Source: a virus
Length of the DNA: 64,000 nucleotides
IMG/VR virus record: IMGVR_UViG_3300031772_000013
Location: 1-64,000 of that record
Direction: 5' to 3' (one strand)
In this document: piece by piece, positions 1 through 64,000 of the stretch
Numbering within the stretch: the stretch's first letter is position 1
How the letters are laid out: each line of letters starts with the position of its first letter
Program-made: the position numbers and the translations under genes
Notes under the pieces: generated by a model
Seen by the model: the letters and a program-made list of their open reading frames with translations, nothing else
Told to the model about the DNA's origin: nothing
Database searches by the model: none

Positions 1-95
1 TCCAGGTACGCCTCCGCATCCGCTCTGCGGCGAGCAAATGAGGCCGCATCAGGAACATAGTCGTCCGGGGCGGCACGCCAGAGAGTGAGCTTCAT
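1..95 (-). CDS. Hypothetical protein, cut by left window edge
   Basis: The gene starts at ATG 95-93 and runs off the left edge, so only about 31 N-terminal residues (MKLTLWRAAPDDYV...) are visible. It is preceded by GGAGG about ten bases upstream, and its ATG overlaps the stop of small ORF A (ATGA). It is the last visible gene of the minus-strand operon. No function can be assigned. Confidence 0.6.
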   Translation of the reverse strand, partial: MKLTLWRAAPDDYVPDAASFARRRADAEAYL

Positions 96-139
96 AGGTG
101 AGCGGGCCTCCAAAAGACTGCCGTGCATCCGTGCTTCAT
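92..139 (-). CDS. Conserved small ORF A (MKHGCT...HL family)
   Basis: This is a 15-codon ORF encoding MKHGCTAVFWRPAHL. Its ATG overlaps the stop of the upstream gene (TGATG) and its TGA overlaps the ATG of the downstream gene (ATGA). GGAG lies seven bases before the ATG. Two related ORFs at 330-407 and 673-720 occupy the same position before other genes and share the first six residues and the final HL. The 3' half also contains the Shine-Dalgarno of the next gene, which may account for part of that conservation. It could be a translated coupling peptide or a leader. Confidence 0.5.
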   Translation of the reverse strand: MKHGCTAVFWRPAHL

Positions 140-333
140 CATCGCTCTCCAGATAGTTGAGCTTCACTCCAACACGCCGGGCAGCCGTCGTGGTGACGGT
201 GCAGAGGCTCGCCCTGCGGACACTCAGCCATCGCGCAACCGGCGCAATATTCCCTGTCACAGCGAGGCGTACACGGCTTGTCAGTCTCGGGATTCATGCC
301 GTGCAGCGACCAGATCAATTCGTTGCCGTTCAT
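139..333 (-). CDS. Small Cys-rich protein
   Basis: This is a 64-residue protein starting at ATG 333, after a GGAAGGAG ribosome site that lies inside small ORF B. It contains several Cys and His residues (PCTPRCDREYCAGCAMAEC, then a His run and CPAC), compatible with a small zinc-binding fold. It sits between small ORFs A and B in the minus-strand operon. The function is unknown. Confidence 0.65.
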   Translation of the reverse strand: MNGNELIWSLHGMNPETDKPCTPRCDREYCAGCAMAECPQGEPLHRHHDGCPACWSEAQLSGER

Positions 334-407
334 AGGTGTTCGCTCCTTCCAAGAAACAGAAGTCCCGTGTCCCGCTCTATCGGGTCTGCCGTGCATCCGT
401 GCTTCAT
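330..407 (-). CDS. Conserved small ORF B (MKHGCT...HL family, 25 codons)
   Basis: This ORF starts MKHGCTAD and ends GRSEHL. It joins the stop of the ACT-domain gene and the start of the Cys-rich gene by ATGA overlaps on both sides. GAGG lies seven bases upstream of its ATG. Compared with copies A and C it carries 30 extra bases in the middle, a multiple of three that keeps the frame. Preservation of frame despite the length change is the best evidence that it is translated. Confidence 0.5.
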   Translation of the reverse strand: MKHGCTADPIERDTGLLFLGRSEHL

Positions 408-676
408 TGCCGAGCCTCAGTCTGTGGAGCCATCGGGACGACCCAGCCGCTCGATGTATCGGGCCATGCATCGAGACGCTGGATTTGTTCCGCAGCCCAT
501 TCAGCGGTACTCAATACCTCCACGGAATCCGTCTCTGCATCGAGCAGAAAAAATGCTGTTCCGGGGTGCCCGATTACCGGCCGCGACTCGATGCGAGCCA
601 AGTTTACGTGGGTCAGGGTTTCGAGAAACCGGCACAAGGAACCGGGACGGTCGTGTAGCTCTACTAGAAGAATCAT
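404..676 (-). CDS. ACT-domain protein
   Basis: This is a 90-residue protein. Its N-terminal half has the ACT pattern seen in prephenate dehydratase regulatory domains: VELHDRPGSL, then a helix, then NLARIESRPV and a strand ending FFLLD. ACT domains bind small ligands such as amino acids. No catalytic domain is attached, so it would be a stand-alone sensor. The start at ATG 676 follows GGAGG inside small ORF C. An ACT protein is unusual in a phage operon. The family call is by motif only. Confidence 0.6.
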   Translation of the reverse strand: MILLVELHDRPGSLCRFLETLTHVNLARIESRPVIGHPGTAFFLLDAETDSVEVLSTAEWAAEQIQRLDAWPDTSSGWVVPMAPQTEARQ

Positions 677-720
677 AGGTGTTCGGGCCTCCAAATGTTT
701 GGGGTGCATCCGTGCTTCAT
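673..720 (-). CDS. Conserved small ORF C (MKHGCT...HL family)
   Basis: This is a 15-codon ORF encoding MKHGCTPNIWRPEHL. AAGG lies seven bases upstream of its ATG. It overlaps the stop of the upstream gene and the start of the ACT gene, each as ATGA. It differs from copy A mainly in three central codons and one near the end, while both ends are conserved. Confidence 0.5.
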   Translation of the reverse strand: MKHGCTPNIWRPEHL

Positions 721-959
721 CGTGACACCTTAATTCTGGTAGACGTGATTTTCTGCGGGTCGTTCTCGATTTCGATCTTCCACTTCTTCGCGAAGCGCTC
801 GGCACCCTTGCGGTCGGTCTGGCGCGTGCGGATGGACGGATACCGGAGACGGCTTCCCGGGTAGTAGTGATCGAAGGTCCAGCTCAGGAAGTAGTAGCCG
901 CCCCAGTCGGGGACGAACTTGACGTGGTGTCCGCGGCTGCTTGGGTTGTGCCGACTCAT
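717..959 (-). CDS. Hypothetical protein
   Basis: This is an 80-residue protein rich in aromatic and basic residues (FVPDWGGYYFLSWTFDHYY, then a Lys/Arg-rich C-terminus). It overlaps the upstream gene by ATGA, so the two are probably translationally coupled. No family was recognised. Confidence 0.7.
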   Translation of the reverse strand: MSRHNPSSRGHHVKFVPDWGGYYFLSWTFDHYYPGSRLRYPSIRTRQTDRKGAERFAKKWKIEIENDPQKITSTRIKVSR

Positions 960-1270
960 GAGCCGTCTCCGCCTTCACGATGGCGGCTGAGCCGCTCCAT
1001 GAACGCCTGGTCCTGCTCGGTGCGCTTCGCCTTCTTCTCTTCGGCGTACTCCTTGATCCCAGCGAGGAGTCTGTCCTCCGTGAGCTTTTCATTGACCCAG
1101 CCGTCCAATAGGTAGAGCGTCTTGCTCAACAGGTAGTCGAACACGAGGTTCATGCCGTAGTTCACGCGGTCACGCTCGGCGTCGCGGCCCGCCGCCCACC
1201 CGTTCTTGTAACCGATGTAAAGCGCAACGGGGATCGCGGCAAACCAGTACCAGTACAAGTAGTTCATCAT
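956..1270 (-). CDS. Small membrane-anchored protein
   Basis: This 104-residue protein has an N-terminal hydrophobic segment (about residues 3-20, YLYWYWFAAIPVALYIGY) and a charged, helical C-terminal part (KEYAEEKKAKRTEQDQ). It is probably an inner-membrane single-pass protein with a cytoplasmic tail. It is linked by four-base overlaps to both neighbours. The function is unknown. Confidence 0.7.
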   Translation of the reverse strand: MMNYLYWYWFAAIPVALYIGYKNGWAAGRDAERDRVNYGMNLVFDYLLSKTLYLLDGWVNEKLTEDRLLAGIKEYAEEKKAKRTEQDQAFMERLSRHREGGDGS

Positions 1271-1506
1271 GTGTTCTTATTTCTGTCCGTCTCTCTGGCG
1301 GCACGAATGATCCTGGCTCGAAGCGTCTCCCCGGCGCGACGACCAGTGAACTCCGTCCCGTCTGGCAGGCGAAACACGGGCATCATGATCTCGCGCTTCT
1401 CGCGTCTGGCCTCTCCGATCCTCGAATCGCGCACGAGCACCTCCATCTCCGATTCTTCGAAGGCAACCTGCATCTGGACAGTGATCCACGGGGTTCGGCG
1501 CTTCAC
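1267..1506 (-). CDS. Hypothetical protein
   Basis: This is a 79-residue basic protein that overlaps the 3' end of the Dam-type methylase gene above it and the membrane protein below it. It shows an alternating beta-like pattern (WITVQMQVAF, EMEVLVRD) and a phage-style segment PVFRLPDGTEFTGRRAG. No family was recognised. Confidence 0.65.
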   Translation of the reverse strand: MKRRTPWITVQMQVAFEESEMEVLVRDSRIGEARREKREIMMPVFRLPDGTEFTGRRAGETLRARIIRAARETDRNKNT

Positions 1507-2360
1507 TTCGCGCTCCTCCCAGAGATGAGCAGCTCGCCCACGTTCCCGCGCTTGCCGCCCTTCGAGTTCACGCGGCGAGGCGCCTGGACTGACTCGACCA
1601 GAAACCCACTGTAGAGTTCGCGCACGAGCGGCGTGTCGGCGTTCGACAGCAGCACGTGCACGCCCCTGGCGTCGAGCGTCATCGCCAGGTCACGGAGACG
1701 GATCTGATCGATCTCGCCGAAGCCACCAGCGGTGTAGCCGGTGAAGTTCGCGGTCTCCGAGACGGGGACGTACGGCGAGTCGAAATAGACCGCGTCGCCT
1801 CGCTTCGCGCCGCTCGCCGAGACCTCGAAGTCGCAAGTGTTGAGGCTCGCGCACTCGAACGCCCGCGCGCACGCGCGGATGTTCTCCTCCACAAACAGCG
1901 TCGCGCTCTCGCGCTTGCCCCACGGCGTGTTGAACTTGCCAGACTTGTTCACGCGGTAGAGCCCGTTGAAACACGTCTTGTTCAGGTAGATGGTGCGGGC
2001 CGCTCGGTACACTCGCGTGTGTTTCTCGGAATCGTCCGCTCGAATGCGAGCGAACTCCTCCTCGGTCACGCGAAGGGTCCGCAGCAGATCCATGAGTCGT
2101 TCGGGCGCCGTCTGGATCACATCGTAGACGTTCACTAGCTCCGCGTTCGCATCTGAGAGCATCGCGTGATCAAACCTCTCCTCCGCCGCGAGCGCGAAAA
2201 AGACGGCGCCGCCGCCGACGAACGGCTCGTAGTACGTCTTGATCTTCGCAGGGAGGCGCGGAAGGATTTCGGGGAGGAGGACGGTTTTCCCTCCGACCCA
2301 CTTGAGCGAGGGCTTGGCGACCGACACGTCCGCCAGGGCGCGCGCCTCTTTCTTCGGCAT
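1503..2360 (-). CDS. dam: DNA N6-adenine methyltransferase, D12 (Dam) class
   Basis: This 285-residue enzyme would transfer a methyl group from S-adenosylmethionine to adenine N6 in DNA. The sequence shows LKWVGGKTVLLPEI near the N-terminus, the SAM-binding motif FVGGGAVFF, the D12 segment KTCFNGLYRVNKSGKFN and a catalytic motif at GDAVYFDSPYVP. The usual DPPY is DSPY here, a rare substitution that may alter activity or specificity. Length and motif order are normal for the family. The gene lies in the small-gene operon, with a TGATG start overlap with the gene above. Phage methylases of this type usually protect against restriction. Confidence 0.88.
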   Translation of the reverse strand: MPKKEARALADVSVAKPSLKWVGGKTVLLPEILPRLPAKIKTYYEPFVGGGAVFFALAAEERFDHAMLSDANAELVNVYDVIQTAPERLMDLLRTLRVTEEEFARIRADDSEKHTRVYRAARTIYLNKTCFNGLYRVNKSGKFNTPWGKRESATLFVEENIRACARAFECASLNTCDFEVSASGAKRGDAVYFDSPYVPVSETANFTGYTAGGFGEIDQIRLRDLAMTLDARGVHVLLSNADTPLVRELYSGFLVESVQAPRRVNSKGGKRGNVGELLISGRSAK

Positions 2361-2746
2361 CAGTTTCTCCTCGCGTTCTCGGTTCGCATCGTCTTCGCTT
2401 TTTCCATGATGGGCTGCCCCTTCTTCTTTGCGAATTGGGAGAGCCTTTCCCCGAAGAGTGCGAATACCTGGGCCAGCTCGGTATCCCCAGACTCGACGTA
2501 CTTCTTACTGATCCGTGCGACCTTCGTCGCGACGTCGAGGATACCCATCACCTCCCCGATGGTCCGTTGGGTTTCGAGGAGGGGATCTACCCGCTCTCTG
2601 ATCTCCTGCATCACCTCTACGCCAGCCGTGCCCATCCGGTGGCTCACGAGGTCGAGGAGAGCTTCGGCGAACGCCTCGCCCCCTTCTCCCATGAGCGTGG
2701 ACTCGATCTGGAGGATGAGCCGCGCGTGTTCGACCGTGATCGCCAT
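2360..2746 (-). CDS. Hypothetical helical protein
   Basis: This is a 128-residue protein starting at ATG 2746 (MAITVEHARLILQIES), which overlaps the stop of the upstream gene. The open frame extends further upstream, but that part overlaps another gene. It is mostly helical (ERVDPLLETQRTIGEVMGILD). Its C-terminus TENARRN is encoded by the GAGGAGAAAC that serves as ribosome site for the methylase. The function is unknown. Confidence 0.65.
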   Translation of the reverse strand: MAITVEHARLILQIESTLMGEGGEAFAEALLDLVSHRMGTAGVEVMQEIRERVDPLLETQRTIGEVMGILDVATKVARISKKYVESGDTELAQVFALFGERLSQFAKKKGQPIMEKAKTMRTENARRN

Positions 2747-2928
2747 CAGCCCCTCACCCCGGTGCGCGCCACGTCGCTCGGCCGCTGGTGGCACCCGCAC
2801 CGCATGCAACCGATCGGCGAGCACACCGAATGGGAATCTTCGTGGTGCCCGCAGTGCCGGCAGTAGTGCGGAGGCTTCTCGCCGATACCGAGCCAGCGGT
2901 AGAGATACCAGGCGAAAAATTCCTTCAT
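2746..2928 (-). CDS. Small zinc-finger protein
   Basis: This is a 60-residue protein with two Cys pairs, YCRHCGHH and CMRCGCH, typical of a small zinc ribbon. The N-terminus (MKEFFAWYLYRWLG) is aromatic. It overlaps its neighbours by TGATG and ATGA. It may be a nucleic-acid-binding or host-takeover peptide; this is inference. Confidence 0.65.
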   Translation of the reverse strand: MKEFFAWYLYRWLGIGEKPPHYCRHCGHHEDSHSVCSPIGCMRCGCHQRPSDVARTGVRG

Positions 2929-3275
2929 TGCGCCCCCTTCGGCACCGGCCGCTCCGCCGGCACAAGTTTTTCGAGCGGGTCGCCAAGCCCCGCCTTGACC
3001 GCCTCCTTCGAGTAGCGCACCGCCTCGGCGAGATACGGGAGTGCCTCGGTCACGGCCTTCTCGTCGTGCGGCTTGAAGACGGAGTGCGCGCACGCGAGTT
3101 GCTGAACGGCCATGTAGCGAAGACTGGGTTTCTTGTCGCTCTCCTGGCCCGGCCGGTACTCGCGCCAGATCGCGGAGCGGATCTTCGGCGGGAGCGCGAA
3201 CCAGTGCGCGCGACACATGAGCATGTGCGGCGGGACGAGCTTGGTGCAGCCGGGGGCGTGGCAGGTGTGACTCAC
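2925..3275 (-). CDS. Conserved phage protein with Cys/His N-terminus
   Basis: This 116-residue protein is taken from GTG 3275, which overlaps the upstream stop (GTGA). The open frame continues upstream but only as a shadow. It begins SHTCHAPGCTKLVPPHMLMC, followed by an Arg/Trp-rich helix (IRSAIWREYRPGQE). This pattern occurs in hypothetical proteins of actinobacterial and other high-GC phages. The Cys/His cluster suggests zinc binding. Confidence 0.65.
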   Translation of the reverse strand: MSHTCHAPGCTKLVPPHMLMCRAHWFALPPKIRSAIWREYRPGQESDKKPSLRYMAVQQLACAHSVFKPHDEKAVTEALPYLAEAVRYSKEAVKAGLGDPLEKLVPAERPVPKGAQ

Positions 3276-3529
3276 GTCTTCTCCCGCGTCATCTTCCACA
3301 CGCCGTTCGGCGCTCGATCGAACAGCCGAGCGATCTCGTTGATGCCTTTGCCCTCCTCCATGAGCCACAGGTAGACGGCACGCCTGGCGGCGACGATCGA
3401 TGGCGCGCGGTCCGGGCCTTCGTAGAGCTCTCGGAGCGTGACATGGAGCGCGAGCGAGCGCGCCTCGACGCCTTTGAACAGGCCGACGGCGCCGAGTCGC
3501 GTGACGAACTTCCGGTAGGATCGTTTCAC
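3272..3529 (-). CDS. DnaA domain IV-like helix-turn-helix protein
   Basis: This 85-residue protein resembles the DNA-binding domain IV of DnaA: an arginine-containing helix (SIVAARRAVYLWLME), then a helix-turn-helix GINEIARLFDRAPNGVWKMTR. No ATPase domain is present. Stand-alone DnaA-IV-like proteins may bind DnaA-box-like sequences or regulate transcription. It is coupled to its neighbours by ATGA and GTGA overlaps. The family call rests on pattern only. Confidence 0.55.
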   Translation of the reverse strand: MKRSYRKFVTRLGAVGLFKGVEARSLALHVTLRELYEGPDRAPSIVAARRAVYLWLMEEGKGINEIARLFDRAPNGVWKMTREKT

Positions 3530-3789
3530 GGTAACTCTCCGGTCTTTCCGGTGATGTAGGATTGCATCTCGAGGAGATCATCACCCCAGTCCCCGCCGCA
3601 CCCCGGAGCCGCGAAGGTCTGAAGCCCCATGTCGATCTGACGCAGCAGCCGCGCGACACGGTCTTCAGGGCAGCCGTCCAGCGTCCACTTGTTCACCGAA
3701 CGGATGATGACGTTGAGCTTCTTGCGCCCTTCGTTCCACCAGCCGATGGGCGAGGTCTCTGGCCACTCGTCGAAGTACGTGTCGGTCAC
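3526..3789 (-). CDS. Hypothetical protein
   Basis: This is an 87-residue protein rich in Trp, with a helical middle (DRVARLLRQIDMGLQTF) and a short Gly/Asp segment. It overlaps both neighbours by four bases. No family was recognised. Confidence 0.65.
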   Translation of the reverse strand: MTDTYFDEWPETSPIGWWNEGRKKLNVIIRSVNKWTLDGCPEDRVARLLRQIDMGLQTFAAPGCGGDWGDDLLEMQSYITGKTGELP

Positions 3790-4061
3790 CGCAGCACCAG
3801 GATCAACCCGCAGACCGCGAGCGGGACGAGCAAACCGATCACGAGCGCCACGTTCCCTTTGCCGTTCCTGTCGTCTACGTGTCCCACGACCGTGAACAAA
3901 AGCGCGACGTACACGAGCAGCGCTGCGGTGAGCAGCAGCGCTACACCCAAGCGCTTGTGGTCAAACTGATCGTCTTCTCGGCAGTAGCGATGCCCGTCAA
4001 CCAGGACGCAGTCGCGGGCCGGCACCTGGATCGGGATCGGTATGAGGATTGGTTCGTTCAT
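3786..4061 (-). CDS. Two-helix membrane protein
   Basis: This is a 91-residue protein with two hydrophobic helices (about residues 38-60 and 70-90, VALLLTAALLVYVALLFTVV and VALVIGLLVPLAVCGLILVL). A polar N-terminal part carries two Cys residues. The size would fit a holin or a small host-membrane effector, but no lysis gene is adjacent. The role is unknown. Confidence 0.65.
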   Translation of the reverse strand: MNEPILIPIPIQVPARDCVLVDGHRYCREDDQFDHKRLGVALLLTAALLVYVALLFTVVGHVDDRNGKGNVALVIGLLVPLAVCGLILVLR

Positions 4062-4243
4062 AACCTGTCCCTGTTCCAGTCTGCGATGTCAGCACTTCGC
4101 TGCGCCGCCGCGCTGTTCTCTGAGGCGTCTGCGATTCGGCGCAGTTGATTTGCGCAATCTCGAACGGCGGCGCTGTCGACGAAAGACCGCGTCGCGAACA
4201 ACACCGCCATCATCGCGACGGAGAGCCAGTCGATGATCGTCAC
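4058..4243 (-). CDS. Small membrane-anchored protein
   Basis: This is a 61-residue protein with a short hydrophobic N-terminus (TIIDWLSVAMMAVLFATRSF) and a polar, Ala-rich tail. Four-base overlaps connect it to both neighbours. No function can be assigned. Confidence 0.6.
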   Translation of the reverse strand: MTIIDWLSVAMMAVLFATRSFVDSAAVRDCANQLRRIADASENSAAAQRSADIADWNRDRL

Positions 4244-4737
4244 GGTGCCCCCGGTTTGAGCCGCTGCGCGACGCGCAACAAAATCAAGTACCCGAGCAGA
4301 TCGAGAATCACGTCCTCGCCCGCAGCGCTACCTCGCGCGAGACGCGACAACTTATCGTCGATACGAACGCGGATCTGTTCCTCCGGATCGGCCTTCGACA
4401 TGATACGGAGCGGCTCCAGCGCCGAGTTCCCGTACGCTAAGTTCTTGGCGTGCAGAAGATCCCGCAGCGCGTAGCACTCCTCGGCGATGAGGCCCGGGAC
4501 GCCGACGCCGAAGTCGCGATCGATCGCAGGCTCGCCTCGACCAGCCAACACGGCGGCCAGCACACGCCACGCTCGGTCGCCGCCGCGGGTCAGGTAGCCG
4601 ACCAGTCGGCTCTCAACCTCCCAGCAGTCGTTGCAGCGCCCGGTGCCCACCGTGGGCGTGGATTCGCCGCACGTCTCGCAAGGAACCCATCGCCTCTCGC
4701 CCTCCGGGGCGTCGACTGGGGCCGGAAAAGTGTTCAT
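4240..4737 (-). CDS. Zinc-ribbon plus DUF1599/Nmad1-like protein
   Basis: This is taken as 165 residues from ATG 4737; an alternative GTG near 4777 has a better ribosome site. An N-terminal zinc ribbon (CETCGES...CNDCWE) is followed by a segment matching the DUF1599 (nucleotide modification associated domain 1) pattern: KNLAYGNS, then IRVRIDDKLSRLARG, then DVILDLLGYLILLR. DUF1599 proteins are associated with phage nucleotide metabolism or base modification. It is the first gene of the leftward operon, opposite the rightward operon at 4848. Confidence 0.6.
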   Translation of the reverse strand: MNTFPAPVDAPEGERRWVPCETCGESTPTVGTGRCNDCWEVESRLVGYLTRGGDRAWRVLAAVLAGRGEPAIDRDFGVGVPGLIAEECYALRDLLHAKNLAYGNSALEPLRIMSKADPEEQIRVRIDDKLSRLARGSAAGEDVILDLLGYLILLRVAQRLKPGAP

Positions 4738-4847
4738 GGCGAGTGGGACGGGATAAGATCGCCGTCTATTCACCCTTCGTACACCTTTCGTTATCCGCCC
4801 GCAACACTTGACGGCCACCGAGAAGGCGCGGACACTCTCCTCACAAG
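4738..4847. promoter_or_regulatory. Divergent promoter region
   Basis: This 110-bp region separates the leftward and rightward operons. On the plus strand TTGACG at 4808-4813 is followed after 17 bases by the weak hexamer GACACT, a candidate sigma-70-like promoter for the genes from 4848. No convincing leftward -10 was found. Promoters for both operons must lie here or in the adjoining 5' ends. Confidence 0.4.
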
Positions 4848-5249
4848 ATGATCGACCCCCCGCAGCGACGTCGCGTCGTGGCGGCTCCTGCCCGGAAACC
4901 GCCGGCGGAGCTGCACTCCGTCCGCGTGATCTTCGAGCCCGACCAGGACGCGAACACTTCGTACCTGAAGCACGAAGGACTCGAGGAGCGCCTGGCCGAG
5001 TACAAGAAGGGTGCGTTCAGTTTCGTGTGCGTGCGCGCCGAGGCCGAGGTGCTCATCGAAGAGATCCCGCAGACGCTCACGAGCGGCGGCATGCCGGGCA
5101 TCGAGAGCGACTCCGAGGACGAGTACCTCGACGAGATCATCGACGGGGAGTGGAAGGCGCTTCGCGCCGTACTCAAGACGGTAGGCGTTTCGACGGAACA
5201 GTTACCGCTCGGCTTTGATCGAGCATGGATCGAATGGAGAACAGAATGA
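4848..5249 (+). CDS. Conserved phage protein
   Basis: This is a 133-residue protein. Its central segment (VRVIFEPDQDANTSYL ... FSFVCVRAEAEV ... LTSGGMPGIESDSEDEYLDEI) resembles hypothetical proteins widespread in tailed phages. It is the first gene of the rightward operon. The start ATG has only a weak ribosome site. The function is unknown. Confidence 0.7.
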   Translation: MIDPPQRRRVVAAPARKPPAELHSVRVIFEPDQDANTSYLKHEGLEERLAEYKKGAFSFVCVRAEAEVLIEEIPQTLTSGGMPGIESDSEDEYLDEIIDGEWKALRAVLKTVGVSTEQLPLGFDRAWIEWRTE

Positions 5250-5644
5250 TTCGTTCATATGGGCCGGGTAAGTTCATCAAGGTCATCGACAGCTACGCCT
5301 ACAAGGTGACGCTCGACGACGGTGCCGACCGCGAGGAGAGCTACGATGAAGGCGGCGGCTGGTACGGCTTCATCGATGTCGATCCAGCTACTCGCAATCG
5401 GATTCGTGAGATCGCCAAGGAGGAAGGCGACACGCTCACGGCTCACGAGGAGGATCTGCTCGACTACACCGTGGCGATCATCCTCTTCGAGCGGTCGGAC
5501 GGCATCGTCGAGGTCGACTGGTACGACGAGCGTCGTGGCAGTTCGGCCGCAGACGACGCCGAGGCGGCGTGGGAGGAGATCGAGGAGTTGTTCGCGGACG
5601 AAGAAGAAGAAGAAGAAGATGAAGACGACGAAGGAGACGAGTAG
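5246..5644 (+). CDS. Acidic-tailed protein
   Basis: The chosen start, ATG 5246, overlaps the upstream stop (ATGA) and has GGAGA five bases upstream; ATG 5225 and 5237 are alternatives. The protein has 132 residues. A compact N-terminal domain is followed by an extremely acidic C-terminus of consecutive Glu and Asp residues. Acidic tails occur in DNA mimics and in protein-binding phage factors, but no specific family was recognised. Confidence 0.65.
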   Translation: MIRSYGPGKFIKVIDSYAYKVTLDDGADREESYDEGGGWYGFIDVDPATRNRIREIAKEEGDTLTAHEEDLLDYTVAIILFERSDGIVEVDWYDERRGSSAADDAEAAWEEIEELFADEEEEEEDEDDEGDE

Positions 5645-5919
5645 TGGCCCGCCCCGCAACACACCCCGACGTCGAGTACGCAGTCAATGACGCGAGCGGC
5701 AAAGAGCGCACCTTCAAGACCTTCGACGAGGCCGCTGGCTTCGCGCTCAGCATGGCCGTCTCACGCGGCGAAACCGATCTCGACGTGCTCATCTGGAGCG
5801 AAGAGGGCGCCGAGTGGTACGGCGGCGACGACGCCGTCGAGCAGTACAACGAGGACCCCGAAGCTAGCGTCTTCGAGCGGTTCGAGATCAGCGTCAACGC
5901 AGTAGGAAGGGTTTCATAA
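5644..5919 (+). CDS. Hypothetical protein
   Basis: This is a 91-residue acidic protein starting at GTG 5644, which shares a base with the upstream TAG (TAGTG). It reads like a small alpha/beta domain (VEYAVNDASGKERTFKTFDEA, LDVLIWSEEGAEWYGG). It belongs to the rightward operon. The function is unknown. Confidence 0.65.
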   Translation: MARPATHPDVEYAVNDASGKERTFKTFDEAAGFALSMAVSRGETDLDVLIWSEEGAEWYGGDDAVEQYNEDPEASVFERFEISVNAVGRVS

Positions 5920-6962
5920 TGGCAACAAGAAGAGTGATGAGTCGCAAACAACCGAGCCTCCCCGGCTTCCCGGACGTCCCCGACCGGATCGAGGTCCGAA
6001 TCCCGACGATGCCCTGGACGCAGATCGGCGGGGACATGGATCCCGGCGCGTCCGGCGGCACGATCGCGACGGCCGACGGGGATCATATCGAGCTGCTCAA
6101 GATCATGCCGGTGCGCGAGTACGTCGGCGACAAGGAAGCGGCCGACGTCGGCTTCCCGTTCTGGACGAAGGAGGCGTGGTTCGATCTCGCTGACCTCGAC
6201 CCGAAGAACGAGGACGTGAAGAGCGCGCTCCGGTCCTCCGGTTTCGATAGCGGCGATCAGAAGTTTCAGTTCGAGGAGGAAATGACGCCGGAACAGCGCG
6301 CGCTCGTCATCGCCGAGGCCCTCCTCGACTACGGCCGCGGAGACGAAGGCCCCTCGGGCTGGTCCGAAGACCTTCCCGACCACGAGGTGAAATGGTGGAG
6401 CGACAAGGTCGCAACCCTCCCCGACTACGTCGCCGACGAGGACGAGGTGTTCCGCGACGATGTGCTTGGATACAGCGACATCCGAGAGAACCTCGAGAAG
6501 ATGGTCGAGCAGATGGCCGATCAGAGCTCCGCGCAAGCATGGAGCACCGTCGGCGACGGGGCCGCGGGCGACGCCGAAGAGGCTGGCTACGATCCGGAAA
6601 CGCTTGTCGGTGTCGCCGAGTTCGGTGACGCCGTAGGCGTCAACGGCGACGTCGAGACCGAGAAGACGCTCAAAGGCGTCGAGGACGATCTCGAAAAGGA
6701 AGGCTACGAGATGACCGAAGCCGGCGGCAGCGTGCCGTCCGACGAGGCGACGGTCGACCCCAATAGCGCCATCCGAGCGGTTGCGAGCGAGATGGACATC
6801 GAGGAAGACACGGTCGAGGAAGCCGCTCAGGGGATCGATTGGTGGCCGAAGGGCAAGAACAACGAGATCACCAGCTCGACGAGCGGATGGGCTTCGATCT
6901 GGGGTAAGAAGATGGCAGGCGGGACCGAAGAACGACGAACAAACGCACGAAGGAGAAACTGA
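5919..6962 (+). CDS. Large acidic phage protein
   Basis: This is a 347-residue acidic protein. The N-terminal part has a beta-type pattern (TMPWTQIGGDMDPGASGG, then WFDLADLDP), and helical, Glu/Asp-rich segments follow (DIRENLEKMVEQMADQ). The C-terminus RRTNARRRN is encoded by DNA containing the AAGGAG ribosome site of the next gene. The same coding arrangement recurs at the end of the next gene. No family was recognised. Confidence 0.65.
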   Translation: MATRRVMSRKQPSLPGFPDVPDRIEVRIPTMPWTQIGGDMDPGASGGTIATADGDHIELLKIMPVREYVGDKEAADVGFPFWTKEAWFDLADLDPKNEDVKSALRSSGFDSGDQKFQFEEEMTPEQRALVIAEALLDYGRGDEGPSGWSEDLPDHEVKWWSDKVATLPDYVADEDEVFRDDVLGYSDIRENLEKMVEQMADQSSAQAWSTVGDGAAGDAEEAGYDPETLVGVAEFGDAVGVNGDVETEKTLKGVEDDLEKEGYEMTEAGGSVPSDEATVDPNSAIRAVASEMDIEEDTVEEAAQGIDWWPKGKNNEITSSTSGWASIWGKKMAGGTEERRTNARRRN

Positions 6963-6964
6963 AG

Positions 6965-7336
6965 ATGACTACGAGAGCAGGGTCGCACATGCAAGACGCT
7001 TGGCACTACTTCGACTCGGTGCTCGGTGGCGGGACGTTTAGCCGAGAGGGCCAATCCTTGAAGGGGCGCGTGGAGCTCTACGAGAGTGGACGCAGGCGTG
7101 CATTCGAAGCCCTGGAAGCCAGCTCGCTCGGTTCCGAAGATGACGAGGTCTACGACGAAATCGACAGTCTCCTGAGCATCGACGAAATCGAGGACGAGGC
7201 CCATCTCAAGCAAGCGTCGAAACGCGGGCGCGCTCTCGTCGAGAAGCTCGGGCGCGCTCTGAACATCGACGCTAGGAGCGGCGAGACGCCGGAAGTTTTT
7301 GAGACACCACGAACAAACGCACGAAGGAGAAACTGA
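6965..7336 (+). CDS. Hypothetical protein ending TNARRRN
   Basis: This is a 123-residue helical, acidic protein (DEIDSLLSIDEIEDEAHLKQ). It starts two bases after the upstream stop, with AAGGAG as ribosome site. Its own 3' end repeats the same 30-base junction found at the end of the previous gene. The function is unknown. Confidence 0.65.
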   Translation: MTTRAGSHMQDAWHYFDSVLGGGTFSREGQSLKGRVELYESGRRRAFEALEASSLGSEDDEVYDEIDSLLSIDEIEDEAHLKQASKRGRALVEKLGRALNIDARSGETPEVFETPRTNARRRN

Positions 7337-7338
7337 AG

Positions 7339-7824
7339 ATGGCGACCAGCAAAATGCACGCAAGACGACAGAGCGCCCCCAAGGGGCGAGGCGGCAGTTC
7401 AGGCGGGGCGAACCCCAGGAACGACGGCAGGATCAGCGAGGAGCAGCACGACGACGCGATGCGCGTGCTCCGCGCGGAGTATTACCAGGGCGTCCGGAGC
7501 CTCGCCCAGCAGGTCATCGAGCACATCGCGGAGGGCATGGACGAAGGCGACGCGCTTCACCAGGAGGTCGACAGCTCGTACTGGGTCATCTACACGCATG
7601 CGAACTTCCAGGTTCTCATGTGCTCGGATCACCACAACGCCTACTCGGAAGAGTACGGCGAGGCGCCGGTCGATGGATCGGACATCAACTGGGCCGGGCT
7701 CGCGTTCGCGGCGCTATCGCGTGATGTGAGCGATCAGATCGGTGCGGAGAGAAGCACGGTCGACGAGGCACGACGGCGCCCCATGCAGCGGCCCGGATCG
7801 CGCGCGACGCGCAGGGGCCGGTAA
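7339..7824 (+). CDS. Conserved phage protein
   Basis: This is a 161-residue protein. Residues about 38-120 (QHDDAMRVLRAEYYQGVRSL ... SSYWVIYTHANFQVL...SDHHNAY) resemble hypothetical proteins common in tailed phages. It has a basic N-terminus and a basic C-terminal tail (RPGSRATRRGR). Its 3' end lies at the left border of the 276-bp direct repeat, so the tail may derive from that recombination. Confidence 0.65.
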   Translation: MATSKMHARRQSAPKGRGGSSGGANPRNDGRISEEQHDDAMRVLRAEYYQGVRSLAQQVIEHIAEGMDEGDALHQEVDSSYWVIYTHANFQVLMCSDHHNAYSEEYGEAPVDGSDINWAGLAFAALSRDVSDQIGAERSTVDEARRRPMQRPGSRATRRGR

Positions 7825-8077
7825 GTAAGGTGGCCAACGTAGACGACACCGTAACCGCCGAATGGACGTGGGGCGGACACCGATTCAGCGCACACGGTGT
7901 CGTCACGAAGGTCAGCGGCAAGACAACCAAGGTCCGACTCACCGAACATGCCGGCGAACACTTCGCCCCGGGAGTCGTCGTGACGGTGCCGACAGAGAAC
8001 GTACGCAAGAAGGAAAAGACGATGGCAAAAACTCCACTGCATGGCCGACAGGCCCCCCGGCCGCGCATGAACGCGGG
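7802..8077 (+). repeat. Direct repeat, copy 1 (276 bp)
   Basis: This copy covers the end of the upstream gene and the first 82 codons of the next. It is about 97% identical to 9004-9280. In this copy the frame is intact and encodes an SH3/KOW-like domain (WTWGGHRFSAHGVVTKVSGK). An internal ribosome site and ATG (8022) follow. Confidence 0.9.
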
Positions 8078-8963
8078 CCGCCACATCGCTCCCGGCTACC
8101 CGGCGGAAAGGTTCCGCATCGGCCAGGACGTGGCGATGATCTCGAACCCCGGTCTGTTGGGGCACGTCGTGGGTTTCGATCCAGACGGATCGGTGATGGT
8201 ACAGTGGAGCGGCGGTCGAACAGTAACAGGAGTCGATCCGAGGAATCTCCGCGTCCAAGGTCGGGGTTACGCGGGGCGACGCGCTTCCGAGGCACCCAAG
8301 ATGAGCGGCGCCCAGCAGTGGCAAGATCGGATCCTTCGCAACGCGGACGACTACGCTGCGGGGCGTATCTCCTGGGACGTCTGGTCCGCGCGACAGAGCG
8401 AGATGTGGGAAAAGATCCGAACCAAGGGGCGGCGCCTGGTCAGCCAAGTTCTGAACTTGCAGTTCGAGACCGGATACAACTACTCACCACCTTATCCGGG
8501 CTCCGGCGTGAGCGAGGCGCGGCGCTCCAGCTCAGCGCGACCCTTGCCGGGGCGCCACCACTCGCGTGAGAGCAGCACTCCCTCGAAGCGCGACATCGAC
8601 GAGATGTTCGACGCCTACGTCGAAACGGCGCTGTGGTCTTCGACCGCCGAAGACGACACGCCGCTCGATCTCCTCGACGCCGAGGTCGCCGCCTCGGCGC
8701 TAGACAAGATGAGCAAGGACGTCGAGAGCTTCGCGCGCGAGAACGCGCACCTCATCGAATCGGCCGACGTGGCTACGCACCAGTACGGTCGCTGGGGGCG
8801 TGCGGGGCACGACTTCTGGCTCACGCGGAGCGGCCACGGCGCAGGGTTCTGGGACGGAGACTGGGAGCCGGAGGCAACAGCAGAGCGGCTCACCGACGCA
8901 GCCCATGCGTACGGCGAGACGTACCTGTACGTGGGCGACGACGGCATGATCTACTCGGACTGA
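7830..8963 (+). CDS. Modular phage protein (SH3-like plus conserved C-terminal domain)
   Basis: This is a 377-residue protein from GTG 7830. Its modules in order are: an SH3/KOW-like domain (about 1-60); a second SH3-like segment (RIGQDVAMISNPGLLGHVVG, about 92-130); a helical segment; and a C-terminal domain (GHDFWLTRSGHGAGFWDG ... LYVGDDGMIY) common in tailed-phage hypothetical proteins. The modules are separated by AGRRASEAPK (about 151) and SGVSEARRSS (about 229), which fit the linker motif found across this region. ATG 8022, preceded by AAGGAAAAG, could start a shorter product. Confidence 0.7.
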   Translation: MANVDDTVTAEWTWGGHRFSAHGVVTKVSGKTTKVRLTEHAGEHFAPGVVVTVPTENVRKKEKTMAKTPLHGRQAPRPRMNAGRHIAPGYPAERFRIGQDVAMISNPGLLGHVVGFDPDGSVMVQWSGGRTVTGVDPRNLRVQGRGYAGRRASEAPKMSGAQQWQDRILRNADDYAAGRISWDVWSARQSEMWEKIRTKGRRLVSQVLNLQFETGYNYSPPYPGSGVSEARRSSSARPLPGRHHSRESSTPSKRDIDEMFDAYVETALWSSTAEDDTPLDLLDAEVAASALDKMSKDVESFARENAHLIESADVATHQYGRWGRAGHDFWLTRSGHGAGFWDGDWEPEATAERLTDAAHAYGETYLYVGDDGMIYSD

Positions 8964-8978
8964 ACAGGAGAACCACGA

Positions 8979-9280
8979 TGCCAGACTTCGACTTTGACTC
9001 CGAGCGCGACGCGCAGGGGCCGGTAAGTAAGGTGGCCAACGTAGACGACACCGTAAACCGCCGAATGGACGTGGGGCGGACACCGATTCAGCGCGCACGG
9101 TGTCGTCACGAAGGTCAGCGGCAAGACAACCAAGATCCGTCTCACCGAACATGCCGGCGAACACTTCGCCCCGGGAGTCGTCGTGACGGTGCCGACAGAG
9201 AACGTACGCAAGAAGGAAGAGACGATGGCAAGAACTCCACTCCACGGCCGACAGGCCCCCCGCCCGCGCATGAACGCGGG
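8979..9280 (+). pseudogene. Frameshifted copy of the SH3-like domain
   Basis: An ATG at 8979 with AGGAG upstream begins MPDFDFDSERDAQGPVSKVA and enters the second repeat copy. One extra A (gtaaacc at about 9053-9057, versus gtaacc in copy 1) then shifts the frame, so the SH3-like domain is lost. Without the extra base the frame would join the downstream gene and give a protein of about 357 residues. It is either a real inactivation or an assembly error. Confidence 0.6.
9004..9280 (+). repeat. Direct repeat, copy 2 (277 bp, one-base insertion)
   Basis: This is the second copy of 7802-8077. It has about eight substitutions and one inserted A that breaks the reading frame of the encoded domain. 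The high identity points to a recent tandem-type duplication about 1.2 kb apart. Confidence 0.9.
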
Positions 9281-10052
9281 CATCGACGCCAACGAGGCCG
9301 CACACGGAACGACAAACTGGACCCAAGGCAAGCTCTACGGGTCCGACAGGGTTGCGCTGTTCGGACAGCGCGCTGACAGCGATCTCTGGATCGAGATCAT
9401 CGAGGGGGCGAGCGTAGCCTTCATCATCACGAAGATGCGCGATGCCGGCGAGCAGGGTGAGCGCGTCGTGAAGAAAGTCACGACCAACATCCGACAGACC
9501 GACCCCGACGCCGACCGTCTTGCTCGCTCTCTCGGGATGCCAGGGGCGGGCTACGCCATAGAGATCGGTGAGGGGCTACTTGGCTCCCGGCCCGCACCCC
9601 GGGGCCGACAAGCCCCCTCTCCAAACCCGTCGCGGGCGCGTGAGAACACGGGGCGGCCCCTGCCGAGGCCACCTATGCGTGCACGCGAGACGGACGAGCG
9701 CGAGTTCTCGATGAACTACGGCCAGCTCCCGCCGTTCGAGCAGTTCATGCGAGATATTCGGCGCCCCGATCCCGATCATTCTGGGCGGGCGTACTGGCCG
9801 AAGGGTGAGAAGTATTCGATGGAGCTAGTCACTCCACCCGAGATCGAACTCGCCGAAGCCTTCGGTCTCGAAGAGTTCAGGGCGGAGCGAGCGCGCACGG
9901 GACGTAACACCAGCGTGCGTGGGTTCAGAGACAACGAGAAGGCGATCTACGAATTTCTCGAATACCTCTCCGATAGGTGGGACAACGGCGACGATTTTGC
10001 CGGAGACCTCGCCTCTGGGATCATGACATCGCTCGGCTACGAGTGGATCTGA
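9225..10052 (+). CDS. Modular phage protein, frameshift-truncated N-terminus
   Basis: The start is taken at ATG 9225, which has AAGGAAGAG upstream; GTG 9183 is an alternative. This gives 275 residues. After a basic linker comes a domain (IDANEAAHGTTNWTQGKLYG ... IITKMRDAGEQGERVV), then a Pro/Arg-rich linker. The C-terminal domain ends WDNGDDFAGDLASGIMTSLG, a pattern seen in many tailed-phage hypothetical proteins. The intact ancestor probably started at 8979. The internal start would rescue this part after the frameshift. Confidence 0.65.
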   Translation: MARTPLHGRQAPRPRMNAGIDANEAAHGTTNWTQGKLYGSDRVALFGQRADSDLWIEIIEGASVAFIITKMRDAGEQGERVVKKVTTNIRQTDPDADRLARSLGMPGAGYAIEIGEGLLGSRPAPRGRQAPSPNPSRARENTGRPLPRPPMRARETDEREFSMNYGQLPPFEQFMRDIRRPDPDHSGRAYWPKGEKYSMELVTPPEIELAEAFGLEEFRAERARTGRNTSVRGFRDNEKAIYEFLEYLSDRWDNGDDFAGDLASGIMTSLGYEWI

Positions 10053-10064
10053 AAGGTTTTAGCC

Positions 10065-11126
10065 ATGACACGCAAGCAACTAGGACCAGAACGACAGCAG
10101 TGGAAGGGCATCGACGCCAACGAGCGAGCCTTCGGCACCGTCCGTAACGCCCTGGTGGGCATCATCCTGGACGGCGTCGCGGGCGTCTCGCCCGGGGTGC
10201 CAGGCGAAGAGCGCCGCATGATCTCGCCCGAGGACGCCGATCGGTACATCGAGCGCGGTCAGCGGGTGCTCGCGGACTTCGAGAGCCAGGAGATGGCGCC
10301 CGGAGGCGCTCGGGGCCGCGCGCAGAAGTGGATGGATCGCACGATCCTCGAACTGCGACAGTTCGTGGCCGACGCCGAGGCGGTGCGCTCCGGCAAGAAA
10401 CCTCAGAAGATGACGCCGGAGAGCTACGCAGAGCTCCGCAAGCACCTGGGGGTGGGCGAAGCCCGCCGCTACCCGCAGCCGAAGCTCCCGCCTCGCCAGT
10501 TCGTGGCCCCGCGCGCCAACCATGTCGCCGCACGCGGGATTTCGGACGACAAGAAACAGCGTGCGTTCAGTCGGCTCGACCATTTCTTCGGGAGCCCCTC
10601 CAATCAGAAGAAAGGGTTTCCGTCCGAAGACGCAGCCGCGAGCAGCGCCGCGACCCTGCTGGCCGGACAACTAGGGATGAAGTACGGCTCAGCGATCGAG
10701 ATCGTGAAGGAGTGGTATCGGCGCGACGGCGGGGTCTCCGAAGCACCCCGGGGGCGCCGCACCGTCAATGACTACATCGCCATCGACACCCGCGACCGCC
10801 CCATCGCCGGCCCCTTCAAGAGCTACAGCGACGCTCGCCAGGCGGCCGGCACGGGGGGCGCCGTCCAGTTCGTGCCGTCGAGAGGGAAGGCGTCAGAGGC
10901 GGGCGACGACCACCGTGAGCGTTCGCTAGATCGTCTGTACGGCCACACCCGCGGGCGCGATCCGTACCCGTTCCCATCCGATCGGGATCGCGGGATCTCT
11001 CGCCTGTACGGCCCCAAGTCCGGCGGCGCCGGGGCACCTACTCTTTCCCGTGGCGCCCACCGTCCCCCCGAGCGCGCGCCAAGTGCGCGTCGTCGAGCGA
11101 AGAGGCTCGTCGGCGGGAAGAAGTAA
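10065..11126 (+). CDS. Modular phage protein with SEA-type linkers
   Basis: This is a 353-residue protein starting at ATG 10065. It opens with a helical domain whose start (GIDANERAFGT) resembles the previous protein (GIDANEAAHGT). Three linker motifs, VGEARR (about 130), VSEAPR (about 224) and ASEAGD (about 276), separate short domains such as NDYIAIDTRDRPIAGPFKSY. The C-terminus is Arg/Pro-rich. No enzymatic family was recognised. It is part of the series of modular proteins from 7830 to 15942. Confidence 0.65.
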   Translation: MTRKQLGPERQQWKGIDANERAFGTVRNALVGIILDGVAGVSPGVPGEERRMISPEDADRYIERGQRVLADFESQEMAPGGARGRAQKWMDRTILELRQFVADAEAVRSGKKPQKMTPESYAELRKHLGVGEARRYPQPKLPPRQFVAPRANHVAARGISDDKKQRAFSRLDHFFGSPSNQKKGFPSEDAAASSAATLLAGQLGMKYGSAIEIVKEWYRRDGGVSEAPRGRRTVNDYIAIDTRDRPIAGPFKSYSDARQAAGTGGAVQFVPSRGKASEAGDDHRERSLDRLYGHTRGRDPYPFPSDRDRGISRLYGPKSGGAGAPTLSRGAHRPPERAPSARRRAKRLVGGKK

Positions 11127-12142
11127 TGGCCGCCCGTCGAGCAACGCACGTCGTCGTCAGCGCGACACCCATAGGGCACGATCCTCAGTACCCTCGGGTG
11201 GAGATCCTGATGGGATCGGGACGGAAGTGGACCTTCCTTCTCGGCAGACTGGCTCCGAAGGCGGGATGGGCTCATCCCGTGCGCAGCGTTCACCTCGTAC
11301 ACGCCCCTTACGAGCCTCGCAATCAGGCAACGCTCGTGTACGGGGGTGAGTACAGGGTTGCGAAAGCTGCCGCCGCCAAAGAGCTTTGGATCGTCGAGCG
11401 TCGCTCGTCTACGCCGAGCCCAGACGACACGACTGAAGCTAGCCTGCGTTTTCAGGAGATTGCCGACACCGTCGCTTGGGCTGCGCGCGATAACGCAAGG
11501 GCGACGGAAGGTTTGCCGCGCGGTAGTGACGGTTGGCTCTTTCACCGAGCAGTCTACGATTCTATCAAGTCCATTACCCAGTCGCTCCAGTCTACGGCGG
11601 AGTTTGCTGACTACGACGCGCCGAGACCGCTGACCGCAGCCGAGGCTGAAAAGGTTGGAAAGATCGCCATGTCGGACGAGGGTATCAACCTGACAGACCC
11701 GAAGATTCGGGCGTTCATGACAAGTAAAACTGACGTTCTGCCGAGCCCAGACGAAACGACCGTGAAGGAGAACACGATGAGAAGCGAACGACTCAAGGGG
11801 AACACGATGAGAGACGAGCAAGACAACTCATGGGGCCGCGGGTACCACCCGCTACCGGCACGCCTCTCGGGGCTCGGCCGCTTCATGGACGGCCTCGCGC
11901 CGACGAAGCTCCTCGACCACAAGGTGTGGCCCGACGATCCGACGGAGGGTGGCGACATCCACATGCTCACGGTCGAGGCCACAGATGTGAGCATCGGTTT
12001 CCGCGATCTCGAAAGCCTCATCGAGAACGGGCTCATCAGGATCCAGAGCAACGAGCCTGGTGCGGTTTCGTTCTACTTCGTCGGCAAGTCAGAGCGAGAT
12101 CCGGGCGGTTCCGGATGGGCACCGGTCAGGAGACGCCGATGA
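11126..12142 (+). CDS. Modular phage protein with internal start sites
   Basis: This is a 338-residue protein from ATG 11126 (TAATG overlap). The N-terminal part (YPRVEILMGSGRKWTFLLG) is beta-rich. It is followed by a helical region (LRFQEIADTVAWAARDNA). In-frame ATGs at 11777 and 11807 follow AAGGAGAACACG and AAGGGGAACACG, so the last 110-120 residues may also be made separately. The N-terminal half has somewhat lower GC than its neighbours. No family was recognised. Confidence 0.65.
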   Translation: MAARRATHVVVSATPIGHDPQYPRVEILMGSGRKWTFLLGRLAPKAGWAHPVRSVHLVHAPYEPRNQATLVYGGEYRVAKAAAAKELWIVERRSSTPSPDDTTEASLRFQEIADTVAWAARDNARATEGLPRGSDGWLFHRAVYDSIKSITQSLQSTAEFADYDAPRPLTAAEAEKVGKIAMSDEGINLTDPKIRAFMTSKTDVLPSPDETTVKENTMRSERLKGNTMRDEQDNSWGRGYHPLPARLSGLGRFMDGLAPTKLLDHKVWPDDPTEGGDIHMLTVEATDVSIGFRDLESLIENGLIRIQSNEPGAVSFYFVGKSERDPGGSGWAPVRRRR

Positions 12143-12414
12143 GCGACAAGAAGCGCTGGGACGATCTGCACGCGGCCTACGCGAAGGCGGGCGAGGCCGC
12201 GAACGAGTACGATCGCCAGCTCAGTCGGAAATACGGCAGCATCTACCAGTCGTCGTGGCTCAAGAAAGGGGATCGCGACAAGCTGGACGCGCTCCGCGCT
12301 CGCGCAGACAAGATCGGCGACAAGATCGTCGAGCTGCTTGTGCGCGTGAGCCCCCGCGGAGAGGCGTGGCTCTCAGGCGTGCCCGCTCACTGGATCCGCT
12401 CCGAGCTGACCTAG
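12139..12414 (+). CDS. Hypothetical helical protein
   Basis: This is a 91-residue protein from ATG 12139, overlapping the upstream stop (ATGA). It is charged and helical (AAYAKAGEAANEYDRQLSRK, DKLDALRARADKIGDKIVEL), compatible with a coiled coil. The 87 bases after it contain no evident gene. The function is unknown. Confidence 0.65.
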   Translation: MSDKKRWDDLHAAYAKAGEAANEYDRQLSRKYGSIYQSSWLKKGDRDKLDALRARADKIGDKIVELLVRVSPRGEAWLSGVPAHWIRSELT

Positions 12415-12501
12415 GAAGACGCGATCCGACCCAAGAACGAACCGCTGTCCGTCACGCCGCCGAGCGCGTGGGGCGGTGGCGCACCGATTCAGGAGACCCC
12501 G

Positions 12502-13707
12502 ATGACCCAAGAACACGACGCCGAGGCCGCAGGTTCAGAGTACGCCCAAGACCAGATAGAGAACGACTACTTCATGGGCTGGGTCCGCGAGCAGATGCTC
12601 GAGGCCAGCCGCATGGATCCGTCCACGGTGCTGCCGCTCGAAACGAAGAGCGACGCTCGCGTGATCGCGAGGAACATGCTCCAGCAGCTCGAAGAGGACA
12701 CGAAGCGCGGGCTCGACCCGCGCGAAATCGCGAACCTGATCGGGGTCGACGGCACGACGCGCGACGACGTCAAAGAGTTCTTCAAGGGGTTCCGGGGCGC
12801 GCTGGATGAGTCGCGCGACTGGCTGGCGGACGAGCTCCTGGAGATCAAGGGGGGGTTGCGAGGTAGGCGCATGAGCGAGGCACCGCGAAGTCGTACCCCG
12901 GCGAGCGATCTGAGCCGCCTACACAATCCGTCAACCGCTGGCAACATCATCGTCTCGAACCGCAAGGACTTCGATCGCCTGCTCATCGAACGCCTCGGAC
13001 AACTCGGCCGCCCGGACGCCGTCGAAATCGCCAGGGAGTACAAAAAACTGGCGGCGGCCTACTTCGGTGCGTCCAGAACGCCCGCTTCCACTGCGGATGA
13101 GATTCTGGATCTCGAACAACGTCGCCATGCGGGGCGACGGGGCGTGAGCGAAGCGAGTCGCTCCGGCGCGACGAAAGTCAAATGGGTTGCGAACGGATAC
13201 GACGACGGCTTTCACGCATCCGTCGGACGGTATTTTCTGAAGACCATGCCCGTCGGCGACGGGCGCTTCGTCTGGAGCGTGTCGAAAGGCACCAAGATCG
13301 TCGCGGGCTCTGAAGCCGTCGATCCGTCCTGGCACGGCGGCTACAAGGGCGATCCGTCGGAACACGGCGCGCGAGTCGCCGCCGAGCTTGCTATGACTCT
13401 TCACAAGACTCGCTCCTCCCGCACTGCTGCCGTGTCCGAGAGCCGACGTGGCCCCACCCCCGTCGAAGACCCCGAGTACGTCATTCAAGGCGCCTACAGC
13501 GACGGCCGCATCACGGAATCGTTCGGATTCGACGACGAAGACACCGCCCGCTCCGAAGCCTGGAAGCTCTCCAAGTCGCCCTACTTCGAGGGCGACCACG
13601 TCCGCATCATCACGCGCGACGGCGAGCTCGTGTGGGACTCGCGGGGCAGGGGTGTGAGCGAGGCCCGCCGCCCAAAAGCCCGTCGGCCGGTGCGGCGTCG
13701 GCGCTGA
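12502..13707 (+). CDS. Four-module protein with repeated SEA linkers
   Basis: This is a 401-residue protein starting at ATG 12502 after AGGAG. Four modules are separated by very similar linkers: RRMSEAPRS (about 124), RRGVSEASRS (about 215), AAVSESRRGP (about 311) and RGVSEARRPK (about 385). The linkers are alike in DNA as well as protein. The zero-frame protein ends RRPVRRRR. Near the end lies a slippery heptamer and hairpin (13671-13713) that could fuse it in the -1 frame to the ParB-like ORF. The module functions are unknown. The linker fits a hydrophobic-x-Glu|Ala prohead-protease-type site; this is inference. Confidence 0.7.
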   Translation: MTQEHDAEAAGSEYAQDQIENDYFMGWVREQMLEASRMDPSTVLPLETKSDARVIARNMLQQLEEDTKRGLDPREIANLIGVDGTTRDDVKEFFKGFRGALDESRDWLADELLEIKGGLRGRRMSEAPRSRTPASDLSRLHNPSTAGNIIVSNRKDFDRLLIERLGQLGRPDAVEIAREYKKLAAAYFGASRTPASTADEILDLEQRRHAGRRGVSEASRSGATKVKWVANGYDDGFHASVGRYFLKTMPVGDGRFVWSVSKGTKIVAGSEAVDPSWHGGYKGDPSEHGARVAAELAMTLHKTRSSRTAAVSESRRGPTPVEDPEYVIQGAYSDGRITESFGFDDEDTARSEAWKLSKSPYFEGDHVRIITRDGELVWDSRGRGVSEARRPKARRPVRRRR

Positions 13708-14105
13708 CCGGCCCGTACGGGTCGCAAGAAGAGATCCTCGACTACATCAACGAGACCGCCCCCTACCTAGGCGGGCTCTCGGATGTGCACACGCGCCTCA
13801 GTCTGTCCCCGGAGATGTTCAGGTGGAAGTTCCGCGAACTGCCCATCTCGAAGCTGCTGCACCTCAAATCTGATTGGCGCCGCTGGTACGAAGGTGAACG
13901 GGCAGAGCGCCGGGACGAAGACGGCGACGACAGTTACTTCGACGGGCTCGAACAAGAGTGGAACGATGGCATCGTGGGGCCGATCATCGTGGTGATCATC
14001 GACGGAGAGATCGACATCGGCGACGGTTGGCACCGAGCTGCGATTGCCGTGACGCAGGGGTGGAAGACGGTGCCGGCGGTGGTTGGAACGGAAAAGGACG
14101 TGTAA
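13632..14105 (+). CDS. ParB-like domain protein, possibly a -1 frameshift extension
   Basis: The C-terminal part (IVVIIDGEIDIGDGWHRAAI, then GWKTVPAVV) matches the ParB/sulfiredoxin-like fold motif (G-D-G-x-H-R with a following small helix and P-A-V). ParB-like domains bind nucleotides and DNA. No good start exists after the upstream stop. GTG 13632 lies inside the upstream gene, and the next ATG (13817) is far inside. Either the GTG is used, or the domain is made by -1 frameshifting at 13671-13677, giving a fusion of about 534 residues. Confidence 0.6.
   Translation: MGLAGQGCERGPPPKSPSAGAASALTGPYGSQEEILDYINETAPYLGGLSDVHTRLSLSPEMFRWKFRELPISKLLHLKSDWRRWYEGERAERRDEDGDDSYFDGLEQEWNDGIVGPIIVVIIDGEIDIGDGWHRAAIAVTQGWKTVPAVVGTEKDV
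13671..13713 (+). promoter_or_regulatory. Candidate -1 programmed ribosomal frameshift signal
   Basis: The heptamer C CCA AAA (13671-13677) lies in the correct frame of the upstream gene (codons CGC CCA AAA). After a 7-base spacer, GGCCGGT (13685-13691) pairs perfectly with ACCGGCC (13707-13713) around a 15-base loop. The zero-frame stop is at 13705-13707. A -1 slip would continue in the ParB-like frame to 14105 with no stop. All three expected elements are present. There is no direct proof of use. Confidence 0.5.
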
Positions 14106-14107
14106 GG

Positions 14108-15124
14108 GTGCTAGCCTCTGAAGAATTGTGGGATCTTTGGGGATCGTCTCACGAGTGGTCGAGCGCGATCACCGGAGCGAGCGCCGAGATACTTACCATT
14201 CCCGGCTATCGCGTCCCTGATGATCCTAACGCCTTCACTGCTGCCAGGGCCTTGCTTGAAGCGCTTCAGCGCTCTCCACGTTCCCGCAAGGCGCTCTGGC
14301 ACGGACGACCTCTCGAAAGGATCCCGAAGCCGGGGGAGCACGTCTCGCTCCCACTTACCGCAACAACCCCAGAGAAGAGCGAAGCGCTCCGTCTGAGCGC
14401 GCAAGGCGACACCCAGGCGCTCTTCACTTTTCCTGCGGGCACGCGCGCGCTACGGTACAGCGACATCGAACGGATCGTGGCAGGGCGATTTATCGTGCGC
14501 AAGGTTCGCCGGGAGACGGACCCCTACTGGGGGACGCTCATCGTAGTGGTACAACTTGAGGAGGACGCCACCGTGTACCGCCAACCCAAGGAGCCGGAAC
14601 CACGCGCGCTAGAGGAGACCGCCGATCAGCCGAACCCCTGGTATCACCTGACGGATCGAGCTAGGTTCAGGCTCGACCCCAGGTTCGCGCCGGAGGACAA
14701 CGCCATCGCCATCGTCGATCGCTCAGGGCGCCCCGGCATCTACCTCGGGCAGGACGTGGAACGATGGGTCAACGGCTACAACTACTGGCGGCCGTTCGTC
14801 GTCGAGTTCGACGTCGATCCGTCTGTGGTCGAAGATCCTGGCGTGCATGGGAGATACGGCGGCGAGATGTTCGTCCCCGCCACCTCGTTCGACAAGCTCA
14901 CCATCCTGCGCGTGATCCCGCTCGACGCCCACGCCCGGGAAGTGTTCGGGGAGGCAGGATGGATCGAGGGCGAGCTGGGGATCGAGTTCGACACCGGGGA
15001 TCCGATTCGGCCGGGGCACCGCTCCTACCGGGGCTACCGATACTCCGGGCCGGACGTGCGCGACATGCCGCCCTCACAGGTGAACCACCTGAAGCGCCAG
15101 CTACGACAGGTGAAACGCCAATGA
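14108..15124 (+). CDS. Two-domain ADP-ribosyltransferase-like phage protein
   Basis: This is a 338-residue protein from GTG 14108. The N-terminal domain shows an ART-like order: WHGRPLERIPKPGEHV, then LPLTATTPEKSEALRLS, then a strand-rich C-part. After ALEETADQPNP comes a second domain (WYHLTDRARFRLDPRFAP ... PGIYLGQDVERWVNGYNY), a pattern seen in phage proteins of the same broad fold. An ART would move ADP-ribose from NAD+ to a host protein. The Glu motif was not located securely, so the call is tentative. Confidence 0.5.
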   Translation: MLASEELWDLWGSSHEWSSAITGASAEILTIPGYRVPDDPNAFTAARALLEALQRSPRSRKALWHGRPLERIPKPGEHVSLPLTATTPEKSEALRLSAQGDTQALFTFPAGTRALRYSDIERIVAGRFIVRKVRRETDPYWGTLIVVVQLEEDATVYRQPKEPEPRALEETADQPNPWYHLTDRARFRLDPRFAPEDNAIAIVDRSGRPGIYLGQDVERWVNGYNYWRPFVVEFDVDPSVVEDPGVHGRYGGEMFVPATSFDKLTILRVIPLDAHAREVFGEAGWIEGELGIEFDTGDPIRPGHRSYRGYRYSGPDVRDMPPSQVNHLKRQLRQVKRQ

Positions 15125-15942
15125 GACAACAGCGGCTCGCCGAAGCACCGAGGCTGGTCTACCGCGGCACGCAGCAGCGTGAGCAGCACGGAGTTCGCGG
15201 TGCGACCTCGTGGACCGATTCGTTGCCGGTGGCGATGATCTGGTCAGCGGTGCCGGCCGACCCGTGGGCGTCGTCGCGCGAGCTGAACCACGCCCACTTC
15301 ATCGACACGTCTACCATCCACGCGGCCCACCTGAACTTTCAAAACCCGCTGGCGCTCGACTACAACCAGGCGAGCGTCGGTGACATCATGCGCGCGCTTC
15401 GATACGGTGAGCCCGACGGCATCGCTGACGACGAGGTGCGCAAGGTGTTCAACTACCTGCACAACCGGATGATGGGCAAGGCCGCGGGGGGCGAGTTCGG
15501 CTACGTTGTGTACGACGAGGACGGGGGCGAGATCGATCCCGACGATCGAGAGCTTTCGTTCGACATGAGTGACTCGCTCATTCGCGACATGCGCGACGAG
15601 TTCGAGTACGCCGACGAGAAGTTCGAGGTCGCGGATCGCATCGCCGCCGACGCCTACGTGTTCTTCGACTCCAAGACGGTCCAGGCCGTCGCGCGCCGGC
15701 TCGGATTCGACGGGTTCGTCTACTGGGACATCTTCGAGGGCTGCGAGTACGCCGCGCGCGACCTGTTCGGCAAGGACGTGGACTGCGCCAACATCGAAGG
15801 TATCGAGGAGGCCACGGATCTGAAAGACGAGACGGTGTTCACGCACCGCACGTACCGCCCACTCTCGGAGGAGAGCGTGGTGCCCGCGTGGGATGCACCG
15901 TCGCTCACTCTGCTGCCAGAGCTACCGAACTGGCTGCGCTAA
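15121..15942 (+). CDS. ADP-ribosyltransferase-like phage protein
   Basis: This is a 273-residue protein from ATG 15121, overlapping the upstream stop (ATGA). It begins MRQQRLAEAPRLVYRGT, so a linker-type L-A-E-A motif precedes the domain directly. VYRGT followed by GATSWTDSLPVAMIWS fits the R and STS motifs of ART-fold phage proteins. ARRLGFDGFVYWDIFEG near the C-terminus recurs in the same families. Like its neighbour, it is a candidate host-modifying effector. The call is by motif only. Confidence 0.5.
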   Translation: MRQQRLAEAPRLVYRGTQQREQHGVRGATSWTDSLPVAMIWSAVPADPWASSRELNHAHFIDTSTIHAAHLNFQNPLALDYNQASVGDIMRALRYGEPDGIADDEVRKVFNYLHNRMMGKAAGGEFGYVVYDEDGGEIDPDDRELSFDMSDSLIRDMRDEFEYADEKFEVADRIAADAYVFFDSKTVQAVARRLGFDGFVYWDIFEGCEYAARDLFGKDVDCANIEGIEEATDLKDETVFTHRTYRPLSEESVVPAWDAPSLTLLPELPNWLR

Positions 15943-16304
15943 CCCCCCGGCGGCTTCTTCTTCCCCGCCAAAAAATCCGAACTGTTCTCGAACGCCGCCC
16001 GAATGTCCGTCCGCGAGGGGGGTCTCACGGGCGTCAACTCTTGATCGAACTCGCGGAGTCTCCGCTCAAGCGCAAAGAGCTCGACGCGAAGACGCAAAAC
16101 GTCCTCACAGGAATCAATCGTGCGACGCAACTCGATAGCGGCAACCTTGTCGATGTTCACGCGACCCGAGATCGATTTGAGCAAGAATCTCAAGTTCGAG
16201 ACCTCTTCGCAGACCTCGGCGCCCCGTTTCACTTCACGAAGTAGCGCTTGGTACTCGTTTTTCGGGATCGTGATGTAATCCGGCACGGTTTTTTCCTCCC
16301 CCAT
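15939..16304 (-). CDS. Coiled-coil protein
   Basis: This is a 121-residue protein, convergent with the preceding gene and overlapping it by four bases. Heptad-like leucines run through about residues 15-95 (EYQALLREVKRGAEVCEEVS, DVLRLRVELFALERRLREF). It starts 30 bases from the divergent lytic gene, so the two may share a promoter region. The function is unknown. Confidence 0.65.
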   Translation of the reverse strand: MGEEKTVPDYITIPKNEYQALLREVKRGAEVCEEVSNLRFLLKSISGRVNIDKVAAIELRRTIDSCEDVLRLRVELFALERRLREFDQELTPVRPPSRTDIRAAFENSSDFLAGKKKPPGG

Positions 16305-16333
16305 GATCGTAGTCGCAGTCTAGGCTTCGCGAC

Positions 16334-16864
16334 ATGACATCGATCATTCTCGCGGCAATTCTCACGCTGATGCCTGGCCCCTCCCCGAAATGGGGCGAGA
16401 CGGGAACCGAGTTTCGCGCTCGCATGCAACTCATTGCCCAGTCCATCGACGAGGCGTCCAAGGTCGCGAAGGCGCCCCATCGCCACCAGCTCGCGATGAC
16501 GATCGTGGTGACTTTCTGGGGCGAGTCTCGCTTCAGCCCGCTCGTTCAGGCCGGGGTACACCGGGGCGACGGTGGCCAGGCGATCTGCCTCGGGGGCCAC
16601 CACCAAGAGAGCCTCAGTGAGGGGCAGTGGCTCGGGTTGGCTGGGCTCGATCTCGAGAGTACGACCCGCTGCGCGACCCTCACCGCCAAGCGGCTCAAGA
16701 GCGCCTGGTGGTACTGCCACGGCCTCGATCCAAAATCTTCGTGGCCACAGGCTATCGTCCTCTACGGAACGGGTCGGACGTGTCAGGCCCAAGAGACGCG
16801 CTGGAAGAACATCTTCGTGGACCGAGGCGAGAAGTGGGCGGCGCTCACCGCGAAACGACCGTGA
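16334..16864 (+). CDS. Lysozyme-fold (lytic transglycosylase-like) protein
   Basis: This is a 176-residue protein with a short hydrophobic N-terminus (TSIILAAILTLMPG) that may be a signal or anchor. FWGESRFSPLVQ carries the E-S-x-F motif of lytic transglycosylases, with a likely catalytic Glu at about residue 63. GLDLESTTRCATLTAKRLK and AIVLYGTGRTC follow. Two Cys pairs could form disulfides in the periplasm. It would cleave peptidoglycan in lysis or DNA entry. Confidence 0.6.
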   Translation: MTSIILAAILTLMPGPSPKWGETGTEFRARMQLIAQSIDEASKVAKAPHRHQLAMTIVVTFWGESRFSPLVQAGVHRGDGGQAICLGGHHQESLSEGQWLGLAGLDLESTTRCATLTAKRLKSAWWYCHGLDPKSSWPQAIVLYGTGRTCQAQETRWKNIFVDRGEKWAALTAKRP

Positions 16865-17076
16865 GAGACGTCTCGCCGATAGTGCTGTATGACCACGACG
16901 GCTTCGCATCCGATGGGATCGACGGAGAGCCGAGCGTGCGCTGGCCGAAGAAGTTCCTGGGAGGCAAGCCGCACAAGCTCCTGGACACGCCGACGTCTCG
17001 TCGGAACATCGAGGAGTGGAACGGGCTGATGCAATGGGGCGGCCCTCCGCTCTACGGCGTACAGGAAGAGGGCTGA
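16861..17076 (+). CDS. Hypothetical protein
   Basis: This is a 71-residue protein from GTG 16861, overlapping the lytic gene stop (GTGA), so the two are probably co-translated. Trp/Pro/Gly-rich segments (VRWPKKFLGGKPHKLLDTP, WGGPPLYG) are visible. It could be a lysis accessory protein by position. No family was recognised. Confidence 0.6.
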   Translation: MRDVSPIVLYDHDGFASDGIDGEPSVRWPKKFLGGKPHKLLDTPTSRRNIEEWNGLMQWGGPPLYGVQEEG

Positions 17077-17088
17077 GGGGGCCAGGAA

Positions 17089-17117
17089 GGGCACCGGGCT
17101 CGAAAGCGCCGGTGCCC
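17089..17117. terminator. Strong GC hairpin between convergent genes
   Basis: GGGCACCGG (17089-17097) pairs perfectly with CCGGTGCCC (17109-17117) around an 11-base loop. No T-tract follows on either strand. Its place between convergent genes suggests an end-of-operon RNA structure or a factor-dependent terminator. Confidence 0.45.
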
Positions 17118-17173
17118 CCTGCTCGCCCGAGGACGAGTGGCGGCGGCCCAGTACCGCGACCTCGCGTCGAGGG

Positions 17174-17431
17174 TCAATCCGGATCGTCCGTGAACCCGTA
17201 CACTCGGATCGGTTGCTCTTCTCCGACCACGTAGAGATCGACAGCCGCGAGCGCACAGAGCCGCTGAATGAAGTCCAGACCCGCACCCAGCGTGTCCATG
17301 TCGGTCGCGAGGCGATACGCCTCAAGCACGGCCTCACGCATCGACGGTCGCAGAACAACCTCCCGAGGCTTCCCCCTGCGAGCGCGCGCTCGCGCGGCCA
17401 TCTCGTGACTGTGCGGACCCATCGGGTTCAT
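17174..17431 (-). CDS. Hypothetical protein
   Basis: This is an 85-residue protein. ATG 17431 is used; two further in-frame ATGs lie within the next ten codons. A basic N-terminus (ARARARRGKPREVVLRPSM) precedes a helical segment and a short beta hairpin (VDLYVVGEEQPIRVYGF). No family was recognised. Confidence 0.55.
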   Translation of the reverse strand: MNPMGPHSHEMAARARARRGKPREVVLRPSMREAVLEAYRLATDMDTLGAGLDFIQRLCALAAVDLYVVGEEQPIRVYGFTDDPD

Positions 17432-17441
17432 TGGAGATAAT

Positions 17442-17494
17442 CGCGCCGCCCCGGCGTGGGACGAGAGGGGGAATCGTGACGCCAGGGCGGCGCG
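17442..17494. repeat. Nine-base inverted repeat upstream of a small gene
   Basis: CGCGCCGCC (17442-17450) and GGCGGCGCG (17486-17494) are perfect inverted copies 35 bases apart. They lie in the 85-base gap between two leftward genes. The element could be a terminator-like hairpin or an operator. No T-tract is evident. Confidence 0.4.
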
Positions 17495-17516
17495 GAGCCC
17501 GATGATACTCTCGAAC

Positions 17517-17717
17517 TCACGAGAAGTGGCTCACATTCTCAAGGCGCCAACCTCGCTTCCGAATCCACGATTCGAGCTTCGTCATCGAGTAGAACGTCGT
17601 GTCCCGCGACGCATAGAGGCCCAGGGGCTCTTTCACGACGAAGCTACGGGTCAACGAGAAGACCAGCGCCCGAAACTTCCCGGTCCTGGTCAGGATGCGA
17701 TGGGATTCCCAGTCCAT
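17517..17717 (-). CDS. Hypothetical small protein
   Basis: This is a 66-residue basic protein overlapping the upstream stop (TGATG). It alternates hydrophobic and basic residues (FRALVFSLTRSFVVKEPLGL) and ends with KLESWIRKRGWRLENV. No family was recognised. Confidence 0.6.
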   Translation of the reverse strand: MDWESHRILTRTGKFRALVFSLTRSFVVKEPLGLYASRDTTFYSMTKLESWIRKRGWRLENVSHFS

Positions 17718-18019
17718 CAGGTGTCCTTCGCGCGCTGAGTGGCGCGCTCCAGAAGATCCGCCGCCGTGACCTCGAACCGAGCGGCGAGTTCAAGCGCCTC
17801 CTTGCGTGTCGGGGAGCTCAAGAGCGAGATCGGATTCCGGAGCACGTTCAAGATCCGGCCGATGGCTTGCTTCCGGAGCGCTTGATCGACCTTCGAGGGC
17901 GCCCCTATCCCCGCCAACGTCGCTGCGAGCGCTGAAGGGGGCAGGAAGATTCGCTGATGCCCACAGGTGATCTCCACCCCGTTCTCGTCTGCCGTCACCG
18001 TCAGGACAGGCTCCGTCAC
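17717..18019 (-). CDS. Hypothetical protein
   Basis: This is a 100-residue protein from GTG 18019, which overlaps the upstream stop (GTGA). The longer upstream frame is a shadow of the neighbour. It has an N-terminal beta hairpin (VLTVTADENGVEITCGHQRIF) and a helical remainder (KEALELAARFEVTAADLLERA). The function is unknown. Confidence 0.65.
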   Translation of the reverse strand: MTEPVLTVTADENGVEITCGHQRIFLPPSALAATLAGIGAPSKVDQALRKQAIGRILNVLRNPISLLSSPTRKEALELAARFEVTAADLLERATQRAKDT

Positions 18020-18447
18020 GGCTGCTCCTTCGAGAGCGCATGCGTAGCCCAGAACGCCTCGCTCTCGGCGCGCTGCTCGGGCGTGAGGCTCTCGTCCCAA
18101 GGCTCCCGGGGGGCCAAGGGGCCACCGAACGCCGTGTAGAGCACGCAAGGGTCGTTCTCATGAGGCCCAGCGATGACCGTGACGGTCCGAACCTCACGGG
18201 GCGCCCTCGCGCAGAGTCGAGAAGGCCCCGCACGGGTGCCACGGGCCTCCAACGTGACCTCAGCGTCGCCCACCGGAGCGTCGCCCATGGCAGGGCCGTG
18301 GAGCCCGCAGGGGACAGATGGCAGCCCCTCCGGGAGTTCGAAGGTTTCGATGAAGAACGAGTCGCGAGCCGCGAAGCGCTCGGCGACATGGGCGAAGACA
18401 GACTCGTGGAGGCCGTGGTCGAGGTGAGAGACGAGGGTGATTTTCAT
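18016..18447 (-). CDS. Conserved phage-type protein
   Basis: This is a 143-residue protein beginning MKITLVSHLDHGLHESVFAH, with a Cys/His/Gly segment PSVPCGLHGPAMGDAPV. The pattern is like hypothetical proteins of phages and mobile elements. It is followed by GTGA coupling to the next gene. The function is unknown. Confidence 0.65.
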   Translation of the reverse strand: MKITLVSHLDHGLHESVFAHVAERFAARDSFFIETFELPEGLPSVPCGLHGPAMGDAPVGDAEVTLEARGTRAGPSRLCARAPREVRTVTVIAGPHENDPCVLYTAFGGPLAPREPWDESLTPEQRAESEAFWATHALSKEQP

Positions 18448-18475
18448 GATGGATGGACGCCTTGAAGGTGACAGA

Positions 18476-18919
18476 TCAGGCCGACATCTCTGCGAGCTTC
18501 ACGTAGACGACAACGGCCTCGTCGAACGGCAGATCGTTCAGCACGACCGCGCCGGCGCCTTTCGGGCGGAGCCCCTTCATCTTCATCGAGTAGAGCTTGC
18601 CCTCGCGCACGAAGAGGGTCTTCTTCGCAAGCTGGCGCTTCAGATCCTTGCGGGTGAGGTAGTCCGCGAGGATGTCGCCGATCACCATGTCCCCGTCGGG
18701 CTGAAGATGCTCGCCGTAGGCTTCCACCGTTGGGAGCGTCTTCGCGTAGGCGTCGATCTCATCGTGGAGCGCCTGGGGGTAGACGAGCGTCATCCCGCCG
18801 TGGCCGTCATTTCGGGCCTCGCCTCGCTGCTTCCCGTCCACGTAGACGGTGGCGGCGAAGGCAGCCGTCTCCTCGGAGAGGCGGGCGTTGTAGGTCACGT
18901 TCTTGAGTTCGATTTTCAT
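18476..18919 (-). CDS. Conserved phage-type protein
   Basis: This is a 147-residue protein, MKIELKNVTYNARLSEETAAF onward, with ARNDGHGGMTLVYP and a C-terminal segment VVLNDLPFDEAVVVYVKL. Such proteins occur in tailed phages without a known role. It starts opposite the rhomboid gene. AAAAGGA precedes its ATG. Confidence 0.65.
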   Translation of the reverse strand: MKIELKNVTYNARLSEETAAFAATVYVDGKQRGEARNDGHGGMTLVYPQALHDEIDAYAKTLPTVEAYGEHLQPDGDMVIGDILADYLTRKDLKRQLAKKTLFVREGKLYSMKMKGLRPKGAGAVVLNDLPFDEAVVVYVKLAEMSA

Positions 18920-19127
18920 GGCTGATGTCCTTTTCGAAGAGAGCTACGAGGCGTTACGACCGCTTCCTTTTGGAGGAGATTCTCCTCGCGCAGGCCGCTC
19001 TAGGTTTCCCTGTCTTGGCGCCTCGTGCTCTCTGGGGGTCAGACGGGGGTGCTCCACCGGTATTCACCGATTGTATACGAAAAAGATGACACCTGAATAT
19101 CCTTCAGGTACCTTCCGTCTATCCTTC
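18920..19127. promoter_or_regulatory. Divergent control region with a palindromic operator
   Basis: This 208-base region separates the leftward operon from the rhomboid gene. Near the right end, ACCTGAA (19091-19097) and TTCAGGT (19103-19109) form a perfect inverted repeat with a five-base spacer. An AT-rich segment lies just upstream (attgtatacgaaaaag, 19069-19084). This is the layout of a repressor site over a promoter. The rest of the region shows nothing recognisable. Confidence 0.5.
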
Positions 19128-19700
19128 ATGCCCCGCCGTTCCGTCCCCGTCGTAACCCTCCTCCTGGTTGCCACGAACCTGCTCGCCTACCTCTTCGAGC
19201 TGGGGGCCGGCGGCCAGGCGGTCTGCTACGCCCACGGGCTGGTCCCGGCCAAGTTCGTCCACTCGGGCGCGCTCGGTCCGCTCTTCACGAGCCTCTTCCT
19301 CCACGACCCTGCGGGGCTGGCCCACATCGTCGGGAACATGGCCTTCTTGGCCCTTTTTGGCGCCATCGTCGAGGGAGCCCTCGGGGGGTCCCCGTTCCTG
19401 GGCCTCTACCTCGTCGCGGGCGCCCTCGGGGGCCTGATGCACGTCCTGGTGAGCCCAACGGCGACCGAGCCCCTGGTGGGCGCCTCGGGGGCCATCTTCG
19501 GGATCCTGGCCGTCGCTGGAGCCCTCCGGCCCCGCCTGCTCGGCTTCGTCGCCGTCTTCGTTGGGATCAACATCTTCCACGCCGTCGCGGGGGGCGGGGG
19601 CAACGTCTCATTTGGGGCGCATCTTGGCGGCTTCGTTGCCGGGGTCCTCGTCGTGGCGATCATGCGGGCGGCCGGCAGCGAATCTTTGGAGGCAACATGA
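19128..19700 (+). CDS. Rhomboid-family intramembrane serine protease
   Basis: This is a 190-residue protein with about six hydrophobic helices. The signature elements are HIVGN (His66-Asn70), GASGAIFG with catalytic Ser120, and SFGAHLGGFVAG with catalytic His165. Rhomboids cleave transmembrane segments of substrate proteins inside the membrane. The start is uncertain. ATG 19128 puts the protein start directly before the first helix. ATG 19086 would add 14 residues but would place the start before the palindromic operator. The gene is coupled by ATGA to the next. A rhomboid is rare in a phage context and may have been captured from a host. Confidence 0.85.
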   Translation: MPRRSVPVVTLLLVATNLLAYLFELGAGGQAVCYAHGLVPAKFVHSGALGPLFTSLFLHDPAGLAHIVGNMAFLALFGAIVEGALGGSPFLGLYLVAGALGGLMHVLVSPTATEPLVGASGAIFGILAVAGALRPRLLGFVAVFVGINIFHAVAGGGGNVSFGAHLGGFVAGVLVVAIMRAAGSESLEAT

Positions 19701-20044
19701 CATCAGACAACAAATACGGATACGTGATTAACCACCTCCATGCACGCACAATGCCGGTGGCGGTGTGGGGGTACGATTCGGAAAAAGAAGCGCTGCGAGC
19801 CGGGCGCGCAGCGCTGAAGATCATCGTCACCTCGGGCGGTATAGGAGGCAAGGTCGTGGCCGTGGTCCAGCGTACGGCCGAAGAGAGCGAGCGCATTCTC
19901 GCCGCGAAGGTGCGCGAGACCGAGCGTGCACGGAGTGCGGGGCCGATCGAGCCTCTTACTCGTGAGGAGGCGGCCCAGCAGGCCGAGGATCTCGGGCTCT
20001 ACCTAGAGGCAGAGCGCATTCGCCAGGGGCGGGGGCGGCTGTGA
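19697..20044 (+). CDS. Hypothetical protein
   Basis: This is a 115-residue protein overlapping the rhomboid stop (ATGA), so it is probably expressed with it. It has an N-terminal alpha/beta segment (YVINHLHARTMPVAVWGYDS) and a long charged helix (VQRTAEESERILAAKVRETE). No family was recognised. Confidence 0.65.
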   Translation: MTSDNKYGYVINHLHARTMPVAVWGYDSEKEALRAGRAALKIIVTSGGIGGKVVAVVQRTAEESERILAAKVRETERARSAGPIEPLTREEAAQQAEDLGLYLEAERIRQGRGRL

Positions 20045-20235
20045 GCACCCCGAGCTGGTCGGGGTCAGAATCGCACGCCGAGCGCTGCCTGGGAGCTGTA
20101 GTGGACCTAGCGAGAGCCGCGGATGAAGGTAAGCAGCGCTCGGCGAGAGCGACACTCGATACGTTGTGCTGGACGTCAGACGGCTATCCTGACGCGGTAC
20201 GCACCGCCCTCCGTGCAGCGGGATTGAAAACCTAG
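20041..20235 (+). CDS. Hypothetical small protein
   Basis: This is a 64-residue protein starting at GTG 20041 in a GTGA overlap. It is short, Ala-rich and helical. It is followed by a hairpin GCCCGAC-CGAT-GTCGGGC (20244-20261). The function is unknown. Confidence 0.55.
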   Translation: MSTPSWSGSESHAERCLGAVVDLARAADEGKQRSARATLDTLCWTSDGYPDAVRTALRAAGLKT

Positions 20236-20252
20236 CCAGTCTGGCCCGACCG

Positions 20253-20419
20253 ATGTCGGGCGGTAGTTTCACTGCGACTTCTGCGGGCATAAGCGCTCGG
20301 ATCTCAAGCCACTCTTCGGCGGACAAGCGTGCGAAAAGTGTCGCTCGCCGCTCAAGCCGGTCGAAAATAACCAGAAAACTCTTCAGACCGTGAACACGTC
20401 AAAGAAAGAAACCAAGTGA
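20253..20419 (+). pseudogene. Zinc-ribbon gene with a broken start
   Basis: The frame ending at 20419 encodes CDFCGHKRSDLK and then ACEKCRSPLK, two CxxC knuckles of a zinc ribbon, plus a Lys-rich tail. Its stop overlaps the next gene start as GTGA, like real genes in this operon. No start codon exists between the in-frame TAG at 20264-20266 and the first Cys. ATG 20253 is in another frame, and a one-base change would connect it. It is therefore either a pseudogene or a sequencing indel. Confidence 0.5.
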
Positions 20420-20790
20420 ATACCAACGTCCTCATGCTCGAACTCGCCAACGGTCTCCGCGACGTCATCCTCGCGGCGCCCGAGGAGATAGGAAACGAAC
20501 CCGAGGAGGTCTTCGTCGACCTCGCGACCCGCCTCGTGCTCTACCTCCAGAAAAGAGCGGTGGAGGTCGTGCCGTCGCACCACACTGCGACCGTCAGTAC
20601 CCTCGGTATCCTCACCAAGTGGATGCGGGCGCACCCAGGTGAGTTCATCACCAAGATCGGCCCCACGGGTCGATTCGAGCTCCTCGCAACGACCTCCGAG
20701 GGAGTGCAAGCGTTCTTCCAAGGCGAGTCGATGCAGGACGCCTACGCGCAGATGGCCCAGGTGCTCAACCTCAACGAGGGGCGGCTGTGA
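20416..20790 (+). CDS. Hypothetical protein
   Basis: This is a 124-residue helical protein from GTG 20416 (GTGA overlap), acidic in the middle (AAPEEIGNEPEEVFVDLATR). It belongs to a small operon with a ribbon-helix-helix-like protein and a GIY-YIG-like protein. No family was recognised. Confidence 0.65.
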   Translation: MNTNVLMLELANGLRDVILAAPEEIGNEPEEVFVDLATRLVLYLQKRAVEVVPSHHTATVSTLGILTKWMRAHPGEFITKIGPTGRFELLATTSEGVQAFFQGESMQDAYAQMAQVLNLNEGRL

Positions 20791-20975
20791 CGCGCGCGAA
20801 GAAAAACGCGAAGGTCACGAAGGAAGAAGTCTTCAACGTGCGCTGCACTGGCGCGCAAAAGGTACTGCTCGAAGAGGTTGCGGCCCACGACGGGCTCGGG
20901 CTGAGCACGTGGACCCTACACGCTGCGTTGCTGAAGGCCGAAGAACGACTAGCGGCACGGAAAGAGAAGCGATGA
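20787..20975 (+). CDS. Ribbon-helix-helix-like small protein
   Basis: This is a 62-residue protein from GTG 20787. EVFNVRCTGAQKVLLEEVAA followed by LGLSTWTLHAALLKAEERL fits a strand-helix-helix DNA-binding fold like DUF1778 or CopG proteins. It may regulate its own operon. It overlaps both neighbours by four bases. Confidence 0.55.
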   Translation: MTRAKKNAKVTKEEVFNVRCTGAQKVLLEEVAAHDGLGLSTWTLHAALLKAEERLAARKEKR

Positions 20976-21394
20976 GTGTCTACTTCGCACAACGTCGAAA
21001 GAACGGTCTTATCAAAATCGGATACAGTCGCAGTGTCCCGAATAGAATGAGCGCGCTCGGAGCCAAACTGATCGGAGCAGTCCACGGAAATCGATCGACA
21101 GAAATCAAGATCCATGAACGCTTCGCGCATCTACGGGTGCGCGGAGAATGGTTCAGACCAACCAAAGAACTGCTGGATCACATTCAACAAGAAGCACAGA
21201 ACCACAAGCCGGACCAAGAAAGTATCCAGGCAGCGATCCGGATCCCTGACTCGCTGCTCGAACGCATCGACAAGCTCGCCGAGCGCATATCGAAGGACAG
21301 TTTCCCTCTCACGCGCGCCGACGTGCACCGTCGAGCGCTCGAGATGGGCATGGCCCAACTTGAGCAGGGCGAGAAGAAGCTGAAGAAGCGATGA
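20972..21394 (+). CDS. T5orf172 (GIY-YIG-like) domain protein with RHH C-terminus
   Basis: This is 140 residues from ATG 20972 (ATGA overlap). The N-terminal domain follows the T5orf172/MUG113 pattern: VYFAQRRKNGLIKIGYS, an Arg at the next helix, IKIHERFAHLRVRGEWF and LLDHI. These domains are related to GIY-YIG nucleases. Residues about 82-132 (IRIPDSLLERIDKLAERI ... TRADVHRRALEMGM) look like a ribbon-helix-helix domain for DNA binding. It could be a site-specific nuclease or regulator. Confidence 0.7.
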   Translation: MSVYFAQRRKNGLIKIGYSRSVPNRMSALGAKLIGAVHGNRSTEIKIHERFAHLRVRGEWFRPTKELLDHIQQEAQNHKPDQESIQAAIRIPDSLLERIDKLAERISKDSFPLTRADVHRRALEMGMAQLEQGEKKLKKR

Positions 21395-21597
21395 TCGCTC
21401 CCCCCACAACAATTCACGTCGCCGCGTGTCTGACCTGCGGGGCCATCGCGAGCGCCGACACCCGCGCCGAGGCCGCCAAGCGGACGACGTGCCCGATGTG
21501 CCCCGCCGGGGACGGCGTGCTCCAGGTGTTCCGTTACCAGCTCGCGCCTCAGAAATCCCGAAACGCCCAGAAGAGCCGCGCCAAAGATCACCGATAA
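21391..21597 (+). CDS. Small zinc-ribbon protein
   Basis: This is a 68-residue protein with ACLTCGAI and CPMCPAGDG, a two-knuckle zinc ribbon, followed by a basic tail. It is coupled to the preceding gene (ATGA). It is probably nucleic-acid binding; the function is unknown. Confidence 0.65.
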   Translation: MIAPPTTIHVAACLTCGAIASADTRAEAAKRTTCPMCPAGDGVLQVFRYQLAPQKSRNAQKSRAKDHR

Positions 21598-21617
21598 GTC
21601 AAGAAAGCAGTACGACC

Positions 21618-21818
21618 ATGAGTACCTCACCCCCCGTCGGACTCCCAGACCGGATCTGGGTCGTGATTCGCCCGAGCGGCGAGCGCGACTTCATCCACCG
21701 AGAGCCTCTCGAAGGCATCGCCGCGTGGGCCAAGGGAGTCAACGCGACGATCGCGGAGTACCGCTTCGCCGCCGTCACCCACGCCGCGCCCCCGAAGAAG
21801 AGGGTGGCCTCAAAATGA
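21618..21818 (+). CDS. Hypothetical small protein
   Basis: This is a 66-residue protein from ATG 21618. It has a beta-hairpin pattern (DRIWVVIRPSGERDFIHREP) and a basic C-terminus. The frame is open further upstream but overlaps the zinc-ribbon gene there. No family was recognised. Confidence 0.6.
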   Translation: MSTSPPVGLPDRIWVVIRPSGERDFIHREPLEGIAAWAKGVNATIAEYRFAAVTHAAPPKKRVASK

Positions 21819-21997
21819 CGGCCTGGGCGGCCTTCTGGCGGTTCGTGCTCGGCCCCCGCCCGAACCTCGTGGCGGTCTGGTCCGACGGCAAGAAGGAGCC
21901 GGTCGGCTTCTTCGCTTCGTGGCGGCTGTCACGACCGCCGCACCTGCTCGTGCGCGTTGAGTGGGAAGGCGCGACGGTCTGGGCACGTCGAGGCTAG
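21815..21997 (+). CDS. Hypothetical small protein
   Basis: This is a 60-residue Trp-rich protein (WAAFWRFVLG ... GFFASWRLSRPPHLLVRVEW) in an ATGA overlap with the previous gene. It ends the rightward mini-operon and overlaps the 3' end of a convergent small ORF by four bases. Confidence 0.6.
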   Translation: MTAWAAFWRFVLGPRPNLVAVWSDGKKEPVGFFASWRLSRPPHLLVRVEWEGATVWARRG

Positions 21998-22083
21998 CGA
22001 GTGCCACCTCTCCTCTTTCGATAGAGAACCACAAGCAACACGCCGAACGGGACAGCGATCGGCAAGAAGAGCCACAAGGCCAT
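21994..22083 (-). CDS. 29-residue single-pass membrane peptide
   Basis: The ORF at 22083-21994 encodes a peptide beginning MALWLFLPIAVPFGVLLVVL, a clean transmembrane helix, followed by YRKRRGGTR, a positive-inside tail. It starts three bases after the stop of the upstream leftward gene. The composition strongly resembles a real membrane peptide. Its role is unknown. Confidence 0.5.
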   Translation of the reverse strand: MALWLFLPIAVPFGVLLVVLYRKRRGGTR

Positions 22084-22086
22084 CGA

Positions 22087-22356
22087 CTACCTACGACGCC
22101 GCGCCTGGCTGATCCGGCCACTGATCTTCTTCACGCTGTTCACGAGATCCGGATCGGTGAGCTTCTCGAAGATGGACGTCGCCGCCTTGACGGTCTCGTT
22201 GTCGCTCGACAGGAGCCCATCGAGCGGACTCGAGAGAAGGTCGTACTTGCGGATGATCCGCAGAGCCTTCATCGCCGCAGCGATGCGCTCCTTGTCGTCG
22301 CCGTTCTCTTCGAGCGCGAGCTCGATGAGGTCTCTGGCCTTCTGGCGTGCGTTCAT
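22087..22356 (-). CDS. Hypothetical helical protein
   Basis: This is an 89-residue, largely helical protein beginning MNARQKARDLIELALEENGD, with a repeated Ala/Leu/Ile pattern. It resembles the start of phage DUF2786-like proteins (KARKLIELA), but the rest does not clearly match. It overlaps the H1-like gene by ATGA. Confidence 0.6.
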   Translation of the reverse strand: MNARQKARDLIELALEENGDDKERIAAAMKALRIIRKYDLLSSPLDGLLSSDNETVKAATSIFEKLTDPDLVNSVKKISGRISQARRRR

Positions 22357-22517
22357 ATCGACGCGCTGCCCGGACCGTGGCTACGCACGTTGTGCCCAAG
22401 CTCCCCGCACTCGCTGCACTTGCGCTTGGCCGTCTTCTTCACGGCCTTCGCGGTCTTCTTCACGGCCTTCACGGCCTTCTTCACGGTCTTCTTCACGGCC
22501 TTTTTCTTAGTTGCCAT
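22353..22517 (-). CDS. Histone H1-like tail fused to a zinc knuckle
   Basis: This 54-residue protein starts at ATG 22517 with AAAGG upstream. Residues 3-33 are repeats of the type KAVKKT and KAVK, as in the C-terminal tails of histone H1-like and HU-fused proteins. They are followed by KRKCSECGELGHNVRSHG, a C-x2-C-x4-H-x4-H zinc knuckle. The underlying DNA is an 18-base-type tandem repeat (about 22432-22506). It would bind nucleic acid non-specifically, through charge, and by the knuckle. Its stop overlaps the next start (ATGA). Confidence 0.65.
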   Translation of the reverse strand: MATKKKAVKKTVKKAVKAVKKTAKAVKKTAKRKCSECGELGHNVRSHGPGSASI

Positions 22518-22528
22518 CTTGGTGCCTT

Positions 22529-22768
22529 TCAGTCGTCGAGATCGGGGTCGTCATCGTCGTCGTCTTTCTTCTTCTTCCGGTTCCGCCTGGTGCCGCCACT
22601 GAACCGCTCCTCGAACTCATCGACCATGGCGTCGGCGTACTTGGTCGCGGCAGCCACCATGTCCTCGACGAGGTCATCGACGTCGTCGATGTCGTCGGGC
22701 ATCACGTATCGGCTCATCGCATCATGCGTCCAGCCGACCCAGAGTTCTTTCTTGTCCTGATTCGCCAT
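22529..22768 (-). CDS. Acidic-tailed small protein
   Basis: This is a 79-residue protein. An aspartate-rich helical segment (PDDIDDVDDLVEDMVAAATK) is followed by a basic stretch (RRNRKKKK) and a terminal run of Asp. It lies just upstream of the H1-like gene. An acidic protein next to a basic one suggests a possible interaction; this is inference. Confidence 0.65.
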   Translation of the reverse strand: MANQDKKELWVGWTHDAMSRYVMPDDIDDVDDLVEDMVAAATKYADAMVDEFEERFSGGTRRNRKKKKDDDDDDPDLDD

Positions 22769-22791
22769 GTTCCCCCGAGGTACAACGCCTG

Positions 22792-23295
22792 TTAACCGTT
22801 GTCAACAACGTCCATGTCCGGCATCGGTTCGAGAAACCGCGCCAAGGTCCCCCTGTCGCCGGATCGGGCCGGCAACTTGCGCCGCGCGTGAGCGCGAACA
22901 CGACACACGATCCGCTCGACGTGTTCAGTGCGGTCGTCGCCCTTGGCGCAGAGTACCGTCGCAAACGCCGGTACACTCCGATGGCCTCGCTTCGCGTTGC
23001 ACCCAGCGCAACACGTGATCAGGTTGCTGGGGCGGTTCGAGCCCCCACGCATTCGCGGCACGACATGATCTACGGTTGCTTGGCGCGTGCCTGCGGGCAG
23101 GTGCGCCGGGTTCGCGATCGACACGATCGGGGCGGAGCACCACACACATTTGTACTCGTCACGTTCGTAGATACGTCTGCGCGTCGAGGGCTTCAGCCAC
23201 TTGCTCCCCTGGCCACGATTGCCAGCGGTGGGGCTGCGGCGATCGGAGCCGCGAACAACAGGACGTGCCGGTAGGGTCTCCGTCGCGAGGTTCAT
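22792..23295 (-). CDS. HNH endonuclease
   Basis: This is 167 residues from ATG 23295 (ATGA overlap). The HNH motif is clear: YKCVWCSAP, then ATVDHVVPRMRGGSN, then SNLITCCAGCNAKRG. The two CxxC pairs hold zinc and the VDH carries the catalytic His. Phage HNH enzymes act in DNA packaging, homing or host DNA breakdown. No terminase gene is adjacent, so the role is open. Confidence 0.85.
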   Translation of the reverse strand: MNLATETLPARPVVRGSDRRSPTAGNRGQGSKWLKPSTRRRIYERDEYKCVWCSAPIVSIANPAHLPAGTRQATVDHVVPRMRGGSNRPSNLITCCAGCNAKRGHRSVPAFATVLCAKGDDRTEHVERIVCRVRAHARRKLPARSGDRGTLARFLEPMPDMDVVDNG

Positions 23296-23642
23296 TCTGG
23301 CTCCCCTGCGGGCAACGGGATGATCGACTCGGAGCGAAGGCACAACACGTTCGAATGGTCGTGCCAGAAGGTCATCGTCGGGATGCCCTTGTGGTGCTCG
23401 CACCAGTCTATCTGTCGATCCCGTTTCGCGAGATCGTAGTCGTTGAACGGAGGACGTGGTTTCGAGGCGACGGTGCTCGCTGAGGGTGCGGGCGCAGGGG
23501 CGGCGGCACTCGCCGAAGATGCGGGGGCAGAATCGATCGGCGCCAGAACACGGACGCCGAACGGGATCACAACAAACGCAGCAGCTACGAGCGCTGCCGC
23601 CAGCTTGATCTGGGCGATGCCACTCATGAAGAGCGAGTTCAT
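23292..23642 (-). CDS. Membrane-anchored protein with Ala/Pro linker
   Basis: This is 116 residues from ATG 23642. A hydrophobic anchor (IKLAAALVAAAFVVIPFGV) is followed by an Ala/Pro/Ser linker and a small periplasmic-type domain with two Cys residues (DWCEHHKGIP, NVLCLRSE). A spanin-like or surface role is possible but not shown. Confidence 0.6.
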   Translation of the reverse strand: MNSLFMSGIAQIKLAAALVAAAFVVIPFGVRVLAPIDSAPASSASAAAPAPAPSASTVASKPRPPFNDYDLAKRDRQIDWCEHHKGIPTMTFWHDHSNVLCLRSESIIPLPAGEPE

Positions 23643-23824
23643 GCTCGGGCGCCGGCCTCGGCAGCTCGCCGCTTGCCTCGCAACGCTTGCTCGAGGATCA
23701 CGCGGATGACCGCGCTGGTCTTCACCTCGGCGCCGGCCGCTTTGCTCATGCGCTTCCGTTCGCGTTCGAGAGCGCTCTTCAGATCCCGCGGAACCCGGAC
23801 GTTGAGGGCCTCGTCGTGTGCCAT
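23639..23824 (-). CDS. Ribbon-helix-helix (CopG/Arc-like) regulator
   Basis: This is a 61-residue protein. ALNVRVPRDLKSALERERKR and KTSAVIRVILEQALRGKR form the strand-helix-helix pattern of CopG/Arc regulators. Its promoter (23831-23860) overlaps the perfect palindrome TATTGCAATA, a plausible autoregulatory operator. The predicted transcript would be leaderless or nearly so. Confidence 0.7.
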   Translation of the reverse strand: MAHDEALNVRVPRDLKSALERERKRMSKAAGAEVKTSAVIRVILEQALRGKRRAAEAGARA

Positions 23825-23830
23825 GCGCGT

Positions 23831-23862
23831 ATTCTAGCGCCTGCGCGCGTTGTATTGCAATA
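23831..23862 (-). promoter_or_regulatory. Leftward promoter with palindromic operator
   Basis: On the minus strand TTGCAA (23860-23855) and TAGAAT (23836-23831) are separated by 18 bases. They lie directly before the RHH gene, whose ATG is six bases after the -10. The palindrome TATTGCAATA (23853-23862) overlaps the -35. The RHH protein is the obvious candidate ligand. Confidence 0.5.
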
Positions 23863-23864
23863 TC

Positions 23865-23894
23865 TTGACGAGCGCCATCTCGCAGGATTAGCAT
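23865..23894 (+). promoter_or_regulatory. Rightward promoter candidate
   Basis: TTGACG (23865-23870) and TAGCAT (23889-23894) are 18 bases apart. They precede the PAPS-reductase-family gene by about 88 bases, leaving room for a leader with a small ORF. Confidence 0.45.
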
Positions 23895-23934
23895 CCGTCT
23901 CTCACCGTCGAAACCGTCGAAAGGGGCCTCCCAC

Positions 23935-23994
23935 ATGGAGCGCATCCAGTTCATCTGTCTGCGTAGTGATGAGGGATCAACATGCCCCGTCTAG
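23935..23994 (+). CDS. Upstream ORF in the leader of the PAPS-reductase-family gene
   Basis: This is a 19-codon ORF, MERIQFICLRSDEGSTCPV, with AAGGGG upstream. It overlaps the start of the downstream gene by 13 bases in another frame. It contains two Cys codons. A sulfur-responsive attenuating leader is conceivable but unproven. Confidence 0.25.
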   Translation: MERIQFICLRSDEGSTCPV

Positions 23995-24761
23995 TCTGCT
24001 GGTGGTCGGCCGGGATCGCGTCCTCGGTGGCTTCGGCCGTCGCGCTCACTGAGGCGGGGGACTACGAGGAGCGGATCGTCGCGTACTGCGACACATCCAG
24101 CTCCGAGCACCCGGACAACGCTCGCTTCCTCTCGGAATGCGAGGGTTGGTACGGGCAGCCCATCCTGAAACTCCGCTCCTCCGAGTACCGAGACACCTGG
24201 GAGGTCTTCGCAAAGACTCGCTGGCTCGTGGGGGTGGCCGGAGCGCGCTGCACGACGGAGCTGAAGAAGCTCGTGCGGAGGGGGTTCGAACGGCCCGATG
24301 ACGTGCACGTTTTTGGGTTCACCGCGGACGAGCCCCAGCGCGCTGATCGCTTCCGGGCGAACAACCCGGAGATCGACGCGAGGTTCCCGCTCATCGAGGC
24401 TGGCCTCAAGCACGCCGACTGTGCCGCGCTTCTCCAGAAAGCCGGCATCGAGATCCCGATGATGTACCGGCTCGGCTACCGGAACAACAACTGCATCGGG
24501 TGCGTGAAGGGCGGCGCGGGGTACTGGAACAAGATCCGACGCGACTTCCCAGACGTGTTCGCGAGGATGGCCGGCGTCGAGCGCTCTCTCAACGCCGCCA
24601 TCTTGAAGAAGCACCAAGGAGGCAAGCGGCTCCGCGTGTTCCTGGACGAGCTGGATCCGAAGTCGGGCAGGTACGAGGCGGAAGAAGCCGTCGAGTGTGG
24701 GCTTGCGTGCGGGAGCACGCTCGACGGGATCCAGACTGTGCTTGCGGAGTGTGGGACGTGA
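23982..24761 (+). CDS. PAPS reductase/ATP-pyrophosphatase (N-type) family protein
   Basis: This is 259 residues from ATG 23982 with AGGGA upstream. The N-terminus (VCWWSAGIASSVASAVALTE) fits the SxGxxS pyrophosphatase loop of PAPS reductases. Four later Cys positions (ARCTTELKK, NNNCIGCVKGG, ECGLAC) could bind an iron-sulfur cluster or zinc. Family members reduce PAPS or take part in DNA phosphorothioation (DndC-like). Many tailed phages carry stand-alone copies of unclear role. It is coupled by GTGA to a small membrane peptide. Confidence 0.75.
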   Translation: MPRLVCWWSAGIASSVASAVALTEAGDYEERIVAYCDTSSSEHPDNARFLSECEGWYGQPILKLRSSEYRDTWEVFAKTRWLVGVAGARCTTELKKLVRRGFERPDDVHVFGFTADEPQRADRFRANNPEIDARFPLIEAGLKHADCAALLQKAGIEIPMMYRLGYRNNNCIGCVKGGAGYWNKIRRDFPDVFARMAGVERSLNAAILKKHQGGKRLRVFLDELDPKSGRYEAEEAVECGLACGSTLDGIQTVLAECGT

Positions 24762-24874
24762 AGGACGCACTCATCGCCATCACCATCGCCCTCATGTTCA
24801 TCACGTTCGCGCTGCGGCATGAGGCTGGAAGAATTGTGGACGCCATCGACCGAGCCGGGATGCGTTGCAAGTAA
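24758..24874 (+). CDS. 38-residue membrane peptide
   Basis: This starts at GTG 24758, overlapping the upstream stop (GTGA). The sequence KDALIAITIALMFITFALR is a transmembrane helix, followed by a short polar tail ending MRCK. Coupling to the PAPS-reductase-family gene suggests co-expression. The function is unknown. Confidence 0.5.
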   Translation: MKDALIAITIALMFITFALRHEAGRIVDAIDRAGMRCK

Positions 24875-24886
24875 AGGACTACCGAC

Positions 24887-26176
24887 ATGAGCACACGACT
24901 CGATCTCGTCTTGCAAAAGCACCCCGATCACGCCGACGGGATCCGGCTACTCGCTTCACGCGACCCGTCCGCGAATCTCAAGTACCTCGACTGGGGCACG
25001 AAGGTCCTGGCGTCCAGCCAGGCGCTCGCTCCGGAGATCGCCGACGTCATCGATCTCTTTCATCAGTTCAGGGGGCAGTGGCACGGGAACCCGGACCGAC
25101 GTGGCTCAAAGAGCCAGCGCGTGCACCACGACATCTACGCATACAAGCCGCAACATCTCGCGCAGCTTCGCGAGCTTCTGTTCAAGATGAAGCGGGCGCA
25201 GGACAGTAGGCGCCGGAAGCGCGTCAAGCTCTACCGCATCGAAGGATCCGTCGAGGCCGACGTGGTCTACGATTCGCCCGATCTCATCGTCCGGCACATC
25301 AAGAACAAGAACGCCAGCGTCCACTACGGGCTCGGCACGAAGTGGTGCACCTCGATGCTCCGCGCCGGCTACTTCGAAGGCTACGAGGCGCAGAACGCGA
25401 CGTTCTTCTTCTTCGAGCGCAAGGTGCCGAAGGGCGACGAGTTCGACAAGGCGGCGCTCATGTTGCCGCGTAACGGCGACAATGATCGAGAGCAGTTTGC
25501 CGAAGCGTTCACGACGACCGATCGCCGGGTCGACATGATGACGCTCGCTAAGGCGCACGGGGTACGGATCTTCGATATCTTCCGCGAGGTCTACGAGCGC
25601 AGCGAGCGGTACCCTGGCTCCGCCATGTCCCGCGTCTACGCGGGTACGGCTACCCAGGAGGAACTCGAGGTCGTCTTCGCGAGCGCCGCCAAGGGCGTCG
25701 AAACGTGCTCCTTGCTCGAAGCCATCTGCTGCAACGATGCGGCGCCATGGACGATGCTGGAAGAGATCGCCCTTCGCGCTCCGGCGTTGTTGCTTGCTTC
25801 CTGGAAGAAGCGGATGCACGGCGGCGCGCATCACCGCAACCGAACTGTCAAGGAACTCGTGACCGCCGTGATGGCGGCCATGTCGATCCACCCGAACGTG
25901 CCCGAAGATGCTCGCGCGAAGGCCATCACGGGGCTACGGCGAAGGCGCATCAAGGTACACACAATCTGTCGCACGACGACGGCTCGGATCGCGGTGGGGT
26001 ACACAGGAAGCGACGGTGTGCGCGGTCGTCGACGTCTCCGTCGACAACGTCCCGTCACCGCGAAAGCCCTCCAGAAGCGCGCTGGAATGTACGAGCGCTT
26101 GGCGGCTCGAATCTTGAAGAAGGCCGCGAGGCTGGAGAAGAAGAAGAAGATTACGAAACGAAAGAGCCCCCGATGA
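24887..26176 (+). CDS. Large phage protein with a WCTS motif
   Basis: This is a 429-residue protein. The central part contains VHYGLGTKWCTSM and AQNATFFFFERKVP, a pattern (tKWC followed by an aromatic strand) seen in uncharacterised phage proteins. The C-terminus is strongly basic (ILKKAARLEKKKKITKRK). It overlaps the Acb2/Tad1-like gene by ATGA. It may bind nucleic acid through its tail. The function is unknown. Confidence 0.65.
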   Translation: MSTRLDLVLQKHPDHADGIRLLASRDPSANLKYLDWGTKVLASSQALAPEIADVIDLFHQFRGQWHGNPDRRGSKSQRVHHDIYAYKPQHLAQLRELLFKMKRAQDSRRRKRVKLYRIEGSVEADVVYDSPDLIVRHIKNKNASVHYGLGTKWCTSMLRAGYFEGYEAQNATFFFFERKVPKGDEFDKAALMLPRNGDNDREQFAEAFTTTDRRVDMMTLAKAHGVRIFDIFREVYERSERYPGSAMSRVYAGTATQEELEVVFASAAKGVETCSLLEAICCNDAAPWTMLEEIALRAPALLLASWKKRMHGGAHHRNRTVKELVTAVMAAMSIHPNVPEDARAKAITGLRRRRIKVHTICRTTTARIAVGYTGSDGVRGRRRLRRQRPVTAKALQKRAGMYERLAARILKKAARLEKKKKITKRKSPR

Positions 26177-26502
26177 AACAGAAACTCAACGAGAGACACG
26201 AGATCGACGCAGTCGGCAACCCGGGAGGCGGCGAGACCGCCGCGACGGGCATCGCCATCCGTTGGCAGAACGGCCCACTCGGGCGAGGCTCAGACCGCAA
26301 GGAGCCGAACGGCGCCTTCGTCGAGGGTGTCCTCCAGGCCGCCATCGGGCGCCTTGAGTTCTACCAGAAGGCGAACGGCAGCAAGTTCGCTTGCCGCGAG
26401 AACGCCATCGCGCTCACGCACCTCGAAACCGCGCTTCTCTGGCTGGAGAAGCGCACCAGGGGACGCGAGGAGCGCGAGGTCGAAGGGACGCACACACCGT
26501 GA
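26173..26502 (+). CDS. Acb2/Tad1-like cyclic-nucleotide sponge
   Basis: This is a 109-residue protein. An N-terminal segment (AIRWQNGPLG then NGAFVEGVLQAAIGRLEFYQ) is followed by FACRENAIALTHLETALLWL and EKRTRGREEREVEGTH. This matches the pattern of Acb2/Tad1 hairpin-domain proteins (DUF7681-like). Acb2 sequesters cyclic oligonucleotides made by CBASS and Tad1 sequesters Thoeris signals, so the likely role is anti-defence. The match is by remembered motif; ligand-binding residues were not verified. Confidence 0.65.
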   Translation: MKQKLNERHEIDAVGNPGGGETAATGIAIRWQNGPLGRGSDRKEPNGAFVEGVLQAAIGRLEFYQKANGSKFACRENAIALTHLETALLWLEKRTRGREEREVEGTHTP

Positions 26503-26846
26503 AAGACCAGATGCGCCTGGGGACTGAGATCGAGCCGGAACGAGGGGCGGCGAGCGCGTCACCTAGAGCCGAGGTGCTTTGGTTCGCTCAGGAAATGGAA
26601 GGGAAACTCAGAGCGAACGACCACAAGGGGCACTGGGACGGGTGTCGGTTCGACTACCTGTCTCGTCGACTCGCCGAAGAATCGGAGGAGTTAAATAAGG
26701 CGATCCTGGCTTCGTCGGGACAAATCACTCTCACTAGAGCGGAGGCCGATCGCATCATTCACGAGGCCGCCGACGTGGCGAACTTCGCGATGATGATCGC
26801 GGACAACGCGAAGCGTCTGCGGGGAGGAGGCGACACAGAGCGATGA
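26499..26846 (+). CDS. MazG-like nucleotide pyrophosphohydrolase
   Basis: This is 115 residues from GTG 26499 (GTGA overlap). RRLAEESEELNKAI supplies the E-E-x-x-E metal-binding helix and IHEAADVANFAMMIAD the second E-x-x-D helix of the all-alpha NTP-PPase fold. Phage MazG-like enzymes degrade nucleotides, including ppGpp-type alarmones. The N-terminus (KDQMRLGTEIEPERGAA) is closely similar to that of the next protein. Confidence 0.7.
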   Translation: MKDQMRLGTEIEPERGAASASPRAEVLWFAQEMEGKLRANDHKGHWDGCRFDYLSRRLAEESEELNKAILASSGQITLTRAEADRIIHEAADVANFAMMIADNAKRLRGGGDTER

Positions 26847-27133
26847 TGAAAGATCAGATACGTTTCGGGTCTGAGACCGAGCCAGGTAGAGGCGCAGCGA
26901 TCCGGCGACACGACGGGGGCCTAGGGGTCGGGACCTTCATGGAAGTGAAGGATGGCCAACCGATCCCCGAAGGCGCCGAACTCATCCAGGTCGGAGCTGA
27001 GGACAGTGACGGTTGGCGCGACGTGACGACGGTCTACAAGTCCGAGCGTAGCGGGCCGGCGCAGGTCGCGACCCCGAAGTATCGTGAGGGACACGACAGG
27101 ATTTTCGGGAAGCAGAAAATGGGGCTGGCGTGA
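26843..27133 (+). CDS. Hypothetical protein sharing its N-terminus with the MazG-like protein
   Basis: This is a 96-residue protein. Its start (KDQIRFGSETEPGRGAA) matches the MazG-like protein in about 12 of 17 positions, after which the two diverge. The rest is beta-rich (GTFMEVKDGQPIPEGAELIQ). It overlaps both neighbours by four bases. No family was recognised. Confidence 0.6.
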   Translation: MMKDQIRFGSETEPGRGAAIRRHDGGLGVGTFMEVKDGQPIPEGAELIQVGAEDSDGWRDVTTVYKSERSGPAQVATPKYREGHDRIFGKQKMGLA

Positions 27134-27345
27134 GCGTCTTCAATTCAGAGCCAGTGTGTCTATCGTGCGGCAAACCGCCCGACATGGAAATCACGTCGAC
27201 TTTCCGTGCGCTCACAGCACACGGAGAACGAACGAGTGAGTTGATCAAAAAGGCGGGCACAGCCGTCCAATGGGCATGCGTGAAGTGCTTGATGAAAGCA
27301 GGAAAGGCGGCTGTGAGCGGCGACTTCGCGGAGGAGGAACTGTGA
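27130..27345 (+). CDS. Small zinc-finger protein
   Basis: This is a 71-residue protein with PVCLSCGKPP and WACVKCLMK, a pair of CxxC knuckles separated by a helix. It starts at GTG 27130 (GTGA overlap). It is probably zinc binding; the function is unknown. Confidence 0.65.
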   Translation: MSVFNSEPVCLSCGKPPDMEITSTFRALTAHGERTSELIKKAGTAVQWACVKCLMKAGKAAVSGDFAEEEL

Positions 27346-27998
27346 TGAGCTACCCAGAGAAAATTCCCGTCGACGGAATTATCGACAGAGACGGGCGCAT
27401 CACGTACATCGGAGACGCGATGTACAGTCACGGGGACGGTTTCTACAAGTGCCTCGCGCGGGTTGATGAAACGCTCTGTATCGTCGAGGTACGAATCAAA
27501 TTAGGAGAGACTATTCCACAACTCGACAACGCCTCCGTCGCTCGGCCCATCATCACACCCTCGAACCAATCCCGCATCGCCATCTGGGTCCGCTCAACCT
27601 TCGGCGACGCCGTTGCCACGGACGTCCCCGAGCGTGCTCTTCGCGTCGCCGAGGAGGCCCTTGAGTTGACGCAAGCCTGCGGCCTGGACGCCGCAACACT
27701 TCACCGCCTGGTCGACTACGTCTTCGCTCGGCCGGTCGGCGAGGTCGAGCAAGAGATCGCTGGCTGCATGGTGACCATCTACTCGGCGGCCTCGACGCTC
27801 GGCATCGACGCAGACGCGGTGCTTGAGGCTGAGCTCGCAAGGATCCATCGGCCAGAGATCATCGAACGATGTCGTCGCCGCCAAGTGGAGAAGCGGGCTG
27901 CGCTCGTGGCGACCTCCGAGCGCGAGTGCGCGTGCAGTAGGCCCTCCACGTGCGAGAGCGGCTGGTGCGGGACGATCTGCGGCTTCTCGCCGATGTGA
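27345..27998 (+). CDS. MazG-like/NTP-PPase-family phage protein
   Basis: This is taken as 217 residues from ATG 27345 (GTG 27342 is possible). After an N-terminal beta domain, residues about 68-165 read RIAIWVRSTFGDAVATDVPE, RALRVAEEALELTQACGL and VEQEIAGCMVTIYSAASTLG. This fits the E-E-x-x-E plus E-x-x-x-D type pattern of helical NTP pyrophosphatases. A Cys-rich tail follows. It would be the second such enzyme within 1 kb. Confidence 0.6.
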   Translation: MSYPEKIPVDGIIDRDGRITYIGDAMYSHGDGFYKCLARVDETLCIVEVRIKLGETIPQLDNASVARPIITPSNQSRIAIWVRSTFGDAVATDVPERALRVAEEALELTQACGLDAATLHRLVDYVFARPVGEVEQEIAGCMVTIYSAASTLGIDADAVLEAELARIHRPEIIERCRRRQVEKRAALVATSERECACSRPSTCESGWCGTICGFSPM

Positions 27999-28005
27999 GG
28001 CCAAG

Positions 28006-28221
28006 ATGGATGCCTATGCAGTCTGCCGCTACGTGAAGCGATACCACGAGAAAAACTGCTACGCGCCCGATCGTTCGAAGCTCGGTTGCTACGACACCTT
28101 CGTCGAGATGCTCATCAAGAACGACATCATCAAGGAGTTGCCGCTGTACGAGGGGGGACCACCCGTGCTCGTGGTGCTCACCGAGAAGGGGATGCGGATG
28201 GCGAAAGAGAAGCGTCGATGA
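28006..28221 (+). CDS. Small winged-helix-like protein
   Basis: This is 71 residues from ATG 28006. The helix-rich sequence ends with a beta-hairpin-like segment (ELPLYEGGPPVLVVLTEKGM), compatible with a winged helix DNA-binding domain. It is the last gene before the 28287 terminator apart from the overlapping small ORF. The function is unknown. Confidence 0.55.
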   Translation: MDAYAVCRYVKRYHEKNCYAPDRSKLGCYDTFVEMLIKNDIIKELPLYEGGPPVLVVLTEKGMRMAKEKRR

Positions 28222-28340
28222 TGGACAAATCACGTCGGGACCGCTACGTTTCTCCTTCGAGCAAGTGCCTCCAGCACACGCTCCCGCCCGCAGCCTCTTT
28301 CGACGGGGGCTGCGGGTTCTCTTTTTGGCGGATCGCGTGA
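28218..28340 (+). CDS. 40-residue ORF spanning a terminator (possible leader peptide)
   Basis: It starts at ATG 28218 in an ATGA overlap and stops at 28338-28340 in a GTGA overlap with the next gene. That is the pattern of real genes here, yet the rho-independent terminator lies wholly inside it. Translation through the hairpin could prevent termination, so this may be an attenuator leader. Alternatively the ORF is fortuitous. Confidence 0.35.
   Translation: MMDKSRRDRYVSPSSKCLQHTLPPAASFDGGCGFSFWRIA
28287..28326 (+). terminator. Rho-independent terminator
   Basis: CCCGCAGCC (28287-28295) pairs with GGCTGCGGG (28308-28316) and is followed by ttctcttttt. This is a textbook intrinsic terminator for the plus-strand operon. 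Confidence 0.8.
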
Positions 28341-28573
28341 AGCGTGACAACACGCTTCGGCGCTGGACCGTGCTCCTTGAGATTTCTCAAGATGAGCGCA
28401 CCGGGGCGGCGGTAGAGGTGTCCGGAAACGATGAACGATGGACTTGGCGCGTGATCGGAAAATCACGCGGCGAAAGCCTCTCCAGAAAGTCGGCCCGAGC
28501 CGCAGTTCGCCACTACGTTCGCAAACTACCGAGTGTTCTGAAAACCGACCGACAGTTGAGTCTATTTCCATGA
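28337..28573 (+). CDS. Hypothetical protein
   Basis: This is 78 residues from GTG 28337, just after the terminator. It has a beta-rich start (RRWTVLLEISQDERTGAAVE), a WTWRVIGKSRGE strand and a basic helix (KSARAAVRHYVRK). It ends SLFP. It is coupled to the following gene (ATGA). No family was recognised. Confidence 0.6.
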   Translation: MKRDNTLRRWTVLLEISQDERTGAAVEVSGNDERWTWRVIGKSRGESLSRKSARAAVRHYVRKLPSVLKTDRQLSLFP

Positions 28574-28770
28574 CCATGACCGACACCGCCCCGATTGGTA
28601 TCTTGATCCCGGAGTCTCTGCTCACCGTGGATACCCCCGAGGCTGCGGCTGCCATCCACTCGACCGCCGGCCTCAAGTCCGTTCTGCTTCACTCGCCCAC
28701 TCCGGACGGCGGATGCTCGTGCGGCAAGATCCACGACAAGTCTGTGGGCAGAGTGAAGAGGTCGAGCTGA
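28570..28770 (+). CDS. Hypothetical small protein
   Basis: This is 66 residues from ATG 28570. The C-terminal segment GGCSCGKIHDKSVG contains a CxC pair and a His that could bind metal. It ends ten bases before a convergent gene. No family was recognised. Confidence 0.6.
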   Translation: MTMTDTAPIGILIPESLLTVDTPEAAAAIHSTAGLKSVLLHSPTPDGGCSCGKIHDKSVGRVKRSS

Positions 28771-28779
28771 GAACTTTTT

Positions 28780-28989
28780 TCACTTCTCCCCCACCCACCC
28801 GCACTTCTGGCACTGCCCCATCTTCAGGGGTCCAGTGACGAACGCGAGCGCCCGGGTGAAGTCCTCGATGAGCCGACACCCGCAGCAGCGACAGGTGTTG
28901 CGCATGCGCATCTCGATCGGCAGTAACATGAAGTGCTGACGGTCTCGTTGCGCCTCGATGCCGGCGAGAATTTCTTTTTCTGTCCTCAT
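28780..28989 (-). CDS. Small zinc-finger protein
   Basis: This is 69 residues from ATG 28989. Cys pairs at NTCRCCGCRL and GQCQKCGWVG suggest a zinc ribbon. It is the last gene of the leftward replication operon, overlapping the preceding stop (TGATG). Confidence 0.65.
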   Translation of the reverse strand: MRTEKEILAGIEAQRDRQHFMLLPIEMRMRNTCRCCGCRLIEDFTRALAFVTGPLKMGQCQKCGWVGEK

Positions 28990-29165
28990 CAGTATCCGTT
29001 CTTGCTGGCCCAGTTGTCGCCGTTCAAGATGAACGTGCTCTGCGAGATCAAGCGCGTCGCCTCGGCCTTGCCGCACGCAGGGCAGATCCTCGATGGCTCT
29101 TCTGTGATCTTCTGGTCGGTTTCCCACGTGTGCTTGCAGGCACGGCACAAGTACTCGTACGTCAT
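28989..29165 (-). CDS. FmdB-like zinc-ribbon protein
   Basis: This 58-residue protein begins MTYEYLCRACKHTWETDQKI, followed by PSRICPACGKAEATRLISQS and ending LNGDNWASKNGY. It matches the FmdB/CxxC regulatory family pattern (Y-x-C-x2-C, P-x-C-P-x-C-G, F-x-L-x-G-x-x-W). These are probably regulatory or nucleic-acid-binding proteins. Confidence 0.65.
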   Translation of the reverse strand: MTYEYLCRACKHTWETDQKITEEPSRICPACGKAEATRLISQSTFILNGDNWASKNGY

Positions 29166-29740
29166 CCGCCTACGGCCACACTCTCGCGTTGAACGAAACG
29201 CACGCCAGGGATCTGGATCTGCCCCTTGGTCGCCTGGCAGACCTTGCGCAAGGCCGACGTGTCGATCAACAGGTACTCCCGCGGCACCAGATTCGGATCC
29301 GTGATCTCCACTTCCCACGTCTTGCGGAACGAGATCGCAGCCGGGGTCGGAGGAGCGGCGAGTGCCGTGAGCTGCGCCATGGCCGTCGGTGTCGGAGCTT
29401 GCCCGGCCGCGACGATCGCCTTGTGCTTCTCTTGACGGAGAACCTCCTGGTACCCGACGACACGTTGCTTCAGCACGCTCTCAATCGTCATGTACGTTTC
29501 TAGCGGGGCACGGAACCACTCGCACACCGCGCGCTCGGCCACACGCAATGGCCCGAGAACGGTCTCTCGCTGTGCGAGCAAGCTGTTCACGCGCGCCTTA
29601 ACATCGATCAAGGCGTCGCAAATCCCGGGGTACGTTTCGACGGTGCATGAGAGATCCTGAAGCGACGCGGACAGCTCCGCGAGCGTTGCTGCGCTCTCCA
29701 GGTCTTGCGGGCGCTGCACCTGAGCAGTTGCGTCGGTCAT
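29162..29740 (-). CDS. Conserved phage protein (Gp157-like architecture)
   Basis: This is 192 residues from ATG 29740. A helical N-terminal half with coiled-coil character (DALIDVKARVNSLLAQRETV) is followed by FRKTWEVEITDPNLVPREYL and IPGVRFVQRESVAV. That C-terminal pattern is common in phage replication-module proteins of the Gp157/siphovirus type. It sits next to the recombination genes and may assist them. Confidence 0.55.
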   Translation of the reverse strand: MTDATAQVQRPQDLESAATLAELSASLQDLSCTVETYPGICDALIDVKARVNSLLAQRETVLGPLRVAERAVCEWFRAPLETYMTIESVLKQRVVGYQEVLRQEKHKAIVAAGQAPTPTAMAQLTALAAPPTPAAISFRKTWEVEITDPNLVPREYLLIDTSALRKVCQATKGQIQIPGVRFVQRESVAVGG

Positions 29741-29976
29741 GTTTCGACAATCTCCGTGAGCGGAACCCTGCCGCCGGTGAGGTCGCTGATTGCCTTGCCC
29801 TTCGCGTAGCCCGTGAGCTTGTGCCCTTTCAGTGTGTTCAAGATCGTCGACATCCCGATCTTGCCGCCGGATTTGTCCGCCAGAAGTTTGGCGTAGGCTG
29901 TCTTCGTCATGCCTTCTGGAAGCGTGCTTTCGAACCACGCCTTCAGCGTCGTGACGCTTCTTTTTTTCGTTGCCAC
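29737..29976 (-). CDS. Hypothetical basic protein, possible HTH
   Basis: This is 79 residues from GTG 29976, chosen because it forms a TAGTG overlap with the upstream stop and has GGTGGAG upstream; ATG 30000 is an alternative. The sequence MTKTAYAKLLADKSGGKIGM then TILNTLKGHKLTGYAKGKAI resembles a helix-turn-helix. It could be a small regulator. Confidence 0.55.
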   Translation of the reverse strand: MATKKRSVTTLKAWFESTLPEGMTKTAYAKLLADKSGGKIGMSTILNTLKGHKLTGYAKGKAISDLTGGRVPLTEIVET

Positions 29977-30434
29977 TATCTCCACCTTTTCTGGAACCAC
30001 GTTCCTAGACCTATTGCGTCGTACATGTTGTGCGCTTGCGACTTCGGAACCTTAGCCATCTTGCCGAGTTCCAGCGGCGTCAGTGTCTCGCGAACACGCC
30101 GCCAGCACACGTCCTTGGGAAGTTGTCCCTTCCATTCACGCGGCTTGACGAGCGTGACGTGGAACCCGCAAACCGTTGCGCGCTCCGCGTACCGACCGAC
30201 CGTAACGGCCAGGTTGATCAGATCGTTCTGATCACCCTTCTGTTGCTGTCCCGGGTAAACCTGGGGCAGCTCGATGATGCAGTCGCCGGCAGGTTTCCCT
30301 CGCCTGAGAGGTTCCTCGTTCTCAATAAAAAGCCGACACTCCTCCAACGAGCAGACGGTCGCACGACACAGCACCCCACCCTGGAACACCGCCACGCCCG
30401 TCACCTTGCCAGGATCGATCGCTACGAGGGCCAC
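29976..30434 (-). CDS. RuvC-like Holliday-junction nuclease
   Basis: This is 152 residues from GTG 30434. LVAIDPGKVTGVAVF is the first RNase-H-fold strand with its catalytic Asp. A central acidic strand (DCIIELPQVYPGQQQKGD) and a C-terminal AHNMYDAIGLGTW, with the last Asp, complete the RuvC/YqgF pattern. It would resolve branched DNA during phage replication. It overlaps the polymerase gene by 13 bases. Confidence 0.7.
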   Translation of the reverse strand: MALVAIDPGKVTGVAVFQGGVLCRATVCSLEECRLFIENEEPLRRGKPAGDCIIELPQVYPGQQQKGDQNDLINLAVTVGRYAERATVCGFHVTLVKPREWKGQLPKDVCWRRVRETLTPLELGKMAKVPKSQAHNMYDAIGLGTWFQKRWR

Positions 30435-32434
30435 GGCACGAGCCTCCCTTCCTTGTAGACCGCCTTCGCGTCCTTGCTCCAGTAACGGCACAGGAGCGGC
30501 TCGACCTTCGGCGTCACGTCGGGAATGGCCCGCCGTGCGGCGGCGACCATGATGTCCGCCACGGCCACCGCGCGGTCGTGCGCGCGCTCGTCGTCGAGCA
30601 CCTCGACGAGGTACTGGTCATGGATGAAGTTCACGGGGCGGGAGCCGAAGAGAACGTGATCCTGCTGGTGGTAACAAGCTCGGGCGAGATCGTACCCGGC
30701 CCACGTTGCGGCCGTCGCGCCGAGGCTCTGGAACGGGTCGTTGCACGCGACCGTGTACGACATGTCGGAACGCCGGGAGCCTGTGACGAAACGCTGAAGA
30801 GACACCCTGCCGTTCTCGTTCTCTTGCTTGCCGATGTGATCGAAATAGTGTCGTGCCTCCGGCCACTGCGCGAGCCAGAACCGCTTCAGATCCCTGGCCT
30901 GGTCGACGGTTAGATTTACTTTGTACGAAGACGCGGCGTACTCAACGAAGCTCTCCGCACCGAGACCGCCAGGGAAACCGAAGTTCCCGACTTTGGCCAC
31001 GAGACGACGCTGCTCAACCTCCTTGTCGCCGGCCTTGCGACGAGACTTCGCATCCTGGTACGTGATGCCAAGGATCTGCGCGGCAAAAGCCAGATGCGGA
31101 TCATTCTCCTCTGTGCTGTTCAGCACGTCCGCCATACGCGAGCGTCCAAACCACCACAGGCACGTCTGCGCGAACGTGCAGAGTTCGAGCATCCCGTAGT
31201 CCGCATCGACGTAGATGTGCCCTGGACGCGGGCGGAAACACTCCCGCATCCCGGCGAGGCGTTTGATGTTCTGGATGTTGGGCTTGCTGGACGACGTGCG
31301 CCCTGTTTCCAAGAGAGGCTCGAAGCGCGTCTGGATCGGCTTGTTGATCCCTTTCCGGAGGATCGGCAGATCCGTCGAGACAACCTTCGCCAGGCTCGAG
31401 TAGTCGGCGTAGGCGCAGAGAATCGGATCTCCGGTCGCCTTGCACGTGGCGTCATCCAACGAGACGTCGCCACCGTCCGTCTCCGCGATCGGCAAGCCCT
31501 TGTCCTTGCAGACCTTCACCATCAGATCCTTCGCGGCCTTGGTGTCCCGCGTGCCCCAAACCTTCGCTTTGGTGGTTTTGCGAGCCTTCACCTTGTCAGT
31601 CTTCGCTAACTTAGCCAAAGCAATGACGAGGGCCTCCTTTGCAGTAATCTTTTTCTTGCGGGCCTTCGTTTTGGTTTTCTTGTGTGTTTCCTTTACGACG
31701 TCGTCTTCAAGACGCACCAAACCCCAGTTCACCAGTACGTCCCTGATTTCCTTGATGTGCTGCTCCGTGGCCTGCACGAACGCAGCAACCGCTTCCGGGT
31801 TCGTCTTGATCCCGTAGCAGGACATGAGGTGTAGCATCCACGCCGTGCGGCACCGTGCGGGCTCGTCAAGGAGCAGTGCCGCGTCAGCCTCCTGTGCCTG
31901 GTAGACGGCCATCGTCGCAAGCGCATCGTCCTTGGCGTACTGGCAAGCGTCCGCCGGCCAGTCGGAGAGCGGAACTTCGTAGAGCTCAGAGTATCGCAGG
32001 CGCCAGGTGTCCTCGCCCTTGGAAAGTTCGTGACCAAGACGACGCTTGACCACATCCGCGAGGCCGTACTCGATCTTGTACGTCTTGCCGTTCTCGTCCT
32101 TACGGAAACTTCGGTAGCAACCTTGAGCGATGTCGATCATTTTCTGACGCATGAGCACGTCACGGACCAGACCGCGGTCGTAGAGCGTCCAGATCCGATC
32201 ATCGAGCGACGGATCGTGCGCAAGCATCACACCCATGTCGAAGGCCACGTTCGCGCCGATGAGTGGCTCATTCTTCGCGAGCGCGTAGTCAACCAACGCA
32301 CGGAACACAGGAGAGCCGTCGATTGCGTGCTCAAGTCGAACGTTGTGGTCCGAATCGGCCCAAGAAATGCAAACCAGATCCGGGGCGAGGTTGCCGTCGT
32401 TGATCAGGAAGGTCTCGGTGTCGAAGGCGAGCAT
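30422..32434 (-). CDS. polA: Family A DNA polymerase with 3'-5' exonuclease
   Basis: This is a 670-residue replicative polymerase. Exonuclease motifs: DTETF (Asp5, Glu7), GANVAFDMG (about 60-68) and YAKDDALAT (about 170). Polymerase motifs: A, YVDADYGMLEL (about 405-413); B, KVGNFGFPGGLGAESFVEY (about 482-500); C, FIHDQYLVEV (about 603-612). Motif C has HDQ instead of the usual HDE. A Lys-rich insertion (about residues 250-300, KKTKTKARKKKITAKEAL) lies between the exonuclease and polymerase parts. There is no 5'-3' exonuclease domain. Confidence 0.9.
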   Translation of the reverse strand: MLAFDTETFLINDGNLAPDLVCISWADSDHNVRLEHAIDGSPVFRALVDYALAKNEPLIGANVAFDMGVMLAHDPSLDDRIWTLYDRGLVRDVLMRQKMIDIAQGCYRSFRKDENGKTYKIEYGLADVVKRRLGHELSKGEDTWRLRYSELYEVPLSDWPADACQYAKDDALATMAVYQAQEADAALLLDEPARCRTAWMLHLMSCYGIKTNPEAVAAFVQATEQHIKEIRDVLVNWGLVRLEDDVVKETHKKTKTKARKKKITAKEALVIALAKLAKTDKVKARKTTKAKVWGTRDTKAAKDLMVKVCKDKGLPIAETDGGDVSLDDATCKATGDPILCAYADYSSLAKVVSTDLPILRKGINKPIQTRFEPLLETGRTSSSKPNIQNIKRLAGMRECFRPRPGHIYVDADYGMLELCTFAQTCLWWFGRSRMADVLNSTEENDPHLAFAAQILGITYQDAKSRRKAGDKEVEQRRLVAKVGNFGFPGGLGAESFVEYAASSYKVNLTVDQARDLKRFWLAQWPEARHYFDHIGKQENENGRVSLQRFVTGSRRSDMSYTVACNDPFQSLGATAATWAGYDLARACYHQQDHVLFGSRPVNFIHDQYLVEVLDDERAHDRAVAVADIMVAAARRAIPDVTPKVEPLLCRYWSKDAKAVYKEGRLVPWPS

Positions 32435-32479
32435 CGGAAATCAACCCCGCCCCGGGGTCACCAGGGGCGGGGTCCTCTC

Positions 32480-33235
32480 TCACTTAGGGCTCATCCACGG
32501 CGGAAGCGCGACAGCCGGAGGCATGGCGGGCTGGCCGTAGGGGGCCTGCGCCGGGGCGTACGCGGGCGGCGGTGCCTGCGGGGCCGAGGCGTACGCGGGC
32601 GGCGGTGCCTGCGGGGCCAGCGCAGGCGGAGCGTAGGCCGGCGGCGCGTAGACGGGCGGTGTGCCGCCGTGCGCCGAAGGGTACCCCAGAGGAGCAGCCG
32701 CGGGTTGCGCCGCTGACCTCTGAAGCGCCTGTGCCACCGCTGGAGTCGGCGTGGGCTGCCAACCCGGCGCCGGGGTCCACGGGGACCACACGTGGAGCGT
32801 GAACTCCTTGTTCATCTTGGTCATGATGACCCGACACTCGACGGAAACCGTCTCACGCCCACCGAGCACGGCCACACCCTGCACCTCGAGTGCAGTCATG
32901 AGTGCCGGAAGCTGGGGATTGAGCTGCTGCTCGATCTGCTGCATGTGTTCGGGGTTCGAGATGTCGAATCCGAGGACTGCCGCCACCATCTCCTTGATGT
33001 TCGAGAACGCCTGCTGCTGCTGCACCATCTTGACGAAGTACGTCCCCTTGCTCCCGATCGGGTGCGCGGGGTTGTCACTCTCCAAGACTTCGAACTCAGT
33101 GATGAACGCTACTCCAGACTTCTGCGTCTGCTTGCTCAGGCACCTGAGCAAGTGGAGCTTGTACCTCCCGGGGCTGAAGTAGTTGCCACGCTCGAAAATA
33201 GGCGCTTGCGCTATCTGGGACCAATCAATGGGCAT
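32480..33235 (-). CDS. Replication-module protein with Pro-rich tail (ssDNA-binding-like position)
   Basis: This is a 251-residue protein. The first about 150 residues form a compact domain (FSPGRYKLHLLRCLSKQTQK, FITEFEVLESDNPAHPIGSK) with a strand order like DUF669/SSB-type phage proteins. The rest is a flexible Pro/Ala tail with repeated PPAYAP-type units. A single-stranded-DNA-binding role is suggested by its position next to the polymerase and by the tail. It is not proven. Confidence 0.55.
   Translation of the reverse strand: MPIDWSQIAQAPIFERGNYFSPGRYKLHLLRCLSKQTQKSGVAFITEFEVLESDNPAHPIGSKGTYFVKMVQQQQAFSNIKEMVAAVLGFDISNPEHMQQIEQQLNPQLPALMTALEVQGVAVLGGRETVSVECRVIMTKMNKEFTLHVWSPWTPAPGWQPTPTPAVAQALQRSAAQPAAAPLGYPSAHGGTPPVYAPPAYAPPALAPQAPPPAYASAPQAPPPAYAPAQAPYGQPAMPPAVALPPWMSPK
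32556..32618. repeat. Tandem 30-base repeat in the Pro-rich tail
   Basis: Two identical 30-base copies (32556-32585 and 32589-32618), 33 bases apart, encode the PPAYA/QAPP repeat of the tail. The period is a multiple of three, so the repeat expands the tail in frame. Confidence 0.85.
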
Positions 33236-33273
33236 GATTCTTGTTCCTTGTTCTTTGTTGTCGAGATCAGAGA

Positions 33274-33325
33274 CGGGAAAATTCCCGCGAGCTGCACGTG
33301 AAGGAGGTTTCGCGTGCAGCTCGCG
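33274..33325. promoter_or_regulatory. Palindrome plus 13-base hairpin in an intergenic region
   Basis: CGGGAAAATTCCCG (33274-33287) is a perfect 14-base palindrome. It abuts CGCGAGCTGCACG (33286-33298), which is perfectly inverted at 33313-33325 around a 14-base loop. On the minus strand the hairpin begins just after the stop of the upstream gene (33327), so it may terminate or protect that mRNA. The palindrome may be an operator for the gene at 33235. Confidence 0.6.
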
Positions 33326-33326
33326 A

Positions 33327-33698
33327 TCAAGTTCCGCGAAAGTTAAACACTGCGTTGATGCCCGTCGCTTTCACCCGAAACCCTTCGAGGAGTGCGGCGA
33401 GAATGAACGCCCCATTCGCGATGTACTTATGACCGCCGTGTGCATCGGTCCACTTCTCCACTTCGTGTTTGTAACCGTAGCTTCCGATACACAAACCATT
33501 TTTCGGAAAATATGAAAGAGGTTTAGCGTGCAACCGAAGCCAATCTCTACACACCTCCACCTGATTCATTTCAATCGGGCACACCTCTCCGGCACGCCCC
33601 TTGTGGCAATAGCAACCGGTCGAAGAACGAGGCAAGCAACCGCAACCAGTTATTTGTTCGGGTGTTGTTATCAAGAACGTCTCCTTAACATCTCTCAT
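33327..33698 (-). CDS. Cys-rich hypothetical protein
   Basis: This is 123 residues from ATG 33698, overlapping the helicase stop (ATGA). The N-terminal half has several Cys and His residues (ITGCGCLPRSSTGCYCHKGR, VCPIEM, VCRDWL). The C-terminal part has HKYIANGAFILAALLEGFRV. It may bind zinc. The function is unknown. Confidence 0.65.
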   Translation of the reverse strand: MRDVKETFLITTPEQITGCGCLPRSSTGCYCHKGRAGEVCPIEMNQVEVCRDWLRLHAKPLSYFPKNGLCIGSYGYKHEVEKWTDAHGGHKYIANGAFILAALLEGFRVKATGINAVFNFRGT

Positions 33699-35473
33699 TT
33701 GCTCCAAACCGCTCCTCTCAAGTGTGTCGTGTCCGGGACAACGATGTCCGCGAGCAAAAGTTTCTGACGGTCGCCCGTGATGTCCTCCTGGTACTGCGCG
33801 TCGCTCTGCATGATGCGCATGGCGTCCACGTGCTCCGCACACGAGATCACGATGTCGCAGATCACCTCGTCCGCCTCCTGCCCGTCACGGTGCGTGCGGG
33901 CCAGCAGTTGTTGCCACCGATCCCCCTGCTGCGGCGGCGAGACGACAAGGTTCCTCGAGAACCTCTGGAGGTTCCGGCCCTCTCGGTTCGCCTCGATCGA
34001 AAGAATCGCGCACCTACCTTCGAAGTTCTCGATCGAGTTTCCCTGTGCATCGAGCCCCTCACCGGCAAAGTAAGGCAACCCCGTCTTGGCCGACAGACGA
34101 CGTGCGAAGTCGACGTGCTCGCACCAGATCAATCCACCGTACTCAGCCCAGCGCTGGCAGCGGTTCAAAACAGAGTCGTCGAACGGGACCGCGACGGTGC
34201 GCGGCTTGAACGTGTCGCGCACGGCTACCCAAGCCTTGTACTCCTCGTCGCCATACCACTCCGGATGCTCGACGCACGCAAGCGCGACCTGCATCTCGGA
34301 GTCGAGGTGACGTCGATTGTCCTTGAGAGTTTTACGACAAAACGCGGACCACGCCTTGCGTGCCTCAAGCCAGGCATCGGGCGGGCGAACAGCCCACTTG
34401 TAGAAGAAGCCCAAGGCGAGCTCTCGCGCGTGACGCCAGATCGCGAAACCGTCGGCGAGGGGGCCGCCGTCGGGCGTTTCCCACCGTTCACGAAGCGTAT
34501 CGAACGCAGCGGCGGTCTCTCCCGAGGTCTCCACGATGTGCCCCTGAACCCGGAGGCTGACGTCGCAACCCACACCCGAGGCCGTCACCACGCCAGGTGT
34601 GTCGTTGATACGTCTGCGGACAGCGGTACGGGCGCGCTTCGTCGGATCGCCGACGTCTTCCTCGGTGGCGAGCTTCAAGATCGCCCCGGGGTGCAAGGGC
34701 GGCACGATCGCGTTCGGCCGCTCATCGAGAGCCAGAGCCCACGCTTCGAGTTCGTTGTAGTGCCGCGGAAGCGGCGTCCGGAGCTTCAGGGACCACATGA
34801 GCAAGTGCGCGAAGTCGTGGAGAGAGCGCTTGGAGATCGTGCCGGTCAGAATGACCATCCGAGTCTCTGGGTGGTCGTGCATGAACCGAGAGACGCGCTT
34901 CGTCACGGCCGCACGTTTGTTCTTCAGTTTGTGGGCCTCGTCGCAAATGATCAAATCCGGGTTGCACTTCGCAAGCGTGTCCGCGCCAGAGACTCGGCCA
35001 AGGCTCTGATAGCTCACGATGTGAAGGAACGTCGGGAGCTTCCAATGTTGAGCGAGCTTGCGCGCTTCCGTTCGCGTCTTCTCAATCAAAGCCGCGGGCA
35101 CGATCAACATCGGCGCTCGCGCTTCGAGAACGATTGGCATGAGCAGGGAAATGAGCGTCTTCCCTCCAGAGACTCGAATCGGCCCGAAGAGGCCCTGGTA
35201 GTCGTGGGCCTCGAAGAGTGCCTGCGCCTGCACCGGACGCAGTCGCATCGTTCCGTTCGGAGTCTTCAGGTGCTCGGTGAGAAGATCGATCCGCTCCTCT
35301 TCCTCTTCGGGAGTGAGAGGAACCCGGCGTGGAAGCATCAAAATGCGATCCAGCTCAGGAGAATGTTTCACCCCTTCCGCCTCACGGATCTTGCCGAGAG
35401 CAGTACCTCGCCTAGCGCCGTTGGTGACTTCGGCGACGGCAGCGAAGACGTTGGAGAGATCGATCTCAGGCAT
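33695..35473 (-). CDS. SNF2/SF2-type helicase
   Basis: This 592-residue protein has an SF2 motif order: Q-like LRPVQAQALFEAHDYQG, a Walker A variant VSGGKT (residues 101-106), LIVPAALIEKTRTEA, DEAH in LIICDEAHKLKN (about 178), VILTGTISKRSLHDF, and motif VI LLARTHRDGQEADEV. The layout is that of phage SNF2-like helicases that work with the replisome or recombination. The 108-base gap upstream (35474-35581) contains no convincing gene. Confidence 0.85.
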   Translation of the reverse strand: MPEIDLSNVFAAVAEVTNGARRGTALGKIREAEGVKHSPELDRILMLPRRVPLTPEEEEERIDLLTEHLKTPNGTMRLRPVQAQALFEAHDYQGLFGPIRVSGGKTLISLLMPIVLEARAPMLIVPAALIEKTRTEARKLAQHWKLPTFLHIVSYQSLGRVSGADTLAKCNPDLIICDEAHKLKNKRAAVTKRVSRFMHDHPETRMVILTGTISKRSLHDFAHLLMWSLKLRTPLPRHYNELEAWALALDERPNAIVPPLHPGAILKLATEEDVGDPTKRARTAVRRRINDTPGVVTASGVGCDVSLRVQGHIVETSGETAAAFDTLRERWETPDGGPLADGFAIWRHARELALGFFYKWAVRPPDAWLEARKAWSAFCRKTLKDNRRHLDSEMQVALACVEHPEWYGDEEYKAWVAVRDTFKPRTVAVPFDDSVLNRCQRWAEYGGLIWCEHVDFARRLSAKTGLPYFAGEGLDAQGNSIENFEGRCAILSIEANREGRNLQRFSRNLVVSPPQQGDRWQQLLARTHRDGQEADEVICDIVISCAEHVDAMRIMQSDAQYQEDITGDRQKLLLADIVVPDTTHLRGAVWSK

Positions 35474-35581
35474 GGACTCAGCGTCGACCCTTCGCGTCGG
35501 GATGTAGCGCGCCGCACTTCCAGCAGGTGGGCGACACGGACGACCACGAATGGTCGAACAAGAAGCATAGTATCCGTTGAA

Positions 35582-37036
35582 TCACCGGAACGCCCTCACG
35601 ACCTTCGTCGCCCGAGAGATCCACACGCCCGCCGTGTCCTCCTCCGCACGTGTGTTGCCGAACACCACATCACCCAGCGGCGCGTTGCTCGCCGTCTCGC
35701 ACAAGGCGAGCACTTCCTCAAGAACTTTGCAGAGTTCGCCAGGACCCTTGCCGTGTTCCATCTCCTGATAGTGGGCGACGTTGTGCAACTCCTTCAAGCG
35801 GTCGTGCGCAGCGTTCACATAGATCAAGGCGCTCGTCACCTCGCAGCCGATCGGAGCGCAGCCGACGTAGAGGACGAAGCCGGTAGGTGGCGCCGCAGGG
35901 GCAGCGACCGTGTGTGCAGAAGGCGCAGAAGCGCTTTCGATCGTCCCCGAGGCTGGCTCTTTCTTCCTCGGACGCCCAGGCTTCCTCGGGGCAGCGGCCT
36001 CTTGCGTAGGTTCGACCACAGGAACAGGAGCAGGAGCAGGAACAGGAGGAGTGAAGACAGCCGGCGGCGTGGCCTGCATGGACAGCACGAACGGCGTGGC
36101 TGGCACAGACGGAGCGGTCTGAGAGAACGACGGCGCAGGCGGCGAGGGCGGAACCGGCGCGATCTGAGGGAACGGCAGTACCGGCTGGGGCGCCGCCTGC
36201 ACGGGCTGGGGCGGCACGAACGCCTCCGGAGGATGGATCGGGCTCGGAGGGCGTCCGGCCTTCATTGCTTTGAGCCTGTCGGTGAGAGACATCCCTGCCT
36301 GGGTCATGGTCGCTTGAACTCTCTGGGTTGGGGTCGGATTACAGATTGAAAGAAACGCACAACCTCCGAAAGCGTCGCAAGCTCGGAAGTCTGGAGTGAA
36401 GTCGAGCGCGGACGCATCGGACGGAACTTCGTGGTGGAGCTTCGTGATCTCTCCGGCAACCAGGTCCACGTGCTCGAAGAACAGCTCGGCGATCGAGTTT
36501 CTGGACACGATCTGGAAACGGGACTCGGCTTTCCTTGCGCCCGTCGTCTTGTAATAGACCCAGTCGAGAGCCAAGTGATTGTCGTTCGGGTTCTTGTGGA
36601 ACTCGTCCACGGCGTAGATGAGCGCCTGGGGGTGGCAGAGGATATCTTCAACTGTCTTCGCCCACGTGAACGCCTTCGTGGTTTTGTGGTCGCCAACATG
36701 GATCAGGCCGTTGGCGTCGCGGTACCGGAAATCTTTGAACCCCGTGTACCAGGCGCGCTGGCTCGCGAAATGGAACTTCTCTTCAGTGACGAGCGTCGGG
36801 GTCCGGGGCGCGGGCAAAAGATGAAGACCGCTCGCAGCGATCTCGCCTTCTGGCGTCCACGTGTCGGGGGCTGTGCCGTCCGTGAGCCACTTCTCGAGGA
36901 TCGCGTGCACGCGGGTCCCCAAGGCGGCGGAGTCGTTCGACGGAGGGCGCTTGTTCTCTATGTAACTGAAGGCCCATTTACGTGGGCAGAGATCGAAGAC
37001 CTCGATCTCGGACGCGCTGACGTAGAGTTGCCCCAT
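35582..37036 (-). CDS. PD-(D/E)XK nuclease (RecB/Cas4-like) with Pro-rich and AT-hook-like tail
   Basis: This is 484 residues from ATG 37036; the upstream open frame is a shadow. LYVSASEIEVFDLCPRKWAF, then LGTRVHAILEKWL, and HVGDHKTTKAF (about 112-122) give the RecB/Cas4 motif order, with the catalytic Asp in GDHKTT. A long Pro-rich linker (about 225-360) contains APRKPGRPRKKEP, an AT-hook-like GRP core. A separate C-terminal domain follows. It is probably a recombination exonuclease working with the neighbouring helicase. Confidence 0.8.
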   Translation of the reverse strand: MGQLYVSASEIEVFDLCPRKWAFSYIENKRPPSNDSAALGTRVHAILEKWLTDGTAPDTWTPEGEIAASGLHLLPAPRTPTLVTEEKFHFASQRAWYTGFKDFRYRDANGLIHVGDHKTTKAFTWAKTVEDILCHPQALIYAVDEFHKNPNDNHLALDWVYYKTTGARKAESRFQIVSRNSIAELFFEHVDLVAGEITKLHHEVPSDASALDFTPDFRACDAFGGCAFLSICNPTPTQRVQATMTQAGMSLTDRLKAMKAGRPPSPIHPPEAFVPPQPVQAAPQPVLPFPQIAPVPPSPPAPSFSQTAPSVPATPFVLSMQATPPAVFTPPVPAPAPVPVVEPTQEAAAPRKPGRPRKKEPASGTIESASAPSAHTVAAPAAPPTGFVLYVGCAPIGCEVTSALIYVNAAHDRLKELHNVAHYQEMEHGKGPGELCKVLEEVLALCETASNAPLGDVVFGNTRAEEDTAGVWISRATKVVRAFR

Positions 37037-37407
37037 CAGACTTCGTCTTTTTCCCAGCCAGGGGGCACGCCACCGCAAGGCTCGGCGATCCGCTCGTCCT
37101 GAACCGAAAGCAAACACTCCTGGCACAACGTCTGGTCGTTGAGTCGATCGACATCGTGCGTCCCGTGCGGCTCGGGCATGATCCGACAGACGGACATGCA
37201 CACGAACCCTTCGGGGATCCCGTACGCCGGACCACGCAAGATGTAGGTCACAAGAAAGTTCGCCCAGGCGTCGGACCCGGTCCGTGCGAGCCGGAGCACA
37301 TCTCCGACGACGTATCCGCGATCGTCGCGACGGAACTCGAACGTCTTGATTCTCGACACGAGGGCGTCGAACGGCTCGGGGTCGCACTTCAGGTTCAGTT
37401 CCGCCAC
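37036..37407 (-). CDS. DUF3850/ASCH-like protein
   Basis: This 123-residue protein begins AELNLKCDPEPFDALVSRIK, then TFEFRRDDRGYVVGDVLRL. This is the DUF3850 pattern within the ASCH/PUA-like superfamily, thought to bind RNA or modified bases. A Cys-containing tail follows (DQTLCQECLL). It starts opposite the primase-helicase gene. Confidence 0.75.
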   Translation of the reverse strand: MAELNLKCDPEPFDALVSRIKTFEFRRDDRGYVVGDVLRLARTGSDAWANFLVTYILRGPAYGIPEGFVCMSVCRIMPEPHGTHDVDRLNDQTLCQECLLSVQDERIAEPCGGVPPGWEKDEV

Positions 37408-37594
37408 GCCTCGTCGTTATCCCGCCCACCGACCCGTCCGTCAAGTTTTTTCTCTAACCTCTCAGACTACTGGACGTGCTTTCGTTTTTCCGGTAGTCCC
37501 GGAAGTCCCTCCCGATCCGCCGCAACCGTACTGGTCGACCTTGTACGCTAGCGGCGGATCGGAGAGGGCATTTGTTCCGCCGGAGGTCCGCCAC
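37408..37594. promoter_or_regulatory. Divergent control region between replication operons
   Basis: This is 187 bases between DUF3850 (leftward) and primase-helicase (rightward). It contains T-rich stretches (37444-37450, 37487-37491) and a weak inverted pair ACTACTGG/CCGGTAGT around 37467-37499. The ribosome site GGAGG at 37582-37586 precedes the chosen TTG start. No clear -35/-10 pair could be fixed. Confidence 0.4.
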
Positions 37595-40033
37595 TTGTCG
37601 TCATTCACGGCTCTTGATTTCGCGCTCGGCTACATCGACATGGGGTTGTGCCCGATCCCGATCCCGTACCGCGAGAAGGGGCCGACGATAGAGAAGTGGA
37701 CCGAACTTCGGATCACACCAGAGACCGCGCCGCAGTATTTCAACGGCGCCCCGCAGAACATCGGCATCATCCTCGGGGAGACGTCGAAGGACTTGGTCGA
37801 TGTCGACATCGACTGCATCGAGGCGCTGGCCGTGGCGCCGTTCCTCCTACCGGCCACATCAGGACGATTCGGTCGCGCGAGCAAGCGCGCGTCGCACTGG
37901 CTCTACTTCTCGAACGTCCCGAAGCACATCAAGTACGAGGATCCGAACATCGACGGCCCGGGAAAGACGATCGTCGAACTCCGCTCGGGCGGCGTGCAGA
38001 CCGTGTTCCCCGGGAGCGTGCATGTCACCGGCGAGCCCATCGAACTCGAAGACGACGCAGACTTCGCGACGATCCCGCAGGTAACGCAAGAGGTGCTTGA
38101 GGAGGCCGTAGGGAAAGTAGCGGCGGCGTCGCTACTTGCGAGGTACTTCCCTCAAAAAGGCCGTCACGACTTCTGCCTCGCGCTCGGGGGCGGCCTCCTG
38201 CGAGACGGATGGACTGTGGACGACGCCGAGATGTTCGTTGGGATTGTGGCGTGGGTCGGTGGCTCCGACAAGCCGCGGGAGCGGGCCGCGAGCGTGCGAG
38301 GCACAGCCGAGAAGTTCGACGCTGGCGAGCCTGTCACCGGCTGGAAGCGCGTCTCCGAGCTCATCGCGGATCGCCCGCTCGGCGGTGGCATCGGCGGGAA
38401 GAAGCTCGTGTCGCGGGCTCGGAAGTGGTTGCCGGCCAAGAAAGAGCCGATAGGAGACGCCAAAATCATCCCCCTGGGAGCGGATTTGCATCGCGTGGTG
38501 GCAGCAACGCTTGCGGCACTTCCGAACGATCCGGACACGTACCAACGCGATGGACAGCTCGTGCGCGTGGTTCGCGTGGCCGAGGCCGAGGCAGAAAAAG
38601 AGAAGATGGCGGCCGGCACACCGCAGATCAAAGCGTTCGGGCTCGCCGTGCTGAAGGTGAAGCTCACGCACGTCGTGTCGTTCCAGAAATACAGCCTCAC
38701 GTCTGAGGCGTGGGTCGACACCACACCGCCCGATGACGTGACTGCCGCCGTCAAGGACTGGGGTGAGTACCCTGGCGTGCAGCCCGTGACGGGCATCATC
38801 GAGACGCCGTCGATGCGTCCTGACGGCTCGCTCATCACGGAACCGGGTTACGACGCCGCGACAGGATACATCTACGCGCCTCAGCACGAGTTCCCGCCGA
38901 TCGCCGATCACCTGACGCACGACGACGCGCGGCGCGCGCTCACGGAGCTTCTCGAGCCGTACGTGGACTTCCCGTTCAAAGACGAAGCCTCGCGACACGT
39001 TCCCGTTGCTGCTTTACTCACGCTGGTCTGCCGCCCTGCCATACGCGGAGCCGTACCCGGTTTCGTTTTCGACGCCTCCACGCAAGGCAGCGGCAAAGGT
39101 TTATGCGCGAGTGCCGTGACGGCGCTCGCGCACGGTCGTCCGGCGGCTGTCATGACTTGGCCCAGCGGGGATCGTGATGACGAGGTCGAGAAAATCCTCG
39201 CCGGCTACGCTGTGCGTGCAGCGAGCGTCATTCTGTGGGACAACATCGACAAAAGCGTCTTCGGCGGCGCCCCGCTCGACAAGGTCCTGACGGCCGTCGA
39301 TCGTGTGGAACTCCGGATCCTCGGCCAGACGAAGGTGCCGTCGCTCACCTGGCGCACGGTGATTCTGGCGACGGGGAACAACATCATGCTCGGCGCAGAC
39401 ACTACGCGCCGAGTGCTCATGTGTCGCCTTGAACCGCTGATGGAGCATCCGGAGGAACGAACGAATTTCGTGATCAAAGGCGATCTCATCGCGTGGTGCA
39501 TGACGCAGCACCCGAGGATGGTGGCAGCGGCGTTGACGCTCTTGCGTGCCTACGTGCTCGCCGGGCGGCCGAAGCGAGAAGGTACGACCGGCTGGGGATC
39601 GTTCGACCTGTGGAGGGAGCTCATCGGGGAAGCAATCGTCTGGGCCGGCGGGGCAGACGTCATGGCGACCCGGCCGACGTTCGACAAGACGACGGACGAT
39701 CCGGAGAAGGCGGCTCTCAGGACCGTCTTCGAACAACTTCCTCGACTCCTCCCTGAAGGCGGAACGGTTCGAGAGATCGTCGACAAGCTCTACCCGGAGT
39801 GGGGCGCTCCAGACCCGACATTCACGACGCTCCGCGACGCGCTTGAGTCACTCGCGCCGTCACACAAGAAAGGGCAGCCGCCCGACACAGGGAAGCTAGG
39901 CAAAGCCTTCCGCAAAGCCCGGCGTCGGGTTCTGGGGGATCGCGCTCTCGGGAGCCGCTGGATCGACATCGTCAGCACACACGCTGGCACCGCAAAATGG
40001 TGCGTGTTTTTGGTGACGCCGCCAGAAAAATGA
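37595..40033 (+). CDS. Primase-polymerase/helicase fusion
   Basis: The start is taken at TTG 37595, which has GGAGG eight bases upstream; this gives 812 residues. The frame is open to 37346 but overlaps the divergent gene there. The N-terminal prim-pol domain shows GLCPIPIPYREKGPTIEKW, VDVDID (about 68-73) and SHWLYF. A C-terminal ATPase domain has Walker A TQGSGKGL (about 495), Walker B VILWDNID (about 546) and a sensor-like ILATGNN. It would prime and unwind DNA at the adjacent origin. Confidence 0.8.
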   Translation: MSSFTALDFALGYIDMGLCPIPIPYREKGPTIEKWTELRITPETAPQYFNGAPQNIGIILGETSKDLVDVDIDCIEALAVAPFLLPATSGRFGRASKRASHWLYFSNVPKHIKYEDPNIDGPGKTIVELRSGGVQTVFPGSVHVTGEPIELEDDADFATIPQVTQEVLEEAVGKVAAASLLARYFPQKGRHDFCLALGGGLLRDGWTVDDAEMFVGIVAWVGGSDKPRERAASVRGTAEKFDAGEPVTGWKRVSELIADRPLGGGIGGKKLVSRARKWLPAKKEPIGDAKIIPLGADLHRVVAATLAALPNDPDTYQRDGQLVRVVRVAEAEAEKEKMAAGTPQIKAFGLAVLKVKLTHVVSFQKYSLTSEAWVDTTPPDDVTAAVKDWGEYPGVQPVTGIIETPSMRPDGSLITEPGYDAATGYIYAPQHEFPPIADHLTHDDARRALTELLEPYVDFPFKDEASRHVPVAALLTLVCRPAIRGAVPGFVFDASTQGSGKGLCASAVTALAHGRPAAVMTWPSGDRDDEVEKILAGYAVRAASVILWDNIDKSVFGGAPLDKVLTAVDRVELRILGQTKVPSLTWRTVILATGNNIMLGADTTRRVLMCRLEPLMEHPEERTNFVIKGDLIAWCMTQHPRMVAAALTLLRAYVLAGRPKREGTTGWGSFDLWRELIGEAIVWAGGADVMATRPTFDKTTDDPEKAALRTVFEQLPRLLPEGGTVREIVDKLYPEWGAPDPTFTTLRDALESLAPSHKKGQPPDTGKLGKAFRKARRRVLGDRALGSRWIDIVSTHAGTAKWCVFLVTPPEK

Positions 40034-40432
40034 CGCACCGCATGGTGGGGATGGTGGGGATTGGTGGGGATGTTCGGTGCCGTTGGGACCTCAACTTCAG
40101 AGGGCAATTATTTATTTATTTAATTCTTTTTCGTTTAAAAAAATAACTCCTCCGGAGATTTTGGTCCCTCTGGGTCAAACATCCCCACCAATCCCCACCA
40201 AAGGCAAAAAAGAGGGTGTAACTATCGAGAAAGACACATGTCTTGTTGGTGGGGATCGCGTTTTGGATCCCCACCAAAAGTGGTGGGGATCGCTCGGATC
40301 CCCACCAAAATGTATGGCACCATAGGGCACCCCGCAAACTTTTCTCGGTTCGAGGGCTGGTACGTGCGTCATTTCTGCCGACACTGTTAAGTGGTGGCCA
40401 CTGCCGCATTTTGGCGAGCGCCAACGACCGCC
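40034..40432. other. Probable replication origin: iterons and AT-rich element
   Basis: This 399-base non-coding region lies just downstream of the primase-helicase. The 10-mer TGGTGGGGAT occurs five times on plus (40043, 40052, 40062, 40247, 40281) and four times on minus (40181, 40191, 40267, 40298). The first three are head-to-tail at 9-10-base spacing and the last four alternate in orientation to form hairpins. Between the clusters lies an AT-rich stretch (about 40105-40147). Iterons plus an unwinding element next to an initiator-type gene is the classic origin layout. The initiator could be the primase-helicase, the ParB or the DnaA-IV-like protein. Confidence 0.7.
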
Positions 40433-40843
40433 TCACCTCGCTCGTGTGGCGAGCTCGGCGCGGAGCCTCGCGTTCTCGGACGCCAGGTGTTGGTACGACG
40501 GGGCGCCCATGTCGTCGCCGTCCACGGGAGGTTGCAGGTGGACGACACGAGCGCAGAGTCTTCCGATCTCGTCCTCCAACTCTTTCACACGAGCCTCGGC
40601 GCTGGGGGCGCTGGGGGCTGCGGCTTCCGGCCGCCCGAGGGCGAGCGCTTTGACCACCTCTTGGATCGCCACTACGGCGTACCTGATCTGGTCGATAGCC
40701 TTGTTCGTGTTGTCGTCGGGCGCCTCACCGAGCAGGTCACGTGCGGCACCGAGCCTTCTGTCGGAGTCGGCGAGGAGGGACGAGAGGTACGTCGCTTCTT
40801 CTCGCCTTCTGTCGACGTCGGCGAGGAGGGACGAGAGGTTCAT
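40433..40843 (-). CDS. Coiled-coil protein with N-terminal repeat
   Basis: This is 136 residues. Two repeats of LSSLLADxDRR near the N-terminus are followed by helical stretches (ARVKELEDEIGRLCARV, SENARLRAELATR). Its 3' end lies at the origin. It is coupled to the upstream RHH-like gene (ATGA). The function is unknown. Confidence 0.65.
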   Translation of the reverse strand: MNLSSLLADVDRRREEATYLSSLLADSDRRLGAARDLLGEAPDDNTNKAIDQIRYAVVAIQEVVKALALGRPEAAAPSAPSAEARVKELEDEIGRLCARVVHLQPPVDGDDMGAPSYQHLASENARLRAELATRAR

Positions 40844-40854
40844 CGCTTCTTCCC
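40753..40854. repeat. 51-base tandem duplication
   Basis: Two copies (40753-40803 and 40804-40854) differ at a few positions. They cover the start of the coiled-coil gene and the end of the RHH-like gene. Translated, the copies give the repeated LSSLLAD segment. Confidence 0.8.
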
Positions 40855-41019
40855 GCTCGCTTCGAGCCCTTTTTCGAGAAGCAACCGCACGACCTCGTTG
40901 ATGCTCGGCTCAATACCCGTCATCTTCTCGATGCGCTGCCTCTCGGTGACGATCTTGGAGTGTAGTTTTTTGCCCACTCGAACGCCGAGTAGGACGTCTT
41001 GCCGTTCTTTTGTAGCCAT
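40840..41019 (-). CDS. Ribbon-helix-helix-like small protein
   Basis: This is 59 residues from ATG 41019. DVLLGVRVGKKLHSKIVTER and SINEVVRLLLEKGLEASGKK form a strand-helix-helix pattern of Arc/MetJ-type regulators. It is divergent from the exonuclease gene and close to the origin, so it may regulate replication genes. Confidence 0.6.
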   Translation of the reverse strand: MATKERQDVLLGVRVGKKLHSKIVTERQRIEKMTGIEPSINEVVRLLLEKGLEASGKKR

Positions 41020-41043
41020 AGTTACGAACCGTAGCGAAAGCTG

Positions 41044-41072
41044 TTGACGGGGTGCAAGAGCGTTCGCTAAAG
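41044..41072 (+). promoter_or_regulatory. Rightward promoter candidate
   Basis: TTGACG (41044-41049) and CTAAAG (41067-41072) are separated by 17 bases, with the AAGGAAAT ribosome site and ATG following at once. It would drive the exonuclease-ParB-helicase operon. Confidence 0.45.
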
Positions 41073-41080
41073 AAGGAAAT

Positions 41081-41746
41081 ATGAGGTACGCGGCGATTCT
41101 CGATGTGGAGACGACTGGTCTTGATCCGAACGTCGACAAGACGATCGAGGTTGCGGTGATGCTTTTCGATGTGAAGCACGCCCAGCCGGTGAAGAGTTTC
41201 GCGAGCCTCATCAGAGGGGCTCCGTCGAACAACGCCTACGAGATCAACCGGATCCCTCCGGCGATGCTCTCCGAGGCGCTTGAGCCCGACGCGGTGTGGC
41301 AGGCCGTGCGATGGATCATCGAGCCGGCGGAGGTTGTGATCGCTCACAACAGCGAGTTCGACCGGCAGTTCGTGCCGGACCTCGGCAAACCGTGGGCGTG
41401 CTCCGAGAACGACATCGTGTGGCCTGGTCGCGCCCGCGGCGGTGCCCTTGTGCAACTCGCACTCTCGCTCGGTATCGGTGTTGTGAGCGTGCATCGCGCC
41501 GCTGCCGACGTGGACACGATCGCCCGCATCCTCGCCCGGTTCGCCGAGACGGGGCACGATCTCGAAGCAGTGCTGCTCCACGCGATGCGGCCGAAGGTGC
41601 GGTGCCACTCGCTCGCGCCGTTCGAGCAGAAGGATGTCGTGAAGAGTTTTGGGTTCCGCTGGAGCCCTGAGCAGAAGGTCTGGTGGCGGGTCATGCCGTT
41701 CGAGGACGCGGAGCAGTTACCGTTCAAAGTGAAGGTGGTGGGATAG
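41081..41746 (+). CDS. DnaQ-like DEDDh exonuclease
   Basis: This 221-residue protein has ILDVETTGLDP (D, E), VIAHNSEFDRQF and VHRAAADVDTIARIL (H and final D), the DEDDh order. It would remove mismatched or 3' ends. A C-terminal extension (FEQKDVVKSFGFRWSPEQKV, then WWRVMP) is a small domain often joined to such phage exonucleases. Confidence 0.85.
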   Translation: MRYAAILDVETTGLDPNVDKTIEVAVMLFDVKHAQPVKSFASLIRGAPSNNAYEINRIPPAMLSEALEPDAVWQAVRWIIEPAEVVIAHNSEFDRQFVPDLGKPWACSENDIVWPGRARGGALVQLALSLGIGVVSVHRAAADVDTIARILARFAETGHDLEAVLLHAMRPKVRCHSLAPFEQKDVVKSFGFRWSPEQKVWWRVMPFEDAEQLPFKVKVVG

Positions 41747-41749
41747 AAA

Positions 41750-42607
41750 ATGCCGAAAGCGTCAAGAGATTCATTAAACGCAAAGGGCAAACGCGACGCC
41801 TACATGTTCGATCCAGAGGATCTCGTCCTGGTCACGGACGAGAAGTCGCCGCTCTACGATGAGCGCGTAGAACTCCCGATCGACGAGGCGCTCGTTCTGA
41901 ACATCATGTTCGCCCCGGACGGAGTGCCGCAGGGGGTGCTCGAGCCCGTCAACGCGACCCGCAATCCCGAGACCGGCGCCGTCGAAGTCATCGACGGCCG
42001 GCAACGGGTGAAGGCGGCTCGCGAGGCGAACAAGCGTCTCAAGCAGCAAGGGCTCGAGCCCGTCTGGGTGCCGGCCATGCTCAAGCGGACGAACGCGCAC
42101 TCCGCGATGGGCATGATGATCAGCTCGAACGAGCACCGCCAGAACGACACCCCGATCGGGAAGGCGAAGAAGGCGCAGCGCTACATCGACCTCGGTCGGG
42201 ACGAGGCGGAGGTCGCAACGCTGCTGGGCATCAGCAAGGCGTCGGTCAAGAACATGCTTTCGTTGCTGGATGCTCCAGCGGCCGTTCGGAACGCGGTCGA
42301 GTCAGGGAAGATCACGGCGACCGACGCCTACAAGCTGGCGAAGCTCGATCCCGCAGAGGCCAAGGAGAAGGTCGCCGAACTGGTCGAGCACGCCCCGCGA
42401 ACCCCCGGCAAGAAACGGAACAGCAACGCCAAGAAGGCCCGCGAGATCGTGAGCGGCGGGAAGGAGCCGAAGATCAGCAAGAAAGGCGAGGACGCGGTCG
42501 CCGTCGACATCGCGGCGTGGCTCAGCGAGACCTACGAAGACCTTCCAGAGGGCATGCTGAAGGAGATCCGGTCGGGGGTTTGGAGAAGTATCCGAGGAGA
42601 AAAGTAG
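41750..42607 (+). CDS. parB: ParB/RepB/Spo0J-family protein
   Basis: This 285-residue protein has a ParB N-terminal domain with VEVIDGRQRVKAAREAN and NEHRQNDTPIGKAKKAQRYI. It also has a helix-turn-helix (DEAEVATLLGISKASVKNML) and a Lys-rich linker. ParB proteins bind specific DNA sites and hydrolyse CTP. No ParA gene was seen nearby, so partitioning or transcription control are both possible. Confidence 0.8.
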   Translation: MPKASRDSLNAKGKRDAYMFDPEDLVLVTDEKSPLYDERVELPIDEALVLNIMFAPDGVPQGVLEPVNATRNPETGAVEVIDGRQRVKAAREANKRLKQQGLEPVWVPAMLKRTNAHSAMGMMISSNEHRQNDTPIGKAKKAQRYIDLGRDEAEVATLLGISKASVKNMLSLLDAPAAVRNAVESGKITATDAYKLAKLDPAEAKEKVAELVEHAPRTPGKKRNSNAKKAREIVSGGKEPKISKKGEDAVAVDIAAWLSETYEDLPEGMLKEIRSGVWRSIRGEK

Positions 42608-42686
42608 ACGATACAGGTAGAAGGTGAATAGAAGGTGAGCGACGACCGTCCATCTTCCAACGACACGGGAAAAGGAGATCCCCATC

Positions 42687-44141
42687 ATGACCGACATCAA
42701 AAGAAACTGGAGCGAGTACCAGCTCGCCGTATTCGAGAACGTTGCGAATGGAACCGGCCACACCGTCGTCAAGGCGGTCGCTGGCAGCGGCAAGACGACC
42801 ACGATCGTCGAGGCGCTCGGGAGCGTCCCGAAGGGTTGCTCGACGCTCTTCGTGGCCTTCAACAAGGCCATCGCAGAGGAACTCGCGAAGCGGGCGCCTC
42901 CCGGCGTCGAGGTCTCGACTCTGCACTCGTACGGCCTGAAGGCCGTCACGCGGTCGTTCGGGCGTTTGCGTATCGACGCACATCGCGTGGATGACATGGT
43001 GAAGGCGATACGCGGCAGTGATTACGAAACCTTCGATCTTCGCCGTGATCTCGCGAAGACGGTCTCTCTCGCCAAGGGCGCGCTGGCAAGCGACGCGAGT
43101 GAGATCGACGCGCTCATCGACGCCTTCGGTATCGAGTCTGCGAAGGACGGAGCGAGGGCGAAGTTCGTTCAGGACGTGCTCAAGATCCTGGAGCAGTGCA
43201 AGGATGTGCAGGACGGCCGCATTGACTTCGACGACATGATCTGGTTGCCGGTCGCGCTCGAACTGCGGCAGCCGCAGTTCGACCGAGTGTTCGTCGACGA
43301 GACGCAGGATCTCAACCCGGCGCAGATCGAGATGACGCTGCGGGCAGTCAAGGCCGGCGGTCGGATCTGCGCGGTCGGCGACCCCAGGCAGGCGATCTAC
43401 CGGTTCCGCGGGGCCGACTCGGCCGCCGTCGACAACGTCGTGAGCAGGCTCAACGCGACCGTGCTTCCGCTCAGTGTGTGCTACCGCTGCTGCAAGGCGG
43501 TCATTCAGGAGGCGCAGACGGTCGTCCCGGAGATCGAATACGCTCCGGATGCTGAAGAGGGCGTCGTGAGCGACGCGACCATCCTGGAGATGAAAGGTGC
43601 CGGAGGCGCACAGCCTGGGGACTTCATCCTCAGCCGGACGAACGCGCCGCTCATCTCGCTCTGCATGTACTTCCTCAAGGAGGGGCGCTCGGCGACCATC
43701 CAGGGCCGGGACATCGGCGCGTCGCTCGCGGCCTTCGTCAAGAAGAGCAAGGCGCCCAACGTGGAAGCGCTCTGCGACTACGTCGAGACGTGGCGCGACG
43801 TGGAGTGCAAGCGTCTGGCGGCCAAAAACCGCGACACTCAGTCGGTCGAAGATCGGGCGGAGTGCATCCTGGCCCTCAGCGAGGGGGCGACCAATGTGGC
43901 GGACGTCATCAACCGCATCGAGTCGCTCTTCGCCGACAAGGACGACGCGAAACGGATCGTGCTCTCAAGCACGCACAAGGCGAAGGGCATGGAGCGCGAC
44001 ACGGTCTGGGTGCTCGCATCCACGTACATGCGGCGCCCTGACGTAGAAGAAAAAAATCTCTACTACGTCGCGGTAACACGGGCGCGCAAAACGCTGTACC
44101 TCGTCCAGGGCCAGTTCGGGAAGAAGGGCAGCCAGAAGTGA
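42687..44141 (+). CDS. UvrD/RecB-like SF1 helicase
   Basis: This 484-residue protein has Walker A AVAGSGKTTT (about 30-39), FVDETQDLNPAQ, VGDPRQAIYRFRGADS, STHKAKGMERDTVW and YVAVTRARKTLYLV, the standard SF1 motif order in a compact form. It probably unwinds DNA during phage replication or recombination. AAGGAG upstream supports ATG 42687. Confidence 0.88.
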   Translation: MTDIKRNWSEYQLAVFENVANGTGHTVVKAVAGSGKTTTIVEALGSVPKGCSTLFVAFNKAIAEELAKRAPPGVEVSTLHSYGLKAVTRSFGRLRIDAHRVDDMVKAIRGSDYETFDLRRDLAKTVSLAKGALASDASEIDALIDAFGIESAKDGARAKFVQDVLKILEQCKDVQDGRIDFDDMIWLPVALELRQPQFDRVFVDETQDLNPAQIEMTLRAVKAGGRICAVGDPRQAIYRFRGADSAAVDNVVSRLNATVLPLSVCYRCCKAVIQEAQTVVPEIEYAPDAEEGVVSDATILEMKGAGGAQPGDFILSRTNAPLISLCMYFLKEGRSATIQGRDIGASLAAFVKKSKAPNVEALCDYVETWRDVECKRLAAKNRDTQSVEDRAECILALSEGATNVADVINRIESLFADKDDAKRIVLSSTHKAKGMERDTVWVLASTYMRRPDVEEKNLYYVAVTRARKTLYLVQGQFGKKGSQK

Positions 44142-44515
44142 GGCGCTTCGTCGAAGTCCCCGCCTCCGCCATCCGCGAACGGTTGGCGGGGGCGGGCTTC
44201 CGCCTCCTGCTGGGAGAGCGCGGCGAGGAGGTCTACGAGCGCGCTCACGACAAGGACGGCCGGTACTCCGTCAAGGTCTACTCGTCGGTCCAGCGTGGCA
44301 AGGAGGGGGCTCGCGAGTGTGGCGCTGACGCCATCCGTGTGGTCGCGCTGCTCACCACGCCCCAGGGGGCGGTGTACCCGATCTTCAAGTCGGCCCGCGT
44401 GTACCGGACCGGCACCGTCCAGGGGGTCCTGGACAGGATGATCGAGCGTGCGCGCGAGGCGTACGCAACGTGCAACGAACACCGAAGGAAGATGAGCAAT
44501 GCCAAGAGCAAGTAG
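44138..44515 (+). CDS. Hypothetical phage protein
   Basis: This is 125 residues from GTG 44138 (GTGA overlap with the helicase). It is an alpha/beta protein (FRLLLGERGEEVYERAHDKD, RYSVKVYSSV) with a helical end. No family was recognised. Confidence 0.65.
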   Translation: MRRFVEVPASAIRERLAGAGFRLLLGERGEEVYERAHDKDGRYSVKVYSSVQRGKEGARECGADAIRVVALLTTPQGAVYPIFKSARVYRTGTVQGVLDRMIERAREAYATCNEHRRKMSNAKSK

Positions 44516-44627
44516 GCGACGCAGGAACCGAAACCGCCGCAACGCAGCCCGAAAGATGAAGGAGCAGGCGCCCAGCGCCGCGACCTCGTCCTCTGCCGCC
44601 TGGCGGCCGAAGGCGGAGAAGCCGTGA
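44499..44627 (+). CDS. 42-residue Arg-rich peptide
   Basis: ATG 44499 is preceded by AAGGAAG, and the stop overlaps the next start (GTGA). The N-terminal third is almost pure Arg/Asn (PRASRRRRNRNRRNAARK), like a nucleic-acid-binding or protamine-type peptide. The remainder is Ala/Ser/Pro-rich. It overlaps the preceding gene by 17 bases. Confidence 0.55.
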   Translation: MPRASRRRRNRNRRNAARKMKEQAPSAATSSSAAWRPKAEKP

Positions 44628-45004
44628 CAGAAGCGTGGGCACGAGCGTCTTCGATGATGTATGGGCTGACGGCCGCGTACGCGCCAGCCTCAGAGCCAAC
44701 CGTCGAGGAACTCAAGAGCGAACTCGCCGCCGCGAAGGTGTCGCACGGACACGCAAACCGCGCGCTCACGAACATGGCGGTCACGCTGTCGGACGTGATG
44801 GATCACGTCGTCGAGCTTCAGGATAGGGAGCGGAAGACGAAGCTCAAACAAGACGCGCGGTGCGCGGGGTTGGCGCAAGAACTCATGCAGTTCAACGAGG
44901 AGCGCAAACAAGCGGACGAGTCGATGGCCAAGGAGCGCAGGCGGGCGGACGCTTTGCAGGCGCAGATCGAGGCACTGCTCGGCGGCAAGAAGGAGGCGCC
45001 GTGA
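44624..45004 (+). CDS. Coiled-coil protein
   Basis: This is 126 residues from GTG 44624. It contains a long charged helix (EERKQADESMAKERRRADAL) and an N-terminal Ala-rich part. It is coupled to both neighbours by GTGA. The function is unknown. Confidence 0.6.
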   Translation: MTEAWARASSMMYGLTAAYAPASEPTVEELKSELAAAKVSHGHANRALTNMAVTLSDVMDHVVELQDRERKTKLKQDARCAGLAQELMQFNEERKQADESMAKERRRADALQAQIEALLGGKKEAP

Positions 45005-45396
45005 CGACGGCGGGCGCCGAGCTAGCAATCGGGTCGACGGTCTGGATCTTCGACGCGGAACGTCGGGTCTACGCGAAGGAGAAGATGTCGCCGGGGAAAC
45101 TTTGGTACTCCGGAGCACCGATCTGGCGGGAACACTGGCGACCGACGGCGATCGTTGGCGAGACGCGGGTGTCGTGGATCCTTGGGTACGATCGGGGGCG
45201 GAAGATCAGCAAGCGCGATCTCGCCGCCGGCACAGTGCGCGGCGCGCTCACGAGCGAGGCCGACCTCGACGCCGCCTGCTACGTGAACGATCACGCACAC
45301 AAGATCGCGGATCGCGTACAGCGCATCTCTGGCGGACTCGCGGCGGCTGAGACGCTCCGCAAGATCGCAACGCTGGTCGGGTACGAGGAACCTTGA
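45001..45396 (+). CDS. Hypothetical phage protein
   Basis: This is 131 residues from GTG 45001. An N-terminal SH3-like beta segment (LAIGSTVWIFDAERRVYAKE ... EHWRPTAIVGETRVSWILG) is followed by a helical part. It is coupled to the adenine methylase gene. No specific family was recognised. Confidence 0.65.
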   Translation: MTTAGAELAIGSTVWIFDAERRVYAKEKMSPGKLWYSGAPIWREHWRPTAIVGETRVSWILGYDRGRKISKRDLAAGTVRGALTSEADLDAACYVNDHAHKIADRVQRISGGLAAAETLRKIATLVGYEEP

Positions 45397-46106
45397 TGGT
45401 CACCGGCCCCCTCTTCAAGTGGTTCGGGTCGAAGTGGCTCTCGTCGAAGCTCTACCCGCCGCCGGAGCACGACGACGTCTTCGAGCCCTTCGCGGGTTCG
45501 GCGGGCTACTCGCTCCGGCACCACGAGAAGCGGGTCGTGCTCTGGGACGGCAACGAGCAACTGCACGAGCTCTGGGGCTGGCTCATCGACGACGCCACGG
45601 CGGCCAGCGTGCTCGAGATCCCGATCAACATCCCCGAGGGCACGGACATCGGCACACTGGGGCTCTCTCGGGGCCAGGCGCTCCTCCTCAAACACTGGCA
45701 GCGCACGAACAACGTCGGCAACTGCTGGACGATCTCGCCCTGGGGCAACAAGCCGGGCCAGTGGACCGCGAACACCCGAGCGCGCGTCGCCGATCAGCTC
45801 CACGCCGTGAAGCACTGGAAGCTGGCGCAGCTTCGCCCAGACCGTCCCGGTACCTACTTCATCGATCCGCCGTACATCTACAACTACCGGTACCGGTTCA
45901 AGGAGTTCGACCACGCGGCGCTGGTCACGAAGATCGCCATGATCCCCCGAGGGAGCCAGATCATCGTCTGCGAGGCCGCGTGCCAGAAGACGGGGCGAGT
46001 ACCGGACTACCTGCCGTTCGAGCCGTTCGGGTCGAGGATCACGTCGCGGCGGAAGAAGACCGAGAACCACCACTCGAAGGAGTATCTCTATGTTGAACGA
46101 CGTTGA
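45396..46106 (+). CDS. DNA N6-adenine methyltransferase (phage D12-like)
   Basis: This is 236 residues from ATG 45396 (TGATG overlap). FKWFGSKWLSSKLYPPPEHD, the SAM motif FEPFAGSAGYSLR and the catalytic TYFIDPPYIYNYRYRF are present. Unlike the methylase at 1503-2360, the DPPY motif is standard. It is a second adenine methylase with presumably another specificity. Confidence 0.8.
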   Translation: MVTGPLFKWFGSKWLSSKLYPPPEHDDVFEPFAGSAGYSLRHHEKRVVLWDGNEQLHELWGWLIDDATAASVLEIPINIPEGTDIGTLGLSRGQALLLKHWQRTNNVGNCWTISPWGNKPGQWTANTRARVADQLHAVKHWKLAQLRPDRPGTYFIDPPYIYNYRYRFKEFDHAALVTKIAMIPRGSQIIVCEAACQKTGRVPDYLPFEPFGSRITSRRKKTENHHSKEYLYVERR

Positions 46107-47670
46107 GTCTCCTGACGAGTACATAGCGCTTCCGCTCGATCCGGACAATCTCATCGATAGTACGTTGGACTATCTGATTCGCGACGGTCACGGTCACGTT
46201 TACGTGACGATCGAAGAAATTAGAGACCCGGAGCGCGGTCCCGATATACTGCTCGGGCTAGCCAATCGAGTGCTTGAAGCGTTCGGCGATCTTGCGGGTT
46301 GTGTGCAAGCGCATGTTCAGGACAATGGGTGGAAAGGCACTGCTATAGAGATCGCAAAAGGCGGAGGTGGCGGATCGGTGTGGGCCAATCTTGCGGTAGA
46401 ACTCAGTTGGCGTTCTCATGCATACGCTGACCCCTCCCGGCTGGCCTCAGAAGCGCTCAAACACTGCATCGAGACCGTCGTCGCTCGTAAACCTTCTAGC
46501 GCAGAAGAAGCTGCGGCCATCGGTGCGGCTGCTTTCAAAGAGAGACCGGGCGCGCGCAGGTTAGCTCAACTGTACCTCGCTAAATTCAACGCGCAAAGAT
46601 TGGCGGGGATCGATGATGTGGCCGCTTTCTTCGGTGATGAGGCCGCCAGGCGCGCACGTGAAGGAAGTGCGCCGGCTCGCCTTGCTCGCCTTGCTCGAAT
46701 AGCGGCCGTCATACGACAGTGTATTACGCCTCCAGCCACTAGCGCGCAAAACGTGGAGGTGCTGACGATGTCTTTCGCCGTCTGCCTTGCCGCTCTTCAA
46801 GAGGATGTCTGGCTGCACGAAGGTGACCCTATCCCCAAAGAGATACTAGATCCGGTGATCGCCCCCTTCATGCGTCGCTTCGAGGTTGCAGGTAGGAACA
46901 TTTTCGATCGCGTGCACGTGTCGGTAATTTTGGGTGGCTTCGTAGAGGACAATGGCTACGTCTCTCTCGAATGCAACCCCGAGTCTGCGACGGCGTCGCA
47001 GCGAGCGGCAGTCCTCAATGACAGCTTCATCGGGAGATGGAGAGCCTCCGCCTTCGCGCGCTTGGAAGTGTCGCACAAGCTAGCCGCAGCGTTGTGCTTA
47101 ACAGACATCACCGACTCCGACGAGATCAGAGCCCCCTGGTCGGCGTGGTCGCTACTGATTCCAAACGGGCTCTTCGGCGAGAACGGGGTCGCACGAGTGT
47201 GGTGTATAGACAAGACACCTATTGTACTGGCGTTTCCGTCAGGTCTCTTGCTTCAGTGGTCTGTCGAGAACGCTGGCGGCCAAGCACAAATAGATATGAT
47301 ACGTGCTTTGATCTTGGGGTCGTGTGCGGCTCTTAGTGATCCAGATCGCCTCAAACAATCTGGCCGCTGGGGGAATACGTCTTCTGCGCAACCGAAGCAG
47401 CGTCGACACGGGCCGCCCCCGGAGGGGGCTCGCTATGTTCTCGCTCAACCAGTCTCGATAGATTTGCGTGAGGCTGTGCTCGATTCGATCGGTGGCAAAC
47501 ATCGATCCGGTGCAAGCCCGAAGGTCCAGTTTCTCGTTCGCGGCCACTGGCGCAATCAAGCGCACGGTCCCGGTCGCACTTTGCGGGTGTTCAGGTGGAT
47601 TGAACCGTTCTGGAAAGGACCACCGGAAACGCGCATTCTGTTGCGTTCACACAAGGTCAAAAAGAAGTGA
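46090..47670 (+). CDS. Large hypothetical protein with lower GC
   Basis: This is a 526-residue protein. The GC content and codon choice (frequent AGA, ATA, CTA, TTG, TTA) differ visibly from its neighbours, which suggests recent acquisition. A C-terminal segment (VQFLVRGHWRNQAHGPGRTL, then WIEPFWKGP) resembles the ends of uncharacterised phage and plasmid proteins. It overlaps the methylase gene by 17 bases. Confidence 0.65.
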   Translation: MLNDVESPDEYIALPLDPDNLIDSTLDYLIRDGHGHVYVTIEEIRDPERGPDILLGLANRVLEAFGDLAGCVQAHVQDNGWKGTAIEIAKGGGGGSVWANLAVELSWRSHAYADPSRLASEALKHCIETVVARKPSSAEEAAAIGAAAFKERPGARRLAQLYLAKFNAQRLAGIDDVAAFFGDEAARRAREGSAPARLARLARIAAVIRQCITPPATSAQNVEVLTMSFAVCLAALQEDVWLHEGDPIPKEILDPVIAPFMRRFEVAGRNIFDRVHVSVILGGFVEDNGYVSLECNPESATASQRAAVLNDSFIGRWRASAFARLEVSHKLAAALCLTDITDSDEIRAPWSAWSLLIPNGLFGENGVARVWCIDKTPIVLAFPSGLLLQWSVENAGGQAQIDMIRALILGSCAALSDPDRLKQSGRWGNTSSAQPKQRRHGPPPEGARYVLAQPVSIDLREAVLDSIGGKHRSGASPKVQFLVRGHWRNQAHGPGRTLRVFRWIEPFWKGPPETRILLRSHKVKKK

Positions 47671-47750
47671 TGAGCATCGAGGCCGATCTGCTAAAAATCT
47701 TCGTCGCCGCGAAGGTGAGTGTCGGATTCCCACTGTCTGCGGCGACGTGA
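47670..47750 (+). CDS. 26-residue small ORF
   Basis: It starts at ATG 47670, overlapping the upstream stop (TGATG), and encodes MSIEADLLKIFVAAKVSVGF plus six residues. The next gene begins 11 bases later with AGGGA. The overlap pattern supports translation. The function is unknown. Confidence 0.35.
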   Translation: MSIEADLLKIFVAAKVSVGFPLSAAT

Positions 47751-47761
47751 GGGAAATAGCC

Positions 47762-47968
47762 ATGGGCATCCGCGAAGAACAAACCGGCAACGTAGTCTCC
47801 GGCCCCGCCGTCATCGGCGAGCCGTGGTGGCTCATCAGCAAGCCAGACGGGACGGCGTTCTGTTGCCACCGAGCCCCGAGCTGGTTCAAGGCGCGCGACA
47901 TCGGACGAGGACTGACTGAGCAAGAGGTTTCGGCGGAGTTGATCTTTCAGGGAGTGACAAAACAATGA
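47762..47968 (+). CDS. Hypothetical small protein
   Basis: This is 68 residues from ATG 47762 with AGGGA upstream. WWLISKPDGTAFCCHRAPSW and LTEQEVSAELIFQGV are visible. It overlaps the thyX gene (ATGA). No family was recognised. Confidence 0.6.
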   Translation: MGIREEQTGNVVSGPAVIGEPWWLISKPDGTAFCCHRAPSWFKARDIGRGLTEQEVSAELIFQGVTKQ

Positions 47969-48948
47969 GCTACGACGCAAAGATTCTCGCAGATTCGATC
48001 TCGCCAGCGGGGCACCGAGTGACCACGATGCAGGTCACGTTCCCCAGGCTGATTTTGGCGGAGTTCAATACGCACCGCGTACTCTCGCGCAACAGCGCGT
48101 CGAGTCGCGCGATCCCGGTCGAACGGCGCATCGAGCAGATCAGGGAGAACCCGTTCGTGCCGGAGGCGTTCGGCAAGAACCAGAGAGGGATGCAGGCGAG
48201 CGAGGCGCTCGACGATGAGGCGAATCTGCTCGCTAGGACTCACTGGCTCAATGCTGCGGAGGACGCGCGTGAGCACGCCGGGTACCTAGCAGCCATCGGC
48301 GTGCACAAGCAGCACGCGAACCGCGTCATCGAAACCTACGCCTGGCACACCGTCATCGTGACCTCGACTGAGTGGGCCAACTGGGACGCGCTCCGCGTCA
48401 GCAAGATGGCGCAGCCGGAGATGTTCAAGATCGCCAGCATGATGCGCGAGGTGCGGCAGGCGAGCAAGCCCCTCGCGGTGAACTACGGTGACTGGCACCT
48501 GCCGCTCGTGCGGGGAGTGCTCGGGGCCGTCAACGCAGAGGAGCAGGCTTTGCGTGCCAGCACCGTCACGGCGTTGATGGGATACAGCCCCAGATCGGGC
48601 GTAAACGCAGAGGAGCAGGCTTTGCGTGCCAGCGGCTTCGATCCAGTCAAGGTCTGTGTCGGCCGCTGCGCGTCGGTGAGCTACGAGCGCCACGACGCGA
48701 CGACGCCCGAGAAGGCGAGTGCGATCTGCGACAAGCTCCGCGCCGACGGGCACATGTCACCGTTTGAGCACGCGCTCCGGCCCATGACGAACCACGAACT
48801 GAAGCTCTTCATGCAGGAAGACCTTCAGTGGAGCGGGCGCGAATGGGTGCTCGGGTCACAGCAGATTCGACACTTTCTCGGCAACGTCGAGGGGTGGGTC
48901 CAATTTCGGAAGCTCCTGCCCGGCGAAGCCGTGTACTGCGGGGAATGA
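47965..48948 (+). CDS. thyX: Flavin-dependent thymidylate synthase
   Basis: This 327-residue enzyme makes dTMP from dUMP using FAD and folate. FNTHRVLSRNSASSRAIP (about 33-50) is the ThyX signature (H-R-x2-S-R-N-x2-S-x-R), and HKQHANRVIETYAWH and CVGRCASVSYERH are further conserved blocks. An extra 24-residue segment, flanked by a repeated NAEEQALRAS, interrupts the region before CVGRCASVSY. It probably supports phage DNA synthesis. Confidence 0.85.
   Translation: MSYDAKILADSISPAGHRVTTMQVTFPRLILAEFNTHRVLSRNSASSRAIPVERRIEQIRENPFVPEAFGKNQRGMQASEALDDEANLLARTHWLNAAEDAREHAGYLAAIGVHKQHANRVIETYAWHTVIVTSTEWANWDALRVSKMAQPEMFKIASMMREVRQASKPLAVNYGDWHLPLVRGVLGAVNAEEQALRASTVTALMGYSPRSGVNAEEQALRASGFDPVKVCVGRCASVSYERHDATTPEKASAICDKLRADGHMSPFEHALRPMTNHELKLFMQEDLQWSGREWVLGSQQIRHFLGNVEGWVQFRKLLPGEAVYCGE
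48532..48633 (+). repeat. In-frame direct repeat within thyX
   Basis: Identical 30-base copies at 48532-48561 and 48604-48633 encode NAEEQALRAS twice, 72 bases (24 codons) apart. The spacer encodes TVTALMGYSPRSGV. It is an in-frame insertion or partial duplication. Confidence 0.9.
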
Positions 48949-49424
48949 CGATGATCATCCGCCTCCTCCACGCCCTCTCAAGCCTCCTGCGCCGCCGCGA
49001 CATCATGCGCGAGGACGGGCAGCTCTACCTCTCCAGGTTCCGGATTTACGGCTGGATGCCGGGCGACACCAAGAGCTATCCGTTCTCGATCTACCTGCAC
49101 CACTTCCACACGCCCGACTACGATCCGGCGCCGCACAACCACCCGTGGGAATGGGCGCGCTCGCTCATTCTCACCGGAGGGTACGTCGAGCGCAGGCTCG
49201 AACCGCTCACCGGCCTCGACGCCTCTTTCGAGGTGCACCCGCTGACCGTCAATCGGATCTCGGATGACACGTTCCACGTCGTGGAGGAGCTTCTCGGCAC
49301 CGAAACATGGACGCTGTTCATCGTCGGGAAGAAGACGAGCACCTGGGGCTTCTGGGTCCCAGGGCGGGGCTACGTGGCCTGGCGCGATCGATTGCGCGAG
49401 CGCGGGCTCACGCCGGAGTATTGA
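48945..49424 (+). CDS. Cupin-like phage protein
   Basis: This is 159 residues from ATG 48945 (ATGA overlap with thyX). HNHPWEWARSLILTGGYVER provides a cupin-type metal site, followed by DDTFHVVEELL and WTLFIVGKKTSTWGFWVPG. Such cupin proteins are common in phages near nucleotide genes. The substrate is unknown. Confidence 0.65.
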   Translation: MTMIIRLLHALSSLLRRRDIMREDGQLYLSRFRIYGWMPGDTKSYPFSIYLHHFHTPDYDPAPHNHPWEWARSLILTGGYVERRLEPLTGLDASFEVHPLTVNRISDDTFHVVEELLGTETWTLFIVGKKTSTWGFWVPGRGYVAWRDRLRERGLTPEY

Positions 49425-49658
49425 ATGGAACCCAAAGAAGTGACTGAGGCCAGAGCCGTCATCCGAGACTGGGAAGAGCTCGGCGTCTGCCCGAGCGTGC
49501 AACAAACAAGGGTGTCGTGCACCTGGACCTGCTTTACGTGCGGGCGTTCGCGCCCTGCGACCGTCGGCTCGACCAGCGACAGCGACTACGGGCAGAGCCG
49601 TGTGATGGGGGATGCGCCGAACGGCGTGCAATGCGCGATGAAGAAAGAGAAAACGTGA
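49425..49658 (+). CDS. Small zinc-finger protein
   Basis: This is 77 residues. VSCTWTCFTCGRS contains closely spaced Cys residues, and CAMKKEKT ends the protein. It starts immediately after the cupin gene stop and overlaps the methylase start (GTGA). It may bind zinc. Confidence 0.6.
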   Translation: MEPKEVTEARAVIRDWEELGVCPSVQQTRVSCTWTCFTCGRSRPATVGSTSDSDYGQSRVMGDAPNGVQCAMKKEKT

Positions 49659-50944
49659 GTGAAGCCTTCTACAACGAGAACGAACCGTACGCGGCCCAGT
49701 GGCTCGAAAACCTTGAGCGCGAAGGGCACATCGCCCCGGGCAAAGTCGACGCGCGGAGCATCGTCGACATCAAGCCGAAAGACCTCGAAGGCTTCCAGCA
49801 AGCGCACTTCTTCGCCGGCCTTGGCGGCTGGTCCCACGCGCTCCGGCTCGCGGGGTGGCCAGACGACGAAGAAGTCTGGACAGGGTCGTGCCCTTGTCAA
49901 CCCTTCTCGACGGCAGGGCGTCGCAAAGGCTTTGCCGACGAGCGCCATCTCTGGCCGGAGTGGTTCCGACTCATCCGCAAGTGCCGTCCTAGGGTTGTCT
50001 TTGGCGAGCAAATTGCGGGAACTGACGGCCTCCGGTGGCTCGACCTTGTTTTCGCTGACATGGAAGGTGCGGGTTACGCCTGCTGGGCGACGGATACCTG
50101 CGCTGCGGGGGTCGGGGCGCCGCATCTCCGACAGCGGTTGTACTTCGTGGCCTACGCCAGTAGCGAGCGACTCCGGCGGCCCGACGTGCCACAACCGCAC
50201 CTGGAGCAAGACTCAATGCAATCTGCACAACGTGGTCCTGGGCCGGGGCAAACAGATGGACGGGCGCGTGTTCGAGACGTCGTCAGCGGCTCTTTCGGGC
50301 TGGCCGACTCCGGTGAGCAACGACGCAACCGGATCGACTCACCAGTACAGCCGGGGGGATCACACCAAGCCGATCCTGAAGCTGACGGGCACAGCACGGC
50401 TCGCGAGTTGGGCAACGCCCGCAGCCAAGGAGGCGGGGGGCACGCCGGAGCAGTTCCTCGAACGGAAGCGAAAAGCAAACGCGAAGGGCGCATCGCTCGG
50501 GGTGTCGCTCACGAGCCTGAGTCTGCAAGCGACGCTCTCGAGTTGGGCGACGCCAGCGGCGCGCGATCACCGGTCGGACCGGGGCCAGAAGAGCGATTCG
50601 GAGCAGTACGGTACGAAGGGCCGTCCCCTGCCGAGACAGGCGCTACTCGTGGATTCTGGCGCGACGCCGAGTGGTGGGTCTGCCGCGACGGGAAAGCTCG
50701 CCCAACTGAATCCTCGGCACAGTGGATGGCTGATGGGTTATCCGCGCGCCTGGGACGAGTGCGCTCCGATGCCGACGCTGCGTTCGCGCAAAGGCTAGCC
50801 GACGCGGGATCGTTTCCACTTGCTCTCGACGCGCCTGCCCGGGTCGGCCGCCTCAAAGCCTACGGTAACGCCATCGTCCCGCAGCAAGCCGCCCTCTTCA
50901 TCCGGGCGGTAATGCCGCTGATCGGGCTGAAACCTGCGGGCTAG
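49655..50944 (+). CDS. dcm: DNA cytosine-5 methyltransferase
   Basis: This is 429 residues from GTG 49655. AHFFAGLGGWSHALRLAG is the SAM motif, GSCPCQPFS (about 77-85) carries the catalytic Cys, and VVFGEQIA replaces the usual ENV. HLRQRLYFVA and the C-terminal YGNAIVPQQAALF complete the enzyme. The variable region (about 170-390) is rich in ADS/GNA/GDA units. The same DNA is open and conserved-looking in the +1 frame (next entry). Confidence 0.82.
   Translation: MSEAFYNENEPYAAQWLENLEREGHIAPGKVDARSIVDIKPKDLEGFQQAHFFAGLGGWSHALRLAGWPDDEEVWTGSCPCQPFSTAGRRKGFADERHLWPEWFRLIRKCRPRVVFGEQIAGTDGLRWLDLVFADMEGAGYACWATDTCAAGVGAPHLRQRLYFVAYASSERLRRPDVPQPHLEQDSMQSAQRGPGPGQTDGRARVRDVVSGSFGLADSGEQRRNRIDSPVQPGGSHQADPEADGHSTARELGNARSQGGGGHAGAVPRTEAKSKREGRIARGVAHEPESASDALELGDASGARSPVGPGPEERFGAVRYEGPSPAETGATRGFWRDAEWWVCRDGKARPTESSAQWMADGLSARLGRVRSDADAAFAQRLADAGSFPLALDAPARVGRLKAYGNAIVPQQAALFIRAVMPLIGLKPAG
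49659..50798 (+). CDS. Overlapping +1-frame ORF within the cytosine methylase gene
   Basis: This is an open frame of 379 codons. Its part from about 50035 reads STLFSLTWKVRVTPAGRRIP, then SWPTPVASD, GWPTPVSND, SWATPAAKE and SWATPAARD, and ends LNPRHSGWLMGYPRAWDEC. This WPTP...LNP...WLMGYP pattern is familiar from C-terminal parts of phage cytosine methylase entries. It may be an alternative C-terminus reached by frameshifting, or an overlapping gene. The first 120 codons look like a shadow. Confidence 0.4.
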   Translation: MKPSTTRTNRTRPSGSKTLSAKGTSPRAKSTRGASSTSSRKTSKASSKRTSSPALAAGPTRSGSRGGQTTKKSGQGRALVNPSRRQGVAKALPTSAISGRSGSDSSASAVLGLSLASKLRELTASGGSTLFSLTWKVRVTPAGRRIPALRGSGRRISDSGCTSWPTPVASDSGGPTCHNRTWSKTQCNLHNVVLGRGKQMDGRVFETSSAALSGWPTPVSNDATGSTHQYSRGDHTKPILKLTGTARLASWATPAAKEAGGTPEQFLERKRKANAKGASLGVSLTSLSLQATLSSWATPAARDHRSDRGQKSDSEQYGTKGRPLPRQALLVDSGATPSGGSAATGKLAQLNPRHSGWLMGYPRAWDECAPMPTLRSRKG

Positions 50945-50982
50945 CGCACGGGGCCGCTTCGGGGGTACCCTTTGGGGCCGGC

Positions 50983-52701
50983 ATGAAGAAGAGCCTACCG
51001 ATCAAGCGTGCCGTTTTCTGGCTCGACGGCGGCGCGCGCGTGCCCGGGTGGTCGACCGGCAAGACGTGGAACGGTTGGGGCGTGCCGCTGTTCGATGAGA
51101 GCCAGATCGAAGCGGCGAGAGCCGCGCTCCGAGCCGCTGGCATAGAGAGCGAGTTGCACAGCGGCGACATCTTGGAGCTCTGGCCCGTCGAGGAGCCCGA
51201 TCTGATCACTGAGCACCAGGCGATTCGACTCAAGGGGAAAACCTACTACTGGCAACTCGACGGCCTCACCTGGAACGAAGAGAGCTCGGGCGGGCGCCGC
51301 GCCGATGAGGCTAGCGCAGACGTCTGGGGCCACGCTCCATTGCCTGAGTCGATGTTAAGGGATGTGGCGCGCGATCTTCGTCGCTTGAACAATATGACGT
51401 CCTCGGCGGCGTTTCGTGAAGGCACTAAACTTCGCGTCTATCTTCAGCTCGCGGACGACGGGACTTGGGGGATCGGAGACCGCGAACCCACGTCCGGCCG
51501 ATGGGGCTCGGCGGCCATACCTGGAAACAACCGCCGATTCAACGCCACCGCCGTTGCGCGCGATCTTCTCGCGCAGGTCGAACGAGATAGCCATGCCGAG
51601 GAGAGACACATGCGCGAAGACAACAAGAAAGGCCCTTTTTTCGTGACGCTCTCGGCAGCGCCGAATCGTGACTTCGGACCAGGGAGCCACGAGGCGTCAG
51701 TCAGAATCCCTCCTCGGAAGCAGAAAGTGGTGAGCCTCGCCTACGCTTCGAAGGTCGTGCAGCGCTTCATCGCAGAACATGATCTAGGCAGCGGCAACTG
51801 GACAGGCGGACTCATCACTGATGCTTCGGGGAAGGCGATCGGCCGTGTCGCCTACAACGGGCGCATCTTCGATCTCGATGACAAGATCATGTGGGACAAC
51901 CAGACCTCTCCGGGCGTGCGCGAAGACCGGTTCGAGATCCCGGGCTGGATCGCCGCAGTGGGGTGGAGTGGAGTCGAGTGGGTTGTGTACGGTATCGGAG
52001 AAGACGAAGACGAAGCTGCTGCCGACGCCAGAAATTGGACGGAGACGCCGTGGCTTACGTTCTTGCCGATTTCCAAAGATCAGATCGCGGCCATGGGTGA
52101 CCACAAAGAGGAGAACCGATGCGCCGCAATCGGTCTCGATGTCGGCAACGCCAGCCGTACGGCTCCGCGACATTTGCGCGCCGAAGAACATCGCGTGCGC
52201 GAAAGCCGGTTCGAGATCCCCGGCTGGAGCGTCGGGTACCACTCCGAGATCAGCGCTCACGCCGCAGTTCGAACGGGCAGGGGGCGCGACTGGCTCTTTG
52301 TCATGACGACGCCCGAGGACCGAGAGCCGCGGAGCCTCGACGAAGAGGTGACGGTCGGGCTCTACTTCTTCGACGGAGACGACTGGGAGCAGATCGCGTA
52401 CGTCGACTTCCCCGACGTCCGTTCGGTGATCAAACTGGGCGACGCAGAACTCCACCTCGTCATCGAGCACGGACTGTCGCTGGATCAATCCCGCGAGCTA
52501 CTCGTCCAGGAGTTCGACGACTGGGACGGCGAAGACACGCTCACGTCGTGGATGCAGACGATCCTCAAGGATGCTGGCGTAGAGCCGGAGGAGGCGGGCG
52601 CAGATGCCGCCACGCACGAGGCTACCGAGCAAATCTACAACGCCTCTCCAGCGCAGATCCTCGAGTACATGGACGAGCGATCGAAAGCCCTCAACGAGTG
52701 A
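50983..52701 (+). CDS. Multi-module phage protein
   Basis: This is a 572-residue protein. Its modules are an N-terminal domain; a helical segment; a domain with VVQRFIAEHDLGSGNWTGG and GKAIGRVAYNGRI common in tailed-phage proteins; and two blocks starting VREDRFEIPGW (about 312) and VRESRFEIPGW (about 406). The junctions carry ADEAS, MREDN, VREDR and VRESR, close to the linker motif of the 7830-15942 proteins. ATG 51610, with GAGGAGA upstream, could start a shorter form. No enzyme was recognised. Confidence 0.65.
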   Translation: MKKSLPIKRAVFWLDGGARVPGWSTGKTWNGWGVPLFDESQIEAARAALRAAGIESELHSGDILELWPVEEPDLITEHQAIRLKGKTYYWQLDGLTWNEESSGGRRADEASADVWGHAPLPESMLRDVARDLRRLNNMTSSAAFREGTKLRVYLQLADDGTWGIGDREPTSGRWGSAAIPGNNRRFNATAVARDLLAQVERDSHAEERHMREDNKKGPFFVTLSAAPNRDFGPGSHEASVRIPPRKQKVVSLAYASKVVQRFIAEHDLGSGNWTGGLITDASGKAIGRVAYNGRIFDLDDKIMWDNQTSPGVREDRFEIPGWIAAVGWSGVEWVVYGIGEDEDEAAADARNWTETPWLTFLPISKDQIAAMGDHKEENRCAAIGLDVGNASRTAPRHLRAEEHRVRESRFEIPGWSVGYHSEISAHAAVRTGRGRDWLFVMTTPEDREPRSLDEEVTVGLYFFDGDDWEQIAYVDFPDVRSVIKLGDAELHLVIEHGLSLDQSRELLVQEFDDWDGEDTLTSWMQTILKDAGVEPEEAGADAATHEATEQIYNASPAQILEYMDERSKALNE

Positions 52702-53006
52702 GCAACCCGCGCTACCTGAGCCTCTGGCTCATCGACCAGTACGTGTCCGCAGCCAGGAAGCTCGGCGTGTCGGTCGTGGCGCGAAGCTCTCGCGGCTTCA
52801 TGGCCGCGTACCGCCGAGCCGGCGGAGATCCGGACCGGCTGTCGGACGACTGGGCGAGTAAGCGCGACGCCTTCGTGGCGAGGCACATGGCGCAGGTGAA
52901 GGCGCGCGGCGAGCCGCTCTGGAAGGACGGCGTGCCAACGCGCAGACACCTGGCGCTGATCATGTGGGCGTACTCGCCGAGCCCGGCGCGTCTTGCTAAA
53001 CTGTAA
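52698..53006 (+). CDS. DUF6321-like phage protein
   Basis: This is 102 residues from GTG 52698 (GTGA overlap). The sequence SNPRYLSLWLIDQYVSAARK, RSSRGFMAAYRRAGGDPDRL, and RRHLALIMWAYSPSPARLAK follows a pattern common in phage hypothetical proteins (DUF6321-like). The function is unknown. Confidence 0.65.
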   Translation: MSNPRYLSLWLIDQYVSAARKLGVSVVARSSRGFMAAYRRAGGDPDRLSDDWASKRDAFVARHMAQVKARGEPLWKDGVPTRRHLALIMWAYSPSPARLAKL

Positions 53007-53011
53007 TTGAC

Positions 53012-54091
53012 ATGCGCCTCCGTGATCATGCGCTCCGTGACCCACCGGTTCACACGACGCCAGATGAAGTGATCCGGACGGACGTCTACGTGCCACAGGT
53101 GGGTGACCGCCACGAGATCACGGCGCCCTCGATGCACCCATTCGATGCTGTCGTTACCGGCGTGAACGGATCGAAGGCCGCAGTTGCTCGCGCCGATCCC
53201 GGTGGAGAGCCGAGCGCCTACGGCGTGACAATGCCAGCGGCGTCGGTAGCTCACTTCGTCAATGATCTACGTGGGCACGTCTACAGCCAGTACGCTTCCG
53301 GCGATCCGGTCATCGACGCTGTCACACAAGGTGACGCCGAATTTCTCGGCAAGGGCGACGACGGGCTCGTCTTCCGCGTCGACACCTCAGAAGGCGAGGT
53401 CGCCGTGAAGGTGTCGACAACCGTACCATTCCAGCCGTTCAACCCGAATCACCTGACTCCGCGCGAAGCCGCCAACAGGCTCTCGGAGCAGCAGGCCGCA
53501 AGTGAGTCGATGCTAGCCGACGGGGTCCCGGGTATCCTTCCCTCGACTTTCGTCATGCACAGTGACAAAGGCTTCATGGTCAAGCCGTACGTCGAGATCC
53601 CAGATCACCTGACGCGCGCTCAGCTCGACGAGGCAGCAGCCTCGGTCGAGGCCGCACACAGAGCTGGCTGGGCGTTTCACGATTCTCTACAGGTTGGTCT
53701 ATGGGATGGCCACGTCTATCATTTCGATACCGGCAAGGTTGAGCACGTCGGCGTCGGCAAACGCACCGACCCCGACGATTGGCACTCCGATGCGCATAGC
53801 GATGTGCAGAGTCTTAAGCGTCTGTTCTCTGACAACGGCGAGCGCTACTTGACCAAAGCCGAGCAGCAAAACCCGATCAAGGAGTTCGAGGAGTTGTATG
53901 GCTTGGATGTTCGGAGGCTGGATCTCGAACAACGCAAGAAGTACCGAGGGCTCGTTCTGCGACTTGCTCACAAGATCAAGCTGTTCCTGATAAACCATCC
54001 CGGCGAGGACCATGGCCTGTGGTCAGAAATACCCGAGTACGCCCGCGATGAGGCTCGTGATATGATGAACCGACTCAAGGATCCAACATGA
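53012..54091 (+). CDS. Protein-kinase-like protein
   Basis: This is a 359-residue protein. EFLGKGDDGLVFRVDTSEGE followed by VAVKV is a Gly-rich loop plus catalytic-Lys strand (about 110-132). AHRAGWAFHDSLQVGLWDGH and VYHFDTGKVEHVG would give the catalytic loop and DFG-like Asp. The C-terminal part is helical. It may phosphorylate host proteins. It is one of three kinase-like proteins in this section. Confidence 0.6.
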   Translation: MRLRDHALRDPPVHTTPDEVIRTDVYVPQVGDRHEITAPSMHPFDAVVTGVNGSKAAVARADPGGEPSAYGVTMPAASVAHFVNDLRGHVYSQYASGDPVIDAVTQGDAEFLGKGDDGLVFRVDTSEGEVAVKVSTTVPFQPFNPNHLTPREAANRLSEQQAASESMLADGVPGILPSTFVMHSDKGFMVKPYVEIPDHLTRAQLDEAAASVEAAHRAGWAFHDSLQVGLWDGHVYHFDTGKVEHVGVGKRTDPDDWHSDAHSDVQSLKRLFSDNGERYLTKAEQQNPIKEFEELYGLDVRRLDLEQRKKYRGLVLRLAHKIKLFLINHPGEDHGLWSEIPEYARDEARDMMNRLKDPT

Positions 54092-54375
54092 AGCCTCTCA
54101 CAATCCCAACTGTTCACCTGGGCGGCACCTCGGCTCAGAACCTCATTGATCCGCTTCTGACCGCCACGAAAGCCTTGCGGGCTGCCATGCGTGCCCTCGA
54201 TGCGACGGAGCCCAATTCTCGCGACTACTACCTGCAAGGAGCAGACGCTTTTCAGCAAGCCGTGCGCGAACAAGATGCGCGGGGACGCAAGCTTCGCGAG
54301 GTCTCCGATGAGCTATACGAGATCGTAGAAGCGGTGCAGGAGCAGGCCGACGCGCGGGTGCGGCAGAGGCGTTAG
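54088..54375 (+). CDS. Hypothetical helical phage protein
   Basis: This is 95 residues overlapping the kinase-like gene (ATGA). It is all-helical, charged and coiled-coil-like (FQQAVREQDARGRKLREVSD). It is followed, 51 bases on, by the tmRNA. No family was recognised. Confidence 0.6.
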   Translation: MKPLTIPTVHLGGTSAQNLIDPLLTATKALRAAMRALDATEPNSRDYYLQGADAFQQAVREQDARGRKLREVSDELYEIVEAVQEQADARVRQRR

Positions 54376-54426
54376 TTAGCCTTCTCCTTGCGCGCGGCCT
54401 GCGGGCGGGGCATCATCGAACTTCAC

Positions 54427-54769
54427 GGGGCCGATCGGTTTCGACGCTGGAAAGGAGAACCGTCTCGCGTGCAAGAGCGCCCATCTCTTCAAGGGGCATC
54501 TGCTAGTTGCCAACGACAACAGCATCGCTCTGCCCGTCCAGAAGGCGGCCTGAGCCGTCGGGCTAGGAAGATCGTCCTGGTACCAAGTCCGGCGCAATCA
54601 CTAGGGCTGGCTCATCGAGAAGCCTCGAGTAGATGAGCGAGGATCACACGAGAAGTAGGGCGCGGCCGAATCCGCGAACTCAGCCGGCGGGGACACGCCG
54701 GCTACGCACGTGAACGAGAGACGCTTCAACTTCTAACGGACCGGGGTTCGATTCCCCGCGGCTCCACCG
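54427..54769 (+). ncRNA. ssrA: Transfer-messenger RNA (tmRNA)
   Basis: GGGGCCG at 54427 pairs with CGGCTCC (54759-54765) to form the acceptor stem, with one G-U. TTTCGACG gives the D-like segment. A T-arm CGGGG-TTCGATT-CCCCG lies at 54742-54758. CGTCTC (54461-54466) and GAGACG (54718-54723) form helix H2. UAGUU precedes the resume codon GCC at 54509. The 3' end is A-CCG, so CCA is not encoded and must be added. It rescues stalled ribosomes and tags their products. Candidate promoter hexamers TTGCGC and CATCAT precede it. A terminator follows at 54825. Confidence 0.92.
54509..54553 (+). other. tmRNA tag reading frame
   Basis: The internal frame encodes ANDNSIALPVQKAA followed by TGA. It starts with the usual AND-type opening after UAGUU. 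Most bacterial tags end in LAA or ALAA, recognised by ClpXP and ClpAP. This one ends QKAA and has a longer, Pro- and Lys-containing body, so its degradation signal may differ. Confidence 0.85.
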
Positions 54770-54824
54770 GCCCCCCTCCCGGGGTCGTGGTGGAGGCAGA
54801 AGGGAATCACCGCCCTTCGCCCCA

Positions 54825-54860
54825 GAAACGGCTCGGCAACCCCGGGCCGTTTCGTTTTCT
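54825..54860 (+). terminator. Rho-independent terminator after tmRNA
   Basis: GAAACGGC (54825-54832) pairs with GCCGTTTC (54846-54853), followed by gttttct. A smaller hairpin, GAAGGG/CCCTTC, lies just upstream. A closely similar element recurs at 55847-55881. Confidence 0.7.
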
Positions 54861-55173
54861 ACGTGGCGGGCTTCGAGGATCCACACCGCGGAGACGCTCC
54901 AGCGGCGAACGCCGCGCGGATCACCTGCGTCGTGTCCGCGCCATGTGCCTTCACCAACGCTAGCTTTGCCTCGGGGTAGGTAACGGGGATCAGTCCCTTG
55001 GACGAGTACCAGAGCAGGTTGATCGGCCACTCGCGCGCAAACTGTTCGGTGGTGCTTTCCTGCCATCCGTCGGGCAACACCCACGTGTCCGAGCCGGCCG
55101 AGAGCATGAAGAAGTGGTCGAGGGTGCAGGGCGAGTGCGTTTTCACTTCCTCCAGCGTCATTGTGAAACGCAT
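54859..55173 (-). CDS. Hypothetical protein
   Basis: This is 104 residues. LDHFFMLSAGSDTWVLPDGW and INLLWYSSKGLIPVTYPEAK give an alpha/beta pattern, and two Cys residues are present. It lies downstream of a virion-like protein gene on the same strand. No family was recognised. Confidence 0.6.
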   Translation of the reverse strand: MRFTMTLEEVKTHSPCTLDHFFMLSAGSDTWVLPDGWQESTTEQFAREWPINLLWYSSKGLIPVTYPEAKLALVKAHGADTTQVIRAAFAAGASPRCGSSKPAT

Positions 55174-55185
55174 GGCTGCCGACTC

Positions 55186-55779
55186 TTACGGGAAGGCCCC
55201 GAGCGTGCCGGTCCCCGCCTGCGTAACGCTCGCTCCGGCAATCTCGCTTGCCTTGAGCCAGCTTCCCGGTACGGACGTGAAGCCATCCGATCCGTTGATC
55301 ACGATGAGCGGGAGGTTCGCGTTGTTGTAGGGGACCGCGATCGTTGCCTTGGTCGCCCCTACGGGGATCCGCACAGATGAAAGACTCCGATAGGTCTGGA
55401 AACCGGGTGCCATGTCCCCGCCCGCGACGCTATTCACGATCATCAGGAAGTCGGCGGGGAACACTGGAGCGGCAACGAAACTCACTGCGACCCCAAACGA
55501 GAACTCGTGATTCGCGTTCGGAACGTCAGGGTTCTGCACGTTCAAACTCACATCGACCTCAAGGAAGTTCCCTGGAGTGACGACGGGGAGCACGACCCGA
55601 AGCGGCACGGTGCCACTCGGGTTACTTGGAATCTCGGTATCGAACGGGCCGACCGTCGCCGGCAGCGTGCGCGTTTTCTCAACCTGCGCATATCCGACCT
55701 GGATGAGGCCGCCGCCGCCACCAGAGCGCTCAGGGTACGTCTCGGTCGCGTATCGTCCCTTGCCGATGACTCTGCTCAT
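55186..55779 (-). CDS. Beta-rich putative virion protein
   Basis: This is 197 residues with an N-terminal Gly-rich part (YPERSGGGGGLIQVGY) and then regular beta strands (VPLRVVLPVVTPGNFLEVDV, FSFGVAVSFVAAPVF). The style is that of phage head-decoration or tail proteins. No specific family was recognised. Confidence 0.5.
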   Translation of the reverse strand: MSRVIGKGRYATETYPERSGGGGGLIQVGYAQVEKTRTLPATVGPFDTEIPSNPSGTVPLRVVLPVVTPGNFLEVDVSLNVQNPDVPNANHEFSFGVAVSFVAAPVFPADFLMIVNSVAGGDMAPGFQTYRSLSSVRIPVGATKATIAVPYNNANLPLIVINGSDGFTSVPGSWLKASEIAGASVTQAGTGTLGAFP

Positions 55780-55846
55780 GACCGAGAGTCTACCGGGGCC
55801 TCGTGGACTGCGCTAGAGAGGGCACGAATGCCCGCCCTTCGCCCCA

Positions 55847-55881
55847 GAAGCGGCCCGGTAACCCCGGCCGTTTCGCTTTCT
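55847..55881 (+). terminator. Terminator-like element, second copy
   Basis: GAAGCGGCCCGG (55847-55858) pairs with CCGGCCGTTTC (55864-55874) through GC and G-U pairs, followed by gctttct. About 50 bases match the post-tmRNA terminator region, including the preceding cgcccttcgccccagaa. It lies between divergent gene starts, an odd place for a plus-strand terminator. Confidence 0.5.
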
Positions 55882-55896
55882 GGTAGGCTACCCTCC

Positions 55897-56418
55897 ATGT
55901 CAGACGACGACTATCGGATGGAGCACCAGGCGCCTGACGCGGAGAGCGGCTCGCCACTCTACGACGTCACGCTAAACGGCACGTACCCTCGAGATTTCTA
56001 CGATCGCCCGAGCTGGTATCTTTCCGGGCACGATTCCGACTGGGAGGCGATCGGGATCATCAGGGCAAGCCTCAACAAACCGGACAGGCGGCTTTGGATC
56101 TACCGCGCAGTTCCGCGTGGCGTCCGCAACTTCAACACGGGTGACTGGGTATCCATCACCAAGAGCTACGCGCGGGACCACGGGAGGCATCCGACAGACA
56201 CGGAGCAGGACATGCCCGTACTCGCCGCGCGAGTATACGCGCACGACCTCTACACGAGCGGCGATTCGCTTCAGGAGTGGGGCTACGTGGGGCCGACGAA
56301 AGAAGGTCTGGTGGTGTTCCGTCCGCGCAAGAAGCCCAGCGAGGAGCAGATTGAAGCGAGGAACGTTGCTAGACGAAGCGCCTCTTCGAGAGCGCGTGTC
56401 GCGAGGTGGAGAGACTAG
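55897..56418 (+). CDS. ADP-ribosyltransferase-like phage protein
   Basis: This is 173 residues from ATG 55897. LWIYRAVPRGVRNFNTGDWV (R motif), SITKSYARDHG (S-T-S-like motif) and YTSGDSLQEWGYVG (Gln-Glu near the end, Q-x-E region) reproduce the pattern of phage ART-fold proteins. Expected function is transfer of ADP-ribose from NAD+ to a host target. It overlaps the convergent ParB-like gene by four bases. Confidence 0.65.
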   Translation: MSDDDYRMEHQAPDAESGSPLYDVTLNGTYPRDFYDRPSWYLSGHDSDWEAIGIIRASLNKPDRRLWIYRAVPRGVRNFNTGDWVSITKSYARDHGRHPTDTEQDMPVLAARVYAHDLYTSGDSLQEWGYVGPTKEGLVVFRPRKKPSEEQIEARNVARRSASSRARVARWRD

Positions 56419-57680
56419 TCTCGCCCCACCACAACGACAGCCGGGAACTCCCTGGCCTTCAGATGCCAGAGCGCAACGAAGCGGTGTGCCCCCTCGATGA
56501 TGAACGGCCCCTTCTCGTCGATGCCGATGATGAGCGGGCTGATCTCGCCAGAGCGCCCGATCAGCTCGGCCAGGCGCTCGCTCCGCTCGAAGTCGTCCGC
56601 GGCGTAGAACACCGAGCGCGGGTTGCCGAGGTCGGACATCGGCACGACGCGAACGCCCGGGAGCTCTTCCTGCTCCTCCATGTAGTCGTCGATCGATTCG
56701 ACGTTCGGAACGTCTTTGCGCACGAGGCGCCCGTCGACGTACTCGCCAGCTCGTGGGTAGCGCGAGCCTGTCGATTCGATCAGGGATTCGAGCGAGGTCG
56801 CCTCGCGCAATCCGAATGGACGGCTCTTCTGCCCCCACAACGCTTGCGCCGCCTCCGTGTGGGGCTCGTCCGGGAGAAAACTGAGCCCCGATAGTTGCTC
56901 CGCCCACACGTAGAGCTCCGTCGCGATCCCCTGCCGACGGTATTCGGGGCGCACCTCGATGGCGCCCTTCAGCGTTTCGTCCGAAGGACGCTCTCTCCCG
57001 TAGAACAGGGAGCCGACGACCTTGTTTCCATCGACCGCGATGATGGTGGCGTAGCCGCCCTTGTGCGGAAGCCAGTGCATCTCGTATCCGTTGAACGGTT
57101 TACTCTTCTGAGCGCGCCTCAACGAGTCCCGCAAGGAGTCGTCCAGGGCCGCCCACTTGCGGGGGTCATCGCTTGGGCCTGATTCGCGCATCTCACCTGC
57201 GCCGCGCTCGACGAGAAACACGGCCGGGATGCTCTTCCAAGCCATTCCGATCGCGTAGCTGACCCTGCCACGCCCGTCGCCGATGGCGGTGTCCCCGTTG
57301 CGGAGCGTCACGACGACGATGGGAGGCACGGTGCGGGGCGTCCACTGGACAGCGCGCTTGGCCCAGGCCGCCCCTCGGAACGAGTGTAGTTCAAGGACAC
57401 GGTCTTGCTCGTCGAGTTCCTTGAGATCCCCGTGCCGCCATTCGGGCCACGAAGAGAGATCGTCGTAGATGCCGAGTTCCTTGAGCGACACGACGCGGGA
57501 TTCGATGGCGAAGTCGTCAAGGTTCAGCTCGTGCTCGCTGGAGTCACTCATGTGATCCAGAGCGTCCGCCAAGTCTTGCGGATCGGCCTCGATGCTTTGC
57601 GCTGGCTCTCGCATCGTCGCGACTGAGCGGCGAGTGAGCTGGCTCCCTTTGGGTTCGATTCGGTAGTAGAGCTTGGGCAT
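56415..57680 (-). CDS. ParB-like / GNAT / ParB-like fusion
   Basis: This is 421 residues from ATG 57680. After VATMREPAQS (about 21-30) comes a ParB-like domain ending GDTAIGDGRGRVSYAIGMAW and KSIPAVFLV. RGAGEMRESGPS (about 161-172) leads to a GNAT acetyltransferase domain (AIEVRPEYRRQGIATELYVW). FGLREATSLES (about 290) precedes a second ParB-like domain (FIIEGAHRFVALWHLKAREF then PAVVVV). Each domain is flanked by M/L-R-E|small-residue motifs, as in the modular proteins on the left. Confidence 0.7.
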   Translation of the reverse strand: MPKLYYRIEPKGSQLTRRSVATMREPAQSIEADPQDLADALDHMSDSSEHELNLDDFAIESRVVSLKELGIYDDLSSWPEWRHGDLKELDEQDRVLELHSFRGAAWAKRAVQWTPRTVPPIVVVTLRNGDTAIGDGRGRVSYAIGMAWKSIPAVFLVERGAGEMRESGPSDDPRKWAALDDSLRDSLRRAQKSKPFNGYEMHWLPHKGGYATIIAVDGNKVVGSLFYGRERPSDETLKGAIEVRPEYRRQGIATELYVWAEQLSGLSFLPDEPHTEAAQALWGQKSRPFGLREATSLESLIESTGSRYPRAGEYVDGRLVRKDVPNVESIDDYMEEQEELPGVRVVPMSDLGNPRSVFYAADDFERSERLAELIGRSGEISPLIIGIDEKGPFIIEGAHRFVALWHLKAREFPAVVVVGRD

Positions 57681-57685
57681 TGTTT

Positions 57686-58495
57686 TCACACGAACGTGAA
57701 GACGACCTCTACCGAGTCGTCTTTGGCGCGACGAGCGGCGACGAGACGGTGGTTGCCGTCCACGATCCACCCGGACCCGTTCTGAAAGACGCCGATCTCG
57801 ATGGGCGGGAGCCAGACGCCCTCGCCGCGCGCCTGTTGCACCGATCGCAGTCGCGCCTTGTCGATGGCGGTCGCGCGCAAGCTGTTCAATTCCTCCAGAG
57901 GGACGATAGCAGACACGGTCCAGTAGTCGCCGACCAAGTGGTACGACGGCGGCCCGTACGCCGAACGAGGGGAACCTCGATCTGGATCTGCCGGCAAGGA
58001 CCGGTACTTGTCGAAGGGGCCTTGTTTACGAGCGGTCGTCTCGCGCATCTCACCTGCACCACCTTCGTCACGCCAGCGCGCGTCCTCGACGACCGCGACA
58101 AACTCGCTCTCCGGCATGAACATCTCGATCGCGCAGTCGCCACGGAAGTGCGCGGCGAGAACGCGATGGTTTCCGTCCTGCACGTACGCTTTGCCCGACC
58201 GTCGCCGTTGCGAACGCCCTCCGTAGGAGGCGGTCCCGGGCGGAAAGGGCGTGCCCCGAGCTGCGTACCGCCTCGCGCGCTCGACGCGCTCCTGACTCGA
58301 TTCTTCTTCGGTCTGGAAGTCCAGGTAGTCGAGCGGCACGGTAGCGCGCACCCAGATCGGGCCGCGATCAAACATCCACTCATACATGGCGGGATCGGGG
58401 GGCGCCCCGTGACGTCCGCGCGCGTAGAGGCGCTGGTAACTGTCGACGACGTCGTGGACGTCGAGCCGCTCGATGATGGCGAAGTCGCACGTCAT
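57686..58495 (-). CDS. Tandem ParB-like domain protein
   Basis: This 269-residue protein has two ParB/Srx-like domains. The first contains V(Q)DGNHRVLAAHFRGDC with a leading strand VRATVPLDYLDF. The second contains WIVDGNHRLVAARRAKDD with leading strand VSAIVPLEEL. They are joined by GGAGEMRETTARKQGP, nearly the same linker as in the neighbouring fusion protein. The DGNHR motif is the nucleotide-binding core of this fold. It overlaps the upstream gene by ATGA. Confidence 0.7.
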   Translation of the reverse strand: MTCDFAIIERLDVHDVVDSYQRLYARGRHGAPPDPAMYEWMFDRGPIWVRATVPLDYLDFQTEEESSQERVERARRYAARGTPFPPGTASYGGRSQRRRSGKAYVQDGNHRVLAAHFRGDCAIEMFMPESEFVAVVEDARWRDEGGAGEMRETTARKQGPFDKYRSLPADPDRGSPRSAYGPPSYHLVGDYWTVSAIVPLEELNSLRATAIDKARLRSVQQARGEGVWLPPIEIGVFQNGSGWIVDGNHRLVAARRAKDDSVEVVFTFV

Positions 58496-59622
58496 TCTCG
58501 TGCTCCGAGCGCGTAGAGCCTAGCGAGGAGGCGGTGCGCACGCTCCTCGTCGAGCGGTTCCTTCTGCCCGAACTCCCGACGGACGTAGAACGCGAGTGTC
58601 GAGTCGTCGTCAACCTCGTCTCGCGTGACCTTCCCGTCGAGGATGTCTTCCACGTAGGCGAGTAGTCGGTTTGAAACACGCGAAGCGAATCCGGCATCCA
58701 CGAGCTTCGGCCGACCGTCTTCGTCGAACGCTACCGAGTCTTCCTTGAACTCTGGCATCGCCCAGCCCTCGGCGAGCATGTACGGCGCGACGTGGTCCCA
58801 GAGTTCGCGTATCTTCACGCCCGCGTTCCAGGCTCGGGATCTCCCTCGGATACACTCGCGCACGATGACTCCGTGCTCAGGATCCCATCGCTCGAACGCC
58901 GCCACGTACGGGCGCACTTCCGGGATCTGGCTCGCAACGGAGAGCCATTCGGCCTCGTCGTAAAGCCTCTCTCTCTTTCTTCCTCTGGCGACCTTGTACG
59001 CGAAGTGGGCATCGCAGAACACGACACCCTCTCCACCGGCACCGATGTACTCAAGCGGTGGAGTCGCTCCGGCTTCGATCGCGTACGTGAGAGCTATCTC
59101 GATCCATGTGGTCTCTCCGCCGGGTAGATCCCTTGGGTTCGAGAGCGCTTCGATGGCGCGGTGGCCGCCTCGAAAGTAGCTCGACTGCGGGACGCTCTCC
59201 GCCACACGCCCCCCGCTGAGTCGCCTTGGGCGAGCACCAGGCCGAAGGATGACCTCGTGCTCGTGCCCGAACGCCCGGCTACCGAGCGCCGTCGCGTCGC
59301 CGTTCGGGTACGTTACGGCCCAGTGGAGCAGCACGTCCTCCGGGCGCAGCTCGAACGTCTCGAAGGCCGTCATGTACGTCGGACGGTCGGTGGATAGGCT
59401 CATCCCGCCCACTCCCTGGTCACCAGGCTTCGTGCGGCGGTACGCGGTGAGCGTCGGCCCAGGGAAGACCTGCTCGACGGCCTGCTCGAGGGCGGCTCGC
59501 TGCCGGGTCGGGAGCGCCTCGTAGCGTTCGAGAAGCTCGCGCTTCGCTGCGGGATCGTTGTAATGGATCCAAAAAGCGAGCGGCTGGTGCAGGACGTCGA
59601 GGGCCAGGGAGAGTTGGAGCAT
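58492..59622 (-). CDS. ART-like plus kinase-like fusion
   Basis: This is a 376-residue protein. The N-terminal half has GGMSLSTDRPTYMTAFETFE and SRAFGHEHEVILRPGARPRR, the STS and E-x-E elements of an ADP-ribosyltransferase (about residues 75-130). The C-terminal half has YIGAGGEGVVFCDAHFAYKV, VIVRECIRGR and RPKLVDAGF, a kinase-like Gly loop, Lys strand and DFG-like Asp. It combines both effector activities seen in separate neighbours. A role in host-protein modification is inferred. Confidence 0.6.
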   Translation of the reverse strand: MLQLSLALDVLHQPLAFWIHYNDPAAKRELLERYEALPTRQRAALEQAVEQVFPGPTLTAYRRTKPGDQGVGGMSLSTDRPTYMTAFETFELRPEDVLLHWAVTYPNGDATALGSRAFGHEHEVILRPGARPRRLSGGRVAESVPQSSYFRGGHRAIEALSNPRDLPGGETTWIEIALTYAIEAGATPPLEYIGAGGEGVVFCDAHFAYKVARGRKRERLYDEAEWLSVASQIPEVRPYVAAFERWDPEHGVIVRECIRGRSRAWNAGVKIRELWDHVAPYMLAEGWAMPEFKEDSVAFDEDGRPKLVDAGFASRVSNRLLAYVEDILDGKVTRDEVDDDSTLAFYVRREFGQKEPLDEERAHRLLARLYALGARE

Positions 59623-59626
59623 CGCG

Positions 59627-60514
59627 CTACAGTGCCTCGCGCCCCTCTTCGACCAGCACCGTTTCGATGTCGCCGCCTCCCGCCGTCGGCGTGTGCCCCG
59701 GGTCGAAGATCACGACGCGGTCCCAGTCGTCGTCGTCGCGCGCGATGTGCCAGCCGATGTTCAGGAAGTGTACGTCGCGTAGGTAGACGCCGTTCGATGC
59801 GAGCATCGCGAGCGACTCGCCGAGAGGTGCCCATGCGGGGCCGTCGAACTTTGTCTCGGTGATGCGAAGCGCCTTGTGCCCCGCGTCTTCGGGTGAGCTG
59901 AAGCCCAGCTCGTGCTTGTAGTAGTCTCTGATCTCATGTTGTCGGTGGCTGCGCGGGTGGCTGCCGAGAACGTGCCATGCGGTTGCTGCTTCCCGGTACG
60001 TCATCAAACCACTGATCGCTGTGTCGAAGCTCGACCGCTCCCACGGTTTCTGGCCGGGTGCGACCCTCACGCTGGTTGGCCGTGTTGGCGTGTGGAGCCC
60101 GAGCTTCGCGTTCGTGTACTCCGACGTGGCGATCATCGTCCCGCCACCGTGGTGTCCGAGTTCCTTCGCGCGGTACTCCTTGAACACCGGCTCGATGCCT
60201 TCCCTCACGATCGCCCAGACTTTGCGATTTCGTCCACCCGTCACGAGGTCCGGCATGATCCGGCGGATGATCCTGATCTCGGGGAAGCCGCCGTCGCCGT
60301 ACTGCTCCTCGCCTATGAGACCCATGATCTTCGACCAGATAGGCCCCTCGGTCGGATCGATGCTGAGCTTCACAACCCATGGCGGTTCGCTCTCGAAGAC
60401 GCAGCCCCAGTGACCGCACCCGAGCATGCGTCCTAGGGACATACCGACGGCGTGCTCGATAGCGGCGCGCTTCGTGAGAAGCTGCTCGACCCACGCTTTC
60501 TTGCGAATAGGCAT
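59627..60514 (-). CDS. Protein-kinase-like protein
   Basis: This is 295 residues from ATG 60514. LGRMLGCGHWGCVFESEPPW followed by VVKLS forms the Gly loop and Lys. YLRDVHFLNIGWH matches the catalytic H-R-D-x4-N (here R-D-V-H-F-L-N), and VVIFDPGH the metal-binding Asp. Like the gene at 53012-54091 it is a candidate effector kinase. Confidence 0.6.
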   Translation of the reverse strand: MPIRKKAWVEQLLTKRAAIEHAVGMSLGRMLGCGHWGCVFESEPPWVVKLSIDPTEGPIWSKIMGLIGEEQYGDGGFPEIRIIRRIMPDLVTGGRNRKVWAIVREGIEPVFKEYRAKELGHHGGGTMIATSEYTNAKLGLHTPTRPTSVRVAPGQKPWERSSFDTAISGLMTYREAATAWHVLGSHPRSHRQHEIRDYYKHELGFSSPEDAGHKALRITETKFDGPAWAPLGESLAMLASNGVYLRDVHFLNIGWHIARDDDDWDRVVIFDPGHTPTAGGGDIETVLVEEGREAL

Positions 60515-60557
60515 GCTTCGTCTCAGATGAACGTGATCGGCTCCGCCACGACCAGTG

Positions 60558-60776
60558 TCACAGGACAACCTCCACAGGAATCCACGACGAGGTGTCTCGC
60601 ATCCACTGGAAAAGCTGCACCTTCTGCTCCGTCATGATCCTGGCGTTCTTGACGAGCAGAAGCATGGTGCCGAAGTCCGCGAAGGTCGGCCCGATCATGT
60701 TCCCGGTACCGGTGACCACTGGGCCAATCGCGCTTCGCACCGAGAACGGTGGAACAAAAATGTAGTACCAGTTCAT
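60558..60776 (-). CDS. Hypothetical protein next to virion-like gene
   Basis: This is 72 residues with hydrophobic, Gly-rich segments (AIGPVVTGTGNMIGPTFADF) and a Trp-containing end. It ends in a GTGA overlap with a 12-codon ORF (60523-60561), MTLVVAEPITFI, which resembles the C-terminus of the upstream large protein (VVAQPITFI). It may be part of the same virion structure. Confidence 0.55.
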   Translation of the reverse strand: MNWYYIFVPPFSVRSAIGPVVTGTGNMIGPTFADFGTMLLLVKNARIMTEQKVQLFQWMRDTSSWIPVEVVL

Positions 60777-60789
60777 CGGCTACGTCTTT

Positions 60790-62298
60790 TTAGATGAACG
60801 TGATCGGTTGCGCCACGACCGGCACACCCGCCAGCGCGAGCTGCAAGGTCCGCGTGAAGAGCCCGCTCAGGAAAGGCACCGCTCCCCCGACGGTCACCGG
60901 GGGCTGCATCGTCGCTGGCACAAGCGGTGGGCTCGGCGGTGGGGCGGCGTTGCCGGGATCGACGAACTGCCCGAGCAGCCCAGCGAGCTGAACGTTCGAG
61001 GGCGGCACGGCCGGCGACGGGCTCACCCGCACCGCGCCCGTCGGCTTCTTGATGACCGTAGTGCCGATGTTGCCCTTGGTTCCGACGTTGTTGTTCGTGC
61101 CGGTGTTGACGAGCCCGGTGTTGTTGGTGTCGATCCCCGTGTACTCCGTCGTGAGCGTCACGATTTTCGGTCCCAGCGCCGCGACGGTGTAGAGCGTGCC
61201 CATCTGCTCGGCGAACTCGATGACGTTGCCTGGCGCGAGCGCGGCCGTTTGATCGGCCGTCGTAGGCACGTCCTTCGATCCGGTCGTGACGATGAAGTCG
61301 CCAGCCAGATGCGGGGTACTGGTCCCTTGCGCGGCGAGCGCGAAGTACGAGGGAGGCAAGTACGCGAGCGCCTTCGAGATGAGGAGCTGAGCCTCGTCAG
61401 TGAGCGCGAAGAACGTGTTGTCACCTTGGCCTGCGCCGACGCCGGTACCCGGGGTCGCATTTGGTCGGATCGATGGGAGTGGGCCTGAAAGTTCGACGAG
61501 TGTGATCTCTCCGATGCTGTTGCCGAACCCGCCAACGCTCGCGATGACGATGTTCGTGATCTCGGCGATATTTATCGTGCCTCCCGCGAGAGCGACAGCG
61601 GCCGGCCGCCTGCCAGTAAGCGAAACCGTCGTAGATCCCGCAGCACCGAGCGTGTCCTTGTACGTCACGGTCACGGTCCTCGCGCCCGATCCCGCCGGGA
61701 TCGGTGGCACGGTCGCGACGCCAGCGGTGTCGAGATCCGAGCTGGAGTAGATGGCAGCGATCGTGACCGGTGCTGCGATCTCATGGAACGCGCCCGTGTT
61801 CTGCGTCACACCTGTGTACGGCGTCGTGAGGTTGATCGATGTGGGTGTCGTCCCTGCTGCGATCGTGTAGAAGACGCCCTGTTGCGAGAGAAACTGGATG
61901 ATGCTCCCGGTGACGAGCGACGGGAGTTGTGTCATCGACGTCAGGACGCCGGTTGAACCGTTCGTGGGGAAGAACGATCCCGGAAGCGTCACCGCCTCTC
62001 GTAACGGGTACGGGAGCACGGGGGGCGTCGCGGTGCGAGGGTGACAGGGAAAGGGAGGCGGCGCCTTGCGCGCGTTCGCGGCGTCCATGTTGAGCGTCAG
62101 GGTGCGCGTCGCGGTGGTCGGCCCGGACACGGCGGAAGCGTCACTCGCGACGGTGAGGCCGTAGTTCTGCCCGAGCACGGGGTCGGTGGTCGGATCTCCA
62201 AAGAGTGGAACCGCAGCGAGCGCAGCAGCCGCCGCCACAGGCCCGAGAATGGTGTTCGTGACGTCGACGGTCCACTTGAGCACGATTTGAGTCGCCAT
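60790..62298 (-). CDS. Large repetitive putative virion (tail/fibre-like) protein
   Basis: This is 502 residues from ATG 62298. The composition is Thr/Ala/Val/Gly/Pro-rich with many short beta strands. An internal repeat of about 40 residues occurs twice (GSIIQFLSQQGVFYTIAAGT and GNVIEFAEQMGTLYTVAALG), each ending in a YTG-N-TG segment. The C-terminus is PVVAQPITFI. The style suggests a surface-exposed fibre or tail protein. No family was recognised. Confidence 0.6.
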   Translation of the reverse strand: MATQIVLKWTVDVTNTILGPVAAAAALAAVPLFGDPTTDPVLGQNYGLTVASDASAVSGPTTATRTLTLNMDAANARKAPPPFPCHPRTATPPVLPYPLREAVTLPGSFFPTNGSTGVLTSMTQLPSLVTGSIIQFLSQQGVFYTIAAGTTPTSINLTTPYTGVTQNTGAFHEIAAPVTIAAIYSSSDLDTAGVATVPPIPAGSGARTVTVTYKDTLGAAGSTTVSLTGRRPAAVALAGGTINIAEITNIVIASVGGFGNSIGEITLVELSGPLPSIRPNATPGTGVGAGQGDNTFFALTDEAQLLISKALAYLPPSYFALAAQGTSTPHLAGDFIVTTGSKDVPTTADQTAALAPGNVIEFAEQMGTLYTVAALGPKIVTLTTEYTGIDTNNTGLVNTGTNNNVGTKGNIGTTVIKKPTGAVRVSPSPAVPPSNVQLAGLLGQFVDPGNAAPPPSPPLVPATMQPPVTVGGAVPFLSGLFTRTLQLALAGVPVVAQPITFI

Positions 62299-62591
62299 GG
62301 GGGTGAGGATACCTTGTCGAGAGGCCCGTGAGAGAGCCATGATCGCTCAGGGCGGACTTCGGGCCACGTTCGAGGGTAAACGGCCGCTTTGGGGCTCTGT
62401 GAGCGTTTCTCGGGCGACAGCCGCAAATAGCCAGGTCAAATACCGCGCTGGAGCCGCGTTGGAGCCACGCGAAAGCCAGTCGGGGAACCCGGGGGGTCAC
62501 ACATGCACCGATCGTGGGCGCAGAGGCGCGGAAGGGCAATCGCACCCCCTGGACACCCTGGGACCATGCGTGATAAGCCTGGTTCTCACGC
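62299..62591. promoter_or_regulatory. Integrase upstream region
   Basis: This is 293 bases without a convincing gene. CATGCGTGA (62565-62573) and TCACGCATG (62586-62594) form a perfect 9-base inverted repeat whose right arm contains the integrase ATG. A direct repeat GCTGGAGCC/GTTGGAGCC lies at about 62450-62468. An attachment site may lie here, but no tRNA-like segment was identified. Confidence 0.4.
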
Positions 62592-63746
62592 ATGCCCCCC
62601 TCGACGCCTGATAACCAGATAACCAAAGCCGACGGCTCCGGTGCAATCACCGAAGCGCAAAGCGAGCTGGTAGCGCTCGACGCACGGGCGGAAGAGGAAG
62701 TCGACAAGGCAGTCCCGGCCAACACCAGGCGGGCCTACGAGTTCGAATTGGCCTGTTTCGTCTCCTGGTGCGCCCGCCACGGCGTTCGTGCGGTGCCGGC
62801 CGAGCCGCGGGTCCTTCGTGCCTACCTGCAAGAACTAGCCGAGCGTGGACGAAGCAAAACAGATGTCCCGAAGGGCAGACCGAAGGGGCCGCTCGGGTAC
62901 AGCGCTCTGATGCGAGCCCTCGCGGCCATCTGTCGCAGTCATCAGCAGGCCGGCCATCTAAGCCCGTGGAAAGACCCTGTTATCGAAGGCGTGCGCGACA
63001 AGTTCGCCAGAGCCCTCGGGAAGGCACCGAAGAAGCAGAAGCATGCGATCGAAGCTGTCGGGGAGGGTCTGCTGTTCCGTGTTTGCGACTTGATAAGCGA
63101 CGATGTTCGAGGGGTTAGGGATCGTGCGATGCTTCTCGTCGGCTGGTCCGGAGGCGGTCGCCGTCGCAGCGAGATCACCGCCGCACGCGCCGAGGACTTC
63201 ACCGAGATCGCGGAAGGGATCCGGTGGTCGATTCCGCGCAGCAAAGCGGACCAGATCGGCAAGGGTCTCGTGGTGTTGATGAAGCCGTCGGACGACGAGC
63301 GGTACTGCCCTGTTCAAGCGTTGCGGCGCTGGCTCGAAGTCTCGAAGATCGAAAGCGGTCCAGTGTTCCGGGGGGTCGAGGTAGGTACCAACAAGATCAT
63401 GGACGTCGGGCTCGCGCCTGAAGGAGTGTCGCGTCGCGTGCAGTGCTACGTGAAGCTGCTCGGCCTGGACCCGGCGGATTTTGGGGGCCACTCGCTACGC
63501 AGCGGGTTCGTCACGACCGCGCACAGGTTGGGGGAGAACGCGGCGGACATCGCGGCGTCCACCGGGCATCACGGGGTGAATCAGGTCAACGAGTACATCC
63601 GGCGCGCGGGACTCGAAGACGCAGCCGGGCCAGGGCTGCTCAACCGAGCGATTGCTCAGCGTGGCTCACAAACCGAACCGTCGAAACCGAAAGAGGTTGA
63701 CGAGAAAGGAGCCAATGAAGCGATGAGAAAGGAAAAGGAACGGTGA
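62592..63746 (+). CDS. int: Tyrosine recombinase (integrase)
   Basis: This is a 384-residue protein. The N-terminal SAM-like core-binding domain includes NTRRAYEFELACFVSWCARH. The catalytic domain has GGGRRRSEITAARAEDF (first Arg), a Lys strand, GGHSLRSGFVTTAHRL (H-x-x-R), GHHGVNQVNEYIRRAG (His and the nucleophilic Tyr). All five core residues are visible. It would integrate and excise the element. The C-terminal tail is charged. Confidence 0.9.
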   Translation: MPPSTPDNQITKADGSGAITEAQSELVALDARAEEEVDKAVPANTRRAYEFELACFVSWCARHGVRAVPAEPRVLRAYLQELAERGRSKTDVPKGRPKGPLGYSALMRALAAICRSHQQAGHLSPWKDPVIEGVRDKFARALGKAPKKQKHAIEAVGEGLLFRVCDLISDDVRGVRDRAMLLVGWSGGGRRRSEITAARAEDFTEIAEGIRWSIPRSKADQIGKGLVVLMKPSDDERYCPVQALRRWLEVSKIESGPVFRGVEVGTNKIMDVGLAPEGVSRRVQCYVKLLGLDPADFGGHSLRSGFVTTAHRLGENAADIAASTGHHGVNQVNEYIRRAGLEDAAGPGLLNRAIAQRGSQTEPSKPKEVDEKGANEAMRKEKER

Positions 63747-63802
63747 GAACGACGGAATGGAACATGATGCAAAGCAGGCAAGCTCTGCGGAAAGGCGAAT
63801 GA
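63743..63802 (+). CDS. 19-residue small ORF
   Basis: GTG 63743 overlaps the integrase stop (GTGA) and the ORF encodes a peptide starting RTTEWNMMQSRQALRKGE after the initiator. Evidence is limited to the overlap. Confidence 0.25.
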   Translation: MRTTEWNMMQSRQALRKGE

Positions 63803-63806
63803 TCAC

Positions 63807-64000
63807 ATGAAGAAGAAGTTGTTCAAGTTGCTTCGGGACGTCCCCGGCGGGCACGATGACGTGTTGGGGGGCAAGGTCTCACTCGACAACGTCTACGTCC
63901 GCACGTACGGGCGTACGGTTCGCGGGCGCGCGCCTGACGAGCTGGATGTGGACGAATCCTGCGTACGCGAGTACGCCCTGAGCGGTCAGAAGCGAACGCA
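63807..64000 (+). CDS. Hypothetical protein, cut by right window edge
   Basis: ATG 63807 follows AAAGG, and the frame stays open to the end (MKKKLFKLLRDVPGGHDDVL then a beta-rich stretch VSLDNVYVRTYGRTVRGRAP). Sixty-four codons are visible. No function can be assigned. Confidence 0.6.
   Translation, partial: MKKKLFKLLRDVPGGHDDVLGGKVSLDNVYVRTYGRTVRGRAPDELDVDESCVREYALSGQKRT

Follow-up and report, generated by a model that had tools for sequence, protein, structure and literature searches.

The G/GT tail-assembly chaperone of phage lambda arises through a -1 slip shortly before the first frame ends, and this arrangement is conserved over divergent phages. The locus described here is similar in that a candidate -1 slip lies near the end of a first frame and is kept across divergent viruses, but it differs in lacking chaperone-family similarity and in having downstream modules that are mutually unrelated. 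The accounts of phage frameshifting consulted concern tail chaperones, coat proteins and a small number of other genes (PMC5009743, PMC10885494), and simultaneous slippage on X_XXY_YYZ heptamers is the established model (PMC5009743). C-terminal extensions of coat proteins made by frameshifting are found in T7/T3 gene 10, Lactobacillus phage A2 and Listeria phages A118/A500, and they vary even among close relatives, with an Ig-like extension in T3 but not in T7 (PMC5009743). As in the coat-protein systems, a single gene here would yield two products, the less abundant of which bears an additional C-terminal domain. However, those systems extend a coat protein, often with an Ig-like domain, whereas the protein that would be extended here is an array of small domains ('beads') and the extensions are of the ParB/sulfiredoxin (ParB/Srx), winged helix-turn-helix (HTH) and other types.

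The polyvalent proteins of phages and conjugative elements, such as P1 DdrB with its ParB domain, are multidomain, rapidly shuffled and proposed to be packaged; the survey that describes them makes no mention of frameshifting (PMC5512222). The proteins described here are likewise multidomain and shuffled and include ParB/Srx-type domains, a likeness that does not extend, on present evidence, to packaging, a metallopeptidase (MPTase) hub domain or membership of the DdrB-like ParB family. A preliminary description of the locus had remarked that frameshifting is well known in tail-chaperone genes and not in a gene of this kind. In line with this, no chaperone-family similarity was found, and the phage examples in the literature consulted lie mainly in tail-chaperone, coat-protein and transposase genes. 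Tail families had no match in the genes on either side of the array, in a virus group whose structural genes are hardly recognised by PHROGs. Judged by its sequence, the gene is not a tail-chaperone gene.

The candidate slip site and its gene in the window

The DNA analysed here (the window) comprises positions 1-64,000 of the 75,451-bp IMG/VR virus record IMGVR_UViG_3300031772_000013. Its gene at 12502-13707 (+) encodes 401 amino acids, starts at an ATG preceded by CAGGAG and ends in the basic tail VSEARRPKARRPVRRRR followed by the stop codon. The protein consists of beads split by SEAxR linkers on the same strand, namely MSEAPR (12871-12888), VSEASR (13144-13161), VSESRR (13432-13449) and VSEARR (13654-13671), which place the bead boundaries at residues 123, 214, 310 and 384. 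Its N-terminal domain shares 50-52% identity with the counterparts in records G003 and G005, most beads have no database match, and the zero-frame protein matched no PHROG or Pfam family. The next gene, at 14108-15124 (+), starts with GTG and encodes 338 amino acids.

At the end of the last linker, the slippery heptamer C_CCA_AAA (13671-13677, +) lies in the phase of the 12502-13707 gene, where the zero frame reads GAG GCC CGC CGC CCA AAA GCC CGT CGG CCG GTG CGG CGT CGG CGC TGA. The heptamer is the start of the 10-mer CCCAAAAGCC (13671-13680, +). A 7-nt spacer (13678-13684, +) separates it from a hairpin (13685-13713, +) with a perfect 7-bp stem, formed by the arms GGCCGGT (13685-13691) and ACCGGCC (13707-13713), and a 15-nt loop; an alternative register, common to the relatives, pairs 8/9 positions. 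The zero-frame stop TGA (13705-13707, +) spans the loop and the 3' arm. The arrangement exceeds what chance would give: in these genomes, 0.7% of randomly chosen positions have a perfect Watson-Crick stem of at least 7 bp at this spacing. In this virus, CCA makes up 13% of proline codons and AAA makes up 23% of lysine codons. The -1-frame module (13671-14105, +) has 144 codons open to 14102 and its stop at 14103-14105, and the predicted fusion has 392+142 = 534 residues. The preliminary description was accurate on all of these elements: the in-phase C CCA AAA, the 7-base spacer and perfect hairpin, the zero-frame stop within the structure, the -1 frame open to 14105 with a fusion of about 534 residues, and the position of the ParB-like module directly behind VSEARR.

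SEAxR-type linkers of the form [VLM]xE-A[RPS]R lie in the window at 7759, 8508, 10452, 10734, 12871, 13144, 13432, 13654 and 15136. They were also seen at bead boundaries in the related loci L022, L027, L015 and L032, and at the start of an Arg-rich protein of 563-571 amino acids in L023 (6633) and L033 (16783). Because the linkers look like phage maturation protease sites of the LxE|A type ([VLM]xE|A), the prohead protease PF04586 (S78 family) was sought; it was not found, and processing at the linkers therefore stays speculation. Elsewhere in the window, a direct duplication of ~280 nt (7799-8078 and 9001-9281, 96-98% identical, 1.2 kb apart) covers the start of the gene at 7830, and a tmRNA is encoded at 54427-54769 (+; Rfam RF00023, 117 bits, full length), for which ARAGORN gives the tag ANDNSIALPVQKAA. 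A paralogous family with IGxGRYAxxTYP-like starts has several members per virus (window 55186-55779 (-); L019 8757-9536 and 11963-12532; L023 15300-19278), and none of the databases searched gave it a name.

Relatives and conservation of the signal

Direct searches with the ParB module or the 12502 protein gave no relatives, so relatives had to be reached through the DNA polymerase and an array domain. The polymerase gene retrieved seven virus records with 59-76% identity, the sequence of which was read in stretches, and four of the seven have the same arrangement: L022 (G003), L032 (G002), L015 (G007) and L027 (G005). A profile of the unrelated array domain A3 ('DFN...GYWH') retrieved 15 loci, including six further carriers of the signal that were obtained independently of the heptamer (L051, L052, L053, L062, L063 and L064). 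We group the 15 loci into 12 lineages, and nine of these have the signal. The array is present without the signal in L055-57, where there is a basic tail only and no module, in L058/L059, and in L061, which has an L052-like module. Searching viral contigs with the polymerase profile added just three distant members, searches of bacterial and archaeal genomes gave no relatives, and DNA-pattern scans returned three known sites, one chaperone-like gene and nothing more. In a different virus, a tail-assembly-chaperone-like gene (L040 7314, IMGVR_UViG_2671180090_000001) has an identical CCCAAAAGCC (CCCAAAA) before a -1 extension. In L027 (G005), the zero frame is broken upstream of the slip site, at ~10400, by an apparent one-base indel that is either a mutation or a contig error. 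Among the probable structural genes of L023 (G003 60001-80000), ten large proteins gave one DNA-repair match and weak endolysin matches in PHROGs.

The exact CCCAAAAGCC stands at the same place in the window and in ten other virus records, with C_CCA_AAA in the zero-frame phase in 11/11. It is the sole run of ten invariant columns in the 11-row alignment, and each carrier record holds exactly one copy; L058/L059 hold one other copy, antisense to the array. After the slip, the zero frame continues as PKA and a basic tail (consensus PKAKRSARRRR and a stop) that ends 11-12 codons past the slip in nine cases, after 23 in G005 and after 28 in L052, and the -1 frame reads PKS and extends over 49-358 codons. 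All 11 sites have a stem of 7-12 bp (G-U allowed) that begins 5-7 nt downstream, versus 4.3% of random positions for stems of at least 7 bp. Conservation of heptamer plus hairpin had been proposed in the preliminary description as a check, and it was found in 11 records, together with the basic tail and a start-less open -1 frame. The same comparison bears on whether the two frames are one continuous gene split by a sequencing or assembly error or by a recent indel. That reading is suggested by one virus record in which the -1 frame continues directly, and G005 does seem to hold an unrelated indel; however, 11 independent contigs are split identically at this 10-mer and conserve the zero-frame tail and stop, so that the ten other records refute the reading and leave it a negligible probability.

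The sequences of the stems vary, with arms GGCCGGT/ACCGGCC in the window, GGCGACG/CGTCGCC in G007, CGGTCAGCG/CGCTGACCG in G002 and L063, GAGGTCGGCGAA/TTCGCCGACCTC in G005 and GGCGTCGCAC/GTGCGGCGCC in L052. Compared with shuffled sequences, hairpin energies gave z-scores of -3.9 to -4.9 in G002, G003 and G005 and were just moderately below the shuffles in G007 and G000 (z -1.2 to -1.6). When the 11 rows are aligned in a single register, 80% of cells pair, versus 18-53% when the register is slid. In-register covariation in this alignment was not above shuffles, a result of the common stem being largely shared and of four sites having their own stems or registers. A covariance model trained on the 11 sites recovered all of them, as it should, with E-values no higher than 1e-5, and its next match (0.011) lacks the heptamer. 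A putative second frameshift site in G002 (L031 6685) proved to be a chance match. Across these genomes CCA accounts for 11-14% of proline codons and AAA for 23-39% of lysine codons, and C CCA AAA encodes 16 of 326 Pro-Lys pairs (123,285 codons). Nine of the 16 are the array cases in that gene set; each of them precedes GCC close to the end of its ORF, unlike the other seven.

Identity, coding status and starts of the added modules

The window module matched the profile PF02195 (E=0.013, 16.0 bits), below the curated cut-off of 26.3, and its other profile matches were weak and confined to ParB-like and DNA-binding families. Foldseek searches with a structure model of the module (pLDDT 66, pTM 0.59) gave ParB or sulfiredoxin as the top PDB and BFVD matches (best E 1e-2 and 2.6e-6, respectively), and the top BFVD matches include ParB/Srx proteins of phages. 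A ParB/sulfiredoxin-type fold is thus supported for the window module, weakly by profile and through a model of moderate confidence. The ParB-like domain claimed in the preliminary description therefore stands for the window by fold match, with a weak profile, but does not extend to the relatives generally, since three of the 11 carriers have ParB/Srx-type modules and four have winged HTH modules. By alignment, a related ParB-like type is also present in G005 and at the end of L053. The winged HTH modules belong to G003, L062, G007 and L051, where L062 and L051 are assigned partly because they are 72% identical to G003 and 59% identical to G007, respectively. The modules of L052, L063 and L064 received no such assignment. 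In G002 the module is a short remnant of 49 codons. The beads upstream of the site vary between carriers as well, and the constant part is the linker plus the signal.

Codon log-likelihood was tested in five cases and favoured the -1 frame in each. In addition, pN/pS of the -1 modules was 0.28 for G003/L062, 0.44 for G007/L051 and 0.36 for G005/L053, versus 1.1-1.9 in the other frames. By these measures, the -1 frames code for protein and evolve under purifying selection. Homologues in a single frame were also found. In L058/L059, a lineage without the signal, a 12502-type domain is fused in one frame to a G003-type winged HTH module, and the trans-frame product therefore corresponds to a real domain order. 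Within the window, a paralogue of the ParB-like core lies in frame at 57204-57347 (-; 40% over 48 aa), a homologue of the G005 -1-frame module (69% identical) forms the end of the gene 56415-57770 at 56418-56798 (-), and a homologue of the L064 -1-frame module lies at 52189-52410 (+; 46% over 81 aa). Two findings in relatives had been named beforehand as evidence against frameshifting: fusion of the two frames, or a proper start between them. Fusion was found, in the signal-less L058/L059 lineage and with the same pair of domains as in G003, where it is supportive; a separate start was not, as no carrier has a plausible start with a Shine-Dalgarno sequence before the module.

The preliminary description had also held that the window's -1 frame has no good start of its own, and this was borne out. 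GTG 13632, upstream of the slip, and the first ATG/GTG/TTG past it, at codon 38, both lack a Shine-Dalgarno sequence; in the 11 carriers, no ATG/GTG/TTG with such a sequence was found close to the module start. Alternatively, translational coupling might yield the ParB module as a protein of its own, with terminating ribosomes restarting at a CTG that shares bases with the zero-frame TGA (CTGA, 13704-13707). The TGA overlaps a -1-frame CTG at eight of the 11 sites, but CTGACC doubles as the 3' arm of the shared hairpin, and the overlap is missing in G005, G007 and L052. No Shine-Dalgarno sequence precedes the CTG, whereas genes near the site start with ATG or GTG, several with a recognisable one (e.g. 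12139, 12502). Restart would also leave the invariant CCCAAAAGCC, the hairpin spacing and the one-frame fusion in L058/L059 unaccounted for, and we judged it very unlikely. A further reading takes the 10-mer as a recombination junction or a protein-level linker with decaying or silent modules downstream. Variation of the modules on either side among viruses and the linker common to the carriers would fit this, yet the -1 frames are under purifying selection, the register is always -1 and never +1, the hairpins are retained, and the synonymous choice CCA AAA GCC is fixed although CCA is so rare a proline codon; we consider this reading just as improbable as the CTG restart.

Predicted minority form and a possible portable junction

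The candidate -1 programmed frameshift of the preliminary description is supported by the conservation in 11 records, the hairpins and the coding -1 frames. On this sequence evidence, we are confident that the site is a conserved -1 programmed frameshift signal, through which a minority of the product would gain a further C-terminal module. On the 12502 gene, translating ribosomes would meet C_CCA_AAA with the hairpin 7 nt ahead. The majority would read on and stop within 10 codons, giving 401 residues with an Arg/Lys-rich tail. With the hairpin as stimulator, the tRNAs on CCA AAA may slip -1 simultaneously, and the minority of ribosomes that moved back one base (CCC AAA) would make 534 residues, with the ParB/Srx module behind a VSEARRPK linker; the expected trans-frame peptide is SEARRPKSPSAGAAS. 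Since SEAxR linkers sit at bead boundaries, the long form would simply have one more bead on the string. Slippage in the host, how often it happens, what the long form does and the presence of a DNA-acting domain in the minority form are our inferences.

The signal is identical whatever modules flank it, and it therefore behaves like a portable junction at which a C-terminal module is added in sub-stoichiometric amounts. It is somewhat favoured that the locus is a portable cassette, in which upstream and downstream modules are recombined into a fixed SEARRRPKA / CCCAAAAGCC / hairpin junction and a DNA-acting module comes behind it only as a minority extension. In the open-licence literature, we found no earlier description of a signal that is conserved while modules of this kind are swapped around it. 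Where gene finders end these genes at the zero-frame stop, the last module is missed or given a wrong start, and the 11 natural variants of one signal are usable in reporter work. Conservation of the signal while the modules on either side are swapped suggests selection for stoichiometric dosing of a module rather than for a particular protein.

Follow-up and report, generated by a model that had tools for sequence, protein, structure and literature searches.

C5-cytosine methyltransferases made of two polypeptides are represented by M.EcoHK31I and by M.EaeI. The small subunit of M.EcoHK31I is reportedly encoded inside the gene for the large subunit, in another frame, and the EcoHK31I report, said to be that of Lee et al. 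in 1995, is the precedent for a nested arrangement. The C5 methyltransferases of the Bacillus phages SPR, phi3T and H2 are multispecific enzymes that carry several recognition modules on a single chain, encoded in a single frame. According to a published summary (PMC3404938), M.EcoHK31I (YGGCCR) has motifs I-VIII and X on its large subunit and motif IX on its small subunit, and the predicted TRD is placed in the large subunit. An inserted out-of-frame HNH homing endonuclease has been described in a phage methylase gene of ShiLan (PMC11855218).

The locus studied here lies in a window of 64,000 nucleotides (the whole stretch of DNA analysed), which belongs to a virus record of 75,451 bases; all its features are on the plus strand. 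Frame 0 contains a gene for a C5-cytosine methyltransferase of 429 amino acids with motifs I-VIII and X (alpha, 49655..50944), for which GTG 49655 or an alternative in-frame ATG at 49631 are possible starts within a mechanical ORF of 49517-50944. Nested in alpha is a +1-frame ORF (beta, 49659..50798), of which the start is uncertain (GTG 49659 or a downstream TTG) and the conserved core, delimited by +1 conservation and alignment A3, covers 279 codons (49959..50795). A sequence-only reading of this gene had proposed that it reads as protein in two frames, and its coordinates for the +1 frame agree with this open ORF inside an open frame-0 ORF. As that reading had noticed, GLADS in frame 0 and WPTP in the +1 frame are encoded by common bases (around 50299-50312), and both endings that it described occur, YGNAIVP in frame 0 and LNP...WLMGYP in +1. 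Its impression that both translations belong to methylase families was borne out by profile matches of alpha to phrog_363 (DNA methyltransferase, E=1.2e-78) and Pfam PF00145 (E=9e-18), and of beta to phrog_1008 (DNA methyltransferase, E=1.2e-24).

Judged from sequence, this stretch of DNA very probably encodes a nested two-subunit C5-cytosine methyltransferase, with alpha as the catalytic and beta as the recognition subunit, working together. Frame 0 would provide SAM binding and catalysis (motifs I-VIII) as well as motif X, while the +1 frame would provide an N-terminal helix/hairpin segment, four interchangeable W-P-T-P cassettes that would serve for target recognition, and motif IX. Translation of beta would begin at a start of its own within the alpha message, and beta would associate with alpha to form one active enzyme, whose likely role would be to protect phage DNA from host restriction. 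The segment of alpha between motifs VIII and X would be a mere open linker, imposed by the codons of beta.

The pair would thus work like M.EcoHK31I, beside whose published description only it was set: alpha carries motifs I-VIII and X, beta carries motif IX, and beta is nested in another frame. Unlike in M.EcoHK31I, where the TRD is predicted in the large subunit, the recognition region is conserved only in beta, and beta is a shuffled cassette array, found in phage genes from several host phyla. As the literature places the TRD differently and the comparison is by description only, we do not claim membership of the M.EcoHK31I type. With M.AquI and the split actinophage methylases, the locus shares a C5 methyltransferase divided within its variable region over two coding sequences; in M.AquI-type splits, however, motifs IX and X are both on the second polypeptide, whereas here alpha keeps motif X, in frame 0, and beta lies nested inside the alpha gene. 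Like the SPR, phi3T and H2 enzymes, it would combine several modules in one enzyme, the specificity of the cassettes being putative, but those enzymes are single-chain and single-frame where this one uses two frames. ShiLan likewise has a hidden frame in a phage methylase gene, which encodes a homing endonuclease rather than, as here, a methylase subunit.

The catalytic domain of alpha matches M.HhaI in both sequence and fold. Motifs I, IV, VI, VIII and X were all found, with GEQ in place of ENV at motif VI, and HFFAG, PCQPF, GEQ, RQRLYFVA and GNAIVP are invariant or near-invariant in the family alignments. The motif I region, HFFAGLGGW, is located at 49805..49831 (HFFAG invariant in A1 and A4), and the PCQ of motif IV at 49892..49900, with the catalytic cysteine codon at 49895-49897; it is invariant in the same alignments and aligns to the PCQ of M.HhaI. 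Motif X, GNAIVP, follows at 50864..50881, with G404 and N405 invariant in A4. AlphaFold modelled residues 1-170 mostly with high confidence and the C-terminal motif X helix at a pLDDT of about 90, whereas residues of about 181-330 mostly scored 32-50. The segment between motifs VIII and X, which consists of GLADS/LGNAR/LGDAS units (50195..50644), is thus predicted to be a disordered linker, and it is an unconserved passenger of the beta frame. TRD and motif IX do not share a chain with the catalytic motifs, the motif-IX equivalent lying in the +1 frame.

This equivalent, LNPxHSRWLMGxPxxW, forms the C-terminal end of beta and has no counterpart in alpha. In the window it reads LNPRHSGWLMGYPRAW (50706..50753), and it is near-invariant in 62 beta sequences. 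We take it to resemble motif IX of M.HhaI. By hhalign (E=9.7e-9), it is homologous to the segment that precedes motif X in three monomeric and two split actinophage methylases, RitaG gp71 and mcgavigan among the monomeric ones; when the whole of beta was compared with the actinophage C-termini only the cassettes aligned, and the motif IX comparison was made on short segments. We read LNPxHSRWLMGxPxxW as the probable motif IX. Around the motif, the family consensus is RDGKWRPVEPGTFPLAHG in alpha and GGQLNPAHSRWLMG in beta, and both frames are about 67% identical. For beta as a whole, AlphaFold gave no confident fold (pLDDT 60, pTM 0.28), a fold search with this low-confidence model gave no match in the PDB, and a profile search against PDB and Pfam gave nothing meaningful. 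The TRD is accordingly assigned from its position, from motif IX, and from in-frame relatives. Four loci that at first appeared to encode stand-alone beta proteins (L262, L266, L281 and L282) all overlap an alpha frame.

Four cassettes were delimited in the beta of the window. Cassette 1 (WPTPVASDSGGPT..., 50148..50300) is a singleton in the sample, while cassette 2 (WPTPVSNDATGSTHQYS...LKLTGTARLAS, 50301..50408) falls in a cluster of 22 loci, cassette 3 (WATPAAKEAGGTPEQFLERKRK...LQATLSS, 50409..50543) in one of 23 loci, and cassette 4 with the C-terminal linker (WATPAARDHRSDRGQ..., 50544..50705) in one of 5 loci. In total, 564 cassettes from 159 distinct loci formed 129 clusters by average linkage, which was used instead of single linkage, where most cassettes merged into one cluster. 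Cassettes are shuffled among these loci: 155 distinct combinations were found among the 159, and for the 31 clusters that have 5 or more members, the mean number of ordinal positions occupied was 3.5. Duplicates within a protein are rare: the expectation is 16.3 (sd 3.6, and never below 7 in 1000 shuffles), and a single one was seen. This pattern fits distinct, non-redundant functions, which would most simply be distinct DNA targets for each cassette. A fuller version of this reading, to which we give somewhat less than even chances, is that each W-P-T-P cassette reads its own DNA target and that phages shuffle them by recombination, gaining several anti-restriction specificities at once; the whole array would be concealed in the gene for the catalytic subunit, in its +1 frame, with the alpha linker passive and open only to reach motif X.

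The two frames are constrained in different parts of the gene. Differences between homologs fall at the third codon position of alpha in 55% of cases in columns 0-35 of the alpha alignment and 54% in columns 35-100, reflecting constraint on alpha, and in 42% in columns 100-160, where both frames are constrained; in the TRD region they accumulate at alpha position 1, corresponding to position 3 of beta (41%). Residue conservation in the +1 frame exceeds the null from column 100 or so and peaks at TWKVRVTPSG (observed 3.37, null 0.63), with whole-region z-scores of 46 for +1 vs 22 for +2. TRD-region homology was detected in 2664/3741 pairs for beta, 128/3741 for alpha, and 56/3741 for +2. Between motifs VIII and X, beta alone is conserved. 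In the repeat region, the frame that the sequence-only reading had taken as the annotated one is therefore the passenger, and the +1 frame the constrained one.

Many beta frames have a Shine-Dalgarno sequence and start of their own. In the +1 frame, stops abound ahead of column 39 and almost disappear beyond column 48. Within ERSIEDV, 55% of loci have an ATG at the Asp-Val step vs 27% expected under the null. In 30/98 genes (31%), the Arg codon preceding this ATG is the rare AGG, which accounts for 4.6% of Arg codons elsewhere (p=7e-15 with relatedness not removed; p=2e-6 and 0.04 after dereplication at 80% and 70%, respectively). This codon creates an AAGGAG about 8 bases ahead of the ATG, as in epsilon15. 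The window lacks an ATG where beta usually starts; its candidates are GTG 49659 or a TTG, and its upstream Shine-Dalgarno-like sequence is weak. At 49655-49661, it reads GTGaGTG, two possible starts four bases apart, one for each frame; the same arrangement is present in a relative (L011), with a GAGGAG well placed for the second GTG.

These data bear on the possibility of programmed ribosomal frameshifting, in which a +1 shift near motif VIII would fuse alpha (I-VIII) to beta (TRD-IX) and unshifted alpha would be an alternative C-terminus. Such a shift would yield one chain with TRD and motif IX after motif VIII, as in the monomeric actinophage relatives. We consider it improbable, however. 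Beta is under its own constraint at alpha columns 100-160, upstream of and across motifs VI-VIII, and would therefore be translated there as a separate protein. Since its conservation begins upstream of these motifs, a shift before column 100 would cost the product its catalytic motifs, and motif X, being encoded in frame 0, would be missing from the shifted product all the same; independent start signals are also present in many loci. For the same reasons, the earlier suggestion that one enzyme has two alternative C-termini is not supported for beta, with its own start signals and its conservation upstream of motifs VI-VIII. Nor is the middle of alpha a competing specificity domain; it is an unconserved, predicted-disordered linker.

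To quantify selection on the two frames, 230 loci with an identifiable alpha were collected, of which 87 (alpha N-terminal identity <80%) were tested. These representatives are still related, and they stem from pattern-seeded searches rather than a census. Synonymous codons of frame 0 were permuted from motif I to the LNP motif, keeping the alpha protein and codon usage; this null ignores codon-pair and context effects, and stops in +2, as well as in the third frame of the reverse test, occurred as expected under it (974 vs 902 expected, not depleted, and 630 vs 613, respectively). In the +1 frame, 3 stops were observed vs 217 expected, all 3 in the motif I-VIII part and 0 in the TRD region. 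Most of the 87 loci had been found with a +1 query; among 23 representatives found with a frame-0 query only, which were not selected for +1, 1 stop was seen vs 65.8 expected. The long dual coding suspected from the sequence is thus genuine, and the +1 frame is uninterrupted where stops in most homologs would have spoken against it.

When the synonymous codons of beta were permuted instead, alpha-frame stops numbered 0 vs 309 expected in the 87 loci, a count that is partly conditioned, with loci having been found with alpha open through the region and the broken alpha of L149 outside it. Subject to this condition, selection keeps both frames open. An alternative is that beta alone matters in the TRD region, with alpha a relic ending after motif VIII and the nested state transitional. 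This would agree with the lack of conservation of alpha in that region, with L149, where alpha has a single in-frame stop in the linker after motif VIII and beta is intact (decay or sequencing error), and with the split forms ChampagnePapi gp82/81 and Andrew gp43/44. It is very improbable, since alpha is open in all 87 loci and motif X, beyond the linker, shows strong frame-0 conservation, so that alpha must read through to it. That alpha alone is real, the +1 openness and similarity being by-products of conserved alpha codons in GC-rich DNA, would suit the window by itself, where an open +1 frame is nothing unusual (P=0.27 by synonymous permutation of frame 0), but it is scarcely credible and is refuted for the family by the depletion of +1 stops, the TRD homology also being in beta and not in alpha. 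Even in the window, the openness of alpha given beta is surprising (P=0.005). As a separate observation, L089 has a stop in the catalytic motif of alpha (PC*PFS) with beta intact, again decay or sequencing error.

Relatives of the nested pair come in several arrangements. Nested pairs have already been annotated in phage K1G (ORF31 with ORF30, "Mte8-like"), Paenibacillus phage Bloom, and Xanthomonas phage PhiXhv-5, and genomes of Verrucomicrobia, Desulfovibrio, and alphaproteobacteria likewise have divergent alphas with a +1 beta. In the split pairs, the second gene is in +1, with a short overlap in ChampagnePapi gp82/81 and a 239-base overlap in Arthrobacter phage Andrew gp43/44; both second proteins carry P-T-P cassettes, motif IX, and motif X. 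In the monomeric RitaG gp71 and mcgavigan, a single frame continues after motif VIII with P-T-P cassettes, a LNPxHSRWLMGxPxxW-type motif, and GNG-V (motif X). Both the annotated nested CDSs and the presence of a beta-type segment in the catalytic frame of relatives show that the database matches are not due to frame errors, the second objection that the sequence-only reading had raised against itself.

In two relatives, Gordonia phage Gudmit (L276:1785-3170) and mcgavigan (L307:757-2073), a single gene has P-T-P cassettes in both its alpha and its +1 frame, as though cassettes had changed frame. Beta of a Desulfovibrio MAG (L260:962-2584; G003:C149) contains an HNH-endonuclease-like insert (CxxC pairs, SLDRI..NGYTVDN), which is open in alpha too and is comparable to the out-of-frame HNH of ShiLan (PMC11855218).

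What is new here is the breadth of the arrangement across phages of Proteobacteria, Firmicutes, and Actinobacteria, the assignment of the recognition region to beta, and the shuffling of cassettes; the arrangement is far more widespread and modular than in the reported description of the 1995 precedent. It provides long, strongly supported overlapping genes in double-stranded DNA phages, with a core overlap of 279 codons at this locus, that are retained in nearly all family members tested and in which constraint is visibly split between the frames. Many annotations probably name just one of these two proteins, and one expressed alone may seem inactive or orphan. The array of cassettes points to a natural supply of recombinable C5-methylation specificities, and the existence of monomeric, split, and nested relatives makes the evolution of overprinting directly testable.

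A candidate relative of EaeI, L308 (LR134256.1, plasmid 3 of Klebsiella aerogenes), was set aside as a phage-like locus with no restriction gene listed; its methylase region is annotated only in pieces, as small uncharacterized ORFs. Upstream in the window, a gene that we take to be ThyX-like (47965-48948) contains a 37-nt direct repeat at 48525-48633 (95% identical, spacing 72). NAEEQALRAS occurs there twice in frame, in what looks like a recent 24-codon duplication.
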